Source: Candidatus Rokuibacteriota bacterium (GTDB taxonomy: Bacteria; Methylomirabilota; Methylomirabilia; Rokubacteriales; CSP1-6). Taken from it: a stretch of DNA of 49,746 nt. The DNA is taken from the NCBI GenBank assembly GCA_003220435.1, contig QHSL01000017.1, forward strand, positions 1 to 49,746, written 5' to 3'. Positions 1 through 49,746 of the stretch are shown here, piece by piece. The notes under the pieces are model-generated. The model made no database searches. It had not been told where the DNA came from and saw nothing but the letters and a program-made list of their open reading frames with translations. Positions within the stretch are counted from its first letter, which is position 1. Each line of letters begins with the position of its first letter. A program made the position numbers and the translations under genes.

Positions 1-224
1 CCTTCGATCGTGGTGACCTGCTTGCCCTCGGCCACGCTGACGGGCACGACGCAGGAGCGGACCGCCTTACCCTCGAGGTGCACCGTGCAGGCCCCGCACA
101 CGGCGACGCCGCAACCGTACTTGGTGCCGGTCAGGCCGGCTTGCTCGCGGATCGCCCACAGCAGGGGGGTGCTGGGATCGACCTTGAGCTCGAGGGATTT
201 GCCGTTGATCGTCAGGCGCGCCAT
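1..224 (-). CDS. (2Fe-2S)-binding small subunit of a molybdenum hydroxylase, partial (C-terminus outside window)
   Basis: The gene begins at an ATG at 222-224 and runs off the left edge, leaving about 74 residues. The visible part is the N-terminal plant-ferredoxin-type domain of xanthine dehydrogenase-family small subunits. It contains [16 protein letters not shown], which supplies three cysteines of the first 2Fe-2S cluster, and a later Cys in VRSCVVP that is the fourth. Such subunits pass electrons from a molybdopterin subunit. The spelling [10 protein letters not shown] resembles IorA (isoquinoline 1-oxidoreductase) and related aldehyde or nicotine dehydrogenases more than CoxS, but the substrate cannot be told from this fragment. 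The large subunit, if present, lies outside the window. A run of GGAAGAA precedes the start as a possible ribosome site. Confidence 0.85.
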
Positions 225-333
225 AGGTTCTTCCCTCCCTGGATCACTGTGCGGTGCTGCGAATATCCGCGATCGGGCCGCCGAAGACAAGCGGATTTGC
301 GACGGCGGCCGTGCTCCTCATCGACCACGGACC

Positions 334-2145
334 CTAGACGCCGGTACGCCAGTCCCAACCCGCCGCCTCCAACTCCAACAGAGCAGCGAAGCGTCCCCGG
401 CTGGCAACGAGCTCGGCGGGTTGTCCTTCCTCGACGATGTACCCCTTATCGAGAACGATGATGCGGTCTGTTTCCAGTGCCGTAGAGAGTCGATGGGCGA
501 CCGTCAACACACCGCAGCCCTGTGGTAGCACCGAAACCCGCAGAGCCGCCCGGAAGTTGGCATCGCTGGCGCTATCGTTCGCGGTGGTGGCCTCATCGAA
601 GAGCAGCACCAGCGGCCTCCCGACCAGGGCGCGCGCGAGCGCAAGCAGCTGCTGCTGTCCCGCCGAGAGATGCGTTCCCGTGCCGCCCCCGCTTCCGCTC
701 AGCCCTGTGTGATAGCCCTGCGGCAACGCGCGAATGAAGGCATCCGCTCCGGCGATACGACAGGCCTCGTACACCGCCGCGTCCGATATCGAGGGGTCGT
801 CGAGCGTGAGGTTCTCCATGACCGTGCCGGAGAACAGTTGCACCACCTGCGGCACGACCCCCAGCACTCGGCGGCGCTCCGATTCATCGAGCCGTACCGG
901 GTCGCGCCCGGCGACACGAATGCTCCCGCTCCATGGTTGGTAGAGGCCGGCCACGAGATGCAGCGCGCTCGTCTTGCCAGCCCCGGTGCGTCCCACGAGG
1001 GCCACGTGTTCGCCTCGCTTCACCTCGAGCGAAATCCTGTGCAGTACGGGCTGGCCCTCGGCATAGCCGAACTCCACGCGACTCAGCATGATCGGCCGCT
1101 GCCCGACCCCAAGCCCGTCGCCCGTGATCACAGGCAAAGTTCCCTCGGGCGACAGCGCGAGTGTGCCGAAGATGCGTTCGGCACCGGCCATGGCCCCTTG
1201 CACGGTCTGCCACTCCTCGCCGAGCGCGGTAATCGGCTGGAAGAAGCGCTGCGTGAGAATGAGGAACGCCGTCAGGGTGCCGAGCGAGATGCCGAATGCC
1301 GCGAACACGTGCTGCGTCCCGGCCCACAGCAACGCTGCGACCGCGAGCGCCGAGAGGATGGCGGTCATCGGCGTATAGACAGCCGAGAAGAACGACGAAC
1401 GATTGAAAGCGGCCAGGCCGCGACGGAGTATCTGACGGAACCCGGCCACGAACTCGGGCACGCGGCCGAAGGCCCGAATGACCTCGACGCTGCCGAGATT
1501 TTCCTGGAGGCGCGCGTTGATCGCTCCCACGGCCAGGCGGTTCTCCCGCTCGGCCTGCCGCACTCGCACTTGGAGAACCCGTGTGACGAAGGCCAGCGGC
1601 GGCACGACCAGAGCGGCGACCAGGCTGAGCGGAACGCTGAGCGCGAGCATCGCCACCGTGATCGCCCCCAACCGTACGAGGTTGGCCAAGAGCAGCGCGA
1701 CGTTCGAGGAAAAGACGGTGTCGAGCGTTTCGACATCGGCGGTGCAGCGACTGATGACGTCACCCATGGGGACTCGATCGAAGTAGCGCGTCGGCAGTCG
1801 TAGCACGTGCGCAAACAGCCGCACGCGCAAAGCACTCAAGACCCCTTGCGCAATCGTGGCCGCGGCGTAGTTATAGAGAAAGGTCATCGCCTGCACCGCG
1901 GAGGCAGCGGCCAGGTACAAGAAGGCCAGGAACAGCAATCCATCCGGCTGCCGAGCGATCAGATGGGCGTCGACGATGGTCCGGATGACGAGGGGCGGCG
2001 CCAGCTCGAAGGCGGCCGCCGCCAGCACCGACACGGCCACGAGCGCGACTCGGACGCGCCACGGCGGCAACAGGCTGAGGAGGCTTCTCAGCGGAGACCG
2101 CGTCTGGTCCTCGACACCGCTTCGCGTGAGCACGAGGCTGCTCAT
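334..2145 (-). CDS. ABC exporter half-transporter, membrane plus ATPase domains (consensus partner)
   Basis: A 603-residue exporter-type ABC protein with an N-terminal six-helix transmembrane domain (about residues 25-320) and a C-terminal ATPase. The ATPase shows Walker A GRTGAGKTSA, signature LSAGQQQLLALAR and Walker B LVLLFDEATT, which keeps the catalytic Glu. It overlaps the upstream half-transporter by four bases (ATGA), so the two are translationally coupled and probably form a heterodimer. Its partner has Asp in place of the catalytic Glu, the usual layout of heterodimeric exporters with one consensus and one degenerate ATP site. The substrate is unknown. Lipid, drug or peptide export are all possible; the chrA neighbour upstream does not settle it. 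Confidence 0.93.
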   Translation of the reverse strand: MSSLVLTRSGVEDQTRSPLRSLLSLLPPWRVRVALVAVSVLAAAAFELAPPLVIRTIVDAHLIARQPDGLLFLAFLYLAAASAVQAMTFLYNYAAATIAQGVLSALRVRLFAHVLRLPTRYFDRVPMGDVISRCTADVETLDTVFSSNVALLLANLVRLGAITVAMLALSVPLSLVAALVVPPLAFVTRVLQVRVRQAERENRLAVGAINARLQENLGSVEVIRAFGRVPEFVAGFRQILRRGLAAFNRSSFFSAVYTPMTAILSALAVAALLWAGTQHVFAAFGISLGTLTAFLILTQRFFQPITALGEEWQTVQGAMAGAERIFGTLALSPEGTLPVITGDGLGVGQRPIMLSRVEFGYAEGQPVLHRISLEVKRGEHVALVGRTGAGKTSALHLVAGLYQPWSGSIRVAGRDPVRLDESERRRVLGVVPQVVQLFSGTVMENLTLDDPSISDAAVYEACRIAGADAFIRALPQGYHTGLSGSGGGTGTHLSAGQQQLLALARALVGRPLVLLFDEATTANDSASDANFRAALRVSVLPQGCGVLTVAHRLSTALETDRIIVLDKGYIVEEGQPAELVASRGRFAALLELEAAGWDWRTGV

Positions 2146-4004
2146 CTCAGCGCTCCGTCCACAATGGTCATCTCGGCCACACGCTGGGCCCGGTAGATCC
2201 GCGCATACAGGCCCTCGGATGCCACCAACTCGGCATGCGTTCCGGTCTCCACGATCCTGCCCTCGCCCAGGACCACGACCGCATCCGCATACGGGAAGGC
2301 GGCGAGGCGGTGCGAGCAGACCACGATCGTGAGGCGTCGTTCGAGAGGAGCGCCAGGGCCGAACGCGTGACGGAGCGCCGCGACGATGCGGGCCTCCGTG
2401 CCGACGTCGACGGCCGAGAACGGATCGTCCAGTACGAGCAGTCCAGGATAGCCGGGCGCAGCCGCCGCGAGGGCGCGCGCCAGACCGACCCGCTGGCGCT
2501 GGCCGCCGGAGATGCGTATTCCCAGCTCCCCGATTTCGGTGTCGAGACCGCGCGGGAAAGCGCGTACATCCTCTTCGAGAACGGCGAACCGTATCGCGCG
2601 CATCAGGAAGTCGTCGGCGGCGCCGGCACCGTCTGGTGCGAGTGCGACGTTTTCACGCAGCGAGCCCGAGAACAAGAGCGAATTCTGAGGCAGGTAGCCG
2701 ATCAAGCCTGTGCGCTCAGCATCCGTCGATTCCTCGAGCGGCCGCTCATCGATGAGCACCGTGCCCGACTCCAGCGGATAGATGCCGAGGATCGCCCGTG
2801 TCAGCGCACTCTTGCCAGAGCCCACCGGGCCGGTGACGGCGATCAGTGCGCCGGCGGGAACGTCGAGACTGAGGCCGCACAACGCCGGCGCCGTGGCGCC
2901 GGGGTACCGAAAGGTCACGTCGCGCAGGGAGAGCGTAGACGGCCCTGTGCGTCGCGTCATCGCACGGACAACTGGACGCGCGGCGCCGGCCAGATGTCCG
3001 GCATGAAATGAGGCGCGCGGCGGCTCGCCCTCGACGGCCAAGGCGGGGGCGAGGAGTGGCCGCAACCGCGCATAGGCTGCGGCGCCGCTCTGCAGGGAGT
3101 TCACCAGCTGGGGGATCCGATGGCCGCGGTTGACGAACCGTAAGAACAGCTCGAGGTAGGCCACGAACGCGCCCACCGTCATCGCGCCGGCAATGACCCG
3201 CTCGCTCCCCTGCCAAACAATCAGCAGGACCCCGCCGGTCATGAGCGTGGTGTAGACGGGCTGCAGACCACCCTTGAGCCGGATGACGCTCAGATTGCGC
3301 TCGGCAAACCGCCGGGAGAGCGCCGCCACTCGTTCCACGGAGGCGGTGGCGCGCCCGAACAGGCGCAGCACCCGGATGCCGGCCAGGTGCTCTTGAATCG
3401 CCGACGTGAGATCGGCGATCGCTTCCCGCGCCCTGGTCGTGCGACCCGCCACCCAGCGCCCCGTGGCATGCGCCAGGATCATTGCGAGGGGCACCGGCGA
3501 GAGCGCCAGCAGCGTGAGGCTCGGGTCGATGACGAGCATGGTCACCACGAAGGACAGCGAGAAGAGCACGGTGTCCCAGATCTCGATGGTGAATTCTCGT
3601 ACGCCGACGCCCAGCACCTCGACGTCGCCGACGATGCGGGCCATCAGGTCGCCCAACGGCGTCCGTTGCAGATCCGCCATGGGCCACGCCAGCACTCCGC
3701 GGAACGCATCCGCTCGAACGTTCGCGCGGATCCTCGCGTTGGCGGTCATGAGCCACCAGCGTTTGGCGATGCGCGGCACCTCGGTCAGCAGCGTGCCGCC
3801 GATGAATGCCAGCGCCGCCCAGCCGACATCGGCGGCCGTGGCTTCGCCCCGCTCCAGGGCCAGCGCTCGGTCAATCGCACGGCCAAGAAGGATCGCCGGC
3901 AGGACGACGGCGGTATTCATGATGATGCCGGCCACGGATCCCAGGACGAGCTGGCCCGCCACCTGCCGGAAGTACAGCCGCATCTCCCAGAGAAAGGCAA
4001 ACAT
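2142..4004 (-). CDS. ABC exporter half-transporter with degenerate ATPase site
   Basis: A 620-residue ABC exporter half-transporter. The N-terminal transmembrane domain covers about residues 10-310. The ATPase domain has Walker A GPVGSGKSAL, signature ISGGQRQRVGLAR and Walker B LLVLDDPFSAVD. In the last motif the residue after the Walker B Asp is Asp instead of the usual catalytic Glu, so this subunit contributes a weak hydrolysis site. That is typical of heterodimeric exporters (TmrA/B and LmrC/D type). It lies 21 bp downstream of chrA on the same strand and overlaps the next half-transporter by four bases, so chrA and the two ABC genes may be one transcript. The function of the pair is not evident from sequence. 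Confidence 0.93.
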   Translation of the reverse strand: MFAFLWEMRLYFRQVAGQLVLGSVAGIIMNTAVVLPAILLGRAIDRALALERGEATAADVGWAALAFIGGTLLTEVPRIAKRWWLMTANARIRANVRADAFRGVLAWPMADLQRTPLGDLMARIVGDVEVLGVGVREFTIEIWDTVLFSLSFVVTMLVIDPSLTLLALSPVPLAMILAHATGRWVAGRTTRAREAIADLTSAIQEHLAGIRVLRLFGRATASVERVAALSRRFAERNLSVIRLKGGLQPVYTTLMTGGVLLIVWQGSERVIAGAMTVGAFVAYLELFLRFVNRGHRIPQLVNSLQSGAAAYARLRPLLAPALAVEGEPPRASFHAGHLAGAARPVVRAMTRRTGPSTLSLRDVTFRYPGATAPALCGLSLDVPAGALIAVTGPVGSGKSALTRAILGIYPLESGTVLIDERPLEESTDAERTGLIGYLPQNSLLFSGSLRENVALAPDGAGAADDFLMRAIRFAVLEEDVRAFPRGLDTEIGELGIRISGGQRQRVGLARALAAAAPGYPGLLVLDDPFSAVDVGTEARIVAALRHAFGPGAPLERRLTIVVCSHRLAAFPYADAVVVLGEGRIVETGTHAELVASEGLYARIYRAQRVAEMTIVDGALR

Positions 4005-4025
4005 CAGGCCGATCTCGTCCTCCTC

Positions 4026-5243
4026 CTATTTCACGAACACCCACGCGGGTTTGAGCAGCGGGAACGCGACGAGCCCGATGATCGCTGTGGCGGCCACGAG
4101 CAGGGGATTGCTGACCTTCCAGCGGAACAAGACCACGAGGCTCCCGAGCGCGACGAGCGCGGTGAGCCAGTCGCCGATCGCGATCTTTCCGAGCAAGACG
4201 CAGGCACCGAGGATCGTGCCGATCGCGGCGGCGTAGGCGCCCTTGATGAACCCCTGCACATGGGTGTTCGTCCGGTATCGGACGAGGATCGGCGCCACGA
4301 TCAGGACCAGCAGAAACGATGGCAGGAAGATCCCGATCGTCGACACGAGTGAGCCCCAGAAGCCGTCGAGGAGGGAGCCGTGGAGACGGGCGGCGACGAG
4401 GTAGCCGACGAAGGTCGCGGTGATCACGACGGGCCCGGGACTGATCATGCCCATCGCGACGGCGACGAGGAATTCCCGCTCGCTGAGCCAGCCCGTTTGC
4501 TGCACGAGACCCTTCTCGAGGAACGGCACGATGACGAGACCGCTCCCGAAGGTGAGCGAGCCGGCCTTCAGGAAGAAGGCGAGCAGCTTGCCGAGGAGCT
4601 CGCCCAGCGTGGCCGGGGCGGCGGCGGCCGCCACGAGCGGCACGCCGAGCAGGACCGATCGCGTGGTGGACACGCCCGCGCGCGCACGAACGATGAAGCC
4701 GTAGTAGATGACGCCCACGAAGCCGCAGCCGATGAAGACCAAGGCCACTTCGGCTTGCACCGCGACGGTGATGGCGAACGCGGCGGCCGCGAGCACCCAC
4801 TCCAGCCAGTCCTTCATCCCGAGCTTGGTGAGCCGGTAGCAGGAGTGCAGGATCAACGCGATCACGGCCGGACTCACGCCGTAGAAGATCGCGGTGACCC
4901 AAGGCAGCCCGCCGAAGTGCACGTACAGCGCGCCCATGGTCGCGACGATGACGAAGTTCGGCAGGATGAACGCCCATCCTCCGGCCCAGGCGCCCCAGAA
5001 GCCGCCCCGAATGTACGAGATCCAGATGCCGACCTGGATCGCGAGCGGACCCGGCAGCGACTGGCAGACGGCGATGCCCTCGCGCATCTCCTCCTTGCTG
5101 AGCCACTTCTTGTCGGCCACCAGCTCGCGCTCCATCTGGCCCACGAGCGCGACCGGACCGCCGAAGCCAAGGACCCCGAGGCGCAAGTAATACCGGACGA
5201 GATCGCGGATCGGCACGCGTTCCGTTGTCTTCTCCGCTTCCAT
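4026..5243 (-). CDS. chrA: Chromate transporter ChrA
   Basis: A two-domain (long-chain) chromate ion transporter of 405 residues, which exports chromate from the cytoplasm. The N-terminal half contains LGVLGFGGPVALVGQMERELV and the repeat half contains AGSLTFGSGLVIVPFLEKGLV, the two characteristic ChrA signatures. About ten to twelve hydrophobic segments follow. An upstream in-frame start at 5297 is possible, but the ATG at 5243 is preceded by GGGAGGACC at good spacing and matches the family start (acidic leader, then the RDLVRYYLRLG helix). It is divergent from chrB, with only about 70 bp between the two starts, so both promoters share this gap. Confidence 0.93.
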   Translation of the reverse strand: MEAEKTTERVPIRDLVRYYLRLGVLGFGGPVALVGQMERELVADKKWLSKEEMREGIAVCQSLPGPLAIQVGIWISYIRGGFWGAWAGGWAFILPNFVIVATMGALYVHFGGLPWVTAIFYGVSPAVIALILHSCYRLTKLGMKDWLEWVLAAAAFAITVAVQAEVALVFIGCGFVGVIYYGFIVRARAGVSTTRSVLLGVPLVAAAAAPATLGELLGKLLAFFLKAGSLTFGSGLVIVPFLEKGLVQQTGWLSEREFLVAVAMGMISPGPVVITATFVGYLVAARLHGSLLDGFWGSLVSTIGIFLPSFLLVLIVAPILVRYRTNTHVQGFIKGAYAAAIGTILGACVLLGKIAIGDWLTALVALGSLVVLFRWKVSNPLLVAATAIIGLVAFPLLKPAWVFVK

Positions 5244-5278
5244 CGCTGGTCCTCCCGGGTTGCGGGGGAGTGTAATCC

Positions 5279-5307
5279 TTGACGGAGCGTGTAGCAAGCG
5301 TTACGTT
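5279..5307 (+). promoter_or_regulatory. Possible promoter for chrB giving a leaderless transcript
   Basis: A TTGACG hexamer at 5279-5284 is followed after 17 bp by TACGTT at 5302-5307. If used as -35 and -10, transcription would start within a base or two of the chrB ATG at 5315, so the mRNA would have no leader. That fits the absence of a ribosome binding site there. The -10 match is weak. Confidence 0.3.
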
Positions 5308-5314
5308 GACCTCG

Positions 5315-6268
5315 ATGCGCTGGCTGACGCTGCTCACGAGCCTGCCGCGCACGCCGACCCGGCACCGCGTCGGCGTCTGGCGCAAGCTCCAGCGGATGGG
5401 CGCGGTCCGGCTGCGGAGCGCCGGCTGGATCCTGCCCGAAACTCCGGAGACTACGGAGCTGTTCCAGTGGCTCGTGCAAGAAATTCAATCGTTCCGCGGC
5501 GAGGCCACGTTGCTGCGCGTCGATCGGATCGAACCGATGACCGACGACGAGATCGCCGGCCTCTTCCACAACGCCCGGGGCGTCGAGTATCAGGCGGTGG
5601 TGCAGGGCTGCCGGGACATCCTCCGGCACCTCGATCGCTACCAGCCGAGCCACCGCCGAGCGATCCCACAGCTCCGTAGCGAGCTCGATGGTCTGAGGCG
5701 TGAGCTGGACCGCGTCCAGTCCATCGATTACATGAGGGCGCCAGCCGGGGAGCGCGCTCGCACCCTGTGGGAGACGACGGCCAAGCGGCTGCGCGCCGCG
5801 GAGACGCACCCGCGCGCAACGAGCGGGCGGCACCGAACGTCGCTGCCGCCCCGCGGCAGCACGTGGGTCACGCGGCCGCGACCCCACATCGACCGCATCG
5901 CCTCCGCCTGGCTCATCAAGCGCTTCTGCGATCTGGAAGCAAAGTTTGCCTTTGCCGACGCGGCCGACGCCGCCCGCAAGGGAATCCCGTTTGATGTTCT
6001 CGGTGCGGACTTCGGCCATCACGGCGAGGACTGCACGTTCGAGACCCTGGCCAAGCGGTTCCGCGTCAAGGATCGACGGGTCACGGCGATTGCCGAGATC
6101 GTGCACGAGGCGGACCTGCACGACGGCAAGTTCACCCGCAACGAGGCCCCGGGCGTGGACCTGGCGATCAACGGCCTCGTGGAGGCCACGCCGGACGATC
6201 ACGAGCTGCTCGAGCGCGGGATGGCGATCTTCGATGGGCTCTACACGGTGTTGAAGCAGAAGACGTAG
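5315..6268 (+). CDS. chrB: Chromate resistance regulator/protein ChrB
   Basis: A ChrB-family protein of 317 residues. In chr operons ChrB senses chromate and controls chrA. The N-terminal domain begins MRWLTLLTSLPRTPTRHR and continues with VWRKLQRMGAVRLRSAGWILP, the usual ChrB opening. The C-terminal chromate-resistance domain contains PRPHIDRIASAWLIKRFCD and VLGADFGHHGEDCTFETL, with conserved His, Asp and Cys residues expected for metal or oxyanion sensing. A TTG start at 5279 would add 12 residues, but the family alignment supports the ATG at 5315. It is divergent from chrA and heads a plus-strand series that includes a ChrC-like superoxide dismutase, which matches the chrBAC gene set. Confidence 0.9.
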   Translation: MRWLTLLTSLPRTPTRHRVGVWRKLQRMGAVRLRSAGWILPETPETTELFQWLVQEIQSFRGEATLLRVDRIEPMTDDEIAGLFHNARGVEYQAVVQGCRDILRHLDRYQPSHRRAIPQLRSELDGLRRELDRVQSIDYMRAPAGERARTLWETTAKRLRAAETHPRATSGRHRTSLPPRGSTWVTRPRPHIDRIASAWLIKRFCDLEAKFAFADAADAARKGIPFDVLGADFGHHGEDCTFETLAKRFRVKDRRVTAIAEIVHEADLHDGKFTRNEAPGVDLAINGLVEATPDDHELLERGMAIFDGLYTVLKQKT

Positions 6269-6304
6269 CACATCCATCACGTCGTAACCACTGGAGAAGA
6301 AACA

Positions 6305-6820
6305 ATGAGAAAAATGACGATCGCGCTGGCGTTCCTCGTGGCGTGGTTCTTCGCCGTGCCAACCGGATGGGCCCAGAACTATGGCGACAAGGAGCACGCC
6401 GAGCTGGCGAAAGGCATGAAGGACGCGAAGATCTCGCTGCAGCGCGGACTGGCGGCGAGCGCCAAGGAAGGCAAGCCCATCTCGGCGAAGTACGAGATGG
6501 AAGAGGGCAAGCTCCAGCTCTCCGTCTACACGATGAAGGGCGACAACTTTTCCGAGGTGATTGTCGATCACAAAAGCGGAAAGGTCGCCAAGGCGGAGCC
6601 GATCACGCATGGCGACGACCTGACGGCGGCCAAGGCGCAGAGCGAGGCCATGGCGAAGGCCAAGCGCTCGCTCGACACCGCAGCGGCGGAGGCGGTGAAG
6701 GAGAACAAGGGCTACCGCGCGGTCAGCGTCATGCCGAGTCTGAAGGACGGTCAGCCCGTCGCCGACGTCACGCTGATCAAGGGCACGGAGTGGAAGACGG
6801 TTTCCGAGAAGCTCGATTGA
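6305..6820 (+). CDS. Secreted PepSY-domain protein
   Basis: A 171-residue exported protein. Residues 1-23 form a Sec signal peptide (MRKMTIALAFLVAWFFAVPT, cleavage probably after GWAQ). The rest has two PepSY-like segments: KPISAKYEMEEGKLQLSVY with NFSEVIVDHKSGKVAKAEP, and a second, KGYRAVSVMPSLKDGQPVADV. PepSY domains bind peptides or modulate proteases and are often found in periplasmic sensors or heme and metal handling proteins. GGAGAAG stands just upstream of the ATG. It lies 36 bp after chrB and probably belongs to the same transcript. A link to chromate stress is inference from position only. Confidence 0.82.
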   Translation: MRKMTIALAFLVAWFFAVPTGWAQNYGDKEHAELAKGMKDAKISLQRGLAASAKEGKPISAKYEMEEGKLQLSVYTMKGDNFSEVIVDHKSGKVAKAEPITHGDDLTAAKAQSEAMAKAKRSLDTAAAEAVKENKGYRAVSVMPSLKDGQPVADVTLIKGTEWKTVSEKLD

Positions 6821-6849
6821 AGGCAGGCGCGCCAGCGGAGAGCACATCC

Positions 6850-7521
6850 ATGAATCTCACGCGACGAGCGATGTTCAAAACTACGGTGGCGGCGCTCGTG
6901 GCGGGCGCGTGGCGGCCCCGATTTCGCGCGGCGGACGCTGGGGAGGAGCTCAAAGTGCCGGACAACGCCCCGACTGACAAGTTCGACTTCGAGGCGAAAG
7001 GGATCGAAGGCTGGACCACGGTGGGCGGGCAGTGGGCGGTGGAAGAGATGGCCGGCGCGCCGAGCGGCAAGAAGGTGCTCGTCCAGCGAGCAACGAGAAA
7101 CCAATTCAATGTGATCGTCGCGCCAACGGGCCCGTATACCAATGTCGACGTATCGCTGAAGTTCAAGCCGATCTCCGGACAAGAAGACGCCTCCGGCGGC
7201 GTCGTGTTCCGCTTCACCGATAGCAAGTACTACGTCGTGAGGGCCAACGCGCTCGAGGACAATTTCCGGCTGTACTACTACGACCGGGGCCGCCGTCAGC
7301 TCGCGACGGCCAGCGTGAAGCCCCCGGCACTCGGTGAGTGGCACACGGTCCGGGTCGTGGCCGTTGGCGATCACATCCAGGCGTGGCTCAACGGCACGCT
7401 GTACCTCGATCACCGTGACCCACGGTTCAAGTCCGGCCGCGTCGGCCTGTGGACGAAGGCCGATTCCATCACGGCCTTCGATGACCTCACCATCCGCGGC
7501 GTCACGGGCGGCGGTGGATAG
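6850..7521 (+). CDS. Exported LamG/concanavalin-like (DUF1080-type) domain protein
   Basis: A 223-residue protein with a Tat-like signal at the start: RRAMFK followed by a hydrophobic stretch, with predicted cleavage near AADA. The mature part is a single beta-sandwich of the DUF1080/3-keto-disaccharide hydrolase or LamG type: DASGGVVFRFTDSKYYVVRA, LGEWHTVRVVAVGDHIQAWL, then a closing GRVGLWTKADSITAFDDLTI. These folds bind carbohydrate or ligands, and no catalytic residues can be assigned here. It lies 29 bp after the PepSY gene and 12 bp before the superoxide dismutase gene, so it is very likely co-transcribed. The frame is open further upstream, but the Tat signal supports this ATG. Confidence 0.8.
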   Translation: MNLTRRAMFKTTVAALVAGAWRPRFRAADAGEELKVPDNAPTDKFDFEAKGIEGWTTVGGQWAVEEMAGAPSGKKVLVQRATRNQFNVIVAPTGPYTNVDVSLKFKPISGQEDASGGVVFRFTDSKYYVVRANALEDNFRLYYYDRGRRQLATASVKPPALGEWHTVRVVAVGDHIQAWLNGTLYLDHRDPRFKSGRVGLWTKADSITAFDDLTIRGVTGGGG

Positions 7522-7533
7522 AGAGGGTTGAAC

Positions 7534-8124
7534 ATGACGTATGCCATCAAGCCATTGAACTGCGACCCGAAAAAACTCAACGGGTTGTCCGAGCAGCTGA
7601 TCGTCAGCCACTGGGAGAACAACTACAGCGGCGCCGTGAAGCGCCTGAACGCCATCGCGGCGCAGCTTGCCGACCTCGACTTCGCGAAGGCGCCAGTGTT
7701 CGTGATCAACGGGCTCAAGCGCGAAGAGCTCATCGCAATGAATTCGATGATCCTCCACGAGCAGTACTTCGACGGCCTCGGCGCCGACGGCGAAGCCGAT
7801 CGCGCGCTGCGCGAGGCCCTCGCACGCGACTTCGGGAGCATTGACCGGTGGCGGACCGAATTCGTCGCCATGGGCAAGGCGATGGGCGGCGGCTCGGGAT
7901 GGGTGCTCCTCACCTACTCGCACCGCGACCGCAAACTGGTGAACCAGTGGGCGGCCGACCACACGCATAGCGTGGCGGGCGCGACGCCGATCCTGGCGCT
8001 CGACATGTACGAGCACTCGTACCACCTGGACTACGGCGCTGCGGCGGCGAAGTACGTCGACGCGTTCATGGAGAACATCAACTGGACGAACGTGGCCCGG
8101 CTCCATCGGGCGCACGCGCGATGA
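7534..8124 (+). CDS. chrC: Fe/Mn superoxide dismutase, ChrC-like
   Basis: A 196-residue iron/manganese superoxide dismutase, which removes superoxide formed for example during chromate reduction. Metal ligands by family alignment are His26 (in SHWENNY), His75 (in NSMILHEQYFDG), Asp157 and His161 (in ALDMYEHSYHLDY). The second ligand motif, MILHEQYF, differs from the classical NHTFYW form; this variant is known in a subfamily that includes ChrC. The start is the ATG at 7534 with GAGAGGG six bases upstream; a TTG at 7528 is less likely. The chrA, chrB and SOD set matches described chromate operons. The gene ends overlapping the reading frame of the next gene. Confidence 0.9.
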   Translation: MTYAIKPLNCDPKKLNGLSEQLIVSHWENNYSGAVKRLNAIAAQLADLDFAKAPVFVINGLKREELIAMNSMILHEQYFDGLGADGEADRALREALARDFGSIDRWRTEFVAMGKAMGGGSGWVLLTYSHRDRKLVNQWAADHTHSVAGATPILALDMYEHSYHLDYGAAAAKYVDAFMENINWTNVARLHRAHAR

Positions 8125-8141
8125 AAGGGAGGAACGGCCCC

Positions 8142-9050
8142 ATGAAATCCCAGGCATTGAAGCACACGATTGTTCTTCTCGGGCTGGTCGCGATCGTTGC
8201 CGCGCCGGTCACGGCGCGCGCCGCCGATCCCGACTGGAAGATGGTGGAGCAGGCACTGGGCAAGTCGGGCCAGCTCCAGGCGGGCGACGTCTTCCGCATC
8301 GGCATGCCTCGAACTGATCTCGCGGTCAGCGTGAAGGGTGTTCCCGTCAAGGCTGGGTTCGCGCTCGGATCGTACGCGGCGTTCAAGCAGGTGGGGGATC
8401 GCGCCATGGTCATGGGCGATCTCGTCCTCCTCGATCAGGAGGTGCCGGCCGTCATGTCCGGCCTCCTGAGCGGTGGTCTCGAGGTCACCGCCGTGCATAA
8501 CCATCTCAACGAGATGTCGCCCCACGTGATGTACATGCACTACGAGGGGCACGGGGACGCCGTGCAGATGGCGAAAGCGCTGCGGCAAGCGCTGTCCGCC
8601 AGCGCAACTCCGTTGGGGACCGGCGGAGCACCTCCGGCGGCAGCTTCCCAAGGCCCTGGACTGGACACAAAGCAAATCGAGCAAGCCCTCGGCCGCCCGG
8701 GCCGGGAGGTCGGGGCCGGCGTCTTCCAGGTGACGGTGCCGCGCGCCGAATCGATCACCGAGATGGGGCAGCCATTGCTGCCCGCCATGGGCGTGGTGAC
8801 GGTGATGAACTTTCAGCCGACCGCGGATGGCAAGGCAGCGATCACCGGGGACTTTGTGCTCCTCGACAAGGAGGTGAACGCTGTGGCCCGGACCCTTCGG
8901 CAGCACGGCATCGACGTGACGGCGCTGCATAACCACGGGCTCATGGACACGCCGCGCCTCTTCTACATGCACTTCTGGGGCAACGACGACGCCGTGAAGC
9001 TCGCCCGTGCGCTGAGAGCAGCGCTCGACCAGACTAATAGCCAGAAGTAG
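8142..9050 (+). CDS. Exported protein with two DUF1259 (LppY/LpqO-type) domains
   Basis: A 302-residue exported protein with signal peptide MKSQALKHTIVLLGLVAIVA, cleaved near ARAA. The mature part is a tandem duplication of one DUF1259 unit. Each copy runs from a Gly-rich opening (KSGQLQAGDVFRIGMPRTDL and RPGREVGAGVFQVTVPRAES) to VTAVHNHLNEMSPHVMYMHY in copy one and VTALHNHGLMDTPRLFYMHF in copy two. The paired HNH...MH histidines recur in both copies and could bind metal. The start at 8142 is preceded by GGGAGG at eight bases; the ATG at 8121 overlaps the SOD stop but lacks a better site. The biochemical function is unknown. Its position in the chr-type operon suggests a stress role. Confidence 0.83.
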   Translation: MKSQALKHTIVLLGLVAIVAAPVTARAADPDWKMVEQALGKSGQLQAGDVFRIGMPRTDLAVSVKGVPVKAGFALGSYAAFKQVGDRAMVMGDLVLLDQEVPAVMSGLLSGGLEVTAVHNHLNEMSPHVMYMHYEGHGDAVQMAKALRQALSASATPLGTGGAPPAAASQGPGLDTKQIEQALGRPGREVGAGVFQVTVPRAESITEMGQPLLPAMGVVTVMNFQPTADGKAAITGDFVLLDKEVNAVARTLRQHGIDVTALHNHGLMDTPRLFYMHFWGNDDAVKLARALRAALDQTNSQK

Positions 9051-9074
9051 TCGACAGGAGTCGACAGAGCCGAC

Positions 9075-10268
9075 ATGACACCTTTCGTCACACTGGTGCT
9101 GGCTGGCTTCCTGGCTCGCTTCGGGTATCAGATGGCCCGGAGCCCGGTGCTCCCGCGCTTTGCCCAGGACCTCGGCGCCGCGCCCGAGTTGCTCGGTCTG
9201 ATCTTCGCTGCCTCGACGATCACCGGTGTGGTCATCAAGCTCCCCGCAGGAGCGCTCTCCGACGTACTCGGCCGCAAGCGCATGATGCTGCTGGGCTGTC
9301 TCTTCTTCGCCGTCCCCCCGTTCCTTTACCCCTTCGTCGGTTCTCCGGGCGCGCTCCTCGCGTTGCGCTTCCTTCACGGCTTCGCCACCGCAATTTTCTC
9401 GCCGGTGGCTTCGGCCTTCGTGGCGGACCTCTCCACGCGGGGACGCGGACAGAAGCTCGGGTGGTTCGCGTCGGCGAATGACCTCGGAGGGACCGTGGGG
9501 CCTTTGCTCGGAGGGCTCTTACTGTTCGTCACGGCCAGCTACTCGATGACCTACCTGGCCGTCGGGGTTCTCGGCCTGATTCCACTGGCGATCATCCTCC
9601 GCTTGCCAGAGGATCGGCCCCCTCGCCCCGCGAGCTCCACCCTCGGCGCCAGCTCCCGGCGGTTCTGGTTGGGGATCCGTGAAGTCGCGTCCAGCCGCGC
9701 CGTGGTGATCGCATCGGTGCTCGAAGCGGCCATGTACGTGGGGTACGGGGCGTTTCTCGGCTTCTTCCCTCCGTATGCTCAGGGGATCGGGCTCAACGAC
9801 GCCCAGATCAGCCTGGTCCTGGGCGCCCAGCTCGCCACCACCATGGTCGCCAAGCCACTCACGGGCTGGCTCTCCGATCGTGTCGGGCGAAAGCCCATGA
9901 TCCTGGCGGGCCTCTTCCTGTGTGCCCTGATGCTCCCCGCCGTTCCCGCGCTCACTTCAATCTGGCTTCTCTTCCTGATCTCAGCGCTCTTCGGGCTGGG
10001 GGTCGCCATCGTCACCCCTTCGACCACGGCCCTCGTGGCGGACCTCGTCAAAGCTGGCCGCATGGGGTCAGCGATGGGGGTGTTCGGCACAATCTGGGAC
10101 TGCGGAGAGGCGGCCGGACCGATCCTCGCGGGCGTGCTGATCGCCTCGCTCTCATACGCGCCCGCGTTCGGGCTGATCGCGGCCTTCATGGCCCTCGTGG
10201 CCCTGGTCTTTCTGGTCGCCGTGAAGGACCCGACGGCCGCGGTCGCAGCGGCTGATCGGCCAGCGTAA
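9075..10268 (+). CDS. Major facilitator superfamily transporter (TCR/Tet-type)
   Basis: A 397-residue, twelve-helix MFS permease. The loop 2-3 motif GALSDVLGRKRMMLLG and its repeat in the second half, GWLSDRVGRKPMILAG, are clear, as is the helix-5 drug-exporter-like motif LGGTVGPLLGG. It starts 24 bp after the DUF1259 gene and is probably the last gene of the chrB-headed series. The motifs favour a proton-coupled efflux carrier; the substrate is unknown. Chromate itself is handled by ChrA, so an efflux role for another toxicant or metabolite is possible. No unusual features are seen. Confidence 0.9.
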   Translation: MTPFVTLVLAGFLARFGYQMARSPVLPRFAQDLGAAPELLGLIFAASTITGVVIKLPAGALSDVLGRKRMMLLGCLFFAVPPFLYPFVGSPGALLALRFLHGFATAIFSPVASAFVADLSTRGRGQKLGWFASANDLGGTVGPLLGGLLLFVTASYSMTYLAVGVLGLIPLAIILRLPEDRPPRPASSTLGASSRRFWLGIREVASSRAVVIASVLEAAMYVGYGAFLGFFPPYAQGIGLNDAQISLVLGAQLATTMVAKPLTGWLSDRVGRKPMILAGLFLCALMLPAVPALTSIWLLFLISALFGLGVAIVTPSTTALVADLVKAGRMGSAMGVFGTIWDCGEAAGPILAGVLIASLSYAPAFGLIAAFMALVALVFLVAVKDPTAAVAAADRPA

Positions 10269-10325
10269 GTAAATTCCAACTCTTGGTACATCATGCACCT
10301 TCCTTGATTCCGGGAGGGCGCCCCG

Positions 10326-11180
10326 ATGCGGTTAGCGAGATCCACGAGACGTCGAAGGCTCTTTGCGGTTGCGGTTCTTCTCCTGCTCGCCGGGTGTGCT
10401 GCGGCGAAAGACCGGCTGCTCATTGATCGAGCGGGACGGGTCATCTATAGAGAGTCGCTCCCGCATAGCAGAGACGGCCGCAAAAATGTGGAGGTCTTCT
10501 GGACTCGACCGGCGGGAGATGGCCCGTACCCCGCGCTCCTCCTGATTCACGGGCATCAAGAGCAGCTCAGGAATGGAGGCGAAGCGTACGTCGCGACAGG
10601 TCGCCTGGGAGTCATAGCGGCCCGGGGCTTTGTCGCCGCCGCCCTTTCGCAGCCGGGTTACGGCAACTCCGACGGCCCGCAAGATTATTGCGGGCCGTTT
10701 ACCCAAGAGGCGGCCTTGGTGGCCTTGGATTTCTTGCGAAAGCAATCATTCGTCGATCCGAAGAAAGTGGCGCTCTACGGTTACAGCAGGGGAGCTATCG
10801 TCGCGAGCATGGTGGCAACGCAAGACCCGCAGCTGGCCGCTGTCGTCCTCGGTGCAGGAGCTTACGACTTTTTCAGCTGGTATCCGACGCCGTTACCCGG
10901 AATCGACACCAATATCAGGCTGGAGGCGGGCGCCTCAGCCGAGGCGTTCAGGGCTCGGTCTGCGATCTATCAAGCAGACAAAATCAAAGCTCCGGTGCTT
11001 TTGCTACACGGCGAGCAGGATGAACGCATTCCGGTCCGGCAGGCAGAAGCCTTTGCCGAGAAACTCAAAGCAAACGGTATCGTGGTTACGCTGAAGATTT
11101 TCGCCGGCGCCCGGCATGGCATACCGATCGATGAGCAGTATCGTGAGATATATGCATTTCTCGAACAGTCTCTCCGCTAG
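10326..11180 (+). CDS. Alpha/beta-hydrolase lipoprotein (prolyl oligopeptidase/dienelactone hydrolase-like)
   Basis: A 284-residue hydrolase with a lipoprotein signal peptide: hydrophobic stretch then lipobox LLAGC, with Cys24 as the lipidated residue. Catalytic residues are inferred as Ser154 in the nucleophile elbow GYSRG, Asp in GEQDERIPV and His in GARHGIPI. LLIHGHQE carries the oxyanion-hole region. The reaction is ester or peptide hydrolysis on the outer face of a membrane; the natural substrate is unknown. GGGAGG precedes the ATG. Base composition looks lower in GC than its neighbours, which may mean separate origin. It ends 25 bp before the orphan rnpB fragment that marks the island edge. 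Confidence 0.87.
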   Translation: MRLARSTRRRRLFAVAVLLLLAGCAAAKDRLLIDRAGRVIYRESLPHSRDGRKNVEVFWTRPAGDGPYPALLLIHGHQEQLRNGGEAYVATGRLGVIAARGFVAAALSQPGYGNSDGPQDYCGPFTQEAALVALDFLRKQSFVDPKKVALYGYSRGAIVASMVATQDPQLAAVVLGAGAYDFFSWYPTPLPGIDTNIRLEAGASAEAFRARSAIYQADKIKAPVLLLHGEQDERIPVRQAEAFAEKLKANGIVVTLKIFAGARHGIPIDEQYREIYAFLEQSLR

Positions 11181-11204
11181 TGGCGCCAAGTGATGGAAAG
11201 CGAG

Positions 11205-11241
11205 GAAAAGCGCCAGAGAAGGCCTGTAAGCCGGGTTCTGT
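11205..11241 (+). repeat. Left 37-bp direct repeat: orphan copy of the rnpB 3' end (candidate attachment site)
   Basis: These 37 bases are identical to 21320-21356, which is the 3' end of the intact RNase P RNA gene, in the same orientation. Here no RNase P RNA precedes it; the sequence diverges on both sides. An orphan 3' end of a small stable RNA gene is the usual scar of site-specific integration, so this is read as the outer attachment site of a 10.1-kb island. No integrase is seen. Confidence 0.7.
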
Positions 11242-11339
11242 TCCGTCGTCGAGTTCTCTCACTGTTCTGAGAGGTTACGAGGAAGTTGAGCGAATCACTT
11301 CAAGAGGGTATGTAATCGAGGAGAAAAAGGGGGAGAGCA

Positions 11340-11702
11340 ATGGCCACGATTCTCTACGTCGGTACCGCAGGCAGCGACGATCCCACGCGAGCGGGACTGC
11401 CGTTCAACTTCGCGTTGGGCGCGGTCGAGGCCGGTCACCAGCCGATGATCTTTCTCGCTGGCGAAGCCGCCTACCTGATGAAGGACGATGTTGCCGGGGC
11501 GGTCATGCCCGTCGCGATGCCGCCGCTAAAGGACATGCTGGCAGCAGTCATCGCTCAGAGAGTGCCGATCTTCGTCTGAGGGAAGTGCTCGGTGGCCCGT
11601 GGGGTCACCGATGTGGATCTCAAGAGCAAGAACGCCCAGTTCATCACCCCGAAAATCTTTGCCGAGAAAACCGCCGCAGCCGACAAGGTGGTGTCGCTGT
11701 AG
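11340..11702 (+). CDS. DsrE-like selenoprotein (in-frame UGA at codon 80 read as selenocysteine)
   Basis: A DsrE/DsrF-like fold protein, 120 residues if UGA at 11577-11579 is read as Sec. The part before the UGA (MATILYVGTAGSDDPTRAGL ... AVIAQRVPIFV) is a DsrE N-terminal region that would lack its end. The same frame continues after the UGA with GKCSVARGVTDVDLKSKNAQ up to a TAG at 11700. In homologues the strand ending PIFV is followed by a Cys, so the UGA sits exactly at a cysteine site and gives a U-x-x-C pair (U80, C83). A strong hairpin starts ten bases after the UGA. A GGGGGAG ribosome site precedes the ATG. DsrE-type proteins carry or transfer sulfur on such cysteines. Ordinary annotation would report a truncated 79-residue protein. 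Confidence 0.82.
11590..11610 (+). promoter_or_regulatory. Candidate bacterial SECIS hairpin of the DsrE-like gene
   Basis: The arms CGGTGGCCC (11590-11598) and GGGTCACCG (11602-11610) pair fully, with one G-U pair, around a GUG loop; opening the last pair gives a five-base loop CGUGG with G at position two. The loop lies 19 bases after the UGA, within the range known for bacterial SECIS elements, which also carry a G among the first two loop bases. Confidence 0.75.
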
Positions 11703-11766
11703 CAGCCGCCTCAGGATCCCGAAGCCAGCATTCCGGCGAGGAACGCCTTGACGCGCCGCCCGCCCG

Positions 11767-12021
11767 TCAACTGAGCCACACGGCGTCGCCCTCTGACCAG
11801 TTGAGTCCCAACCCGAGGAACGGGCAGCAGCGGCGTTCGACGGTGATCCATTCGGCCACCTGCCTGAACAGCGCCGGGTCGGGCCGGAGGCGGGCGGCGT
11901 ACCCCTCGGCCAGCTCCCGGACTTCCTCCACCGCGGCCTTCATAGCCTCGCGCAATGCCTCGTAACGCAACTTCTCAGGGCCTTCGAAGATATCAAGCCG
12001 GCACTCCAACACGTCGGTCAT
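11767..12021 (-). CDS. Small CCPF-motif protein, probably frameshifted at its C-terminus
   Basis: An 84-residue soluble protein beginning MTDVLECRLDIFEGPEKLRY, with a helical middle and a conserved-looking ITVERRCCPFLGLGLNWSEG segment. The vicinal cysteines suggest metal binding, and proteins with this CCPF motif are often found beside MerR-type metal regulators. The frame stops with TGA at 11767, but the next frame continues with LTGGRRVKAFLAGMLASGS to a stop at 11711, which looks like the missing C-terminus. One extra base near 11769 would restore it, so either a mutation or an assembly error has cut the gene. The start overlaps the end of the MerR remnant (TGA/ATG at 12018-12021), indicating an original operon. 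Confidence 0.7.
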   Translation of the reverse strand: MTDVLECRLDIFEGPEKLRYEALREAMKAAVEEVRELAEGYAARLRPDPALFRQVAEWITVERRCCPFLGLGLNWSEGDAVWLS

Positions 12022-12317
12022 CGTGTCCTCCGTCCTCCGGCCGCCGCCTGGGCGACAATCGGACAGTTGCCGTTGCAGCGGCACAGGGTTATCGCCTGCA
12101 GTCGGTGCTTCATTGCTTGAAGCTGACCGATCTTCTCGTCGATCTCTCGAATCTTGGTGCCTGCACTGACGCGGACGCGCGTGGCGTGCCCCGCACGTGA
12201 TCGCTCGGAATGCGGGCGAGTTCCCCGATCTCGCGCAAGGTGAAGCCGAGTCCCTGGGCCCACTTGATGAGGCGCACGCGCTCGACCGTGTCGGCGGGAT
12301 AGGCCTATCTGGGAAGA
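12018..12317 (-). pseudogene. Remnant of a MerR-family regulator
   Basis: Two frames carry pieces of a MerR regulator. The first reads YPADTVERVRLIKWAQGLGF followed by TLREIGELARIPSDHV, part of the DNA-binding and linker region. The other frame reads TKIREIDEKIGQLQAMKHRL and ITLCRCNGNCPIV, the dimerisation helix and C-terminal metal-type cysteines. A frameshift near 12180 separates them, and the helix-turn-helix start is lost: an in-frame TAG precedes YPADTV. The gene is therefore inactive unless the sequence is in error. It lies directly upstream of the CCPF gene and downstream of the CDF transporter, all on the minus strand, so it is probably a former metal regulator of these genes. Confidence 0.72.
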
Positions 12318-12478
12318 GGGCGTTGTTGTCCTCTTTGGTGGCGATGATCGCGTTGCGAGGGTCAGGGCGGCTTGCGGGAGCGCGAGCACCAAGGTGTCCC
12401 GGACTACATCGCGAAGCCCGAGAGACGGCAGACCGATGGATGGGAGCCGGAACCTTGGCGACAAGGCACTCAGGTCGC

Positions 12479-13099
12479 TCATGAGGTTCGGATCGGTGAT
12501 GAGGGCGGCGAGAGCGCGCGCGATGCGTCACGGATCACCTGGACCGCCGAGTAACCGAATACCCCGGCGACAAGCAGTCCGATGACAATGTCAGGCCAAG
12601 GCGAGCCCGTAAGCGCTACCGCGGCAGCGGCCACGAGGACGCCAGCGTTGCCGACCACGTCGTTCCGAGAGCAGACCCACGCCGACCGCATGTTGATGTC
12701 ATCGCTTCGCCGCCGCCAGAGGAGTAGCAGGCAGAGGAGATTCGCGGCGAAAGCTAGTGTGCCGACCGCGCCCATAACCTCGACAGTTGGTGTGATCCCG
12801 CGGGCGATTTTTACGGCCACCTGGACGAGAACGCCGATCCCGAAGGCGGCCATAATCACACCCTTGAGAAGCGCGGCGCGGGCCTGCCAGAAGAGGCCCC
12901 GGCTGATGACGTACAGGCTGAATCCGTACACGATGGCGTCGCCGAGCATGTCGACGGAATCGGCGAACAACGCGGTCGAGTTGGCGAGGATACCGGCGAT
13001 ACTCTCTACGAGGAACATCAGGACGTTGATCCAGAGAACCACGTGGAGCACCCGCCGTTGTTCGCGCGGAATTTCCCGGACTTCACAGCACTCGTCCAT
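12479..13099 (-). CDS. Short cation diffusion facilitator (CDF) family transporter
   Basis: A 206-residue membrane protein with about six hydrophobic helices. It has the CDF metal-site signatures in helix 2 (ALFADSVDMLGDAIVYGF) and helix 5 (RSAWVCSRNDVVGNAGVLVA). It lacks the C-terminal cytoplasmic domain of full-size CDF proteins, which is normal for this short subgroup. The N-terminus MDECCEVREIPREQRR carries vicinal cysteines. It exports divalent metal (Zn, Co, Ni or similar) from the cytoplasm by proton antiport; the metal is not certain. The ATG at 13099 is chosen because the upstream part of the frame is unlike the family. GGAGG lies very close to the ATG. A MerR remnant and CCPF gene follow, consistent with a metal-response cluster. 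Confidence 0.83.
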   Translation of the reverse strand: MDECCEVREIPREQRRVLHVVLWINVLMFLVESIAGILANSTALFADSVDMLGDAIVYGFSLYVISRGLFWQARAALLKGVIMAAFGIGVLVQVAVKIARGITPTVEVMGAVGTLAFAANLLCLLLLWRRRSDDINMRSAWVCSRNDVVGNAGVLVAAAAVALTGSPWPDIVIGLLVAGVFGYSAVQVIRDASRALSPPSSPIRTS

Positions 13100-13208
13100 G
13101 GCCTCCAAGCTTAAGCGAGTTGCACGGCTTACCCTGTCCTCATCGTAAGGTCCATCCGAAGCCCGCGCAAGGTCATCGACACCTCCAGAAGTTAAAATCG
13201 GCCCGTCT

Positions 13209-13910
13209 TTATCCCGGCACCACGATGTGGTCAAACCCCTCGGCGTAGGAATACCCCGTCTCCTTTCCCAGCGTCGCCGCGCGGTTCCGCATGCGAGCCT
13301 CGACCGCCTCGAAGTCACCGACCTGGCTCTTGTGGCAGCGGATCGCCTCGAGCTTCAGCTCCATCGTGCCCGTAATGTCGAGAACGAGTCGCGGCTGTTC
13401 CCACTGCACCAGGTACACCTCACGCACCTTGTGCGGCTCGTGGTCGGGCAGCAACTCCGGAAAGGAGAGATGGTCGCGCGCCAGCGGGTAGACACAATCG
13501 AGGACAACACGGGCAGTGGTTCGATGGTCCCGGTGCCAGCCGGGAAAGCTGTTGTACGTGCGGTATGGGTTGAGCGTGATGACAAGGTCTGGTCGCCATC
13601 GTCGAATCTCACGACTGATGTCGCGCCGCAGGTCGCGGGTATCCTCGAGCTCGCCGTCCTCGTAACCGAGGAACTCCACGCTCCGGACTCCGAGCACACG
13701 GGCAGCTCGTCGCTGTTCGTCTTCCCGGATCGGTATCAGTTGCTCCGACGTGATATTGCGGTCACTCGAACCTTTGTTGCCGTTGGTCACGACGACGTAG
13801 GCGATCTCACGGCCTTCCATGGCCAACCGACCGACGGTTCCGCCAGCCAAGAACTCCGGGTCGTCGGGATGCGCGGCGACGACCAAGACGCGGCCATTGG
13901 CGGTGGTCAT
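13209..13910 (-). CDS. PIG-L/LmbE-type zinc-dependent deacetylase
   Basis: A 233-residue PIG-L family N-deacetylase. The zinc-binding motif AAHPDDPEF lies at about residues 12-20, followed by FLGYEDGELEDTRDLRRDI and the second metal and catalytic region PGWHRDHRTTARVVLDCVYP. Family members remove N-acetyl groups from sugars or sugar conjugates, for example in bacillithiol, mycothiol and lincomycin pathways. A role in low-molecular-weight thiol or glycoside metabolism is possible but not shown. The start overlaps the preceding MFS gene by four bases (ATGA at 13907-13910), so this gene is the third member of the MerR-MFS-deacetylase operon. Confidence 0.88.
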   Translation of the reverse strand: MTTANGRVLVVAAHPDDPEFLAGGTVGRLAMEGREIAYVVVTNGNKGSSDRNITSEQLIPIREDEQRRAARVLGVRSVEFLGYEDGELEDTRDLRRDISREIRRWRPDLVITLNPYRTYNSFPGWHRDHRTTARVVLDCVYPLARDHLSFPELLPDHEPHKVREVYLVQWEQPRLVLDITGTMELKLEAIRCHKSQVGDFEAVEARMRNRAATLGKETGYSYAEGFDHIVVPG

Positions 13911-15109
13911 GAGTCGTCTCCTCTTTCTGCACTGACCGCCGCCGTGGTGCTTGCGTGACGGCGGCACCGCCATGCCGCCCCCGCGAGCAGTGCGGCTCCC
14001 GTCAAGAATGGCGCGGAGAGATCGATGGCGTCCGCGAGAACGCCCATCACGAGAGGGCCCAGGATCTGGCCACTATCGCTCATCGTGCGAAGCCAGCCGA
14101 TCGCGATGCCCTGGAGTGGAGGTTCAACCTGGTCGCTCGTCAGCGCTGTCGGAACGGCCGCGACGAAGCCTGCCGTGGCTCCGATCGCGAAGCTACAAGC
14201 GCCGAGGACGACCGGCTGCGTCAGCCGTGACGCGCCAGCCAGCAACGCGGCGTAGATGAGCAAGCCCGGAATCAGCACGTGCATGCGACCTCGCCGATCC
14301 GAGACGGTGCCTCCCAGCCATAGCGCCATGAGTCGCCCGAGTACGCTCAGACTGACGACGGTGCCGACGGCCTCCGGGCCAAGACCCGCGTGGGTGAGCA
14401 GGTAAAGCGGGAACAAGAACACCAGAACACCCGTCTGAATAGCCGTCAACAGCCCGTTCGTCACACCCATGAGAACCACTCCGCGTGTGCGCAGCACCGT
14501 GGTCAGAACGCGTCGATCCTGTGATCGTTGCTGCGACGGGGCGGCGGCGAGTGACGCCCAGCGTCCGACGGTGATCCCCGCCACGACCATGCACGCTGCC
14601 TCGAAGAGAAATGGGCTGGCGACTCCAATCCCCTGATACAGCCAGCCGCCCGCGGCACTGCCCAGCAACAGTCCCGCTGTTTCACTCATCAGCAGCAAGC
14701 TGACCGCCTGGCCTCGGCTCTGCGGCGCCGGCAAGCTGACGGTGGCGGTCGTGGCAACCGTCGCAAACATCGCCCAACCAACTCCGCCCAGCGCGCGCAA
14801 CCCCAGGAACACATCGAACCGCGACGTCATGACGCTGACGACATCGATGAATGCAATCAGCACCAAACCCCCGACCATGAGCGGACGTCCGAGATGGTTC
14901 AATACGTATCCGGTCGGGATGTTGGCGATCCATTTGCCGGCGCCGAACACGACCGGGATCAAGGTCACCATCCGGTAGTTCGCGGAGAACGTGCGCTGGA
15001 GATAGAGCGGCATCGAGGGGCGCAAAACGCCTTGGCCGAGATTGAACAAAAATGCCGCGGCGAGTACGGCCGCCGGCACCCTCTGCGTCCGCTCGGACGG
15101 CAGCGTCAT
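13907..15109 (-). CDS. MFS transporter under MerR control
   Basis: A 400-residue twelve-helix MFS permease. The loop 2-3 motif is GYVLNHLGRPLMVGG and its second-half counterpart GGTVSDRRGRMHVLIPG. It overlaps the upstream MerR gene and the downstream deacetylase gene by four bases each, so the three are one translationally coupled operon. Control by the MerR protein through the operator at 15606-15636 is expected. That makes export of the MerR inducer, or of a compound made or processed by the deacetylase, the likely role. The substrate is not recognisable from sequence. Confidence 0.88.
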   Translation of the reverse strand: MTLPSERTQRVPAAVLAAAFLFNLGQGVLRPSMPLYLQRTFSANYRMVTLIPVVFGAGKWIANIPTGYVLNHLGRPLMVGGLVLIAFIDVVSVMTSRFDVFLGLRALGGVGWAMFATVATTATVSLPAPQSRGQAVSLLLMSETAGLLLGSAAGGWLYQGIGVASPFLFEAACMVVAGITVGRWASLAAAPSQQRSQDRRVLTTVLRTRGVVLMGVTNGLLTAIQTGVLVFLFPLYLLTHAGLGPEAVGTVVSLSVLGRLMALWLGGTVSDRRGRMHVLIPGLLIYAALLAGASRLTQPVVLGACSFAIGATAGFVAAVPTALTSDQVEPPLQGIAIGWLRTMSDSGQILGPLVMGVLADAIDLSAPFLTGAALLAGAAWRCRRHASTTAAVSAERGDDS

Positions 15110-15573
15110 GCAGTCGCTTCGGACGTTCCAATCGGTCCGGATTCACGTCGGCGCACCGGACCGTTCTTCGTCTCCAGGCATTGACATGCGCGGCCGCGAG
15201 GGCGGCGTACCGCGGTTCGCATTCGTTGGTGAATCTGCTCGAGCTGCTGCCGCAGTCGTTCCAGCTCGGTGATCTGATTCGTCACGGCGTCGAGCTGCGC
15301 CCGAACCAGTGTGCGAAGCCGAGGACGGAGATCGGGGCGCGCGCCTCCGTTGAAGGTGCCCATCAGTGTCTTGAGCTGTTGAAGCGGCAGGCCCAGGGAA
15401 CGGGCTCGACGGATGAACCGGAGCCGCTCCACGCCGGGCTGATCGTAGAGTCGGTAGCCTGACGCGGCGCGGCTGGGGGCCGGCAACACTCCGATCTGTT
15501 CGTAGTAGCGGATCGTTTTCGCGTCTACGCCGCTCGTCTTCGCGACCTGGCCGATCGTAAGGCTGGGGGCCAT
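15106..15573 (-). CDS. MerR-family transcriptional regulator
   Basis: A 155-residue MerR regulator. The winged helix-turn-helix is at residues 5-75 (LTIGQVAKTSGVDAKTIRYY, then YEQIGVLPAPSRAASGYRLY), followed by the long dimerisation helix rich in Leu and Gln. The C-terminus carries a CQC pair (RACQCLE), which could bind a soft metal or react with thiols, but the classic CueR or ZntR metal loop is not obvious. It is the first gene of an operon with MFS and PIG-L genes. A canonical MerR operator with a 19-bp spacer lies just upstream, so it very likely activates its own operon when bound to inducer. Confidence 0.9.
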   Translation of the reverse strand: MAPSLTIGQVAKTSGVDAKTIRYYEQIGVLPAPSRAASGYRLYDQPGVERLRFIRRARSLGLPLQQLKTLMGTFNGGARPDLRPRLRTLVRAQLDAVTNQITELERLRQQLEQIHQRMRTAVRRPRGRACQCLETKNGPVRRRESGPIGTSEATA

Positions 15574-15605
15574 AGGCTACCCTCCCTCGGTTGGGGTCCC
15601 GGCCA

Positions 15606-15636
15606 ACGATAGGCCTTCCAGTGTCTGGAAGGTCAA
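15606..15636 (-). promoter_or_regulatory. MerR-type promoter/operator with 19-bp spacer
   Basis: On the minus strand TTGACC (15631-15636) and TATCGT (15606-15611) are separated by 19 bp, the over-long spacing typical of MerR-activated promoters. The spacer holds a perfect dyad, CCTTCCAG and CTGGAAGG around a 3-bp centre (15614-15632), close to the CueR/HMR-type operator consensus. It serves the merR-MFS-deacetylase operon. Confidence 0.85.
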
Positions 15637-15657
15637 GGGGGGTGTGGCCCGACCTCG

Positions 15658-15777
15658 TTACCGATGGGGCGAGTCGTGCGCCGGCGTCAGATAGTTCACG
15701 CTCAGAGGACCGATGCCGTGCTCCTGGATGATCGTTTCCTCGGTAGTCCAGCCGAAATGATGAATCGTTGCGGGCAT
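15658..15777 (-). pseudogene. C-terminal remnant of a cupin-domain protein
   Basis: A 39-residue frame reads MPATIHHFGWTTEETIIQEH followed by GIGPLSVNYLTPAHDSP, which matches the last strands of a cupin of the type that ends in a HFxWT...IQVHGxGP motif. The rest of the cupin barrel is missing upstream; instead another frame reads VFELVVVDSEG. It is probably a truncated leftover and not a functional protein, although it does have an ATG and a GAGG run upstream. It lies between the MerR operator and the LysR gene. Confidence 0.45.
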
Positions 15778-15823
15778 CTCGCCGACCCTCACTGTCGACG
15801 ACCACTAGCTCGAAAACACGCGA

Positions 15824-16765
15824 TCACCCCTTCGAGGTCGTGCTCGTCTTCTTCTTGAGGCGCCGTGCGTCCTTCCTCCCGTGTGCCGTGTGCTCGAGGA
15901 GCTCCATGAAGGCGCGGGCGCTCGCGGTGACCCTGCGCGATTCATGGTGCAGGACATGAAAGTGTCGTTGAATCCGAACGCCACGGAGTCGGAGTGCGCG
16001 GAGCCGGCCGGTAGTCGTTTCGCCGCGTACCGCATACACCGATGCAAACGCAACGCCCAGACCGGCCATCACGCCTTGCTTGATCGCTTCAGTGTGGTCG
16101 AGTTCCATCGTCACCCTGAACTTGACACCCGCCCGCTGTAGCGCGCGTTCCGTGACGCTTCTGGTCGCGGATCCTGCCTCCCGCATGAGCAGAGGCTCAT
16201 CGGCAAGCGCCTCGGGCGCGATGTCCCGCCGCCTGGCCCACTGGTGTCGTGGCGGGACGATGAGCACCAGCTCATCAAGCATCCCTGCGGCCAGACATTC
16301 CTGGCCCGGGCTGACGCTATGCCCTCCCACAATGCCGAGATCGAGTTCGCGCTCTCCGACGCGCTGCTCGATGACCTGAGAATTGGCAATTTGGAGCTTC
16401 AGATCGACGCCTGGATACCTCGTGCGAAACGCGGCGACGATGCCGGGCATCACGTAGAGCCCTGGTGTCGTGCTGGCGCCGATCAAGAGTGATCCGTGAG
16501 CCAGACCATCGAGCTCCGAGACCGCTTGACGCGCTTCCTCGACCGAGGACACCACGCTAGCGGCATATCGCTCAAAGACACGGCCGGCCTCGGTCATGGT
16601 CACCTCCTTTCCCCGACGGTAGAACAGAACCTTTCCCAGCTCGCCCTCGAGCTCGATGACGTGTTCGGAGAGCGTCGGCTGTGACGAATGGATTTTCTTC
16701 GCGGCACGGCTGAAGCTTTTTTCTTGAGCGACGGCGAGAAACACCTCGAGCTGGCGCAACGTCAT
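15824..16765 (-). CDS. LysR-family transcriptional regulator
   Basis: A 313-residue LysR-type regulator. The N-terminal winged helix-turn-helix begins MTLRQLEVFLAVAQEKSFSR and includes AAKKIHSSQPTLSEHVIELE. The effector-binding domain covers about residues 90-295, with GLGVAFASVYAV near the hinge. It resembles CysB/CbbR-like members in its HTH, but the ligand is unknown. It is divergent from the metallo-beta-lactamase-fold selenoprotein gene, with 95 bp between the two starts. LysR proteins usually control the divergent gene, so it is the expected regulator of the selenoprotein-MFS-PLP/NifU operon. Confidence 0.92.
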   Translation of the reverse strand: MTLRQLEVFLAVAQEKSFSRAAKKIHSSQPTLSEHVIELEGELGKVLFYRRGKEVTMTEAGRVFERYAASVVSSVEEARQAVSELDGLAHGSLLIGASTTPGLYVMPGIVAAFRTRYPGVDLKLQIANSQVIEQRVGERELDLGIVGGHSVSPGQECLAAGMLDELVLIVPPRHQWARRRDIAPEALADEPLLMREAGSATRSVTERALQRAGVKFRVTMELDHTEAIKQGVMAGLGVAFASVYAVRGETTTGRLRALRLRGVRIQRHFHVLHHESRRVTASARAFMELLEHTAHGRKDARRLKKKTSTTSKG

Positions 16766-16860
16766 TTCGGGTTTTCCCTATGCTCTCAATCCAAAGTTCG
16801 TATTGGACCCTATAGCACAGGCTGGCGTATCACAAGCCCAGAACTTGAAAGGAGGACGCT

Positions 16861-17598
16861 ATGATCTTCCGCCACTTCCTGTCACCGAAGACGGGCTGCG
16901 CCAGCTACCTGTTTGGCTGAGGGGGCGCCGCCTGCTGCGCTGTGGTGGATCCACAGCTTGAGATCGAGCCCTACCTCGAAGCCGCCGCTCAGAAGTCCAT
17001 GCGGATCACGCATATCTTCGAGACCCACGTCCAGGCCGATCATCTGTCCGGGGCTCGCCGTCTCTCGGATGCGACCGGCGCCCCAGTGATCTTCCACAAG
17101 TCAGCACCGGTCGAGTTCCCACATCTCGATGTTGAGGACGGGGAGCGACACGCGCTTGGCAACGTGGTGCTCTCGATCCTCCACACGCCGGGGCACACCC
17201 CGGACAGTCTCTCGATCCTGGTCACGGACAAGACGCGGGCCTCGGAGCCATGGTTCGTCCTGACCGGCGATACGCTCTTCTCCGGCGGGGTCGGCCGCCC
17301 AGACCTCATTGGCGCACGCTCGGAAGCGATGCTCGCCGAACAGCTCCACGAGAGCCTGCACAGCAAGATCATGACGCTACCCGATCACCTCGAAATCTTT
17401 CCCGCGCATTTCGGGGGTGCGGCGTGCGGCAAAGGTCTGAGCGGGAAGCCCGGCTCGACCATCGGCTTCGAGCGTCGTTTCAACCCGGCACTCCAGGCTA
17501 GGTCGAGAGCCGAGTTCGTGGATTTCGTCCTGGCGGACCTTCCCCCCCAGCCCGAGGCCTTCGCGGTGAATCGCCGGCGCAACCTGACGGGCACATGA
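16861..17598 (+). CDS. Metallo-beta-lactamase-fold selenoprotein, persulfide dioxygenase-like (in-frame UGA at codon 20)
   Basis: A 245-residue metallo-beta-lactamase-fold protein if UGA at 16918-16920 is read as Sec. It begins MIFRHFLSPKTGCASYLFG, then U20, then GGAACCAVVDPQLEIEPYL. Homologues have Cys at this place (YLFGC...AVVDP). The strong AAAGGAGG ribosome site lies before the ATG at 16861, and nothing comparable precedes the GTG at 16942 that a standard caller would choose. Metal motifs are ETHVQADHLSG (Gln where many relatives have the second His), HTPGHTPDS, LTGDTLFSGGVGRPDL and FPAHFGG. Overall it is closest to the ETHE1/persulfide dioxygenase and rhodanese-linked hydrolases that act on glutathione persulfide. 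It overlaps the following MFS gene by four bases. Confidence 0.85.
16939..16957 (+). promoter_or_regulatory. Candidate bacterial SECIS hairpin of the metallo-beta-lactamase-fold gene
   Basis: A perfect 7-bp stem, GCTGTGG (16939-16945) with CCACAGC (16951-16957), closes a five-base loop UGGAU with G at position two. The loop begins 25 bases after the UGA, within the 16-37 base range accepted for bacterial SECIS elements. Confidence 0.75.
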
Positions 17599-18845
17599 GC
17601 GAAATGCGGCTCGGACTGCGGGAGAACCTCCCGCAGTTCGCGCTGCTCGTCGTCCTGAATTCCTTTGTCGGCGCCATGGTGGGCCTGGAGCGGACCGTGC
17701 TGCCGCTGCTTGGCGAGCAGGAGTTCGGTCTCAGCTCGAAGACTGCGATCACTTCGTTCATCGTGAGCTTCGGCGTGACGAAGGCGATCATCAATCTGAT
17801 TGCGGCCCGTGCATCTGACCGCATCGGTCGGAAGCCGATCCTGGTGGTCGGCTGGCTCTTCGCCCTGCCCGTGCCATTCCTGATCATCTACGCGCCGGCA
17901 TGGTGGTTGATCGATCTCGCCAACGTCCTGCTCGGCGCCAACCAGGCCATGGCGTGGTCGATGACGGTCATCATGAAAATAGACCTCGTCGGACCAAAGC
18001 GACGGGGCCTCGCCTTGGGGCTGAACGAGTTCGCGGGGTACTTCGCGGTGGGGGTGATGTCATGGGTCACTGGTTACATCGCCGCTCACAGCGCGTTACG
18101 CCCGCAGCCCTTTTACCTCGGGATCGTCATCGCCATCGTCGGCATCACGATGTCCGCCCTTTTTGTCAGAGAGACGCGACCCTATGCGCACCTCGAAGCG
18201 GCCACGTCACTTCAGACCTCTAGCGGCGGCGTCCGTCCATCGCTACAGAACGTCTTCTATGTGACGAGTCTCGGAAACGTCAGCCTCTTCGCGGCCTGCC
18301 AGGCGGGACTCGTGAACAACCTGAACGACGGGATGTCGTGGGGGCTCTATCCGCTCTTCTTCGGCGCGTACGGCCTCGGCGTCGGCAGTATCGGCACCAT
18401 CAAAGCGGTCTATCCCATCGTGTGGGGTGTCCTGCAGGTGGTGACCGGGCCGCTGTCCGACCGCGTTGGCCGGAAAGAGCTGATCGCGTGGGGCATGATC
18501 GTGCAGTCCGGCGGGATTTGGCTGACGGTCCTGATGCCGACCTATGTCGCGTGGCTGGTCGGGGCCGCGTTGCAGGGACTCGGAACGGCGATGGTCTACC
18601 CGACGCTCCTGGCCGCGATCACGGACCATGCGCACCCTGCGTGGCGTGCGACAAGCCTCGGCGTCTACCGATTCTGGCGCGATCTCGGATACGCCATCGG
18701 AGCAGTGCTCTCCGGCGCTGTCGCGGACCTCGTCGGTATCGCGGCAGCAATTCACCTCGTCGCGGCGCTCACGTTCGTCTCTGGTCTCGTCGTCGCACGG
18801 TTGATGGGCCAGACGAGGCCTCGCCCGGCTCTGGCTCACCCCTGA
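17595..18845 (+). CDS. MFS transporter in the selenoprotein operon
   Basis: A 416-residue MFS permease with motifs AARASDRIGRKPILVVG in loop 2-3 and GPLSDRVGRKELIAWG in the second half. The start ATGA overlaps the stop of the persulfide dioxygenase-like selenoprotein gene, and its own stop lies 7 bp before the PLP/NifU fusion gene. The three are therefore one operon. The substrate is not known. From its partners, a sulfur or selenium compound, such as an organosulfur substrate or a reaction product, is the natural guess. No unusual residues are seen. Confidence 0.9.
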   Translation: MSEMRLGLRENLPQFALLVVLNSFVGAMVGLERTVLPLLGEQEFGLSSKTAITSFIVSFGVTKAIINLIAARASDRIGRKPILVVGWLFALPVPFLIIYAPAWWLIDLANVLLGANQAMAWSMTVIMKIDLVGPKRRGLALGLNEFAGYFAVGVMSWVTGYIAAHSALRPQPFYLGIVIAIVGITMSALFVRETRPYAHLEAATSLQTSSGGVRPSLQNVFYVTSLGNVSLFAACQAGLVNNLNDGMSWGLYPLFFGAYGLGVGSIGTIKAVYPIVWGVLQVVTGPLSDRVGRKELIAWGMIVQSGGIWLTVLMPTYVAWLVGAALQGLGTAMVYPTLLAAITDHAHPAWRATSLGVYRFWRDLGYAIGAVLSGAVADLVGIAAAIHLVAALTFVSGLVVARLMGQTRPRPALAHP

Positions 18846-18852
18846 GGTTTCA

Positions 18853-20574
18853 ATGACAAACGCACTGTCACGCGAAACGCTGGCCGCCCAAGCCCTCGGT
18901 GAGATCGATCAAGCGTCAGGCGCTCTCTCGCCGGTGATCTACCCATCGACGATATACGAGCGGCGCCCCGACGGGAGCTACAGGTCCGGCCTGGCTTACA
19001 CGCGTGCGGACAATCCGACCTACGACCACGCCGAACGGCTGCTCGCCGCCCTGGAGGGTGGCGTCGCGTGCATGCTCTTCGCCTCCGGCAGCGCGGCGGC
19101 AACAGCCGTCTTTCAGTCTCTCCTTCCCGGGGATCATGTCCTCGTCTCGCGGATTCTCTACTGGGGCATTCGCCGGTGGCTCGCGGAGTTCGCGGTCTCG
19201 TGGGGGCTCGACGTCGAGTTCGTCGACACCACAGACCTGGCCCAGGTAAGTGCTGCTATCCGCCCCGGTCGTACGCGCCTCTTGTGGGTCGAGACGCCCG
19301 CCAATCCAATGTGGGACGTTACGGACCTCGCGGCCGTGGCGGAGATTGCCCATGCAGTGGATGTGCGCGTGGCCGTCGACAGCACTGCGGCAACCCCCGT
19401 CTTGACACGTCCCATCGAGTTCGGCGCTGATCTCGTGGTCCACTCGGCCACGAAATACCTGAATGGCCACAGTGACGTCCTCGCCGGCGCCGTGGTCACG
19501 GCGCGCGCTGATCCCTTCTGGGAGCGGATCCGCTCGTGGCGCCGGAGCGCCGGCGCCGTGCTCGGCCCGTTCGAGGCCTGGCTGCTGCAGCGCGGGATGC
19601 GGACTCTGTTCGTCCGGGTGCAGCGTTCGTCCCAGAGCGCTCTCGCCATCGCTCGTCATTTCGATGGGCATCAAGCACTGACCGCGGTGCTCTACCCTGG
19701 ACTGCCGTCTCATCCCAACCACGAGGTTGCGGCGCGCCAGATGACGGGCGGATTCAGCGGGATGCTGTCGCTCCGGGTCGCTGGCGGCGAGGCCAACGCC
19801 ATGAGCGTGGCCGGTGCCGTACGCGTGTTCAAAAGGGCTGTGTCACTCGGCGGCGTCGAGAGTCTCATCGAACACCGCCGCAGTACGGAAGGGCCGTCGT
19901 CACCGGTGCCGGATGATCTGTTGCGTTTGTCGATCGGGCTCGAGGCGCCCGAGGACTTGATCGCAGACCTCGATGCAGCGCTGGAGACGGTCTCGAAGAC
20001 CGGTGCCGCTGGCGGGCCAGTGCCTGAACCTTTACCGACGTCGCTGGCAGGTTCAGCCCTGGCCGCGGCGGTCGTCGCTGTGATCGACCGTAGCGTGACG
20101 CCGTCCATCATCGCTCGGGGAGGTTCGGTACGCCTCGTCGCCATTGAGGGTGATGTGGTCACCCTCGAAGCGAGTGGATCGCCAGGCGCTGTCTTACCCG
20201 CGGCCTCACATATCGAGGCGCTTCTGCATGCCGAGGTGCCCGGAGTAGCCGAAGTGCGAGTCGTGTGGCCTGGGCCCACTCTGACACCGGGCAGTCCCGC
20301 TGATCTGACCGAGCGCGTACGCCGGATCCTCGACTCCGAGGTGAATCCCGCCGTCGCCGCACACCTCGGACGAGTGACCCTGGTTGATGTCGCCGAAGGC
20401 CGCGTGCACATCCGTCTTGAGGGCGGGTGCCAAGGATGCAGCTTAGCGGAGGTCACGATCCGGCAGGGTGTTGAGCGTCTGCTTCGGGCGCGTCTCCCTG
20501 AGATCGCCGGGGTTGTCGACACGACCGATCATAGTGCGGGGACCAACCCCTTCTTTGCGCCGGGTAAGCGATGA
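18853..20574 (+). CDS. Fusion of a Cys/Met-metabolism PLP enzyme with a C-terminal NifU-like domain
   Basis: A 573-residue fusion. Residues 1-380 form a fold-type I PLP enzyme of the cystathionine gamma-lyase/gamma-synthase family: ASGSAAATAVF binds phosphate, VETPANPMWDV and VDSTAATPVLTRP surround the cofactor, and Lys201 in HSATKYLNGHSDV is the Schiff-base lysine. Such enzymes cleave or form C-S (or C-Se) bonds. Residues about 395-470 look like a degenerate NifU repeat without cysteines. Residues about 485-573 are a complete NifU-type domain with Cys526-x-x-Cys529 (EGGCQGCSLAEV), which could hold an Fe-S cluster or accept sulfur. Normal family members end near residue 390. It is the last gene of the selenoprotein-MFS operon. 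Confidence 0.88.
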   Translation: MTNALSRETLAAQALGEIDQASGALSPVIYPSTIYERRPDGSYRSGLAYTRADNPTYDHAERLLAALEGGVACMLFASGSAAATAVFQSLLPGDHVLVSRILYWGIRRWLAEFAVSWGLDVEFVDTTDLAQVSAAIRPGRTRLLWVETPANPMWDVTDLAAVAEIAHAVDVRVAVDSTAATPVLTRPIEFGADLVVHSATKYLNGHSDVLAGAVVTARADPFWERIRSWRRSAGAVLGPFEAWLLQRGMRTLFVRVQRSSQSALAIARHFDGHQALTAVLYPGLPSHPNHEVAARQMTGGFSGMLSLRVAGGEANAMSVAGAVRVFKRAVSLGGVESLIEHRRSTEGPSSPVPDDLLRLSIGLEAPEDLIADLDAALETVSKTGAAGGPVPEPLPTSLAGSALAAAVVAVIDRSVTPSIIARGGSVRLVAIEGDVVTLEASGSPGAVLPAASHIEALLHAEVPGVAEVRVVWPGPTLTPGSPADLTERVRRILDSEVNPAVAAHLGRVTLVDVAEGRVHIRLEGGCQGCSLAEVTIRQGVERLLRARLPEIAGVVDTTDHSAGTNPFFAPGKR

Positions 20575-20620
20575 CATCTTCCCGGCGGACAAGTTGCGCT
20601 CCAGAAGGAGGAGAGGGGCC

Positions 20621-21160
20621 CATGATGAAGGGCGGTGGGTTCATGAAGGTCAGGAGACTGAGGCCAAGACAGTTCTGGTACGGTCGAAGCTCCCGGACGC
20701 GGAGTACGTCGTGAACCCCTATACGGGGTGTGAGTTGGGCTGTCAGTACTGCTACGCGAGCTTCACCGGGCGTTTCGTCAGCGAGCCAATCAACAACTGG
20801 GGCCGTTATGTCTCTATGCGAAGGTCAACGCGGTGTCCGTGTTCAAGGCTGAGCTGGGAAGGGTCCACAGAGTTGGTCGAGCTCCATCGATCTTACTGAG
20901 TTCAGTACCGACGCGTACCAGGGCATCGAAGAGAAATGCCGCTTAACCCGCGGAATTCTAGAAGAGCTCGCACAGGAGCCTTACCCGGGGCGTCGTCACT
21001 ATTCTGACCAAGTTCGCCCATAGTGTTACGCGATGTGGACCTCCTGCGACGGATTCCGCGCGCCGATCTCGGTCTCACCATTACCACCACGAATGATCGT
21101 TTGAGTCGATTCCTCGAGGTACGCGCGCCGCTCGCGAAACGCTGTCAGCACCGCCAGGGG
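20621..21160 (+). pseudogene. Decayed radical-SAM (SplB/Rv2578c-like) gene
   Basis: Pieces of one radical-SAM protein are spread over three frames. Frame one has TVLVRSKLPDAEYVVNPYTG and CELGCQYCYASFTGRF, with the CxxxCxxC cluster motif. A second frame has YAKVNAVSVFKAELG and RAPSILLSS. A third has DAYQGIEEKCRLTRGILEEL, and another shift leads to DVDLLRRIPRADLGLTITTT and NDRLSRFLEVRAPLAKR. At least three frameshifts and a missing C-terminus show it is not functional. Intact relatives are radical-SAM proteins of the spore photoproduct lyase-like group. It sits directly inside the right edge of the island, next to rnpB. Confidence 0.82.
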
Positions 21161-21319
21161 GGGAGTGGAATCGTCACAATGAGAATCGACCGGACGTGCG
21201 CGGCGAGACGGCCAGGAGCGAAGACATCAGCGACGAAGAGGCGGGGGCGATAAGAAGTGCTTCTGTACCCCGTCCAACAAATGACGAATCGCTGTCGTCT
21301 CTAAGTTGGCTGAACGAAA

Positions 21320-21356
21320 GAAAAGCGCCAGAGAAGGCCTGTAAGCCGGGTTCTGT
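21320..21356 (+). repeat. Right 37-bp direct repeat inside the rnpB 3' end
   Basis: Identical to 11205-11241. Here it forms the 3' strand of helix P1 and neighbouring bases of the intact RNase P RNA. Together the two copies bracket 10.1 kb of accessory genes. Confidence 0.75.
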
Positions 21357-21723
21357 CTCCCCAACCGGTTTCCCGACCGGGGCGACGGTCATTTCTCTAC
21401 GGCGCCGGTTGCCCGGCGCCTCCAGCGACCTAACCCGGGAGCGGCGCGGGCCACGCCGTAGCTCCCCTATTTGGTCTTGCTCCGGGTGGGGTTTACCTAG
21501 CCGGTGCGGTCACCCGCCCCGCTGGTGAGCTCTTACCTCACCGTTTCACCCTTACCGACCCGCCACCCTTGCGGGCAAAGACGAGACGGCGGTTTCTTTT
21601 CTGTGGCACTGGTCCGTGGGGTTACCCCCCCTGGGCGTTACCCAGCACCCTGCCCTGCGGAGCCCGGACTTTCCTCCCGCCGTGTTGCCACGACCGGCGA
21701 CCGTCCAGCCTTCTCTGGCGCAC
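21323..21723 (-). ncRNA. rnpB: RNase P RNA, bacterial class A
   Basis: The catalytic RNA of RNase P, which trims tRNA 5' ends. On the minus strand it starts near 21723 with GCGCCAGAGAAGGC, and its 3' end carries the exact complement GCCTTCTCTGGCGC, forming helix P1. Conserved blocks are present: GAGGAAAGTCCGGGCTCC near the 5' side, GGTGAAACGGTGAGGTAAGA in the middle, and ACAGAACCCGGCTTACAGG near the 3' end. Length is about 400 nt, usual for class A. A T-rich run follows the 3' end. The last part is duplicated at 11205-11241. Confidence 0.93.
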
Positions 21724-21728
21724 CTGAC

Positions 21729-21734
21729 AGTATA
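21729..21734 (-). promoter_or_regulatory. Likely -10 element of rnpB
   Basis: TATACT on the minus strand lies about six bases before the predicted RNase P RNA 5' end. No convincing -35 hexamer is seen at 16-18 bp. Confidence 0.5.
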
Positions 21735-21745
21735 ACCGAGGGGAG

Positions 21746-22819
21746 TCAGCGACTCCCTGCGCTCAGCAGCGCATCGGCCAGCCCGATCAGCTTCCACGCG
21801 TCGGGCACGCCGGAGCGCACAAACTCGAGCGGGGAAAGCGGGCCTGTGTGATGAAAGGTGCTCAGGATGACCGCGCGTGTCCGAGCCGCCTCGGCGAGAC
21901 GAACGCTCTCCGTGTACGGGATGGAGACGTCAACTCGGCCGTGGGCGATCAGCACGCGGCCACGGAGGCGGGCCATCGCGGGCAGCGGCGAGAGCCGGTC
22001 GAGCGCGGCGCGCGTGCCTGGTGACAACCGCGCGAGCAGCCCATCGAGCGCATCCCCGCGTCGGTTGTGGACGAGCATCAGAACCGATCGCCCGTCCTCA
22101 CCGAGCCTCGCCTCGAGAGGGGCCGTGTCCGCCGACGGGTCGGCGAGCCTCGCCTGCGCGATGGCGTCGAGGCGGGAGCGGTCGTCGGCGTCCTCGGCGA
22201 AACCAGCGAGGAGCTGAAGGAGCTTCCAGCGATTGTAGGGCTCCGGGGCAGCGCTGGTCGTGACGAAGGCGATGACCGAGCGAAGGTCGGCGTAACCGCC
22301 GAAGCTCCCGGCGAGACGAACGTGGGGCCGCTCGGCGGCCGCCAGGAGAGCCGGCCCGGCGCCGAAGCTGAAGCCGGCGATCGCAACGGGATTCGCGAGT
22401 AACGCCGCGTGGTCCAGCGCCGCGACCACGACTGCGACCTCGGTGCCGTCGAGCTTGAACGCGGCCAGGGCCTCGAAGTGAGGGACGAGGGCCAACTGAC
22501 CGTGGCGCGCGAGGAGCTCGGCCAGTCGAGCCAGATCCGGCTGCCGGCGCCCAGCCGGCGAGAGGCCGTGGACGAGCAGGATCGAGCCACGCGGCCGGGC
22601 AGGGCGGTAGACGTCGGCGGCGAGTGTACGCACGCCGAAGGGAATCGCCGTCTGCTCGCTACGAGTCGACTGGACGAAGGGCGCGGTGACGCGCCCCGCG
22701 GGGGGAACGGCGAGCACCAGCGAGAAGGTCGCGGCGGAGCCGAAGCGGACTGTGACGGCCACCGCCGCCAGGCCAAGGACCGCGGCCGCGATCCCGAGCG
22801 ATCTACGCGTCCCGGCCAA
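21746..22819 (-). CDS. Membrane-anchored alpha/beta-hydrolase
   Basis: A 357-residue alpha/beta-hydrolase with an N-terminal hydrophobic helix (residues about 7-37) that may anchor it or act as a signal. LLVHGLSPAGRRQPD holds the oxyanion region. The nucleophile elbow is GFSFGAG, the acid is likely Asp in AHGRVDVSIPYTES, and the catalytic His is in STFHHTGPL. No lid or substrate domain is recognised. It follows rnhA with a 17-bp overlap and ends just before the rnpB promoter. The reaction is probably ester or peptide hydrolysis; the substrate is unknown. Confidence 0.83.
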   Translation of the reverse strand: MAGTRRSLGIAAAVLGLAAVAVTVRFGSAATFSLVLAVPPAGRVTAPFVQSTRSEQTAIPFGVRTLAADVYRPARPRGSILLVHGLSPAGRRQPDLARLAELLARHGQLALVPHFEALAAFKLDGTEVAVVVAALDHAALLANPVAIAGFSFGAGPALLAAAERPHVRLAGSFGGYADLRSVIAFVTTSAAPEPYNRWKLLQLLAGFAEDADDRSRLDAIAQARLADPSADTAPLEARLGEDGRSVLMLVHNRRGDALDGLLARLSPGTRAALDRLSPLPAMARLRGRVLIAHGRVDVSIPYTESVRLAEAARTRAVILSTFHHTGPLSPLEFVRSGVPDAWKLIGLADALLSAGSR

Positions 22820-23414
22820 GCTGCGCGCCGAGCGAGGCGATCGCGCCGCGCGCGAGCGCGTCGACGCGCTCGTTCAGCGGATCGCCCGAGTGGCCGGCCA
22901 CCTTGCGCCAGACGACGTCGTGGCGCCGCGACTCGGCCAGCAGCCGCTCCCAGAGATCGCGGTTGCCGACCGGCCGCTTCTGGGCGTTCTTCCAGCCGTT
23001 CTTCTGCCAGCGCTCCCACCAGCCCTCGCGGAAGCAGTTCACGACGTAGGCGCTGTCCGAGTGCAGGAGCACGCGTCGACGTCCGGGGATCGCCGCGAGG
23101 CCCTCGATCGCCGCCAGGAGCTCCATGCGCTGATTGGTGGTCTGAGGCTCGGCGCCCGAAACGACGCGCTCCTGATCACCGTCGATGATGATCGCGGCCC
23201 AGCCCCCGGGCCCGGGATTTCCGGCGCACGCGCCGTCGGTGTAGAGGACAATCTCGGACGGAGAGTGGGGCGGTGGAGCGCTGGCCCGTCGGGCCGTCAG
23301 GCGGATTCCTGCCAGTACAGATACCGGCCGCAGCTCTCGCAGAGCATCAGCGTGTCGGCGGCCTTCAGCTCCTGGATCGCCTGCGGGCGGATCGAGACGC
23401 GGCAGCCGCCGCAC
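22803..23414 (-). CDS. rnhA: Ribonuclease HI
   Basis: RNase HI degrades the RNA strand of RNA-DNA hybrids. The core is complete: IVLYTDGACAGNPGPGGWAA with the first catalytic Asp, NQRMELLAAIEGL with the Glu, HSDSAYVVN with the second Asp, and GHSGDPLNERVDALAR with the His and last Asp. The basic handle WERWQKNGWKN is present. The start is uncertain. The domain begins near codon 54, and the only standard start in frame is a GTG at 23414, which would overlap the upstream zinc-ribbon gene by about 118 bp. Between that GTG and the domain there are only CTG or ATT codons. The true start may be non-standard, around 23255-23290. Confidence 0.85.
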   Translation of the reverse strand: MRRLPRLDPPAGDPGAEGRRHADALRELRPVSVLAGIRLTARRASAPPPHSPSEIVLYTDGACAGNPGPGGWAAIIIDGDQERVVSGAEPQTTNQRMELLAAIEGLAAIPGRRRVLLHSDSAYVVNCFREGWWERWQKNGWKNAQKRPVGNRDLWERLLAESRRHDVVWRKVAGHSGDPLNERVDALARGAIASLGAQLGRDA

Positions 23415-24010
23415 ACGGCGGAGCTGGTTACCCGGGCCACTGCGACGCCGCTGCGCGCCTTCAAAATCTTCTCGTAGTCGGTGAGCAGAGGCCGGGGGAG
23501 CTCGCGCGCCCGCGAGTCGCGCTCGGCGCGCACGCCGGCCAGCTCGGTCTCGACCGCCTCCAGCTTCTTCTTCACGACGACCTCGTCCTGCTGCGCGCGC
23601 TGCTCGTCGCCCCGGAAGCGGATCTCGCCCTCGCGGATGTCCGCGGTGAGGCGCTCCTGCAGCTCCATGAGGCCGAGGATCTCTTCCTCACCTTGCCCCT
23701 TCTCCTGCTTGATCGCCTCGATCTCGGCGAGCACCGCGGAGTATTCGGTGTTGTTCTTGACTTCCCACAGGCGCGCGTCGGCCTTGGCGCGCTTGGCGGT
23801 GACGACCTCCAGGTCCTTTTCACGGCTCCGGAGATCCTTGCGAGTCGTGTCGGCCTTGGTCCGGAGCGCGTCGAGCGACTTCTTGGCTTGGGCGAGGGCG
23901 GCGTGGATGGCGTCGATCTGTTTCGGCAGGCGGGCGGCTTCGGCCTCGAGCGCGGCGATGCGCGCGTCGAAGGCCTGTAAATCTATCAGGGTCAGGAGCT
24001 GAGAATCCAC
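23297..24010 (-). CDS. Coiled-coil C4 zinc-ribbon protein
   Basis: A 237-residue protein of the C4-type zinc-ribbon family (PF02591-like). Residues about 5-170 form a long coiled coil (LQAFDARIAALEAEAARLPK and onward). The C-terminus holds the zinc ribbon: VCGGCRVSIRPQ and LCESCGRYLYW. The start is taken as GTG at 24010 because GGAGGT lies four bases upstream and the sequence VDSQLLTLIDLQAFD is the usual beginning; further upstream the frame is repetitive DNA. The molecular role of this widespread family is not settled and may involve nucleic acid binding. It lies upstream of rnhA on the same strand. Confidence 0.85.
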   Translation of the reverse strand: MDSQLLTLIDLQAFDARIAALEAEAARLPKQIDAIHAALAQAKKSLDALRTKADTTRKDLRSREKDLEVVTAKRAKADARLWEVKNNTEYSAVLAEIEAIKQEKGQGEEEILGLMELQERLTADIREGEIRFRGDEQRAQQDEVVVKKKLEAVETELAGVRAERDSRARELPRPLLTDYEKILKARSGVAVARVTSSAVCGGCRVSIRPQAIQELKAADTLMLCESCGRYLYWQESA

Positions 24011-24080
24011 GCCACCTCCGATTTTATCCGACGCCGAGCTATGGTGAGTTCGCGCATCGCAGCCACGTTCACCGACCGCA

Positions 24081-24239
24081 CGGGTTGTCCGCGGACCGGC
24101 GCCACAAGCTCCGAACAACAATCGGGTTGTCCGCGGAGCGGCGCAACTCGCCCCGAGCAATCGGGTTGTCCGCAGACCGGAGCCACCCGCCCCGAAGAAT
24201 CGGGTTGCCCGCGGACCGGAGCCACCCGCCCCTCTATCA
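24081..24239. repeat. Tandem repeat, four units of 39-42 bp
   Basis: Four units each begin CGGGTTGTCCGCGGACCGG or a close variant (starts at about 24081, 24123, 24162 and 24201). The units are 42, 39, 39 and 39 bp, so the short open frames across them are artefacts. They fill the gap between the zinc-ribbon gene and the tRNA gene. A 45-bp segment after the last unit (to 24282) resembles the repeat at 41420-41465. Confidence 0.8.
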
Positions 24240-24281
24240 GGCCACCCTCGGTCAGAGCCGGCCTCCAGGCACCCGCTACAA

Positions 24282-24356
24282 TGGTGGGCCCACCTGGACT
24301 CGAACCAAGACCTAACCGGTTATGAGCCGGCTGCTCTGCCATTGAGCTATGGGCCC
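24282..24356 (-). tRNA. tRNA with CAU anticodon, probably tRNA-Ile2 (or Met)
   Basis: A complete 75-nt cloverleaf on the minus strand. The acceptor stem is GGGCCCA/TGGGCCC with encoded ACCA end, the D stem GCTC/GAGC, the anticodon loop CTCATAA and the T stem CTTGG/CCAGG with TTCGAGT. The anticodon CAU could be elongator Met or Ile2 (lysidine-modified). The body resembles E. coli tRNA-Ile2 more than tRNA-Met. Confidence 0.92.
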
Positions 24357-24375
24357 GCGGGGTCATCATACGCGG

Positions 24376-26222
<1,847 letters not shown>

Positions 26223-26226
<4 letters not shown>

Positions 26227-28091
26227 TCGTCTGAGCTCCTTGGGGACGTCGGGGTCCCGTGTTCTAACGACTGGGCGACACCACCCGTGATCCCGTACAC
26301 GACGGCGCTTTCCTCGTGCAGCGTGCGTAGCTCCGTGTGCATCGGCGCCGCGACCCCTGTTTTCGCCTGAGTCTCGGCGATGGTCTGGCTCACCTCCCGC
26401 GCACGCCGCAACCGCTGGCTGCGCTCGAGCCGTCGCTGGAACTGTCCGATGCTAACCTGAGCGTCAAGGCTCTCGCGATCTTCTACGAGCAGCGCCGAGA
26501 GGACCGAGCGCGCCTCGTCGGTCTCGAGATCGGTCATCAGGCTCTCCGCGGAGGCGTCGGGCCGGCGCTTGAGCGCGGCGACGATGGAGCGGAGCGGCGT
26601 GTGGGCGAGGTCGTCGGCCTCGTCGAGGATCGCCAGCAGGGTCCCGCGGGCCTCGACGGAGTGCAGCAGGAGCGTCACCAGATCGCGCTCGACCGACGGC
26701 ATCGACGACGGAGCCGCCGCCGGCCGGGGTCGCGCCGGCGGCGTGCGCAGCGATGACTGCAGCCGCTGAGCCTCGATCCAGAGCTGGGTCGCGTCCACTC
26801 CGAGCTTGGCCGCCGCCTCGCGCGAGAGCGCTGCCGCCTCCTGCCCGTCGGCGACCTTCGCCAGCATCACGGCCACACGGGCGAAAGCGGTCGTCCGGGC
26901 GCGGGCGCCGGTCGCACCGTCGGGGTCGACGATGGCGCGGTCGAGCGCGTAGGCGAGCAGGCTCCGCGACGCGGCGATCCGCTCCGCGAAGGCCGGGGCA
27001 CCCGACGCGCGCAAGAAGGTGTCGGGGTCGTGGCCGGCCGGCAGCAGGGCAACTTTTACCCGGAAGGCGCTCCCGCCCTCGAACGAGCCCGAGCGGTTCA
27101 CGGCCCACGCCATGCCGCCGCCGGTGGGCTCGAGCAGCTCCTCGGCGCGCTCCGCGGCCTTCTGGCCCGCCGCGTCGGCATCGAAGAAGGTGACGACCTC
27201 GTCGCAGTAGCGGCGCAAGAGGGCGAGCTGCGCCCCGGTGAATGCGGTGCCGAGCGCCGCTACCGTCTCCGTAAACCCGTGCTGGTGAGACATCAGACAG
27301 TCGACGTAGCCTTCGACGAGCAGCGCCCGGTTCTTCGTCTGGATCGTGGGCCGGGCGAGGTCGGCGGCGTAGAGCAGGTTGCCCTTGGTGTAGAGCGGCG
27401 TCTCCGGAGAGTTGAGGTACTTCGGCTGCTCGTCCCCGAACCCACGCCCGCCGAAGGCCACCACCCGGCCCTGAAGGTCGCGGATCGGGAACAGGAGACG
27501 CCCTCGGAAGCGGTCGTAGACGCCGGAGCGGTTCTCTCGCTGGACGGCCAGCCCAGCGGTAACCAGCGCGTCTTCGGCGACCTTCTGCGAGCGCATGAAG
27601 GTGAGGAGCGTGTCCCAGCCCTCCGGGGCATAGCCGAGACCGAAGCGCTTCGCGACGGCGGCGTCGATGCCGCGCTGCTCGAGATATGCGCGCGCCCGCT
27701 CCCCGGCGGGCTTCCAGAGCGTGTCGTCGTAGAAGCGCCAGGCAAGGTCCACGATCCGGACGAGCTCCTCGCGGCCGGAATCACCGCTCCGGCTGCCTTC
27801 TTCCGGCAGCGCGATCCCCGCCGTCCGGGCGAGAGAGCGGACCGCTTCGGGGAACGAGAGACGGTCCTGGCGCATGAGAAAGCCGAACACGTCGCCGCCC
27901 ACACCGCAGCCGAAGCAGTGGAAGATCCCCTTTCGCGGATTGACCATGAACGAAGGGGTCTTCTCGGCGTGGAAGGGACAGAGGCCCTTCCAGTTGACGC
28001 CGGCCTTGCGGAGGTTCACGAACCGACCGACGAGATCGACGATGTCCACGGCGGCCCGGACGTCGTCGAGCAGCGCCTGGGAGTATTGCAC
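26223..28091 (-). CDS. dnaG: DNA primase DnaG
   Basis: DNA primase, 622 residues, makes RNA primers at the replication fork. The CHC2 zinc domain uses Cys38, His41, Cys59 and Cys62 ([26 protein letters not shown]). The catalytic core has [20 protein letters not shown] and the TOPRIM motif [16 protein letters not shown], with [14 protein letters not shown] for metal binding. A helicase-binding C-terminal domain follows. The start is taken as GTG at 28091, which shares one base with the mutS2 stop codon (TAGTG); the long upstream frame extension is only the opposite reading of mutS2. It overlaps rpoD by four bases. Confidence 0.94.
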
Positions 28092-30493
28092 TAGCTTACC
28101 TTCAACGTGGCCACGGTGGCGCCGCCGCCGCCCTCGGAGGGCTCGCCGTCGCGAAACGTGTCCACCAGCGGATGACCGGCCAGGAGACCGCGGACGGCCT
28201 TGCGAAGCGCCCCGGTGCCCTTGCCGTGAATCAGTCGCACGCTGGCGTGGCCGGCGAGAAACGCGGCGTCGAGGTATTGCTCGACCGCGTCGCGCGCCTC
28301 GTCGGTCGTCTTCCCAAGCAGAAGGAGCTCTGGCGCGACCGAGCGTGGGGGAGGCAGGGCGGGGTCGCGGGGCTTCGGAACCCCACTCGCCCCGGACCCC
28401 GCCCTGCCTCCCCCACGCCCGGTCGCGCTGGCGGGGCGTAGAGCTTGCAGGGGCACGCGGACGGTGACGGAGCCGGAGCGAACGGTGGCGGACCCACCGG
28501 CGATCGCCAGGAGCTCGCCGCGGATACCGAGATGCTCGGCCGCGACGGTGGCGCCGGGTGCGAGGGTCGCCGGCATCTCCACGGGAACGTGGGGAGCGAC
28601 GGCCTCGATGCTCGACGAGGCCTCGCGAACGCGGCGGCGACTTTCGTCGAGCGATCGGCGCGAGCGCTCGGTACGCTTGAGCTTGTCCCACTCCGCGGCG
28701 AGCGCGCGCCGGATGTCGGCGACGAGCGCCGAGGCCTCGGCGCGGGCCCGCGCGACGATCGCCTGAGCCCGGTGCTCGGCCGCGGTCGCCGTCTCCGACG
28801 CTTTCGCGAGCTGCGCGGCGGTCTCAGCCCGAACGCGCTCGATCTCGCGCGCGCGCTCGGCGTCCGAGCGCGCGTGGGCGTCGAGCGTCGACAGGAGGTC
28901 CGAGAGCCGGACGGCGTGCTCCGAGCGGTGCGCCGTCGCTCGCGCAATCAGTTCGGCGTCGAGGCCGAGCCGGGCAGCGATCGTGAGCGCGTAGCTCTGG
29001 CCGGGCTGGTCGTAGCGCAGCCGGAAGGTCGGCGCCAGCGTCGCGGTGTCGAACTCGACCGAGGCGTTGCGCGCGCGGGGATAGGTGGACGCGAACGCCT
29101 TGAGGGGCTCGAGGTGAGTCGTCGCGATCACCAGCGCACCGCGGCCAGCCAGCTCCTCGAGGATCGCCTGCGCGAGCGCCGCGCCCTCGTCCGGATCCGT
29201 TCCGGCGCCGAGCTCGTCCAGCAGCACCAGCGAGCGCTCGTCGGCCGTGTCGAGGATCTCGCGCACCTGCTTGACGAAGGCCGAGAAGGTCGAAAGGTTC
29301 TCGGCAACCGACTGATCGTCGCCGATGATCGCGAAGACGTCGTCGAACAGCGGCAGCCGCGAGCCCTCGTCCGCTGGCAGGTGGCAGCCCACCTGCGCCA
29401 TCAGGGCCAGGACCGCGAGCGTCTTGAGCGCGATCGTCTTGCCGCCGGCGTTGGGTCCGGTGATGACGAGCAGCGGCCGATCGGGGCTCAGCTCGAGGTC
29501 GACGGGCACGATCGGCCTGGCTGGATCCTTCCAGCTCTGAGCGAGCAGGAGCGGATGGCGCGCGCCGCGGATCGCAACAGTACGCGCCGTGTCGATCACG
29601 GGCGCCGTGGCCCCCATGCGTTCGGCGGCCTGGGCGCGCGCGAAGGCCCAGTCGAGCTCGCCTACGGCGCTCAGCAGCCCCTGGATGTCGTCGAGCCGCG
29701 CCCGCACCGCCTCGGTCAGCTCGGCGAGGATCCGCACGGTCTCGTGCTCTTCTTCTCGCGTCGCTTGGACCAGGTCGTTGTTGGCGTCGACGACGTGCTC
29801 CGGCTCGATGAAGAGGGTCTGGCCGCTCTGCGAGCGGTCGTGCACGATGCCGCGCACGCGGCCGCGCGCCTCTGCGCGCACGGGAAGGACGTACCGGCCG
29901 TGGCGGAGCGTCACGTACCGGTCGGCGAAGAGCCGATCGGCCTCGCTGCCCTGCAAGGCGCGCTCGAGCTCGACCGAGAGCCGTCGACGGCGGTCGCGGA
30001 TCTCGCGGCGCAGGCGCTTGAGCGTCGGGCTCGCGTCGTCGGCCACGCCGCCGTCGGCGCCGAGAGCGCGGCGGAGCCGGTCGGCGAGCTCGGCGAAGCG
30101 AGGCAGCGCGTCGGTGATCGCGGCGATGTCGGGGCTCGTCTCGCGCACGGCCTTGCCGTAGGCGTGGAGCCGTGGGCTCGCATCGAGCGCCGGAATGATC
30201 TGGACCAGCTCGGGACCATCGAGGACGCTGCCGTCGGCGCAGCAGCGGCTGAGCACGGGGCGAATGTCGGCGAAGCCTTCGAGGGGGAGCGAGCCGGTGG
30301 TGGAGAGGGCGACCCGCGCCTGGCGGGTCAGGTCGATCGCCGCCAGAACCCCCGCGACGTCCGTCAGGGGTTCCGCCGTCGTCGCTCGCTCGCGACCCAT
30401 CTCGGTCAATGCTTCATGAGCCAGGAGCGCCCGCACCGCGTTCCATTCGGTGCCGGGCTCCCAGATTCGGCCTGCCTCCACCCTTCGCCTCAT
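28091..30493 (-). CDS. mutS2: MutS2 endonuclease/ATPase with Smr domain
   Basis: An 800-residue MutS2 protein, implicated in ribosome rescue and suppression of recombination. The N-terminal clamp and core start at EWNAVRALLAHEALTEMGRE. The ATPase has Walker A ITGPNAGGKTIALKTLAVLA, and LVLLDELGAGTDPDEGAALA for Walker B and signature. A long coiled coil (residues about 510-620) precedes a KOW-like segment (GATVAAEHLGIRGELLAIAG). The C-terminal Smr nuclease domain ends with LIHGKGTGALRKAVRGLLAG. Between the last two lies a low-complexity stretch (ATGRGGGRAGSGASGVPKPR onward) encoded by a 92-bp palindrome, unusual for the family. GGGAG is well spaced before the ATG. Confidence 0.94.
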   Translation of the reverse strand: MRRRVEAGRIWEPGTEWNAVRALLAHEALTEMGRERATTAEPLTDVAGVLAAIDLTRQARVALSTTGSLPLEGFADIRPVLSRCCADGSVLDGPELVQIIPALDASPRLHAYGKAVRETSPDIAAITDALPRFAELADRLRRALGADGGVADDASPTLKRLRREIRDRRRRLSVELERALQGSEADRLFADRYVTLRHGRYVLPVRAEARGRVRGIVHDRSQSGQTLFIEPEHVVDANNDLVQATREEEHETVRILAELTEAVRARLDDIQGLLSAVGELDWAFARAQAAERMGATAPVIDTARTVAIRGARHPLLLAQSWKDPARPIVPVDLELSPDRPLLVITGPNAGGKTIALKTLAVLALMAQVGCHLPADEGSRLPLFDDVFAIIGDDQSVAENLSTFSAFVKQVREILDTADERSLVLLDELGAGTDPDEGAALAQAILEELAGRGALVIATTHLEPLKAFASTYPRARNASVEFDTATLAPTFRLRYDQPGQSYALTIAARLGLDAELIARATAHRSEHAVRLSDLLSTLDAHARSDAERAREIERVRAETAAQLAKASETATAAEHRAQAIVARARAEASALVADIRRALAAEWDKLKRTERSRRSLDESRRRVREASSSIEAVAPHVPVEMPATLAPGATVAAEHLGIRGELLAIAGGSATVRSGSVTVRVPLQALRPASATGRGGGRAGSGASGVPKPRDPALPPPRSVAPELLLLGKTTDEARDAVEQYLDAAFLAGHASVRLIHGKGTGALRKAVRGLLAGHPLVDTFRDGEPSEGGGGATVATLKVS
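28335..28426. repeat. 92-bp imperfect palindrome inside mutS2
   Basis: Arms of 32 bases, 28335-28366 and 28395-28426, are reverse complements except for one A/C mismatch at the eighth base. A 28-bp centre with a smaller GGGG/CCCC hairpin separates them. The element lies in the coding frame of mutS2 between the KOW-like and Smr domains and encodes a Gly/Pro/Arg-rich linker. Confidence 0.88.
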
Positions 30494-30546
30494 TCGCTCC
30501 CGTCCCGGATCACGGGAGTGTCGGCGTACATCCAGGAGTGCCGCGG

Positions 30547-30741
30547 CTAATCGGACATCCGTTCGCGCCGCTTGGCCTTCTTGCGGGCGGCGAGGGCTTT
30601 GCGCTTCCGCCGAACGCTGGGCTTCTCGTAGTGCTGACGCTTCTTGAACTCCGACAAGAGCCCGGCCTTCTCACACTGCTTCTTGAAGCGCTTGAGAGCG
30701 CTCTCGAAGGACTCGTCGGGCTCGACGATGACCTTGGTCAC
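30547..30741 (-). CDS. rpsU: 30S ribosomal protein bS21
   Basis: A 64-residue basic protein, part of the small subunit near the anti-Shine-Dalgarno region. It reads [20 protein letters not shown], then [20 protein letters not shown], and ends in a Lys/Arg-rich tail ([20 protein letters not shown]). The start is GTG at 30741, preceded by GGGGGGAG; a longer frame is open but unlike the family. It lies 53 bp upstream of mutS2 on the same strand, so rpsU-mutS2-dnaG-rpoD is a variant of the rpsU-dnaG-rpoD operon with mutS2 inserted. Confidence 0.94.
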
Positions 30742-30850
30742 GCTGCTCCCCCCTCCGGATGCGGGCACTCGCTGGATAAACAACAACTATATACCACGCG
30801 GCCCACACTCGGGCAACGAAGTGTCCCGGCTTGCTAGACTATCCGCGTCG

Positions 30851-32089
30851 ATGACCGCCGTCGCCCCTCCGATCTCCGCGGTTATCCCCTTCGTCGTCAT
30901 GCTCTTGGCGATCGCCGTCTGCCCGCTCTGGGTGCCGCACTGGTGGGAGTCGAACCGAAACAAGATGATCGTCTCGGCCGCCCTCGGCCTGCCCGTCCTC
31001 GCGCTGTACATGGTCAGGCGGCCGGCAGCGCTCGGCGCCATGGCCGAGGAATACGTCTCGTTCATCATCCTGCTCGGCGGCCTCTACCTGATCTCGGGCG
31101 GAATCTTACTGAAGGGCGATCTCACCGCGACGCCCTCCACCAACACCGCGTTCCTAGCGCTGGGATCGCTCCTGGCGTCGTTCATCGGCACCACCGGCGC
31201 CTCGATGCTCCTGATCCGCCCGCTGCTCCGGACGAACCGGGAGCGTACCCGCGTCAGGCACACCGTCGTCTTCTTCATCTTCCTCGTGTCCAACATCGGC
31301 GGCATGCTGACGCCGCTCGGCGACCCGCCGCTGTTCCTGGGCTATCTGCAGGGCGTGCCGTTCACGTGGACCCTCGGGCTCTGGGCGCACTGGGCATTCC
31401 AGGTCCTCATCTTGCTGACGCTGTACTTCGTCTGGGATACGCATCAGTACGAGAACGAGCCGCCGGAGGCCCAGCGGCGGGATCGCGCGCACTTCGAGCC
31501 GTTGCGCGTCGAGGGCGCGGCCAACGTCGTCGGGCTAGCGCTCGTGGTCCTGGCGGTGGCGTTCCTGCGCGAGCCGTGGCGCGAGGCCGCGATCGTGGTG
31601 TTGTCGGCGGTCTCCCTGTGGAAGACTCCGCGCGCGATCCGTAGGGCCAACGGCTTCACGTTCTACCCGATCGTGGAGGTCGCGGTGCTCTTCTTCGGGA
31701 TCTTCCTGACGATGATTCCGGCGCTCGAGCTCCTGCGGCTCCGGGGAGGGGAGCTCGGCGTACGCACGCCCTGGCAGTTCTTCTGGGCCACGGGGATGCT
31801 GTCGTCGTTTCTCGACAATGCGCCGACCTACCTGACCTTCCTGGCGCTGGCGCAGGGCCTCGGCCTGGCCCGCGAGGTCGTCGACGTTCCTCATGTCATC
31901 CTGGCGGCGATCAGCGTGGGGGCGGTGTCGATGGGGGCCAACAGCTACGTTGGCAACGCGCCCAACTTCATGGTGAAGTCGATCGCCGAGGAGCAGGGGG
32001 TGAAGATGCCGAGCTTCCTGGGCTACATGGGCTACAGCGGGGCGATTCTGCTACCGTTGTTCGGGCTCGTGACCCTGTTGTTCTTTTGA
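30851..32089 (+). CDS. NhaD-like sodium:proton antiporter / citrate-transporter family membrane protein
   Basis: A 412-residue membrane protein with about eleven helices, of the ion-transporter superfamily that includes NhaD antiporters. Typical motifs are GGLYLISGGILLKGDLTATP with NTAFLALGSLLASFIGTTGA, SNIGGMLTPLGDPPLFLGYL and SSFLDNAPTYLTFLALAQGL. The last matches the Asn-Asp-rich transport region. The ATG at 30851 fits the family; the frame is open further upstream through the rpsU promoter region but that part is not conserved. It is divergent from rpsU and converges on pth. The last 35 or so codons are repeated in the tandem duplication downstream. The transported ion is inferred, not shown. 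Confidence 0.85.
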   Translation: MTAVAPPISAVIPFVVMLLAIAVCPLWVPHWWESNRNKMIVSAALGLPVLALYMVRRPAALGAMAEEYVSFIILLGGLYLISGGILLKGDLTATPSTNTAFLALGSLLASFIGTTGASMLLIRPLLRTNRERTRVRHTVVFFIFLVSNIGGMLTPLGDPPLFLGYLQGVPFTWTLGLWAHWAFQVLILLTLYFVWDTHQYENEPPEAQRRDRAHFEPLRVEGAANVVGLALVVLAVAFLREPWREAAIVVLSAVSLWKTPRAIRRANGFTFYPIVEVAVLFFGIFLTMIPALELLRLRGGELGVRTPWQFFWATGMLSSFLDNAPTYLTFLALAQGLGLAREVVDVPHVILAAISVGAVSMGANSYVGNAPNFMVKSIAEEQGVKMPSFLGYMGYSGAILLPLFGLVTLLFF

Positions 32090-32595
32090 TGGGGGGCCTC
32101 GAAGGGCCCCCCAAAGCCCCCAGCGCTCGGACGCGCCGCGGCGGAGCCGTGGCGCGCCTCGATGTTGCTCGGCTTCCCGGGGGCCTCGAAGGGCCCCCCA
32201 TGCCCCCCGTGGCTCAGCAACAATCGAACGTCTTGGCTAGGCGACGAGGCTGAGGACGCGCTCAGCGGCTTCGGCGACGACGGCGTCGACCCGAGGAGCA
32301 GGGGGTGAAGATGCCGAGCTTCCTGGGCTACATGGGCTACAGCGGGGCGATTCTGCTACCGTTGTTCGGGCTCGTGACCCTGTTGTTCTTTTGATGGGGG
32401 GCCTCGAAGGGCCCCCCAAAGCCCCCAGCGCTCGGACGCGCCGCGGCGGAGCCGTGGCGCGCCTCGATGTTGCTCGGCTTCCCGGGGGCCTCGAAGGGCC
32501 CCCCATGCCCCCCGTGGCTCAGCAACAATCGAACGTCTTGGCTAGGCGACGAGGCTGAGGACGCGCTCAGCGGCTTCGGCGACGACGGCGTCGAC
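31986..32595. repeat. Perfect tandem duplication of a 305-bp unit
   Basis: Unit one is 31986-32290 and unit two 32291-32595, and as far as I can read they are identical. Each unit holds the last third-kilobase of the convergent pair: the 3' end of the antiporter gene, the gap, and the 3' end of pth. Copy one completes the antiporter, copy two completes pth, and the inner pieces are orphan fragments. Because it is exact, it is either a very recent duplication or an assembly artefact. Confidence 0.9.
32091..32112. terminator. GC-rich hairpin after the antiporter gene (repeated downstream)
   Basis: GGGGGGCC and GGCCCCCC form an 8-bp stem around TCGAAG, two bases after the stop codon. A near-identical 7-bp version occurs about 90 bp later, and both recur in the second duplication unit. 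There is no T-run, so it may act as a bidirectional or mRNA-stabilising hairpin between convergent genes. Confidence 0.5.
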
Positions 32596-33072
32596 TGTCG
32601 GAAGCTCGTCGCGCTCGAACGGGGCGAGCACGTGGTCGGGGACGTCGTCCCTGCGGTCAGGACGCCCGACACCTACCTTGACGCGGCGGATCTGCTGAGT
32701 GCCGAGCGCTTCGATGACGGAGCGCACGCCGTTGTGGCCGCCGTGGCTGCCCTTCATCCGGATGCGCACGGTTCCCAGCGGCAGGTCGATGTCGTCGTAG
32801 ACGAGGATGAGATCGGCGGGCCCCGCCTCTACCCGGCGGAGCGCCTTGGCGACGACCGGACCGCAGACGTTCATGAACGCCTGCGGCTTGATGAGGCACA
32901 GCGGCACGCCTCGCCACTGCCCCCGCGCCAGCACCGCGGCGCCGTCACGCCGCCAGGACTTGCCGAGCGTGCGGGCGAGGGAGTCCAGGACACGCTGGCC
33001 GACGTTGTGCCGGGTGTCCCGATATTCAGGCCCCGGGTTCCCCAGCCCGACGACCACCTGCCGGCCGGCCAC
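32542..33072 (-). CDS. pth: Peptidyl-tRNA hydrolase
   Basis: A 176-residue peptidyl-tRNA hydrolase, which frees tRNA from prematurely released peptidyl-tRNA. It opens with QVVVGLGNPGPEYRDTRHNV, containing the catalytic His (RHNVG) and Asn. KPQAFMNVCGPVVAKAL, LILVYDDIDLPLGTVRIR and GSHGGHNGVRSVIEALGTQQ are also diagnostic. It is a little shorter at the C-terminus than E. coli Pth. It lies 15 bp downstream of rplY. Its last 54 bp lie inside the second copy of the 305-bp duplication, and an orphan copy of that end occurs at 32237-32290. Confidence 0.95.
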   Translation of the reverse strand: MAGRQVVVGLGNPGPEYRDTRHNVGQRVLDSLARTLGKSWRRDGAAVLARGQWRGVPLCLIKPQAFMNVCGPVVAKALRRVEAGPADLILVYDDIDLPLGTVRIRMKGSHGGHNGVRSVIEALGTQQIRRVKVGVGRPDRRDDVPDHVLAPFERDELPTVDAVVAEAAERVLSLVA

Positions 33073-33087
33073 GCGTGTTCCGCTCGG

Positions 33088-33807
33088 TTACTTCTCCGTC
33101 TTCTCGGCTCTCTCGGGTCGCTTCGGCCGCTTGTCGTCAGCCGCGGGGGCCTCCTCGCCTTCCTTCGGCTTCCGCTCGGTGAGCACCTCCGGCTCGGCGA
33201 CCGCCGTCGTCGCAGTCGCCGCGACCACGGGCGCTTCCTCGGCCATCGGCGGGGCAACCGTCGCGACTGCCTGGCCCGGGTCGTTCAGGATTCTCACGCC
33301 CTCGGGTGCCACGAGCTCGCGCACGGTCAGGACGTCGCCGATCATGAGCGCGCTGACGTCGGCGTCGATCCGCTGCGGGATCGCGGTCGGCAGACAGGAC
33401 ACCTCGAGCTCGTGGAGCACGAGGTTCAAGATGCCCTTCTGGTCGCGCACGCCCGCCGCCTCGCCCACCGGACGCACCGCCACGCGCACGGTGATCGCGC
33501 GGTCGGCGGATACTTCCTGCAGGTCCACGTGAAGCAGCTGGTCGCTGACCGGATCGAACTGCAGCTCGCGGATGATCGCCAGCCGTGCGCCGTTGCCGGC
33601 TTCGCCCTCGAACTTCAGGGTGAGCAGCTGGGTCGTTCCCTCGTGGCCGTGGATCATCCGGAGAACCGCCTTCGGGTCCAACGTGACCGGCTCGGTCTTC
33701 GTCCCGCCGTACAGGATCGCCGGCACGGTGCCCGCGCGGCGCAGGCGCTTCGCGATTTCCTTGCCCGTACCCTCGCGCCGCTTGATCGTCAGCTCTGCCA
33801 TCGCCAT
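33088..33807 (-). CDS. rplY: 50S ribosomal protein bL25, long (Ctc) form
   Basis: A 239-residue bL25/Ctc protein that binds 5S rRNA. The N-terminal 5S-binding domain runs from MAELTIKRREGTGKEIAKRL through LLHVDLQEVSADRAITVRVA. The TL5-type C-terminal domain covers about residues 95-190 (VLHELEVSCLPTAIPQRIDA, DVSALMIGDVLTVREL). The tail is acidic and low complexity (KPKEGEEAPAADDKRPKRPE). The ATG at 33807 has GGGAG six bases upstream; a second ATG follows two codons later. Placement between prs and pth is a widely conserved order. Confidence 0.94.
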   Translation of the reverse strand: MAMAELTIKRREGTGKEIAKRLRRAGTVPAILYGGTKTEPVTLDPKAVLRMIHGHEGTTQLLTLKFEGEAGNGARLAIIRELQFDPVSDQLLHVDLQEVSADRAITVRVAVRPVGEAAGVRDQKGILNLVLHELEVSCLPTAIPQRIDADVSALMIGDVLTVRELVAPEGVRILNDPGQAVATVAPPMAEEAPVVAATATTAVAEPEVLTERKPKEGEEAPAADDKRPKRPERAEKTEK

Positions 33808-33834
33808 CTCAGACTCCCTCCAGACGCGCTCGGC

Positions 33835-34773
33835 TCACACGAACAGGGTCGAAACCGATTCTTCGTCGTGAATTCGGCGGATCGCCTCGCCCAGCAGGGG
33901 CGCCACGCTCAACACCGTGACCCGTGCCGCCCGCTTCTCGCCGGAGACCGGCACCGAGTTGGTCACCACGATCTCCTCGAGCGCCGACTTGCCGATCCGC
34001 TCCACCGCCGGGCCCGACAGGACGGCGTGGACGCCGCAGGCGAGGATCCGGCGCGCGCCCTCGCGCTCGAGCGCGGTCACGGCCTGGATCAGGGTGCCGG
34101 CGGTGTCGATCATGTCGTCGATGACGACGGCGTCCTTGCCGCGCACATCACCGATCAGGTGCATTGCCATCGCCGAACCCGGGCCCTCGCGCCGCTTGTC
34201 GATGATGGCCAGGCTGGCGCTCAGTCGCTTGGCGATCGCGCGCGCCCGCTCCACGCCGCCCGCGTCGGGCGAGACGATGACCGGATCGCGGAGATCCTTC
34301 TTGCCCAGATAGTCGATGATGACCGGCGCCGCGAACAGGTGATCGACCGGGACGTTGAAGAATCCCTGGATCTGCCCGGCGTGCAGATCGAGCGCCAGCA
34401 AGCGGTCGATCCCCGCCGCCTCCAGCAGGTCGGCCACGAGCCTGGCCGAGATCGGGACGCGCGGCTGCACCTTGCGATCCTGACGCGCGTAGCCGTAGTA
34501 GGGCAGGACGGCCGTGATCCGCCGCGCCGACGCGCGGCGCATCGCGTCGACCATGATCAAGAGCTCCATCAGCGTGTCGTTCACCGGCGGGCACGTCGGC
34601 TGGATCAAGAACACGTCCGCACCGCGGACGTTCTCGTTGACCTGCACGTACACCTCGCCGTCCGAGAAGCGCGTCACCTCCGCGTCGGACACGGGAACAC
34701 GCAGGTACTGCGCGATCTCTTCGGCGAGAGCGCGATTCGCGTTGCCCGTGAACAGCTTCAGCTCGTAGGCCAT
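33835..34773 (-). CDS. prs: Ribose-phosphate pyrophosphokinase
   Basis: PRPP synthase, 312 residues, makes phosphoribosyl pyrophosphate from ribose 5-phosphate and ATP for nucleotide, His and Trp synthesis. It shows [20 protein letters not shown] near the N-terminus, [20 protein letters not shown] for ATP binding, [20 protein letters not shown], and the PRPP loop [18 protein letters not shown]. The ATG at 34773 fits the family start ([20 protein letters not shown]); the frame is open upstream only through the tRNA-Gln gene. It lies 20 bp downstream of the tRNA and 28 bp upstream of rplY. Confidence 0.96.
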
Positions 34774-34792
34774 CGGCGCCTCGTTCAAGGTG

Positions 34793-34867
34793 TGGTTGGG
34801 GCGGGAGGATTCGAACCTCCGAATACGGGATCCAAAGTCCCGCGCCTTGCCACTTGGCCACGCCCCA
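34793..34867 (-). tRNA. tRNA-Gln (UUG)
   Basis: A complete 75-nt cloverleaf on the minus strand: acceptor TGGGGCG/CGCCCCA with U1-A72 as usual for tRNA-Gln, anticodon loop CTTTGGA (anticodon UUG), T arm GGAGGTTCGAATCCTCC and encoded CCA. It sits directly upstream of prs and may be co-transcribed with it. Confidence 0.95.
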
Positions 34868-34916
34868 TCGTGTTCAAGTTCGCCTCCGGATCCCGCGGGT
34901 GCCCAGCGCTCGCCCG

Positions 34917-35825
34917 CTACCGCATCCGTATCGCCGGGCCGCGCAAGGCCCGCACTGCCCAGCACGCCCAGCGCGCGCGCGACACGCGCGTCCGAATCTG
35001 CCGCGCGTGGTCGTAGGAGCGCGCCACGCCCAGCACCGTGAGCCCGCTGCCCGACATCGACGCCCCCAGCGCACCCGCCGCCAGCAGCGCCGCCTCCATC
35101 TGCTCCACTTCCGGGTGCCGGGGCGCCGCGACGCGCTCGAGCGCGTTGCCGAGATTCGCGGCCACCCGTCCGGGCTGCCGGCTCCTGAGCGCCGCGGCCA
35201 TGCGCCGCGCCCGGCCGCCGTCAGAATACATCGTGGGCACGACGCCGCCGTAGATCTCCGCAGTGCTCGCGCCGACCCCCGGGTTCACCAGCACGAGCCC
35301 GAGCGCGCAGCCGGGTAGGGGCTCGAGCCGATCCCCCCGTCCCGTCCCCAGCGCAGCCCCGCCGTGGAGGAAGAACGGCACGTCCATCCCCAGCGTGACC
35401 CCGACTTCCGCGAGCCGTGCCGTCGGCCATCGAAGGCCCCACAACCGACTCAATCCGACCAGCACCGCCGCCGCGTCCGTCGAGCCGCCGCCAAGCCCGG
35501 CCGCCACCGGAATCCGCTTCTCGAGCGTGATCCGCGCCCCGCGACTCGACCCCGCCACCTCCCGCAGCACGCGCGCCGCCCTGAGCGCCAGGTTCGTTCC
35601 GTCGGTCGGAACGTCTCGAGCCGTGGTTCGAAGCTCCAGGACATCGGCGTCCTCGAGCACCAGCCGGTCCGAGAGATCCACGGCCTGCATGACCGTGGCG
35701 ATTTCGTGGTAGCCATCGTCTCGCCGCCCCAGAACCTCCAACGCCAGATTGACCTTTGCCGCGGCGTTGAGCACCAGGCGACGAGGCCTCCCCGACTGCT
35801 TCGACAAGACATCGCACGATAGCAC
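34917..35825 (-). CDS. ispE: 4-diphosphocytidyl-2-C-methyl-D-erythritol kinase
   Basis: IspE, 302 residues, the GHMP kinase of the MEP isoprenoid pathway. It contains [20 protein letters not shown] with the substrate Lys and Asp/His region, the ATP loop [40 protein letters not shown], and the GHMP C-terminal motif [17 protein letters not shown]. The exact start is slightly uncertain; the ATG at 35825 adds about 15 residues before the conserved [10 protein letters not shown]. It lies between the LolB-like gene and tRNA-Gln/prs, a common arrangement. Confidence 0.95.
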
Positions 35826-35840
35826 GCACCCGGGGCCCTT

Positions 35841-36602
35841 TCAACGGATGGTCTGTATTTTCGCCCCTTTCGGGATCGTCAGCGCGAATCGCTCCTCGTC
35901 AATTCCGCCGTTCTCGACCGGGTCCTGGTACGCGATCGAGCCGGTCACGTACGACCGCGCCGCGTCGAGGTCGAATCCAGCGAGCGCCCCGGTGGTGTTG
36001 CGCCGGTACTTGATCAGGACGTCGAACTTCCCGGAGATCTCGAGTTGCCGGACCGCGCCGGTCTCGAGGTCCAGCCATACTCGCTCGCGGGCCCGGGCTC
36101 CTACGAGACGCAGCGAGGGCCCGGCGCCGTCGGCCGGCAGGAGCTCGGCGCGACGCAGGTCGTTGGGAGGCACCGCCCGTCCGGCGAGGACCGCGACGAG
36201 ATCGCCGGGCTCGAGCGGGAGACCGAGCGCCTTCGCGATCGTCTCGGCGTTGGCGGGTCCGGTCGAGGCCTCGTGCTTCCCGGCGTCGTACGCGGTCAGG
36301 CGCCCGTCGTGGACGGTCACGAGCAGAAGCGGCTGGCCGAGGGGCGAAAGCGCCTCGAAGCGGACGGAGGTCGGCGCCTTCACGAGGAGGACGCCGCGGA
36401 GGCGCTGACGTTCCTCGCCTTGGCGCAGATCGATGTCCGCGAGGGTCCGAAGGTCGGTGAACTCGCTCGAGCGTTCGGCCAGCCGGGTCAGCGCGCGTTG
36501 GGCGTCGTCTCCGATGGGCTCTCGCGAGGGCACGGTCGCGCAGCCGGCGACTAGAAGCAGCGTCAGAGAAAGGCGAAAGCTACTGCGAGGCTTTGGGGCC
36601 AC
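35841..36602 (-). CDS. LolB/DUF4292-like outer membrane lipoprotein
   Basis: A 253-residue lipoprotein. The signal peptide has lipobox LLVAGC with Cys21 lipidated. The mature part has a LolB-like fold of antiparallel strands: FTDLRTLADIDLRQGEERQR, VRFEALSPLGQPLLLVTVHD, GRLTAYDAGKHEASTGPANA and GALAGFDLDAARSYV. Proteins of this type receive or move lipoproteins at the outer membrane, and this one sits beside ispE as lolB does in many bacteria. Similarity to true LolB is at the level of fold and synteny, so the symbol is withheld. It overlaps the end of the DciA-TPR gene by 23 bp. Confidence 0.8.
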   Translation of the reverse strand: MAPKPRSSFRLSLTLLLVAGCATVPSREPIGDDAQRALTRLAERSSEFTDLRTLADIDLRQGEERQRLRGVLLVKAPTSVRFEALSPLGQPLLLVTVHDGRLTAYDAGKHEASTGPANAETIAKALGLPLEPGDLVAVLAGRAVPPNDLRRAELLPADGAGPSLRLVGARARERVWLDLETGAVRQLEISGKFDVLIKYRRNTTGALAGFDLDAARSYVTGSIAYQDPVENGGIDEERFALTIPKGAKIQTIR

Positions 36603-38757
36603 CCTTGACCCGGCGCTGGCGGTCCTTGAGGTCGTCTACCTTCTTCTTGACCGCGTCGGCGGCCGGATCGAGCTGCAGAGCCTTCTCCCATGCGGCGAGA
36701 GCATCGTCGTCGAGCCCGTTCTTCACGAACGCGTCGCCCAGGTGCTCGTAGATCACGGGATCTGGCTCCTTCGTGCGCGCGACGGCCCGCTTGAGCTCGC
36801 TCAGAGCCTCTGGGTATTTCCCTTGCTGGTAGTAGGCCCAGCCGAGGCTGTCGATGAAGTAGCCGTTGTCGGGTTCGAGATCGAGCGCCTTGCGGATCAG
36901 CTGGATCGCCTCGTCCAGGTTCTGACCGCGCTCGGCGTACATGTAACCGACGTAGTTGTAGGCTTCGGCGTGCTTCGGATCGAGCGAGATCACGCGCCGG
37001 AAGGCGCCGACCGCGTCGTCGAAGCGCGCCTGCTTTTCGTAGACCACGCCCAGCTGGAAGTGGAGGTCCTTCTGCCGGTCGTCCAGGCCTAGACCCTCCT
37101 GGAGGGTCTCCGCCGCCCGATCGTATTGCTTGGCGCGGTAGTATGCGGTCCCGAGATAGAGGAACAACTCGGGCCGCTTGGGCTCCATGTTGACGGCGTC
37201 GCGGAGGATCGCGATCGACTCGTCGAACCGCTTGGCGCGCCCGTAGAGGAACCCGAGCTGGACGCGCGCGTCGATGGAGCGCGGGTCGGCGCGTAGGATC
37301 CGCTCGAGCTCCGACTTCGCCTCCGCGTCGCGGCCGCCGTCCATGTAGCTGGTGGCGAGGAAGTAGCGGGCGCGCAGGTTGGACGGCTCCAGCATCACGA
37401 CGCGGCGGAACGCGTCGCTGGCGCGATCCCACATCTTCTGCTCGTAGTACACGAAGCCGAGCTTCATCCACACTCGCGAGTCCCGAGGCGTCGCCTCGAC
37501 GAGAGCCTCGATCTCGGTCTGTGCTTCTGCCAGCCGCCCGAGGCGGATCAAGAGATCGCCGAGCCGCTCCGCGTGCGTGGGATTGTCCGGATTCGCCTTG
37601 GCGGCACGGCGGTAAGTCTCGATCGCCTCGTCGCTCTTGTTGCGCCGCTCGTAGACGTGGCCGAGCGCCTGCCAGGCGGCGTCGTGGTCGGGGTCGAGCT
37701 CGACGGCGGTCGTGAGGCGGCTGATCGCCTCGTCCCAGGACTCGGTCTCGATCGCCAGCCGTCCCAGCAGGAACTGCGCCTGCGCGAGCCGCGGCTGCTT
37801 GTCGGCGAGGCGCAGGAGGACGGCCCGGGCGCGGTCGTACGCCTTCTGCTCGACGTGGACCCGCGCGAGCGTCAGGTAGGGCTCCTCGGCGGTCGGGTTG
37901 AGCGCGATGGTCCGCTCCAGCTCGGTCTCGGCCTCGGCGATCCTGCCCTTCGCGCGGAAGAGCTCGGCGAGCGTCAGGTGCGCGACCGGCTGGTCCGGCG
38001 CCAGCTCGACGGCGCGCCGCGCGGCGGTCACGGCCTCGTCCACGCTGTCCACGCGCATGAGGGTCTGGGCGAACTGGGTCCAGAGGGCAGCCGAATTCGG
38101 ATCCTTCTCGAGCGCCTTCTGCATCAACGGGATCGCGTCCTTGAACCGACCGGCCTGAACGTGCATCTGGGCGAGGGTGTAGTTGTAGTAGGCGTCGGCA
38201 CGGGGATCGGGGGTGACGGCGGCGCGCTGCGGCAGCTCGTCGTCGATGGCGACTCTCACGCCGCCGCCGGCGGCGCATCCCGCGAGCGCCGCGGCGACGA
38301 AGATCGCGGGGAGCCCTCGCCAGGCCTTCGTCAGCAGGCGTCGCGCGGCCGCGGCGACCCCCGAGTCGGGTATGGCCGACGCCGCCGCGTCGATCTCGCG
38401 CTGCGCCTGGGCGTCGAGCGGCGCGGGCGCGGCGGGGCCCGCACGACCGGACGTCGGCTCGGCATCGACCTTTCCCGAGACGAATCGCAGGGAGCGAACC
38501 ACGCCGAACCGCTCGTTGAGGCGGCGGGTCAGCTCCTCGCTGCGGAGCGTGAGCTCGTGGAGCCACGGAGAGTTGTCGACCACCACGGTGAGACAGCCGT
38601 CGGCGAAACTGCCGGGCTGGGCTCGCCGCGCCGCATCGCCGCCGACCACGGCCGGCCAGGCCCGCCGGATGCGATATTCGAGCAACCGGTCTCGGAGGTC
38701 GGGAACTGCGGTCACCAGGAGGTCCGCGACGGCGCGCGGCGCTGCTGCGCGTACCAT
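36580..38757 (-). CDS. Fusion of a DciA/DUF721-like domain with a long TPR protein
   Basis: A 725-residue open frame. Residues 1-95 are a DUF721/DciA-like domain (LLEYRIRRAWPAVVGGDAAR, FADGCLTVVVDNSPWLHELT); stand-alone DciA is a helicase loader. After a linker, residues about 143-163 look like a lipoprotein signal (LTKAWRGLPAIFVAAALAGC). From about 185 on there are about 15 tetratricopeptide repeats, for example AALWTQFAQTLMRVDSVDEA and EAYNYVGYMYAERGQNLDEA. A cytoplasmic domain joined to an export signal is odd. The gene may be a true fusion, or a second start (only a CTG is suitable) may give a separate TPR lipoprotein. It is divergent from rlmD. Confidence 0.85.
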   Translation of the reverse strand: MVRAAAPRAVADLLVTAVPDLRDRLLEYRIRRAWPAVVGGDAARRAQPGSFADGCLTVVVDNSPWLHELTLRSEELTRRLNERFGVVRSLRFVSGKVDAEPTSGRAGPAAPAPLDAQAQREIDAAASAIPDSGVAAAARRLLTKAWRGLPAIFVAAALAGCAAGGGVRVAIDDELPQRAAVTPDPRADAYYNYTLAQMHVQAGRFKDAIPLMQKALEKDPNSAALWTQFAQTLMRVDSVDEAVTAARRAVELAPDQPVAHLTLAELFRAKGRIAEAETELERTIALNPTAEEPYLTLARVHVEQKAYDRARAVLLRLADKQPRLAQAQFLLGRLAIETESWDEAISRLTTAVELDPDHDAAWQALGHVYERRNKSDEAIETYRRAAKANPDNPTHAERLGDLLIRLGRLAEAQTEIEALVEATPRDSRVWMKLGFVYYEQKMWDRASDAFRRVVMLEPSNLRARYFLATSYMDGGRDAEAKSELERILRADPRSIDARVQLGFLYGRAKRFDESIAILRDAVNMEPKRPELFLYLGTAYYRAKQYDRAAETLQEGLGLDDRQKDLHFQLGVVYEKQARFDDAVGAFRRVISLDPKHAEAYNYVGYMYAERGQNLDEAIQLIRKALDLEPDNGYFIDSLGWAYYQQGKYPEALSELKRAVARTKEPDPVIYEHLGDAFVKNGLDDDALAAWEKALQLDPAADAVKKKVDDLKDRQRRVKGGPKASQ

Positions 38758-38831
38758 TAACTCGTATCATACATCCTGGGGTGCGCGCGCAGCGAGAGTC
38801 GCCGGAAAACCCTGATATAGTGGCGTGAATT

Positions 38832-40202
38832 ATGGCGAAGCCGAGGCGCGGCGACACCCTCGATCTGACGATCGATGACCTCGCCTTCGGCGGCGAAGGC
38901 GTCGGGCGGGTCGAGGGCTACGTCCTCTTCGTACGCGGCGCGGTGCCCGGCGACCGCGTCCGGGTCAAGGTCGTCGAGGCCCGCTCGCGCTTCGGGCGCG
39001 CGGCAATTGAGTCGCTCGAGAGCCCGTCGCCGGACCGGGTCGAAGCGCCGTGTCCCTACTTCGGCCGCTGCGGCGGTTGTCGCCTCCAGCACCTCTCCTA
39101 TCCAGCGCAGCTGGCGTTCAAGGAAAAGCAAGTGCGCGACTGTCTCACGCGCATCGGTGGGCTCGGGCCGTTCGAGCTCAGGCCGATCCTCGGCGCGCCC
39201 GACATCTACGGGTACCGGAACAAGATGGAATTCACGATCGTGCGCGGCGGCGTCGACAAGCCGGCGATCGGGCTCCACCAGGCGGATCGCTACGACGTAG
39301 TCCTGGACATCGAACGATGCCTGTTGCAGTCGGAGACGATGAACGGCCTGCTCGACGAGCTGCGCGTGCAGGCGGGCGCGCGGAGGCTTCCGGTCTACGA
39401 CCAGGCTTCCGGCGACGGGCTGCTGCGCTTCGCGACCTTGCGCGAGGGCCGGCGCACCGCCGAGGCCATGGTCAACATCGTCGCCGCCGCGCCCGCCGTC
39501 GAGGCGTTGACCCCCGTCGCCGAGGGGCTGCGGACGCGGGTTCCCTCGGTGGCGAGCGTGGTGTTGAACGTCAACGCCAAGAAGGCCTCCGTCGCGGTGG
39601 GCTCCGAGGAGCATCTGCTACTCGGGCGTGATCACATCCGGGAATCGCTCGGCGGTCTCACGTTCCAGGTTTCGGCGAATTCGTTCTTCCAGACCAACAC
39701 CGTTCAAGCCGAGCGCCTCTTCGCGGTCGTCGAGGCGGCGTGCGAGCTCGAAGGGCACGAGACGCTCCTCGACCTCTACTCCGGAACCGGCGCGATCAGC
39801 CTGCTGCTCGCGCGCCGCAGCCGCTGGGTGTACGGCGTCGAGGTCTCGGCGGCCGCCATCGCCGACGCCGTTCGCAATGCGCGGGCCAACGGGATCGAGA
39901 ACTGCACGTTCCTGCCGGGCGAGGTCCGCTACGTCTTGCCGACGCTGATGCGTGACGGCGTCAGGCCCGAAGTCGTCGTCGCGGATCCGCCGCGCGCGGG
40001 CTTCCATCCCAAGGCGCTCCACGCGCTCGCCACGCTCGGGCCGGCGCGGCTCGTGTACGTCTCGTGTAACCCGGCGACGCTGGCACGCGACGTCGGCGAC
40101 CTGGTCCGCCAGGGCTACCGCCTCGAGTGGGTCGAGCCCGTCGACATGTTCCCGCAAACCCCGCACATCGAGGCGGTCGCCCGTCTGCGACGGGCGCAAT
40201 GA
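38832..40202 (+). CDS. rlmD: 23S rRNA (uracil-5-)-methyltransferase, RlmD/RumA family
   Basis: A 456-residue SAM-dependent RNA m5U methyltransferase. The N-terminal TRAM domain covers residues 5-60 (DLTIDDLAFGGEGVGRVEGY). A 4Fe-4S site uses Cys74, Cys80 and Cys83 (CPYFGRCGGCRLQHL) plus a later Cys near residue 160. The SAM-binding domain has SANSFFQTNTVQAERLFAVV and LLDLYSGTGAISLLLARRSR. The nucleophile Cys lies in VYVSCNPATLARDVGDL. Whether it targets U1939 (RlmD) or another position (RlmC, or TrmA-type target) is not certain. It overlaps the following permease gene by four bases. Confidence 0.92.
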   Translation: MAKPRRGDTLDLTIDDLAFGGEGVGRVEGYVLFVRGAVPGDRVRVKVVEARSRFGRAAIESLESPSPDRVEAPCPYFGRCGGCRLQHLSYPAQLAFKEKQVRDCLTRIGGLGPFELRPILGAPDIYGYRNKMEFTIVRGGVDKPAIGLHQADRYDVVLDIERCLLQSETMNGLLDELRVQAGARRLPVYDQASGDGLLRFATLREGRRTAEAMVNIVAAAPAVEALTPVAEGLRTRVPSVASVVLNVNAKKASVAVGSEEHLLLGRDHIRESLGGLTFQVSANSFFQTNTVQAERLFAVVEAACELEGHETLLDLYSGTGAISLLLARRSRWVYGVEVSAAAIADAVRNARANGIENCTFLPGEVRYVLPTLMRDGVRPEVVVADPPRAGFHPKALHALATLGPARLVYVSCNPATLARDVGDLVRQGYRLEWVEPVDMFPQTPHIEAVARLRRAQ

Positions 40203-41116
40203 GGATCTATCTCGCCCGCCGGCTGGGACAGTCGCTGCTCGTCCTGCTGGGGGTCTCGTTCATCGTCTTCTTCATCCTCTATCTCACCGGGGACCCGGCG
40301 CTCATCCTGCTGCCGCCGGACGCCACGGCCGAGGACGTGCAGAAGTTCAGACAAGCGATGGGCTTCAACGATCCGTTCATCGTCCAGTACGGCCGCTTCC
40401 TCGTGGGCGCGCTCCGCGGCGACTTCGGACAGTCGGTGCGCCACGGCGAGCCCGCGTTCAATCTGGTCATCGAGCGCATGCCGGCGACCTTCGAGCTCTC
40501 CGGCGCCGCGCTGGTCGTCGCGCTCTGTCTGGCGATCCCGGCGGGAATCGTGTCGGCGGTGCGGCGCAACAGCGCGCTCGATTACGTGTCGACGGTGGTC
40601 GCGCTGCTCGGCCAGTCGATGCCGACCTTCTGGCTCGGGATCATGCTGATCCTCGTCTTCTCGGTGCAGTTCAATCTCCTGCCCTCGTCCGGGCGGGGCA
40701 CCCTCGAGCACCTCATCCTGCCGGCGATCACCCTCGGGCTCTTCACGACCGCGCGCATCACGCGTCTGACACGCTCGGGCATGTTGGAAGTCCTGAGTCA
40801 GGACTACATCCGCACCGCTCGCGCGAAGGGCGTGAGCGACCCGCCGGTGGTGTGGAAGCACGCGCTCAAGAACGCGGCGATCCCGATCGTGACGATCGTG
40901 GGAATCGAGCTTGGGACGCTGCTGGGCGGCTCCGTGATCACCGAGACTATCTTCGCCTGGCCGGGGGTAGGACGCCTCTCGGTCCAGGCGATCTACAACC
41001 GCGACTACCCGGTGGTCCAGGCCGCGGTCTTCCTTCTCTCGTCCACGTTCGTGCTCGTCAACCTCGTCGTGGACTTGCTCTACACCTATCTCGACCCCCG
41101 GATCCGGCTGAGATGA
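40199..41116 (+). CDS. Peptide/nickel-type ABC transporter permease (DppB-like)
   Basis: A 305-residue inner membrane permease with six helices. It opens MRIYLARRLGQSLLVLLGVS, as in DppB/OppB/NikB. The EAA loop region reads YIRTARAKGVSDPPVVWKHA followed by LKNAAIPIVTIVGIELGTLL. The start ATG overlaps the rlmD stop (ATGA), so coupling to rlmD is likely. The partner DppC-like gene follows only after 346 bp filled with a 99-bp tandem repeat, which is unusual for such tightly linked subunits. No solute-binding protein or ATPase genes lie in the window, so the substrate (oligopeptide, nickel, sugar) is open. Confidence 0.92.
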   Translation: MRIYLARRLGQSLLVLLGVSFIVFFILYLTGDPALILLPPDATAEDVQKFRQAMGFNDPFIVQYGRFLVGALRGDFGQSVRHGEPAFNLVIERMPATFELSGAALVVALCLAIPAGIVSAVRRNSALDYVSTVVALLGQSMPTFWLGIMLILVFSVQFNLLPSSGRGTLEHLILPAITLGLFTTARITRLTRSGMLEVLSQDYIRTARAKGVSDPPVVWKHALKNAAIPIVTIVGIELGTLLGGSVITETIFAWPGVGRLSVQAIYNRDYPVVQAAVFLLSSTFVLVNLVVDLLYTYLDPRIRLR

Positions 41117-41187
41117 GGGTCTCGGGCTACCCCCGGTCCAAGCCGGCCTCGACTCTCCTCATGCAGGGCTCGCAGGTCACCGAGCCC

Positions 41188-41451
41188 GAGACGGGCGTGC
41201 GGAGCCGGGTCGCATTTTGCTTAGGCCACCCGCGGTGGAAGCCGGCCTCACGGCGCCTCGAGCCGGGCTCGCCGGCCACCAAGCCGGAGACGGGCGTGCG
41301 GAGCCGGGTCGCATTTTGCTTAGGCCACCCGCGGTGGAAGCCGGCCTCACGGCGCCTCGAGCCGGGCTCGCTGGCCACCAAGCCGGAGACGGGCGTGCGG
41401 AGCCGGGTCGCATTTTGCTTAGGCCACCCGCGGTGGAAGCCGGCCTCACGG
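41188..41451. repeat. 99-bp tandem repeat between dppB- and dppC-like genes
   Basis: Two full units (41188-41286 and 41287-41385) and a 66-bp partial third (41386-41451) are almost identical; units one and two differ by about one base. A degenerate part-copy lies before them (about 41124-41187). Each unit contains GGTCGCATTTTGCTTAGGCC and GCGGTGGAAGCCGGCCTCAC. The unit length is a multiple of three, so frames stay open on both strands, but nothing supports a protein. The end of the last unit supplies TACAAT just before the next ATG. Confidence 0.88.
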
Positions 41452-41462
41452 ACCCCGTTACA

Positions 41463-42377
41463 ATGAGCGTTCCGATCAGCGCCCGGACCCTGGATCTCGC
41501 CGCCGACCGCAGCCCGGCGCGGCGGGAGTGGGTCGCGTTCGCGCGGCGTCTCGCCCGGCGGCGGACGGCGCTCTTCGGCCTGGTTGTCGTGGCATCGGTC
41601 GCCGTCGCGGCGCTCGGCGCCCCGTGGCTCTCGGCCTACGATCCGACCGAGCAGGACATCACGAACCGGCTGAAGCCGCCCGGGTCGCCCGACGCCTCCG
41701 GCCGCGCCCACCCGCTCGGCACCGATCAGCTCGGTCGCGACATCCTCGCGCGAATCATCTTCGGCGCCCGCCCCGCGCTCATGGTCGGGTTCGCCGCGGT
41801 GGCGATCTCCGGCGTGCTCGGCATGCTCGTGGGGCTCCTCTCGGGCTATTGCGGCGGAAGAGTCGACGACGTGTTCATGCGCCTGGCCGACGTTCAGCTG
41901 GCGTTCCCGTTCATCCTGCTCGCGATCGCCGTGATCGGGGTATTGGGGCCGAGCCTGCCCGTGATCATCGTGGTGATCGGGGTGTCGAGCTGGGTCGTCT
42001 ACGCGCGCGTGGTGCGCGGCGCGGTGCTGTCACTGCGCGAGCGCGAGTTCGTGCAAGCAGCGCTGGCGCTCGGCAGCCGCGACGTTCGGATCCTGCTGCG
42101 CCACATCCTGCCGAACGCGTTCACGCCGTGGCTCGTGGTCGCGACGCTCGACATGGCCCGCGTGATCGTGATCGAGTCGGCGCTCTCGTTCCTGGGGCTC
42201 GGCGTCCAGCCGCCGACGCCGACGTGGGGCGGGATGCTCGCGGACGGCCGGGTCTACATCTCGACCGCGTGGTGGCTCGCGACGTTCCCCGGTCTCGCGA
42301 TCCTCGTGTCAGTGCTCGGCATCAATCTCTTCGGCGACGGGTTGCGCGACACGCTCGACCCGCGCCTCAAAGTCTGA
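41463..42377 (+). CDS. Peptide/nickel-type ABC transporter permease (DppC-like)
   Basis: A 304-residue permease of the DppC/OppC family with six helices. The N-terminal segment RRLARRRTALFGLVVVASVA is typical, followed by HPLGTDQLGRDILARIIFGA and the EAA region FVQAALALGSRDVRILLRHI with LPNAFTPWLVVATLDMARVI. The frame is open through the repeat upstream, but the ATG at 41463 gives the normal family length. No ribosome site precedes it. Instead TACAAT, a -10-like sequence from the repeat, overlaps the ATG. It forms the transmembrane pore with the DppB-like protein. It converges on the VanZ-like gene, with nine bases between stops. Confidence 0.92.
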   Translation: MSVPISARTLDLAADRSPARREWVAFARRLARRRTALFGLVVVASVAVAALGAPWLSAYDPTEQDITNRLKPPGSPDASGRAHPLGTDQLGRDILARIIFGARPALMVGFAAVAISGVLGMLVGLLSGYCGGRVDDVFMRLADVQLAFPFILLAIAVIGVLGPSLPVIIVVIGVSSWVVYARVVRGAVLSLREREFVQAALALGSRDVRILLRHILPNAFTPWLVVATLDMARVIVIESALSFLGLGVQPPTPTWGGMLADGRVYISTAWWLATFPGLAILVSVLGINLFGDGLRDTLDPRLKV

Positions 42378-42386
42378 GCCTCGCGC

Positions 42387-43007
42387 TCAGGGCGGCGCCG
42401 TCGGGCCTTCGACCCCGAGGCCCCGCCGCCGGATCCACCAGAGACGCCGCCCCAGCAAGCCGAACGCCGCCAGCGGCGTCGTCAGCCAGAGCATCCCCGA
42501 CGGCACACCGGTGAGCGCATTCACGGCGAGCGCCACCCCCCCGCCACCGGCCGCCAACCATAACAGCAGGACGGTCGCGCGTTCCGCCGCCCGCCGCCAC
42601 CCCAGGCGCCCGACGACGACCGCCAGCAACGCGCCCATGCCGTCGATCGCCACGTCGGTGGGGCTCGCCGTCCGACTCGGGACGAACGACTGGTGGACCT
42701 CGTCCAGGATCGCCCACGCGAGGCTGATCGCGAACGCGATCGCGGCTGCAGCCGATGGCCGCACGGCGCGCCCGCGGATCAGAGCGCGGAGCCAGAGCGC
42801 GGCCAGGATCGCGTACTCGGTGAGGTGAGCGCCCTTGCGAATGAGCGCGTGCATCGCCTCGAGCTGGGCAGGCGTCGCCCACGGCGCGAGCGCGTGAAGG
42901 ATCGGCAACAGCCAGCTCGCAGTGTGTGCCGCGCTCGCCGTGTCGGACGAGAGCCACATGATCAGCGCCATCCACAGGACGGGGGGGAGCCAGGGGGTCG
43001 AACGCAT
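42387..43007 (-). CDS. VanZ-like membrane protein
   Basis: A 206-residue membrane protein with about six hydrophobic segments. The VanZ-like core has IRKGAHLTEYAILAALWLRA, with the conserved KxxHxxEY-type motif, and LAWAILDEVHQSFVPSRTAS, with the conserved DExxQ-like HQxFxPxR motif, then TDVAIDGMGALLAVVVGRLG. VanZ-family proteins affect teicoplanin resistance in enterococci, but most homologues have no known role. The ATG at 43007 is chosen as the first in the family-like region. It is divergent from the ArsC-like selenoprotein gene, with 27 bp between starts. Confidence 0.85.
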   Translation of the reverse strand: MRSTPWLPPVLWMALIMWLSSDTASAAHTASWLLPILHALAPWATPAQLEAMHALIRKGAHLTEYAILAALWLRALIRGRAVRPSAAAAIAFAISLAWAILDEVHQSFVPSRTASPTDVAIDGMGALLAVVVGRLGWRRAAERATVLLLWLAAGGGGVALAVNALTGVPSGMLWLTTPLAAFGLLGRRLWWIRRRGLGVEGPTAPP

Positions 43008-43034
43008 GCGCCAGTTATGATACAGATACGGGCC

Positions 43035-43382
43035 ATGGCGCGAGTTGACTGGAACTATCACCGGAAAGGCTGAAACTCCTGCGCGAGGGCGCAAGAGTTT
43101 CTTGCGCGGAAGAAGATCGGAGTCGCCGAGCAGGTCGACACGCGGAAGTCCCCGATCGTCGGGGAGGCGGCCCTGGCGGTGACCCGGGGCGTCGACGAGA
43201 TCTACGTCGCCAAGGGCAAGAAGGCGGTCCACCTCGACCTCAAGGCGTCGCGGCCGGGGAAGGCCGAGCTGCTGGCGCTCCTGCTGGGCCCGACCGGCGG
43301 CCTCCGGGCGCCCACCCTTCGGGTCGGGCGCACCCTCCTGGTCGGTTTCAACGAGGAGGCCTACGCGAAGATTCTGAAGTAG
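43035..43382 (+). CDS. ArsC-family/thioredoxin-fold selenoprotein (in-frame UGA at codon 13)
   Basis: A 115-residue thioredoxin-fold protein of the ArsC-like group if UGA at 43071-43073 is read as Sec. It begins MARVDWNYHRKG, then U13, then NSCARAQEFLARKKIGVAEQ. Cysteine homologues read YHRPGCxxCxxAQEFL, so the UGA replaces the N-terminal active-site Cys of a C-x-x-C motif, giving U13-x-x-C16. The rest is full length: GVDEIYVAKGKKAVHLDLKA, LLALLLGPTGGLRAPTLRVG with the cis-Pro, and LLVGFNEEAYAKILK at the end. Standard calling gives only a 67-residue fragment from 43179. The role is likely redox or detoxification, with arsenate reduction possible but unproven. A hairpin stands 15 bases after the UGA. 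It lies 42 bp before mrfA. Confidence 0.85.
43089..43107 (+). promoter_or_regulatory. Candidate bacterial SECIS hairpin of the ArsC-like gene
   Basis: A perfect 7-bp stem, GCGCAAG (43089-43095) with CTTGCGC (43101-43107), closes a five-base loop AGUUU with G at position two. The loop starts 22 bases after the UGA. An alternative fold (43073-43078 with 43095-43100, plus 43080-43084 with 43089-43093) competes; its loop would be only 11 bases from the UGA. Confidence 0.75.
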
Positions 43383-43424
43383 AAGGCGCTCGGCGTCCGG
43401 CCGACGTGCTAGAGTCGGTGCGCG

Positions 43425-45770
43425 ATGCTCGGTGGGATCCTCGACGATCTGCTCACCTCACCGTCGACGGGGCCCTGCATCACAGCGACCCGTCATTTTC
43501 CCCCTCGTCCTCCCGTGCTGGTCCCGTTCCCGGCCTCGCTCGACCCGCGCATCGGCGAGGCGTTGCGCGCGCGAGGGATCGGCGAGCTCTACTCGCACCA
43601 GGCGCGCGTGTGGGAGCTCATCGAGAAGGGTCACCACGTGGTCGTCGTCACCCCGACCGCCTCCGGCAAGACCCTCTGCTACAACCTGCCCGCCCTGCAG
43701 GCTCTCGTGCAACAGCCCGACGCGCGCGTGCTCTACCTGTTCCCGACGAAGGCGCTCGCCCAGGACCAATTGGCGGAGCTGGAGGAGCTCGCCCGGCAGC
43801 TGCCCGAGACGCGCATGTTCACGTACGATGGCGACACCCCCCAGGACGCTCGGCGCGCCGTCCGCGCCCGCGCGAACCTCGTCCTCACCAATCCCGACAT
43901 GCTCCACTCCGGGATCCTGCCGCACCACACGAAATGGGCGACGCTGTTCCAGAACCTCCGCTACGTCGTGATCGACGAGCTACACGCGTACCGGGGTGTG
44001 TTCGGCTCCCACTTGGCCAACGTGCTGCGGCGCCTCCGGCGCATCTGCCGGCACTATGGCTCGGCGCCCCAGTTCATCATGGCCTCGGCGACGATCGCGA
44101 ATCCGGGTGAGCTGGCCCGTCGGCTCACCGGGGAGCCGGTCGAAGAGATCGCGCAGAGCGGCGCCCCGACCGGGGACAAGGTCTTCGTCTGCTACAACCC
44201 TCCGGTCGTCAACCCCGAGCTTGGCATTCGCGCGCCCTATCTCGGCGAAGCTGCGAAGCTCGGGATCCGGTTCCTCCGCGAGAAGATCGCGACGATCGTC
44301 TTCGCCCAGAGCCGGCTCGCGACCGAGGTGCTGCTGAGCGCGATCAAGGGGGGCGTCGCCGACAAGACCGGCGATAGCGGGATCGTGCGCGGGTATCGTG
44401 GTGGCTATCTGCCGACGCGACGCCGGGCGGTCGAGAAGGGGCTGCGCGCGGGCGAAGTCCTCGGGGTCGTCTCCACCAACGCCCTCGAGCTCGGGGTCGA
44501 CATCGGTCACCTCGACGTCGCGGTGCTGGCCGGCTATCCGGGCGGCATCGCGTCGCTCTGGCAGCAGGCCGGGCGCGCCGGCCGCCGGAGCGGCTTCTCG
44601 GTCGCTGTCTTCGTGGCGACGAGCGCGCCGCTCGACCAGTTCATGATCACCCATCCCGAGTACCTCTTCGGCACGCCGCCCGAGCACGCGCGGGTGAACC
44701 CGGACAACCCGTTCATCCTCGTCAGCCACCTCAAGTGCGCCGCGTTCGAGCTGCCGATCGCCGATACCGAGCGGTTCGGCGACCTCGACGTGCGGCGATT
44801 CCTGGCCGCGCTGGAGGACGAGGGCGTGCTGCACCACACCGGGCGTAACTGGCACTGGTCGGCCGAGACCTATCCGGCCGATCACACGTCGTTGCGCACC
44901 GTCACGACCGACAATTTCGTCGTCATCGACACCACGGCGCGCGACGAGAAGCAGACCAAGCGGCGACAGATCATCGCCGAGGTCGACTGGGGGAGCGCGT
45001 TCGCGACGATCTATCCCAAGGCGATCTACCTGGTCGAGAGCGAGCCGTACGAGGTGCAGGCGCTCCACTTCCGCGAGGACGAGGAGAAGGTCGCCTACGT
45101 CAAGCGCGTGGCGGTGGACTACTTCACCGACGCGATCAGCGCCAAGGGCGTCTGGATCCTCCAGCACCTCGCCGAAGCCCCGCGGCCCGCGTACCTCGCC
45201 GAGCAGGGAGAGGTGCTGGTCGCCGAGAAGGTCGTCGGGTTCAAGAAGATCAAGATGGGAACGCTCGAGAACGTGGGCTCGGGCGAAGTCGAGCTGCCAC
45301 AGCAGGAGAAGCAGACGACGGCCGCTTGGCTCACCCTCTCGCCCGAGGTGCTGGCGCGAGTGAGCCCGTCGCGCGAGGAGTTGATCGACGGCCTGCGCGC
45401 GGTGACGTACCTGCTCCACCACCTGGCCCCGATCTTCCTCTTGTGCGACATCCGCGACCTCGGCTCCTGGCTCGGTGACACGACGCCGGCGACGAGCGGC
45501 GTCGCGGCGACCCGTGAGTCGGCCAAGCGGCGGCTGATGGAGGCCGAGCACTTCAATCCCACGATCTACCTCTACGACTCTCACGCTGGCGGTATTGGCC
45601 TCGCCGAGCACATCTTCGAGATTCTGCCCGACCTGCTGCGCCGCGGCCTCGAGACCCTCGAGGCGTGCGCCTGCCGGGCGGGCTGTCCCTCCTGTGTCGG
45701 CCCCGTCAACGAGGTCGGCCGCGGAGCCAAGGCGACGGCGCAGGCGCTGCTGCGCGCCCTGACCGACTGA
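43425..45770 (+). CDS. mrfA: DEAD/DEAH-box helicase MrfA (YprA-like, DUF1998)
   Basis: A 781-residue superfamily 2 helicase. Walker A is TPTASGKT (residues 76-83), Walker B is VIDELH, and motif III reads MASATIANP. The second RecA domain has STNALELGVDIGHLDVAVLA and motif VI QQAGRAGRRSG. The C-terminal DUF1998 region carries four clustered cysteines (ACACRAGCPSCVGP) expected to bind zinc. In Bacillus subtilis the homologue MrfA works with the exonuclease MrfB in repair of mitomycin-C damage. The mrfB homologue follows after 6 bp, so the pair is conserved here. Confidence 0.93.
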   Translation: MLGGILDDLLTSPSTGPCITATRHFPPRPPVLVPFPASLDPRIGEALRARGIGELYSHQARVWELIEKGHHVVVVTPTASGKTLCYNLPALQALVQQPDARVLYLFPTKALAQDQLAELEELARQLPETRMFTYDGDTPQDARRAVRARANLVLTNPDMLHSGILPHHTKWATLFQNLRYVVIDELHAYRGVFGSHLANVLRRLRRICRHYGSAPQFIMASATIANPGELARRLTGEPVEEIAQSGAPTGDKVFVCYNPPVVNPELGIRAPYLGEAAKLGIRFLREKIATIVFAQSRLATEVLLSAIKGGVADKTGDSGIVRGYRGGYLPTRRRAVEKGLRAGEVLGVVSTNALELGVDIGHLDVAVLAGYPGGIASLWQQAGRAGRRSGFSVAVFVATSAPLDQFMITHPEYLFGTPPEHARVNPDNPFILVSHLKCAAFELPIADTERFGDLDVRRFLAALEDEGVLHHTGRNWHWSAETYPADHTSLRTVTTDNFVVIDTTARDEKQTKRRQIIAEVDWGSAFATIYPKAIYLVESEPYEVQALHFREDEEKVAYVKRVAVDYFTDAISAKGVWILQHLAEAPRPAYLAEQGEVLVAEKVVGFKKIKMGTLENVGSGEVELPQQEKQTTAAWLTLSPEVLARVSPSREELIDGLRAVTYLLHHLAPIFLLCDIRDLGSWLGDTTPATSGVAATRESAKRRLMEAEHFNPTIYLYDSHAGGIGLAEHIFEILPDLLRRGLETLEACACRAGCPSCVGPVNEVGRGAKATAQALLRALTD

Positions 45771-45776
45771 GATCCC

Positions 45777-46979
45777 GTGACTCGCCAATCGCTCGACGAT
45801 CTCCGCCACGTGATCCGGCGCATCGAGACGCGACGACCTCCGCGTGCCGCCCCGCGACCGGTCGAGGAGGTCCTGGGCGGCGAGCTGGTCGACACCGGCG
45901 AGGGGCAGCTCGTGGTGGTGCGGCGCGAGTTCCCGCTCTCATACCGACACGGGCGCCAGCCGCTCGCGGCCGCCCTCGAAGCGCCGCTCGATCTGTTGGG
46001 CGTGCTGGCGCGGACGGAAACGCCCCTCGAGGACGCGCGCCGGCTCCTCTTCCTCGACGCGGAGACGACTGGCCTCGCCGGCGGCACCGGCACCTACCCG
46101 TTCCTGGTGGGCGCCGGGTGGCTCGAGGAAGACCGCCTGATCCTGATCCAGCACTTCATGCGCGACTTCGACGACGAGCCCGCGCTGCTGGCGGCGCTGC
46201 GACCGCTCATCGAGCGGGCGAGCGGCGTCGTGACCTTCAACGGGACAGCGTTCGACCTGCCTCTGCTCGAGACGCGTTTCATCCTGGCCCGTCGACGCTG
46301 GCCAGTGGCGTTGGCCCATCTGGACTTGCTGCGGCCGGCTCGGCGGATGTGGACCTCGTGCTTCGCCGACTGTCGGCTGGCGACGCTCGAGCGCGAGGTG
46401 ATCGGCGTGGAGCGTGAGGACGACGTCGCCGGCGGCCTGATCCCGGCGCTGTACTTCGAGTTCCTGCGCTCGCGCCGGGCTGCGCCGCTGGCCCGCGTGC
46501 TCGCCCACAACCGCGACGACATCCTCACGCTGGTGGGGCTGCTCGGCTGGTTCGGTGGCGCGCTCGCCGCCCCGGCGGAGCTGAGCGCCACGGACCTGGC
46601 CGGCCTCGGTCGGCTCTGGGAGCCCGTCGATCTCGAACGATCGCTCGAGTGCTATCACGCGGCGCTCGGCGCCGGGCTGGCGGACGAGCCCGCCCAGGCG
46701 GTGCGCATGCGCCTGGCGTGGTGGGAGAAGCGCCGCGCCCGCTGGGACAGCGCACGCTCGCTCTGGGAGGCGGCCGCGCGCCACATGGTGTTCGACCCGC
46801 GGCCGTGGGAGGAGCTGGCCAAGTTCCACGAGCACCGTCGGCGCGACTTCGCCACAGCGCGTGCGATCGTCGACGACGCCCTGGGTCTCGCCGAGGGCGC
46901 CGGCGTGTCCTCACGCGTGCGGGAGGCATTCGCCTACCGCCGCGCGCGCCTCGACCGTCGGCTCCTGGCGCGGGGCTGA
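45777..46979 (+). CDS. mrfB: Exonuclease MrfB (YprB-like) with C-terminal TPR-like region
   Basis: A 400-residue protein with GTG start at 45777. An RNase H-like DEDDh exonuclease domain spans about residues 85-255. Its first motif is LLFLDAETTGLAGGTGTYPF (Asp and Glu), followed by VVTFNGTAFDLPLLETRF, and VLAHNRDDILTLVGLLGWF with the last catalytic His/Asp. Residues about 265-395 are helical and TPR-like (LERSLECYHAALGAGLADEP). It lies 6 bp after mrfA and matches the MrfA-MrfB mitomycin repair pair of Bacillus. Function is inferred from this pairing and the motifs. Confidence 0.9.
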   Translation: MTRQSLDDLRHVIRRIETRRPPRAAPRPVEEVLGGELVDTGEGQLVVVRREFPLSYRHGRQPLAAALEAPLDLLGVLARTETPLEDARRLLFLDAETTGLAGGTGTYPFLVGAGWLEEDRLILIQHFMRDFDDEPALLAALRPLIERASGVVTFNGTAFDLPLLETRFILARRRWPVALAHLDLLRPARRMWTSCFADCRLATLEREVIGVEREDDVAGGLIPALYFEFLRSRRAAPLARVLAHNRDDILTLVGLLGWFGGALAAPAELSATDLAGLGRLWEPVDLERSLECYHAALGAGLADEPAQAVRMRLAWWEKRRARWDSARSLWEAAARHMVFDPRPWEELAKFHEHRRRDFATARAIVDDALGLAEGAGVSSRVREAFAYRRARLDRRLLARG

Positions 46980-46984
46980 CGCCT

Positions 46985-47479
46985 GTGGCGGTTCGGCCGC
47001 CCCGCGACGAGCTCGCGAAGGCCTGCCGGGCCGGGCAGATGATCGGCGGCGCGCTGCTCGTGAGCCTCGGTCTCTACGCCATCGTTGTCAACCAGATCCA
47101 GCGAGTGAACGCGCCCTTCACCGGCTTTGCTCCCGGCGCGCCGCACGACCTTCTCCGCTGGATCCTCGCCGCGGTCGCGCTCGCGACCCTGGGCATGGTC
47201 CGCGTTCTCCAGCGGTTGATCCTGGCGAACGCAGCACTCCCGCCGGTCCGGCGCCTTCAGAACGCCGCCGTCGTGGGCCTGGCTCTTTGCGAGTCAGTCG
47301 CAATCTACGGGTTCGTGTTGTTCCTGGTCGCGGGTCGCGCGAGCGATTTCTACGTGTTCGCGGCGCTTGCCATGGTCGGGTTCGTCCTGTACTTTCCGCG
47401 CCTCGAGGTGTGGGAAGAGCGTGCGCGCGCGGTGGCGCGTGACGCCGCCGGCCGCCGGATCACGCCGCCGGGAACGTGA
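46985..47479 (+). CDS. Small membrane protein of unknown function
   Basis: A 164-residue hydrophobic protein. I do not recognise the family with certainty. Four membrane segments are likely: MIGGALLVSLGLYAIVV, LLRWILAAVALATLGMV, NAAVVGLALCESVAIYGFVL and FYVFAALAMVGFVLYF. The segment with a Glu within a helix (GLALCESVAIYG) recalls the ion-binding helix of ATP synthase subunit c, but the overall layout differs. The C-terminus is basic and soluble (EERARAVARDAAGRR). The start is GTG at 46985, five bases after the mrfB stop, so it is co-transcribed with mrfAB. Confidence 0.72.
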   Translation: MAVRPPRDELAKACRAGQMIGGALLVSLGLYAIVVNQIQRVNAPFTGFAPGAPHDLLRWILAAVALATLGMVRVLQRLILANAALPPVRRLQNAAVVGLALCESVAIYGFVLFLVAGRASDFYVFAALAMVGFVLYFPRLEVWEERARAVARDAAGRRITPPGT

Positions 47480-47544
47480 CCACTGGAGGACGTGCGCCTC
47501 CCGTGTGGACCCGGCGCCCGTTCCGGAGGTCTGTCAGACCTCCG

Positions 47545-48504
47545 TCACGGCACCGGCGTCAGCGGCGGCTTGCCGTAGAGCACGGCGAGGCAGTTGCGGA
47601 CGGCGAGCGTGGCCATGGCGACGCGCGTGTCGGACGAGGCGCTCGCGATGTGCGGTGCCAGGATCACATTCGCGAGCGGAATCAATCCCGGATGGACCTT
47701 TGGCTCGTCCTCGAACACGTCGAGCCCGGCCCCGGCAATCCAGCGCTCCTGGAGCGCCCGGGCGAGCGCCGCCTCGTCGACAACCGGTCCCCGGGCCGCG
47801 TTGACGAGGATCGCCGACTTCTTCATCAGCCGAAGCGTGCGGGCATTCATGAGGTGACGCGTCTCCGGCAGGAGCGGCGTGTGGAGGCTCACGAAGTCTG
47901 ACTCGCGCAACAGCTCATCGAGATCCGCACGGGTCGCGCGCAGCTCGCTCTCGACGGCGATGTCGGCCCGCACCGCGTCCTGGTAGAGCACTCGCATGTT
48001 GAAACCGAGCGCTCGCCGCGCCACCGCGCGCCCGATCCGCCCGAAGCCGACGACGCCGAGGGTCTTGCCGTGGAGGTCGGCCCCCCAGAGAAGATCCCAC
48101 TGCCAGCGCTGCCACTGGCCCGCGCGTACGAACCGATCGGCCTCCAGCACCCGCCGCGCGCTCGCCATGAGGAGGGCCCACGCGAAGTCCGCGGTCGTCT
48201 CCGTGAGCACGTCGGGAGTATTGGTGACGACGACGCCGCGTCGGCGGGCCGCGGCCACGTCGATGTTGTTGTAGCCGACCGCAACGTTGGCGACGACCTT
48301 CAAGGTTGGCGCCGCGGCGAGGACCTCGTCGTCGATCGCGCTGATGATGTGACAGACGAGACCCTCCTTGCCCTGGAGGCGCGCGATGAGCTCGGGCCTG
48401 GACAGTGCCTCCTGGCTCTCGTTGTAGTCGACCGTGACGTCGCCGGGGATCAGCGCGAGCGCTTCGCCGGGCAAAACGTTCGAAACCAGGACGCTTTTCG
48501 CCAT
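47545..48504 (-). CDS. D-2-hydroxyacid dehydrogenase (glyoxylate/hydroxypyruvate reductase type)
   Basis: A 319-residue NAD(P)-dependent D-isomer 2-hydroxyacid dehydrogenase, close to glyoxylate/hydroxypyruvate reductases. The substrate domain has VVANVAVGYNNIDVAAARRR and GVVVTNTPDVLTETTADFAW. The nucleotide-binding loop is GVVGFGRIGRAVARRALGF. Catalytic Arg lies in ILVNAARGPVVDEAALARAL, Glu in GLDVFEDEPKVHPGL and His in NVILAPHIASASSDTRVAM. The ATG at 48504 has AAAGG six bases upstream; a GTG two codons earlier is also possible. It is divergent from groES and shares the intergenic region with the CIRCE element. Confidence 0.92.
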   Translation of the reverse strand: MAKSVLVSNVLPGEALALIPGDVTVDYNESQEALSRPELIARLQGKEGLVCHIISAIDDEVLAAAPTLKVVANVAVGYNNIDVAAARRRGVVVTNTPDVLTETTADFAWALLMASARRVLEADRFVRAGQWQRWQWDLLWGADLHGKTLGVVGFGRIGRAVARRALGFNMRVLYQDAVRADIAVESELRATRADLDELLRESDFVSLHTPLLPETRHLMNARTLRLMKKSAILVNAARGPVVDEAALARALQERWIAGAGLDVFEDEPKVHPGLIPLANVILAPHIASASSDTRVAMATLAVRNCLAVLYGKPPLTPVP

Positions 48505-48528
48505 GGGCACCTTTCCGGAATTTCGCCC

Positions 48529-48558
48529 TTGATACTAACCGAGAAGCGCGGCTATATT
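48529..48558 (+). promoter_or_regulatory. Sigma-70-type promoter of groESL
   Basis: TTGATA (48529-48534) and TATATT (48553-48558) with an 18-bp spacer. The -10 overlaps the first bases of the CIRCE operator, so repressor binding would block the start site. Confidence 0.75.
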
Positions 48559-48583
48559 AGCACTCACAATTGTTGAGTGCTAA
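48557..48583 (+). promoter_or_regulatory. CIRCE operator (HrcA binding site)
   Basis: TTAGCACTC and GAGTGCTAA separated by nine bases, a perfect match to the CIRCE consensus. HrcA represses groESL here under normal temperature; heat or protein misfolding relieves it. It lies 85 bp before the groES ATG. Confidence 0.96.
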
Positions 48584-48667
48584 ACCCTCCCGCGAGGGCT
48601 CGGATGGCCAAGCGCCCCGTCACGAAGGGGCTCAACATCAACAAAGCACGGAGGAGGCAGACACACC

Positions 48668-48955
48668 ATGAAGATTCGTCCGCTGCATGACCGCATCCTC
48701 GTCGAGCGACTCGAGGAGCAGGAGGTCAAACGGGGCGGGATCATCATCCCGGACACGGCCAAGGAGAAGCCGCAGGAGGCGAAGGTGATCGCCGTGGGCA
48801 ACGGGAAGGTCGGCGACGACGGCAAGAAGATCCCCCTCGACGTGAAGACCGGGGACAAGATCCTGTTCGGCAAGTACTCCGGCTCCGAGGTCAAGATCGA
48901 CGACAAGGAGTACCTGATCCTGCGCGAGGAAGACGTCCTCGCCATTCTCGAGTAA
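48668..48955 (+). CDS. groS: Co-chaperonin GroES
   Basis: The 10-kDa lid of the chaperonin, 95 residues, usual length. It opens [20 protein letters not shown], has the mobile loop [20 protein letters not shown], and ends [23 protein letters not shown] lies upstream of the ATG. It is followed after 15 bp by groEL and controlled by the CIRCE element in front. Confidence 0.98.
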
Positions 48956-48967
48956 GGAGGAACGTGA

Positions 48968-49746
<779 letters not shown>

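Follow-up and report, generated by a model that had tools for sequence, protein, structure and literature searches.

The window analysed here is a stretch of 49,746 nucleotides from a Candidatus Rokuibacteriota bacterium (contig QHSL01000017.1), and it contains a short DsrE-like gene with an in-frame UGA (Table 1). We found that the frame runs from ATG at 11340 through TGA at 11577-11579, codon 80, to TAG at 11700-11702, with the motif PIFV-U-GKC-SVARGV around codon 80. A first-pass annotation, made from the letters alone, had placed the UGA at 11577 straight after a strand PIFV and had followed the same frame through GKCSVARGV, with a U-x-x-C pair, to the TAG at 11700; the sequence bears this out and gives 120 codons. 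Genes for a hydrolase, an MFS protein and a DUF1259 protein lie upstream, and an ORF without a Pfam match and a cation efflux protein gene lie downstream.

Table 1. Features of the selenocysteine (Sec) DsrE locus and of the second candidate selenoprotein gene in the window.
Feature	Position	Strand	Basis or remark
Probable ribosome-binding site GGGGGAGAG	11329..11337	+	Read from sequence, inferred
Putative Sec-DsrE CDS, 120 codons with TAG stop	11340..11702	+	Frame reading; PF02635, 46.8 bits, residues 4-119
In-frame UGA, read as Sec80	11577..11579	+	TGA in 13/13 aligned window-type CDS; 53/53 phylum homologues reaching the codon
Cys83 codon, closing the U-x-x-C pair	11586..11588	+	UGA instead in 19 double-Sec relatives
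SECIS-like hairpin of 9 bp with GUG apical loop (11599-11601)	11590..11610	+	Covariation, fold, lowered synonymous change in codons 84-91
LysR-type regulator	15824..16765	-	Divergent from second candidate; also separates the Sec genes of G048, G050 and G053
Second candidate selenoprotein, MBL-fold, persulfide-dioxygenase-like	16861..17598	+	UGA 16918-16920, residue 20 of 245
SECIS-like hairpin of second candidate, GCUGUGG-UGGAU-CCACAGC	16939..16957	+	Sequence comparison
Cys/Met-metabolism PLP enzyme fused to NifU-like domain, sulfur-related neighbour	18847..20574	+	Domain search

Read through the UGA, the window protein matches the whole DsrE domain of PF02635 at more than twice the gathering cut-off of 22.7 bits, which confirms the earlier description of the gene as DsrE-like. 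On their own, the first 79 residues reach 19.7, below the cut-off, and the tail alone gave no meaningful PF02635 score. The gene also has both marks by which DsrE selenoproteins have been recognized in print, a PF02635 match and UxxC, here UGKC. A profile search of 95 genomes of the phylum (E<=1e-10) returned 55 rows from 43 genomes, two of which are fragments ending before codon 80. Every one of the 53 homologues that reach the codon has UGA there and none has Cys; the TGA is likewise kept in all seven of the closest related loci, from Candidatus Rokuibacteriota. For comparison, the published standard, as given in excerpts of PMC1088965, is a UGA kept in at least two different sequences. The first-pass annotation had counted homologues ending naturally at position 79 as evidence against its reading, and we found none among those read. 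Instead, the protein downstream of the UGA stays conserved to its end in homologues. Mean pN/pS was computed on 13 window-type CDS; of the 17, three near-copies and a paralogue without a usable start were omitted. It was 0.317 for codons 1-79 and 0.285 for codons 81-119, and codon 80 was TGA in all 13. Because pN/pS is as low past the UGA as upstream of it, the region 3' of the UGA appears to be translated and selected as protein.

By motif, we sorted the 53 homologues into four types, named A to D in this analysis. Type A, the window type (UG[KR]C), comprises 17 genes in 16 genomes, with two in the window's own genome. The 19 genes of type B (UGGU or UTGU) are double-Sec (U-x-x-U), with two UGAs six bases apart and one hairpin; an example is G025:C1:1815855-1816211 (L073/L131), and one type B gene lies in a single-contig genome of 2,752,854 bases. 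Type C (UGAC, UTAC or UTPC) has 13 genes, one of which, in G053, goes out of frame soon past the site, and the four type D genes (U[DT][ST]C) usually have a Cys before the UGA (C-U-x-x-C). A wider Pfam search added type E, a separate tandem-pair DsrE with LUG[ST]C. In the 13 tandem pairs read (L092-L105), UGA occupies the DsrE Cys site of the first gene (LUG[ST]C or VUGSC), and its partner carries neither UGA nor Cys at that position; a TGA gene of the tandem type was also read alone (L105). The paralogue of the window gene in its own genome (G000:C94:42621-42979; L064, L130) has the same UGA and a frame change near codon 29, and is either a decayed copy or an assembly error.

The UGA of the window gene stands where homologues have Cys. 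U80 aligns to Cys in Escherichia coli YchN, in plasmid-borne DsrE proteins of Nocardioides and Thioclava, and in three Cys-type DsrE genes of the phylum, one of them in the window's genome. The alignment that the first-pass annotation had proposed as a check thus gives Cys at codon 80 in Cys-type DsrE and UGA in all close homologues. Plasmid DsrE proteins of Microvirga and Deinococcus have Ser at the site (L088, L089); homologues outside the phylum were drawn from plasmid records only, four proteins of which these are two. On a tree of 50 rows (30 of 42 homologues, seven tandem-pair rows and 13 chosen Cys/Ser rows), the window gene falls in an all-Sec clade of 10 rows with support 100/99. Five changes are required on this tree to account for the states U, UU, C and S; it has long branches and does not separate gain from loss.

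Directly downstream of the UGA is a putative SECIS hairpin with a small apical loop holding a G, as expected of bacterial selenoproteins. The 9-bp hairpin with a GUG loop, ten bases after the UGA, is present as first described; its arms are CGGUGGCCC and GGGUCACCG. A folding energy of -23.9 kcal/mol (z = -3.08) was obtained for the 54 nt counted from the UGA, and 2 of 200 dinucleotide shuffles folded equally well. Covariation was assessed on 42 of the 53 loci, of types A-D, with G055d removed for an indel, which left 37 distinct rows, ungapped from the UGA. Over these sequences 88.0% of cells pair, compared with at most 58% for structures slid along the alignment. Double-sided changes occur in six of the nine pairs, in 39 cells against 17.3 in shuffled columns, and none of 500 shuffles reached as high. 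RNAalifold independently recovered the inner six pairs, and the first loop base is G in all 38 distinct hairpin sequences. The hairpin thus covaries across four related lineages. Within the window type alone (14 distinct rows) covariation was no higher than in shuffled columns, so the signal comes from comparing lineages with one another. In window-type CDS, pS in the hairpin codons 84-91 is 0.19, compared with 0.43 in codons 1-79 and 0.48 in codons 92-119. Folded individually, the hairpins of some type C and D relatives (G058d, G070d and G071c) are weak, and an Rfam search with the hairpin gave chance-level matches only.

We also found the complete Sec pathway in the window's own assembly, a Rokubacteria-type MAG of 5.4 Mb in 147 contigs that is 95.5% complete. 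Genes for selA (569 bits), selB (351 bits) and tRNA-Sec, the selC product (69.8 bits), lie side by side on contig C138; ARAGORN reads the tRNA anticodon as tca, that is, tRNA-Sec(UCA). The selD gene (341 bits), on contig C100, has one in-frame TGA of its own. The first-pass annotation had asked for these four genes and had named absence of selA, selB or selC as contrary to its reading; all are present. Across the phylum, selA and selB were each found in 83 of 95 genomes. Among the 43 genomes with a DsrE match, selA was found in 41 and selB in 38, and both were missing in two, G060 (95% complete) and G076 (77%), which may reflect assembly gaps.

We considered two readings in which no Sec is inserted. 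If the UGA were a real stop, the product would be a 79-residue truncated DsrE, and the remainder a decaying pseudogene or the result of a sequencing error. TGA is indeed an ordinary terminator here, ending 17 of the 28 window ORFs of at least 200 aa found by a simple ORF caller. However, the same UGA recurs in all the homologues that reach it, in many separate MAGs and one single-contig genome, purifying selection past it is as strong as before it, and truncation loses most of the family score. We dropped the stop or pseudogene reading on the conservation of the UGA and the selection downstream, and give it very little chance. Reassignment of UGA to another amino acid in this genome, as in a Trp or Gly code, would keep the frame open too, and no result favours it. 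Against it, many ordinary genes end in UGA; selA, selB and the other scored genes have no in-frame TGA and selD has exactly one; and the UGAs considered here fall at Cys-type sites with a SECIS-like hairpin in a genome with a full Sec pathway. The ordinary TGA stops and the sel genes led us to discard genome-wide reassignment, whose probability we regard as negligible. By all the sequence evidence the window gene is a genuine selenoprotein gene: both outcomes that the first-pass annotation had named as contrary to its candidate selenoprotein are absent, and its reading is supported. What looks like a gene interrupted by a stop in this soil bacterium is very likely an intact one, encoding a small sulfur-handling protein with an active-site selenocysteine.

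The window gene is of a kind already known, as DsrE-like selenoproteins with UxxC have been in print since 2005. Excerpts of the published surveys report two from the Sargasso Sea (PMC1088965), one in Desulfovibrio vulgaris (PMC1794560) and DsrE 1 and DsrE 2 selenoproteins in GOS (PMC2398784), and excerpts of two reviews contain DsrE-like selenoprotein rows (PMC9312934, PMC13188914). The first-pass annotation was correct in stating that Sec forms of DsrE had been published. As described in the survey excerpts, the published proteins share with the window gene PF02635, UxxC, a UGA at the DsrE Cys site and a SECIS directly downstream (PMC1088965, PMC1794560, PMC2398784). The motif listed for them is UxxC, whereas this phylum also has UxxU, C-U-x-x-C and tandem-pair forms, a comparison by description only. 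A UxxU DsrE was not found in the excerpted surveys and reviews of DsrE selenoproteins or in literature search listings; the excerpted selenoprotein literature lists UxxU for families other than DsrE. A literature search on selenoproteins of Rokubacteria, Methylomirabilis and Methylomirabilota returned nothing on DsrE in its listings, and an excerpt of PMC13188914 describes a MAG of Methylomirabilota for which 63 selenoprotein genes are predicted. The double-Sec DsrE relatives, and a second selenium gene near the window gene described below, look new.

An AlphaFold2 model, built from the window protein and six relatives (pLDDT 82.7, pTM 0.80), predicts a DsrE fold in which residue 80 ends a strand (77-80) that is followed by a helix (81-85). 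A Foldseek search of the model against the PDB ranked E. coli YchN (1jx7) first (E 1.3e-6; 22% identity in the structural alignment), with DsrE of DsrEFH second and a TusBCD chain third. YchN was also the only PDB sequence match (E 0.33); it has CxxC, with Cys instead of Sec aligned to U80. DsrE of DsrEFH and TusD of TusBCD resemble the window protein in predicted fold and in the position of the active-site Cys78, which binds sulfur in DsrE of Allochromatium vinosum (A. vinosum) and has its counterpart in E. coli TusD-Cys78, according to excerpts of PMC3397948. They differ in having a lone Cys, whereas the window protein has UGxC, and no EFH or BCD gene set lies beside the window gene. The TusD equivalog model TIGR03012 did not match the window protein. 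Membership of the TusD/DsrE heterohexameric relay was dropped for lack of this match and of TusB/TusC-type neighbours. The SirA-DsrE protein YedF, linked to selenium metabolism, likewise has a DsrE domain with CGxC (excerpt of PMC5322559); we rejected membership of this family because the window protein lacks a SirA domain and gave no TIGR03527 match. An NCBIfam search with the window DsrE gave one chance-level match only. The SaoD and SaoD-like NCBIfam families, which we take to be relatives of DsrE named in connection with the Sao selenoprotein system, gave weak matches, far under the cut-off, only for the C-U-x-x-C lineage.

Comparison of 42 loci revealed no constant operon partner of the window type, and immediate neighbours differ between genera, so the operon does not fix the function of the window gene. 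Among the 17 window-type loci, one unannotated family follows in six, and a family whose weak DinB-like match falls under the Pfam cut-off precedes in three. One family, which we read as a putative zinc-type dehydrogenase, follows in 5 of the 11 type B loci compared. The type D genes (L152-L155) stand directly after the same large protein family at four of four loci, and we read this family as a putative class III cyclase.

Past the LysR-type gene, we found a metallo-beta-lactamase (MBL) ORF that starts too late for its family and whose frame extends back through a TGA. The extended frame begins at ATG 16861 with a AAAGGAGG site, and its Pfam Lactamase_B score is 47.3 bits, compared with 35.4 bits from the next ATG. 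In the PDB, this candidate best matches the beta-lactamase-and-rhodanese protein 3tp9 (E 1.2e-49), then 3r2u, and human ETHE1 persulfide dioxygenase matches at 1.4e-17. The residue aligned with its U20 is Cys in both 3tp9 and 3r2u; in 4ysb, the third PDB match shown, it is Asp. A search of the phylum gave MBL matches in 62 of 95 genomes; the matches form two groups, one having an in-frame TGA and the other lacking it. UGA occupies the residue-20 codon in 29 of the 29 loci that hold the N-terminus (30 were fetched, one without it), and five of the eight paralogues without the TGA that were read have Cys at the site. A hairpin stands at a fixed distance in 27 tabulated sequences; one compensating change and a single G-U pair occur among them. 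A 2026 review of prokaryotic selenoproteins makes no mention of MBL, metallo-beta-lactamase, persulfide dioxygenase, hydrolase or ETHE1. The listings of a literature search, with PMC12013261 and a 2026 groundwater paper cited in PMC13188914 outside its scope, contained no Sec MBL or Sec persulfide dioxygenase, judged by titles and the opening of abstracts.

In the window's genus, five genomes (G000, G048, G049, G050 and G053) have both Sec genes on a single contig; in the other genomes holding both they are on different contigs, so we regard the link as local. The two genes are 5.2 kb apart in the window and about 1.1 kb apart in three relatives, with the LysR gene between them. A filter of the window for in-frame-UGA genes by motif, length and composition gave four candidates including the window gene; of the other three, two overlap opposite-strand genes and the third lies inside a same-strand ORF. 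The filter missed the MBL-type candidate because only 19 residues precede its UGA.

We consider it highly probable that the window gene is best explained as a genuine single-domain DsrE-family selenoprotein gene, with Sec inserted at UGA80 under the direction of the hairpin and SelB, and probably with a selenium-boosted role in sulfur transfer or redox chemistry. This explanation is built on several observations: the match to the DsrE family, a UGA where Cys-type proteins have Cys, the genes for Sec synthesis and insertion, the conservation and selection downstream, and the covarying hairpin. SelA, SelB, SelC and SelD would together supply Sec-tRNA, and SelB, acting on the hairpin ten bases downstream, would place Sec at UGA80 instead of allowing termination. 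In the predicted DsrE fold, Sec80 would sit at the end of a core strand, in the place of the sulfur-accepting Cys78 of DsrE and TusD, with Cys83 as its partner in UGxC. The selenol would most likely attack a persulfide, polysulfide or disulfide substrate to give a selenenyl intermediate, which Cys83, as the resolving residue, would release through a Se-S bond. By analogy, we infer for Sec80 the role of the sulfur-binding Cys78 of DsrE, with Cys83 resolving; insertion, substrate and catalytic cycle are proposed in this conditional sense.

If Sec is inserted, the protein might instead act mainly as a thiol-disulfide oxidoreductase or a detoxifying reductase through its UGxC, rather than in sulfur transfer. 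We take this seriously and put its chances somewhat below even. The UGxC resembles the CGxC of YedF, described as redox-active in excerpts of PMC5322559, most UxxC selenoproteins are redox enzymes according to excerpts of PMC1088965, and the UxxU of 19 relatives could form a diselenide. However, the predicted fold and the position of Sec match those of the sulfur-accepting DsrE and TusD, and the sulfur-related neighbour genes in the window fit persulfide chemistry. The locus could also work as a selenium-dependent switch that makes both the 79- and the 120-residue forms, with their ratio as the signal. In every Sec system, decoding of UGA has to compete with termination, but truncation would remove the active site along with a third of the fold, and the sequence offers no use for the short form, so that we judge a switch to be quite improbable. 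Returning to the preferred reading, Sec80 in a sulfur-handling DsrE, it may be, although we hold the idea only tentatively and with some doubt, that persulfide chemistry in these bacteria runs partly on selenium, with radiated Sec-DsrE carriers, including the one-hairpin UGGU forms, and a nearby Sec persulfide-dioxygenase-like enzyme.

The reading of the window gene corrects what automatic annotation would cut at 79 residues, and the function proposed for the full-length protein is selenol-based persulfide or redox handling of sulfur. The Sec persulfide-dioxygenase-like protein, if confirmed, would add to the list of selenoproteins. The double-Sec DsrE genes can serve to test how one hairpin would decode two neighbouring UGAs. 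At a single active site, the phylum offers a natural set of variants (C, S, U and U-x-x-U) for testing what selenium contributes to sulfur-transfer proteins.

Follow-up and report, generated by a model that had tools for sequence, protein, structure and literature searches.

The question raised by this locus is how a protein-coding gene carries TGA as its codon 20 and, if this codon is read as selenocysteine (Sec), what selenium would do in a protein of the metallo-beta-lactamase (MBL) fold. The gene, referred to here as Sec-PDO, lies in a window (the whole stretch of DNA that was analyzed, 49,746 nucleotides) from a soil bacterium that is a relative of Rokubacteria. A sequence-only reading of this window had proposed a selenoprotein resembling persulfide dioxygenases. 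The selenoprotein claim passed every computational test, including conservation of the UGA, freezing of the SECIS codons and presence of Sec machinery, and these comparisons indicate that the gene almost certainly codes for a selenoprotein. The features discussed below are listed in Table 1.

Table 1. Positions of the Sec-PDO gene, its signals and its neighbors in the window
Feature	Position	Strand	Basis or remark
Divergent LysR-family regulator	15824..16765	-	NF040786 'selenium metabolism-associated LysR'
Shine-Dalgarno AAAGGAGG	16848..16855	+	seen in sequence
Sec-PDO gene, 245 aa	16861..17598	+	ATG 16861, frame open to TGA 17596-17598
In-frame UGA, codon 20, selenocysteine reading	16918..16920	+	UGA in 43/43 orthologues; Cys in closest paralogues
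Bacterial SECIS hairpin GCUGUGG-UGGAU-CCACAGC, codons 27-33	16939..16957	+	conservation, bSECIS rules
HVQADH motif (H56 iron ligand equivalent, Q58, D60, H61)	17026..17043	+	sequence
MFS transporter	17595..18845	+	start overlaps Sec-PDO stop (ATGA)
Cystathionine/methionine gamma-lyase-type PLP enzyme fused to NifU-like domain	18853..20574	+	PF01053 + PF01106

Conservation of the in-frame UGA

In the window, the frame runs from the ATG through MIFRHFLSPKTGCASYLFG (19 sense codons) to the UGA. The strong Shine-Dalgarno site and ATG that had been noted upstream of the UGA are present; most orthologues have a comparable purine-rich site ahead of the start, and the start codon is GTG in one of the 29 own-phylum orthologues read. 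These 29, one per genome, came from a search of 95 genomes of the same phylum, which yielded 31 matches of full length that contain a single TGA, spread over 29 genomes, as well as fragments. Codon 20 was UGA in every one. A wider search of 388 genomes revealed UGA forms in two further phyla, on follow-up in 14 genomes of one and 2 genomes of another, and all 14 genes read from these phyla also had UGA at this position (43/43 full-length orthologues read, three phyla).

The region upstream of the UGA was taken in the sequence-only reading for the normal N-terminus of the family, and it is conserved as protein. M1, I2, F3, R4, P9, G12, C13, A14, Y16 and G19 are invariant in the 29 own-phylum orthologues, synonymous sites in codons 2-19 vary and most dN/dS estimates are about 0-0.3; by these measures, the 19 codons preceding the UGA evolve as protein. 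Cys (not Trp), as had been expected, is found exactly at position 20 in the closest paralogues, the metallo-beta-lactamase-rhodanese fusions of CstB/Blh type. In a tree that covers the own phylum, the Sec genes form one clade (support 94/92) adjoining the Cys20 rhodanese fusions; the paralogue L085, for example, carries rhodanese domains. Loss of these domains together with one Cys-to-Sec change would be one natural reading of this arrangement.

The family spans at least three bacterial phyla and is missing from the catalogue published in 2026. The 119-family selenoprotein table of May 2026 has no MBL-fold or persulfide-dioxygenase family (PMC13188914); it cites a Methylomirabilota MAG for which 63 selenoproteins were predicted (Deng et al. 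2026, Cell Rep 45:116760), and the supplement of that study may hold the family. No case of Sec in an MBL or persulfide dioxygenase protein turned up in literature searches. Like the 119 known families, Sec-PDO has a UGA with a nearby bSECIS and Cys-containing homologues, and sulfur metabolism is represented in the table by Sec rhodaneses and a Sec subtype of type III sulfide:quinone reductase (PMC13188914). With Sec-PDO the selenoproteome would gain a fold and a non-heme-iron, sulfur-oxidizing enzyme class, in hosts that are uncultured soil and groundwater bacteria.

SECIS hairpin and selenocysteine machinery

A perfect 7-bp stem with a UGGAU loop, which the sequence-only reading had placed 18 nt past the UGA, was found there and is kept in 29/29 own-phylum orthologues, with all 7 pairs formed. 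Its folding energy in the window is -11.1 kcal/mol with z = -3.9 (equal folding in 0/200 shuffles), a z-score that is flattering, the element having been picked for its folding, so that conservation is the real test. The z-score of the longer 46-nt stretch from the UGA is only -1.3, and the case for a SECIS element therefore rests on conservation and not on energy. The bSECIS rules call for a 4-16 bp stem, a 3-9 nt loop, a distance of 16-37 nt from the UGA, G in the first two loop positions and an MFE <= -7.5 (PMC13188914). The window element agrees with them (7 bp, UGGAU, 25 nt and the energy given above); the N1-N2 loop pair common in such elements is here U-U, unpaired.

Codons 27-32 are nearly invariant as GCT GTG GTG GAT CCA CAG in the 29 own-phylum orthologues. 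The freezing extends to synonymous sites (GCT 28/29, GTG GTG 29/29, CCA 29/29) and includes minor codons: across these GC-rich genes, 13% of the codons for Pro are CCA and 11% of those for Ala are GCT. Codon entropy across codons 27-32 is 0 to 0.36 bits, compared with 0.5 to 1.7 predicted by gene-wide usage. Stem variation is limited to L060 (U-A to C-G) and L065 (U-G), both with Gln32 changed to Arg; in L060 the RNA pair is maintained while the amino acid changes, which amounts to one compensatory event. Most pairs never vary and the compensatory signal was matched in 41/500 shuffling trials: covariation by itself is weak, and the frozen synonymous sites are the strong signal.

The Cys20 paralogues do not retain these codons. 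A natural control is offered by the one Cys20 copy of the Sec-PDO family itself (L100 1330-1545, G090:C69), a truncated copy with TGT at codon 20 in which the frozen SECIS codons are gone (GCC GTC GTG GAT CCG). It is probably decaying, and its genome also retains an intact UGA copy. Another genome has a second UGA copy (L101, G092:C145), in which homology is confined to the first 75 codons and the standard hairpin is absent; it is probably a decaying duplicate.

The same codons hold different hairpins in the other phyla, so that one gene has three SECIS hairpins, clade by clade. In the second phylum the freezing covers nine codons, 27-35 (GCG GTC GTC GAT CCT CAG TTC GAG GTC), in 11/11 genes, and the hairpin, which has a bulged U and an AGUUC loop, folds weakly alone (-4.4 kcal/mol). 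In the third (G167/G535), the hairpin is GAUCCCC-AGGU-GGGGAUC.

A genome lacking Sec machinery had been named in the sequence-only reading as a refutation, but selA, selB, selD and tRNA-Sec were all found in the source genome (assembly of 5.4 Mb, 95.5% complete). The tRNA-Sec (anticodon UCA) is next to selA and selB (contig C138). Among the 29 own-phylum genomes having the full-length UGA gene, tRNA-Sec scored over the cut-off in 27, the exceptions G055 and G066 being fragmented MAGs; in the other phyla it was over the cut-off in G167 and G220. The selD gene (L081, G000:C100:66727-67671) also contains a TGA in frame (CAGU), followed by a strong hairpin, and SelD itself is probably a selenoprotein.

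Together, the sequences strongly support a model in which ribosomes would decode UGA-20 as Sec via SelB, tRNA-Sec(UCA) and the hairpin behind it. That the UGA is a true stop, leaving a pseudogene or a 218-aa protein restarted at GTG-28, agrees with standard ORF finding (16942-17598) but is extremely improbable, as strands 1-2 would be lost (a consequence already pointed out in the sequence-only reading), codons 2-19 are under purifying selection, the UGA is kept in 43 orthologues of three phyla together with a Shine-Dalgarno site before the ATG, SECIS and Sec machinery, and 0 UGA-family genes start at the downstream GTG, so that the other refutation named in the sequence-only reading failed as well. 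Mechanical annotation begins at this GTG, so the first two strands are missed. It is equally improbable that a code change or a suppressor makes the UGA stand for Trp or some other residue: the open frame alone would be compatible with it, but TGA also serves as the terminal stop of Sec-PDO, in the window as in many orthologues, and Cys in the paralogues, the frozen hairpin and the Sec machinery speak against such a reading.

Fold, active site and position of residue 20

Sec-PDO belongs to Pfam PF00753 and is a stand-alone protein with no rhodanese domains; it passes no NCBIfam model. The fold proposed earlier held, as it matches the CstB/ETHE1 type with the iron triad kept. The best PDB matches of the predicted structure (pLDDT 86.9) were 3r2u and 3tp9, with TM about 0.92-0.94, and a ranking by sequence and fold placed these metallo-beta-lactamase-rhodanese proteins first, followed by ETHE1-type persulfide dioxygenases. 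Staphylococcus aureus CstB and the Alicyclobacillus MBL-rhodanese protein (3r2u, 3tp9), closest in fold and sequence at 34-38% identity, have Cys where Sec-PDO has Sec20. They differ from it in their rhodanese domains and in having HIHADF, whereas Sec-PDO has HVQADH. Cys189 of Sec-PDO aligns with their CGK-motif Cys and equals CstB Cys201 by count on the 3r2u alignment; residue 201 is reportedly important for CstB activity. The ETHE1-type enzymes (MxPDO 4ysb, hETHE1 4chl, AcPDO) share the MBL fold, the iron triad and second-shell residues, but MxPDO has Asp at position 20, and the window protein has Sec there and Gln in place of the second His of HxHxDH.

C13, Sec20, D30, H56, D60, H61, D137 and H183 are invariant in the 43 orthologues, and H112 (42/43) and Cys189 (41/43) are nearly so. 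The Fe triad of persulfide dioxygenases on the MBL fold (His, His, Asp) is thus present as H56, H112 and D137. In AcPDO, the iron ligands are H57, H113 and D130, H59 is a second-shell residue whose H59A mutant keeps 6.6% activity, and T13 is bonded to the second-shell H171 (PMC6060420). Alignment with ETHE1-type enzymes, proposed earlier as a check, mapped both iron triad and second-shell positions: the triad is complete and Gln58 occupies the position of H59. The Gln in HVQADH, which had been thought to make the active site stranger, is indeed there, but a change of iron ligand is ruled out by this mapping, and residue 58 is Q in 28/43 and H in 15/43 orthologues. Because it sits at the AcPDO H59 position, Gln58 may change or abolish activity on persulfides. 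On balance, persulfide dioxygenase activity of Sec-PDO is somewhat probable.

The suggestion that Sec lies next to the metal site finds no support in the topology. A strand is predicted for residues 13-20, followed by a turn and a strand at 25-29, and residue 13, the equivalent of AcPDO T13, is at the active site; since this is one end of an 8-residue strand, residue 20 should be at the opposite end. Sec20 thus probably occupies the distal end of strand 2, ~20 A from the iron.

Gene neighborhood and possible roles of Sec20

The MFS gene is adjacent to Sec-PDO in 26/29 own-phylum loci and is also found beside the UGA genes of other phyla (44-64% identity, either gene order). When compared with PDB, it gave nothing beyond weak multidrug-exporter matches. 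A persulfide context is suggested by two genomes: in G180 the same MFS follows a Cys20 MBL-rhodanese fusion, and in G167 an ArsR-rhodanese regulator gene is upstream of the UGA gene, a pairing that would be expected of a persulfide sensor.

The explanation that we favor, with moderate confidence, combines a selenoprotein, persulfide oxidation, a peripheral role of Sec and export by the MFS protein. A single-domain CstB/Blh relative that retains the iron triad and second-shell D60/H61/H183 would, because these residues are kept, most likely convert low-molecular-weight persulfides to sulfite. Sec20 would stand where the rhodanese-fused paralogues already conserve a Cys, in the hairpin between strands 2 and 3 and at a distance from the iron. 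Rhodanese being absent, one may speculate that Sec20 is a peripheral nucleophile there, either accepting sulfane sulfur or withstanding over-oxidation. The coupled MFS protein may export the sulfur product, a role we propose because sulfite export has been suggested for TauE, which occurs beside a persulfide dioxygenase in Streptomyces (PMC7533328). A stronger version, in which a persulfide (or perselenide) dioxygenase that depends on Sec and has an MFS exporter of its own would form the first MBL-fold selenoprotein family, in three phyla, with Sec replacing the rhodanese sulfur relay, is tentative and less likely. The family offers a clean natural Sec/Cys pair for asking what selenium buys a persulfide enzyme.

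It is also conceivable, though rather unlikely, that the substrate of the selenoprotein is a selenium compound (a perselenide or seleno-persulfide) or some other molecule, and that the protein handles selenium with the LysR and MFS proteins. The Gln58 change at the active site would suit such a role, as would the LysR match to NF040786 (254.9 bits, just above the cut-off of 250). All 15 of the 15 LysR neighbors sampled match this model at E <= 1e-30, but YeiE and CysB-type models match too. The divergent LysR gene occurs at 21/29 own-phylum loci and was not found beside UGA genes in the other two phyla, where one upstream regulator is the ArsR-rhodanese protein, and the iron triad is typical of sulfur enzymes. 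The lyase-NifU fusion, an unusual protein that could release sulfide or selenide, also speaks for selenium substrates; it belongs to the cluster in few genomes (downstream in L009, L119 and L121, part in L122 and L107).

Less probable still is that Sec20 serves as a structural or redox-switch residue, forming a selenenylsulfide with Cys25/26 across the hairpin and thereby regulating the iron enzyme. Cys26 (23/43 orthologues) and Cys25 (8/43) do face residue 20. However, neither is present in most other-phyla orthologues or in clade L064-L066/L069, and a resolving Cys at these positions, and with it the redox switch, cannot be the family-wide role.

Several other features were observed around these genes. 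A conserved GTATTGGACCCTATA motif (window about 16800-16822) in the LysR/Sec-PDO intergenic region may be a LysR box or a promoter. In L132 the MFS gene is directly followed by a chromate-transporter (ChrA) family gene (5472-6623), and L129 has a same-sized ORF (7451-8602) at this place. A cluster of a MerR regulator and a second MFS transporter (window 13907-15573) is found by the Sec-PDO cluster in L009, L010 and L121 as well. The window also contains a class A RNase P RNA at 21326-21716 (309 bits).
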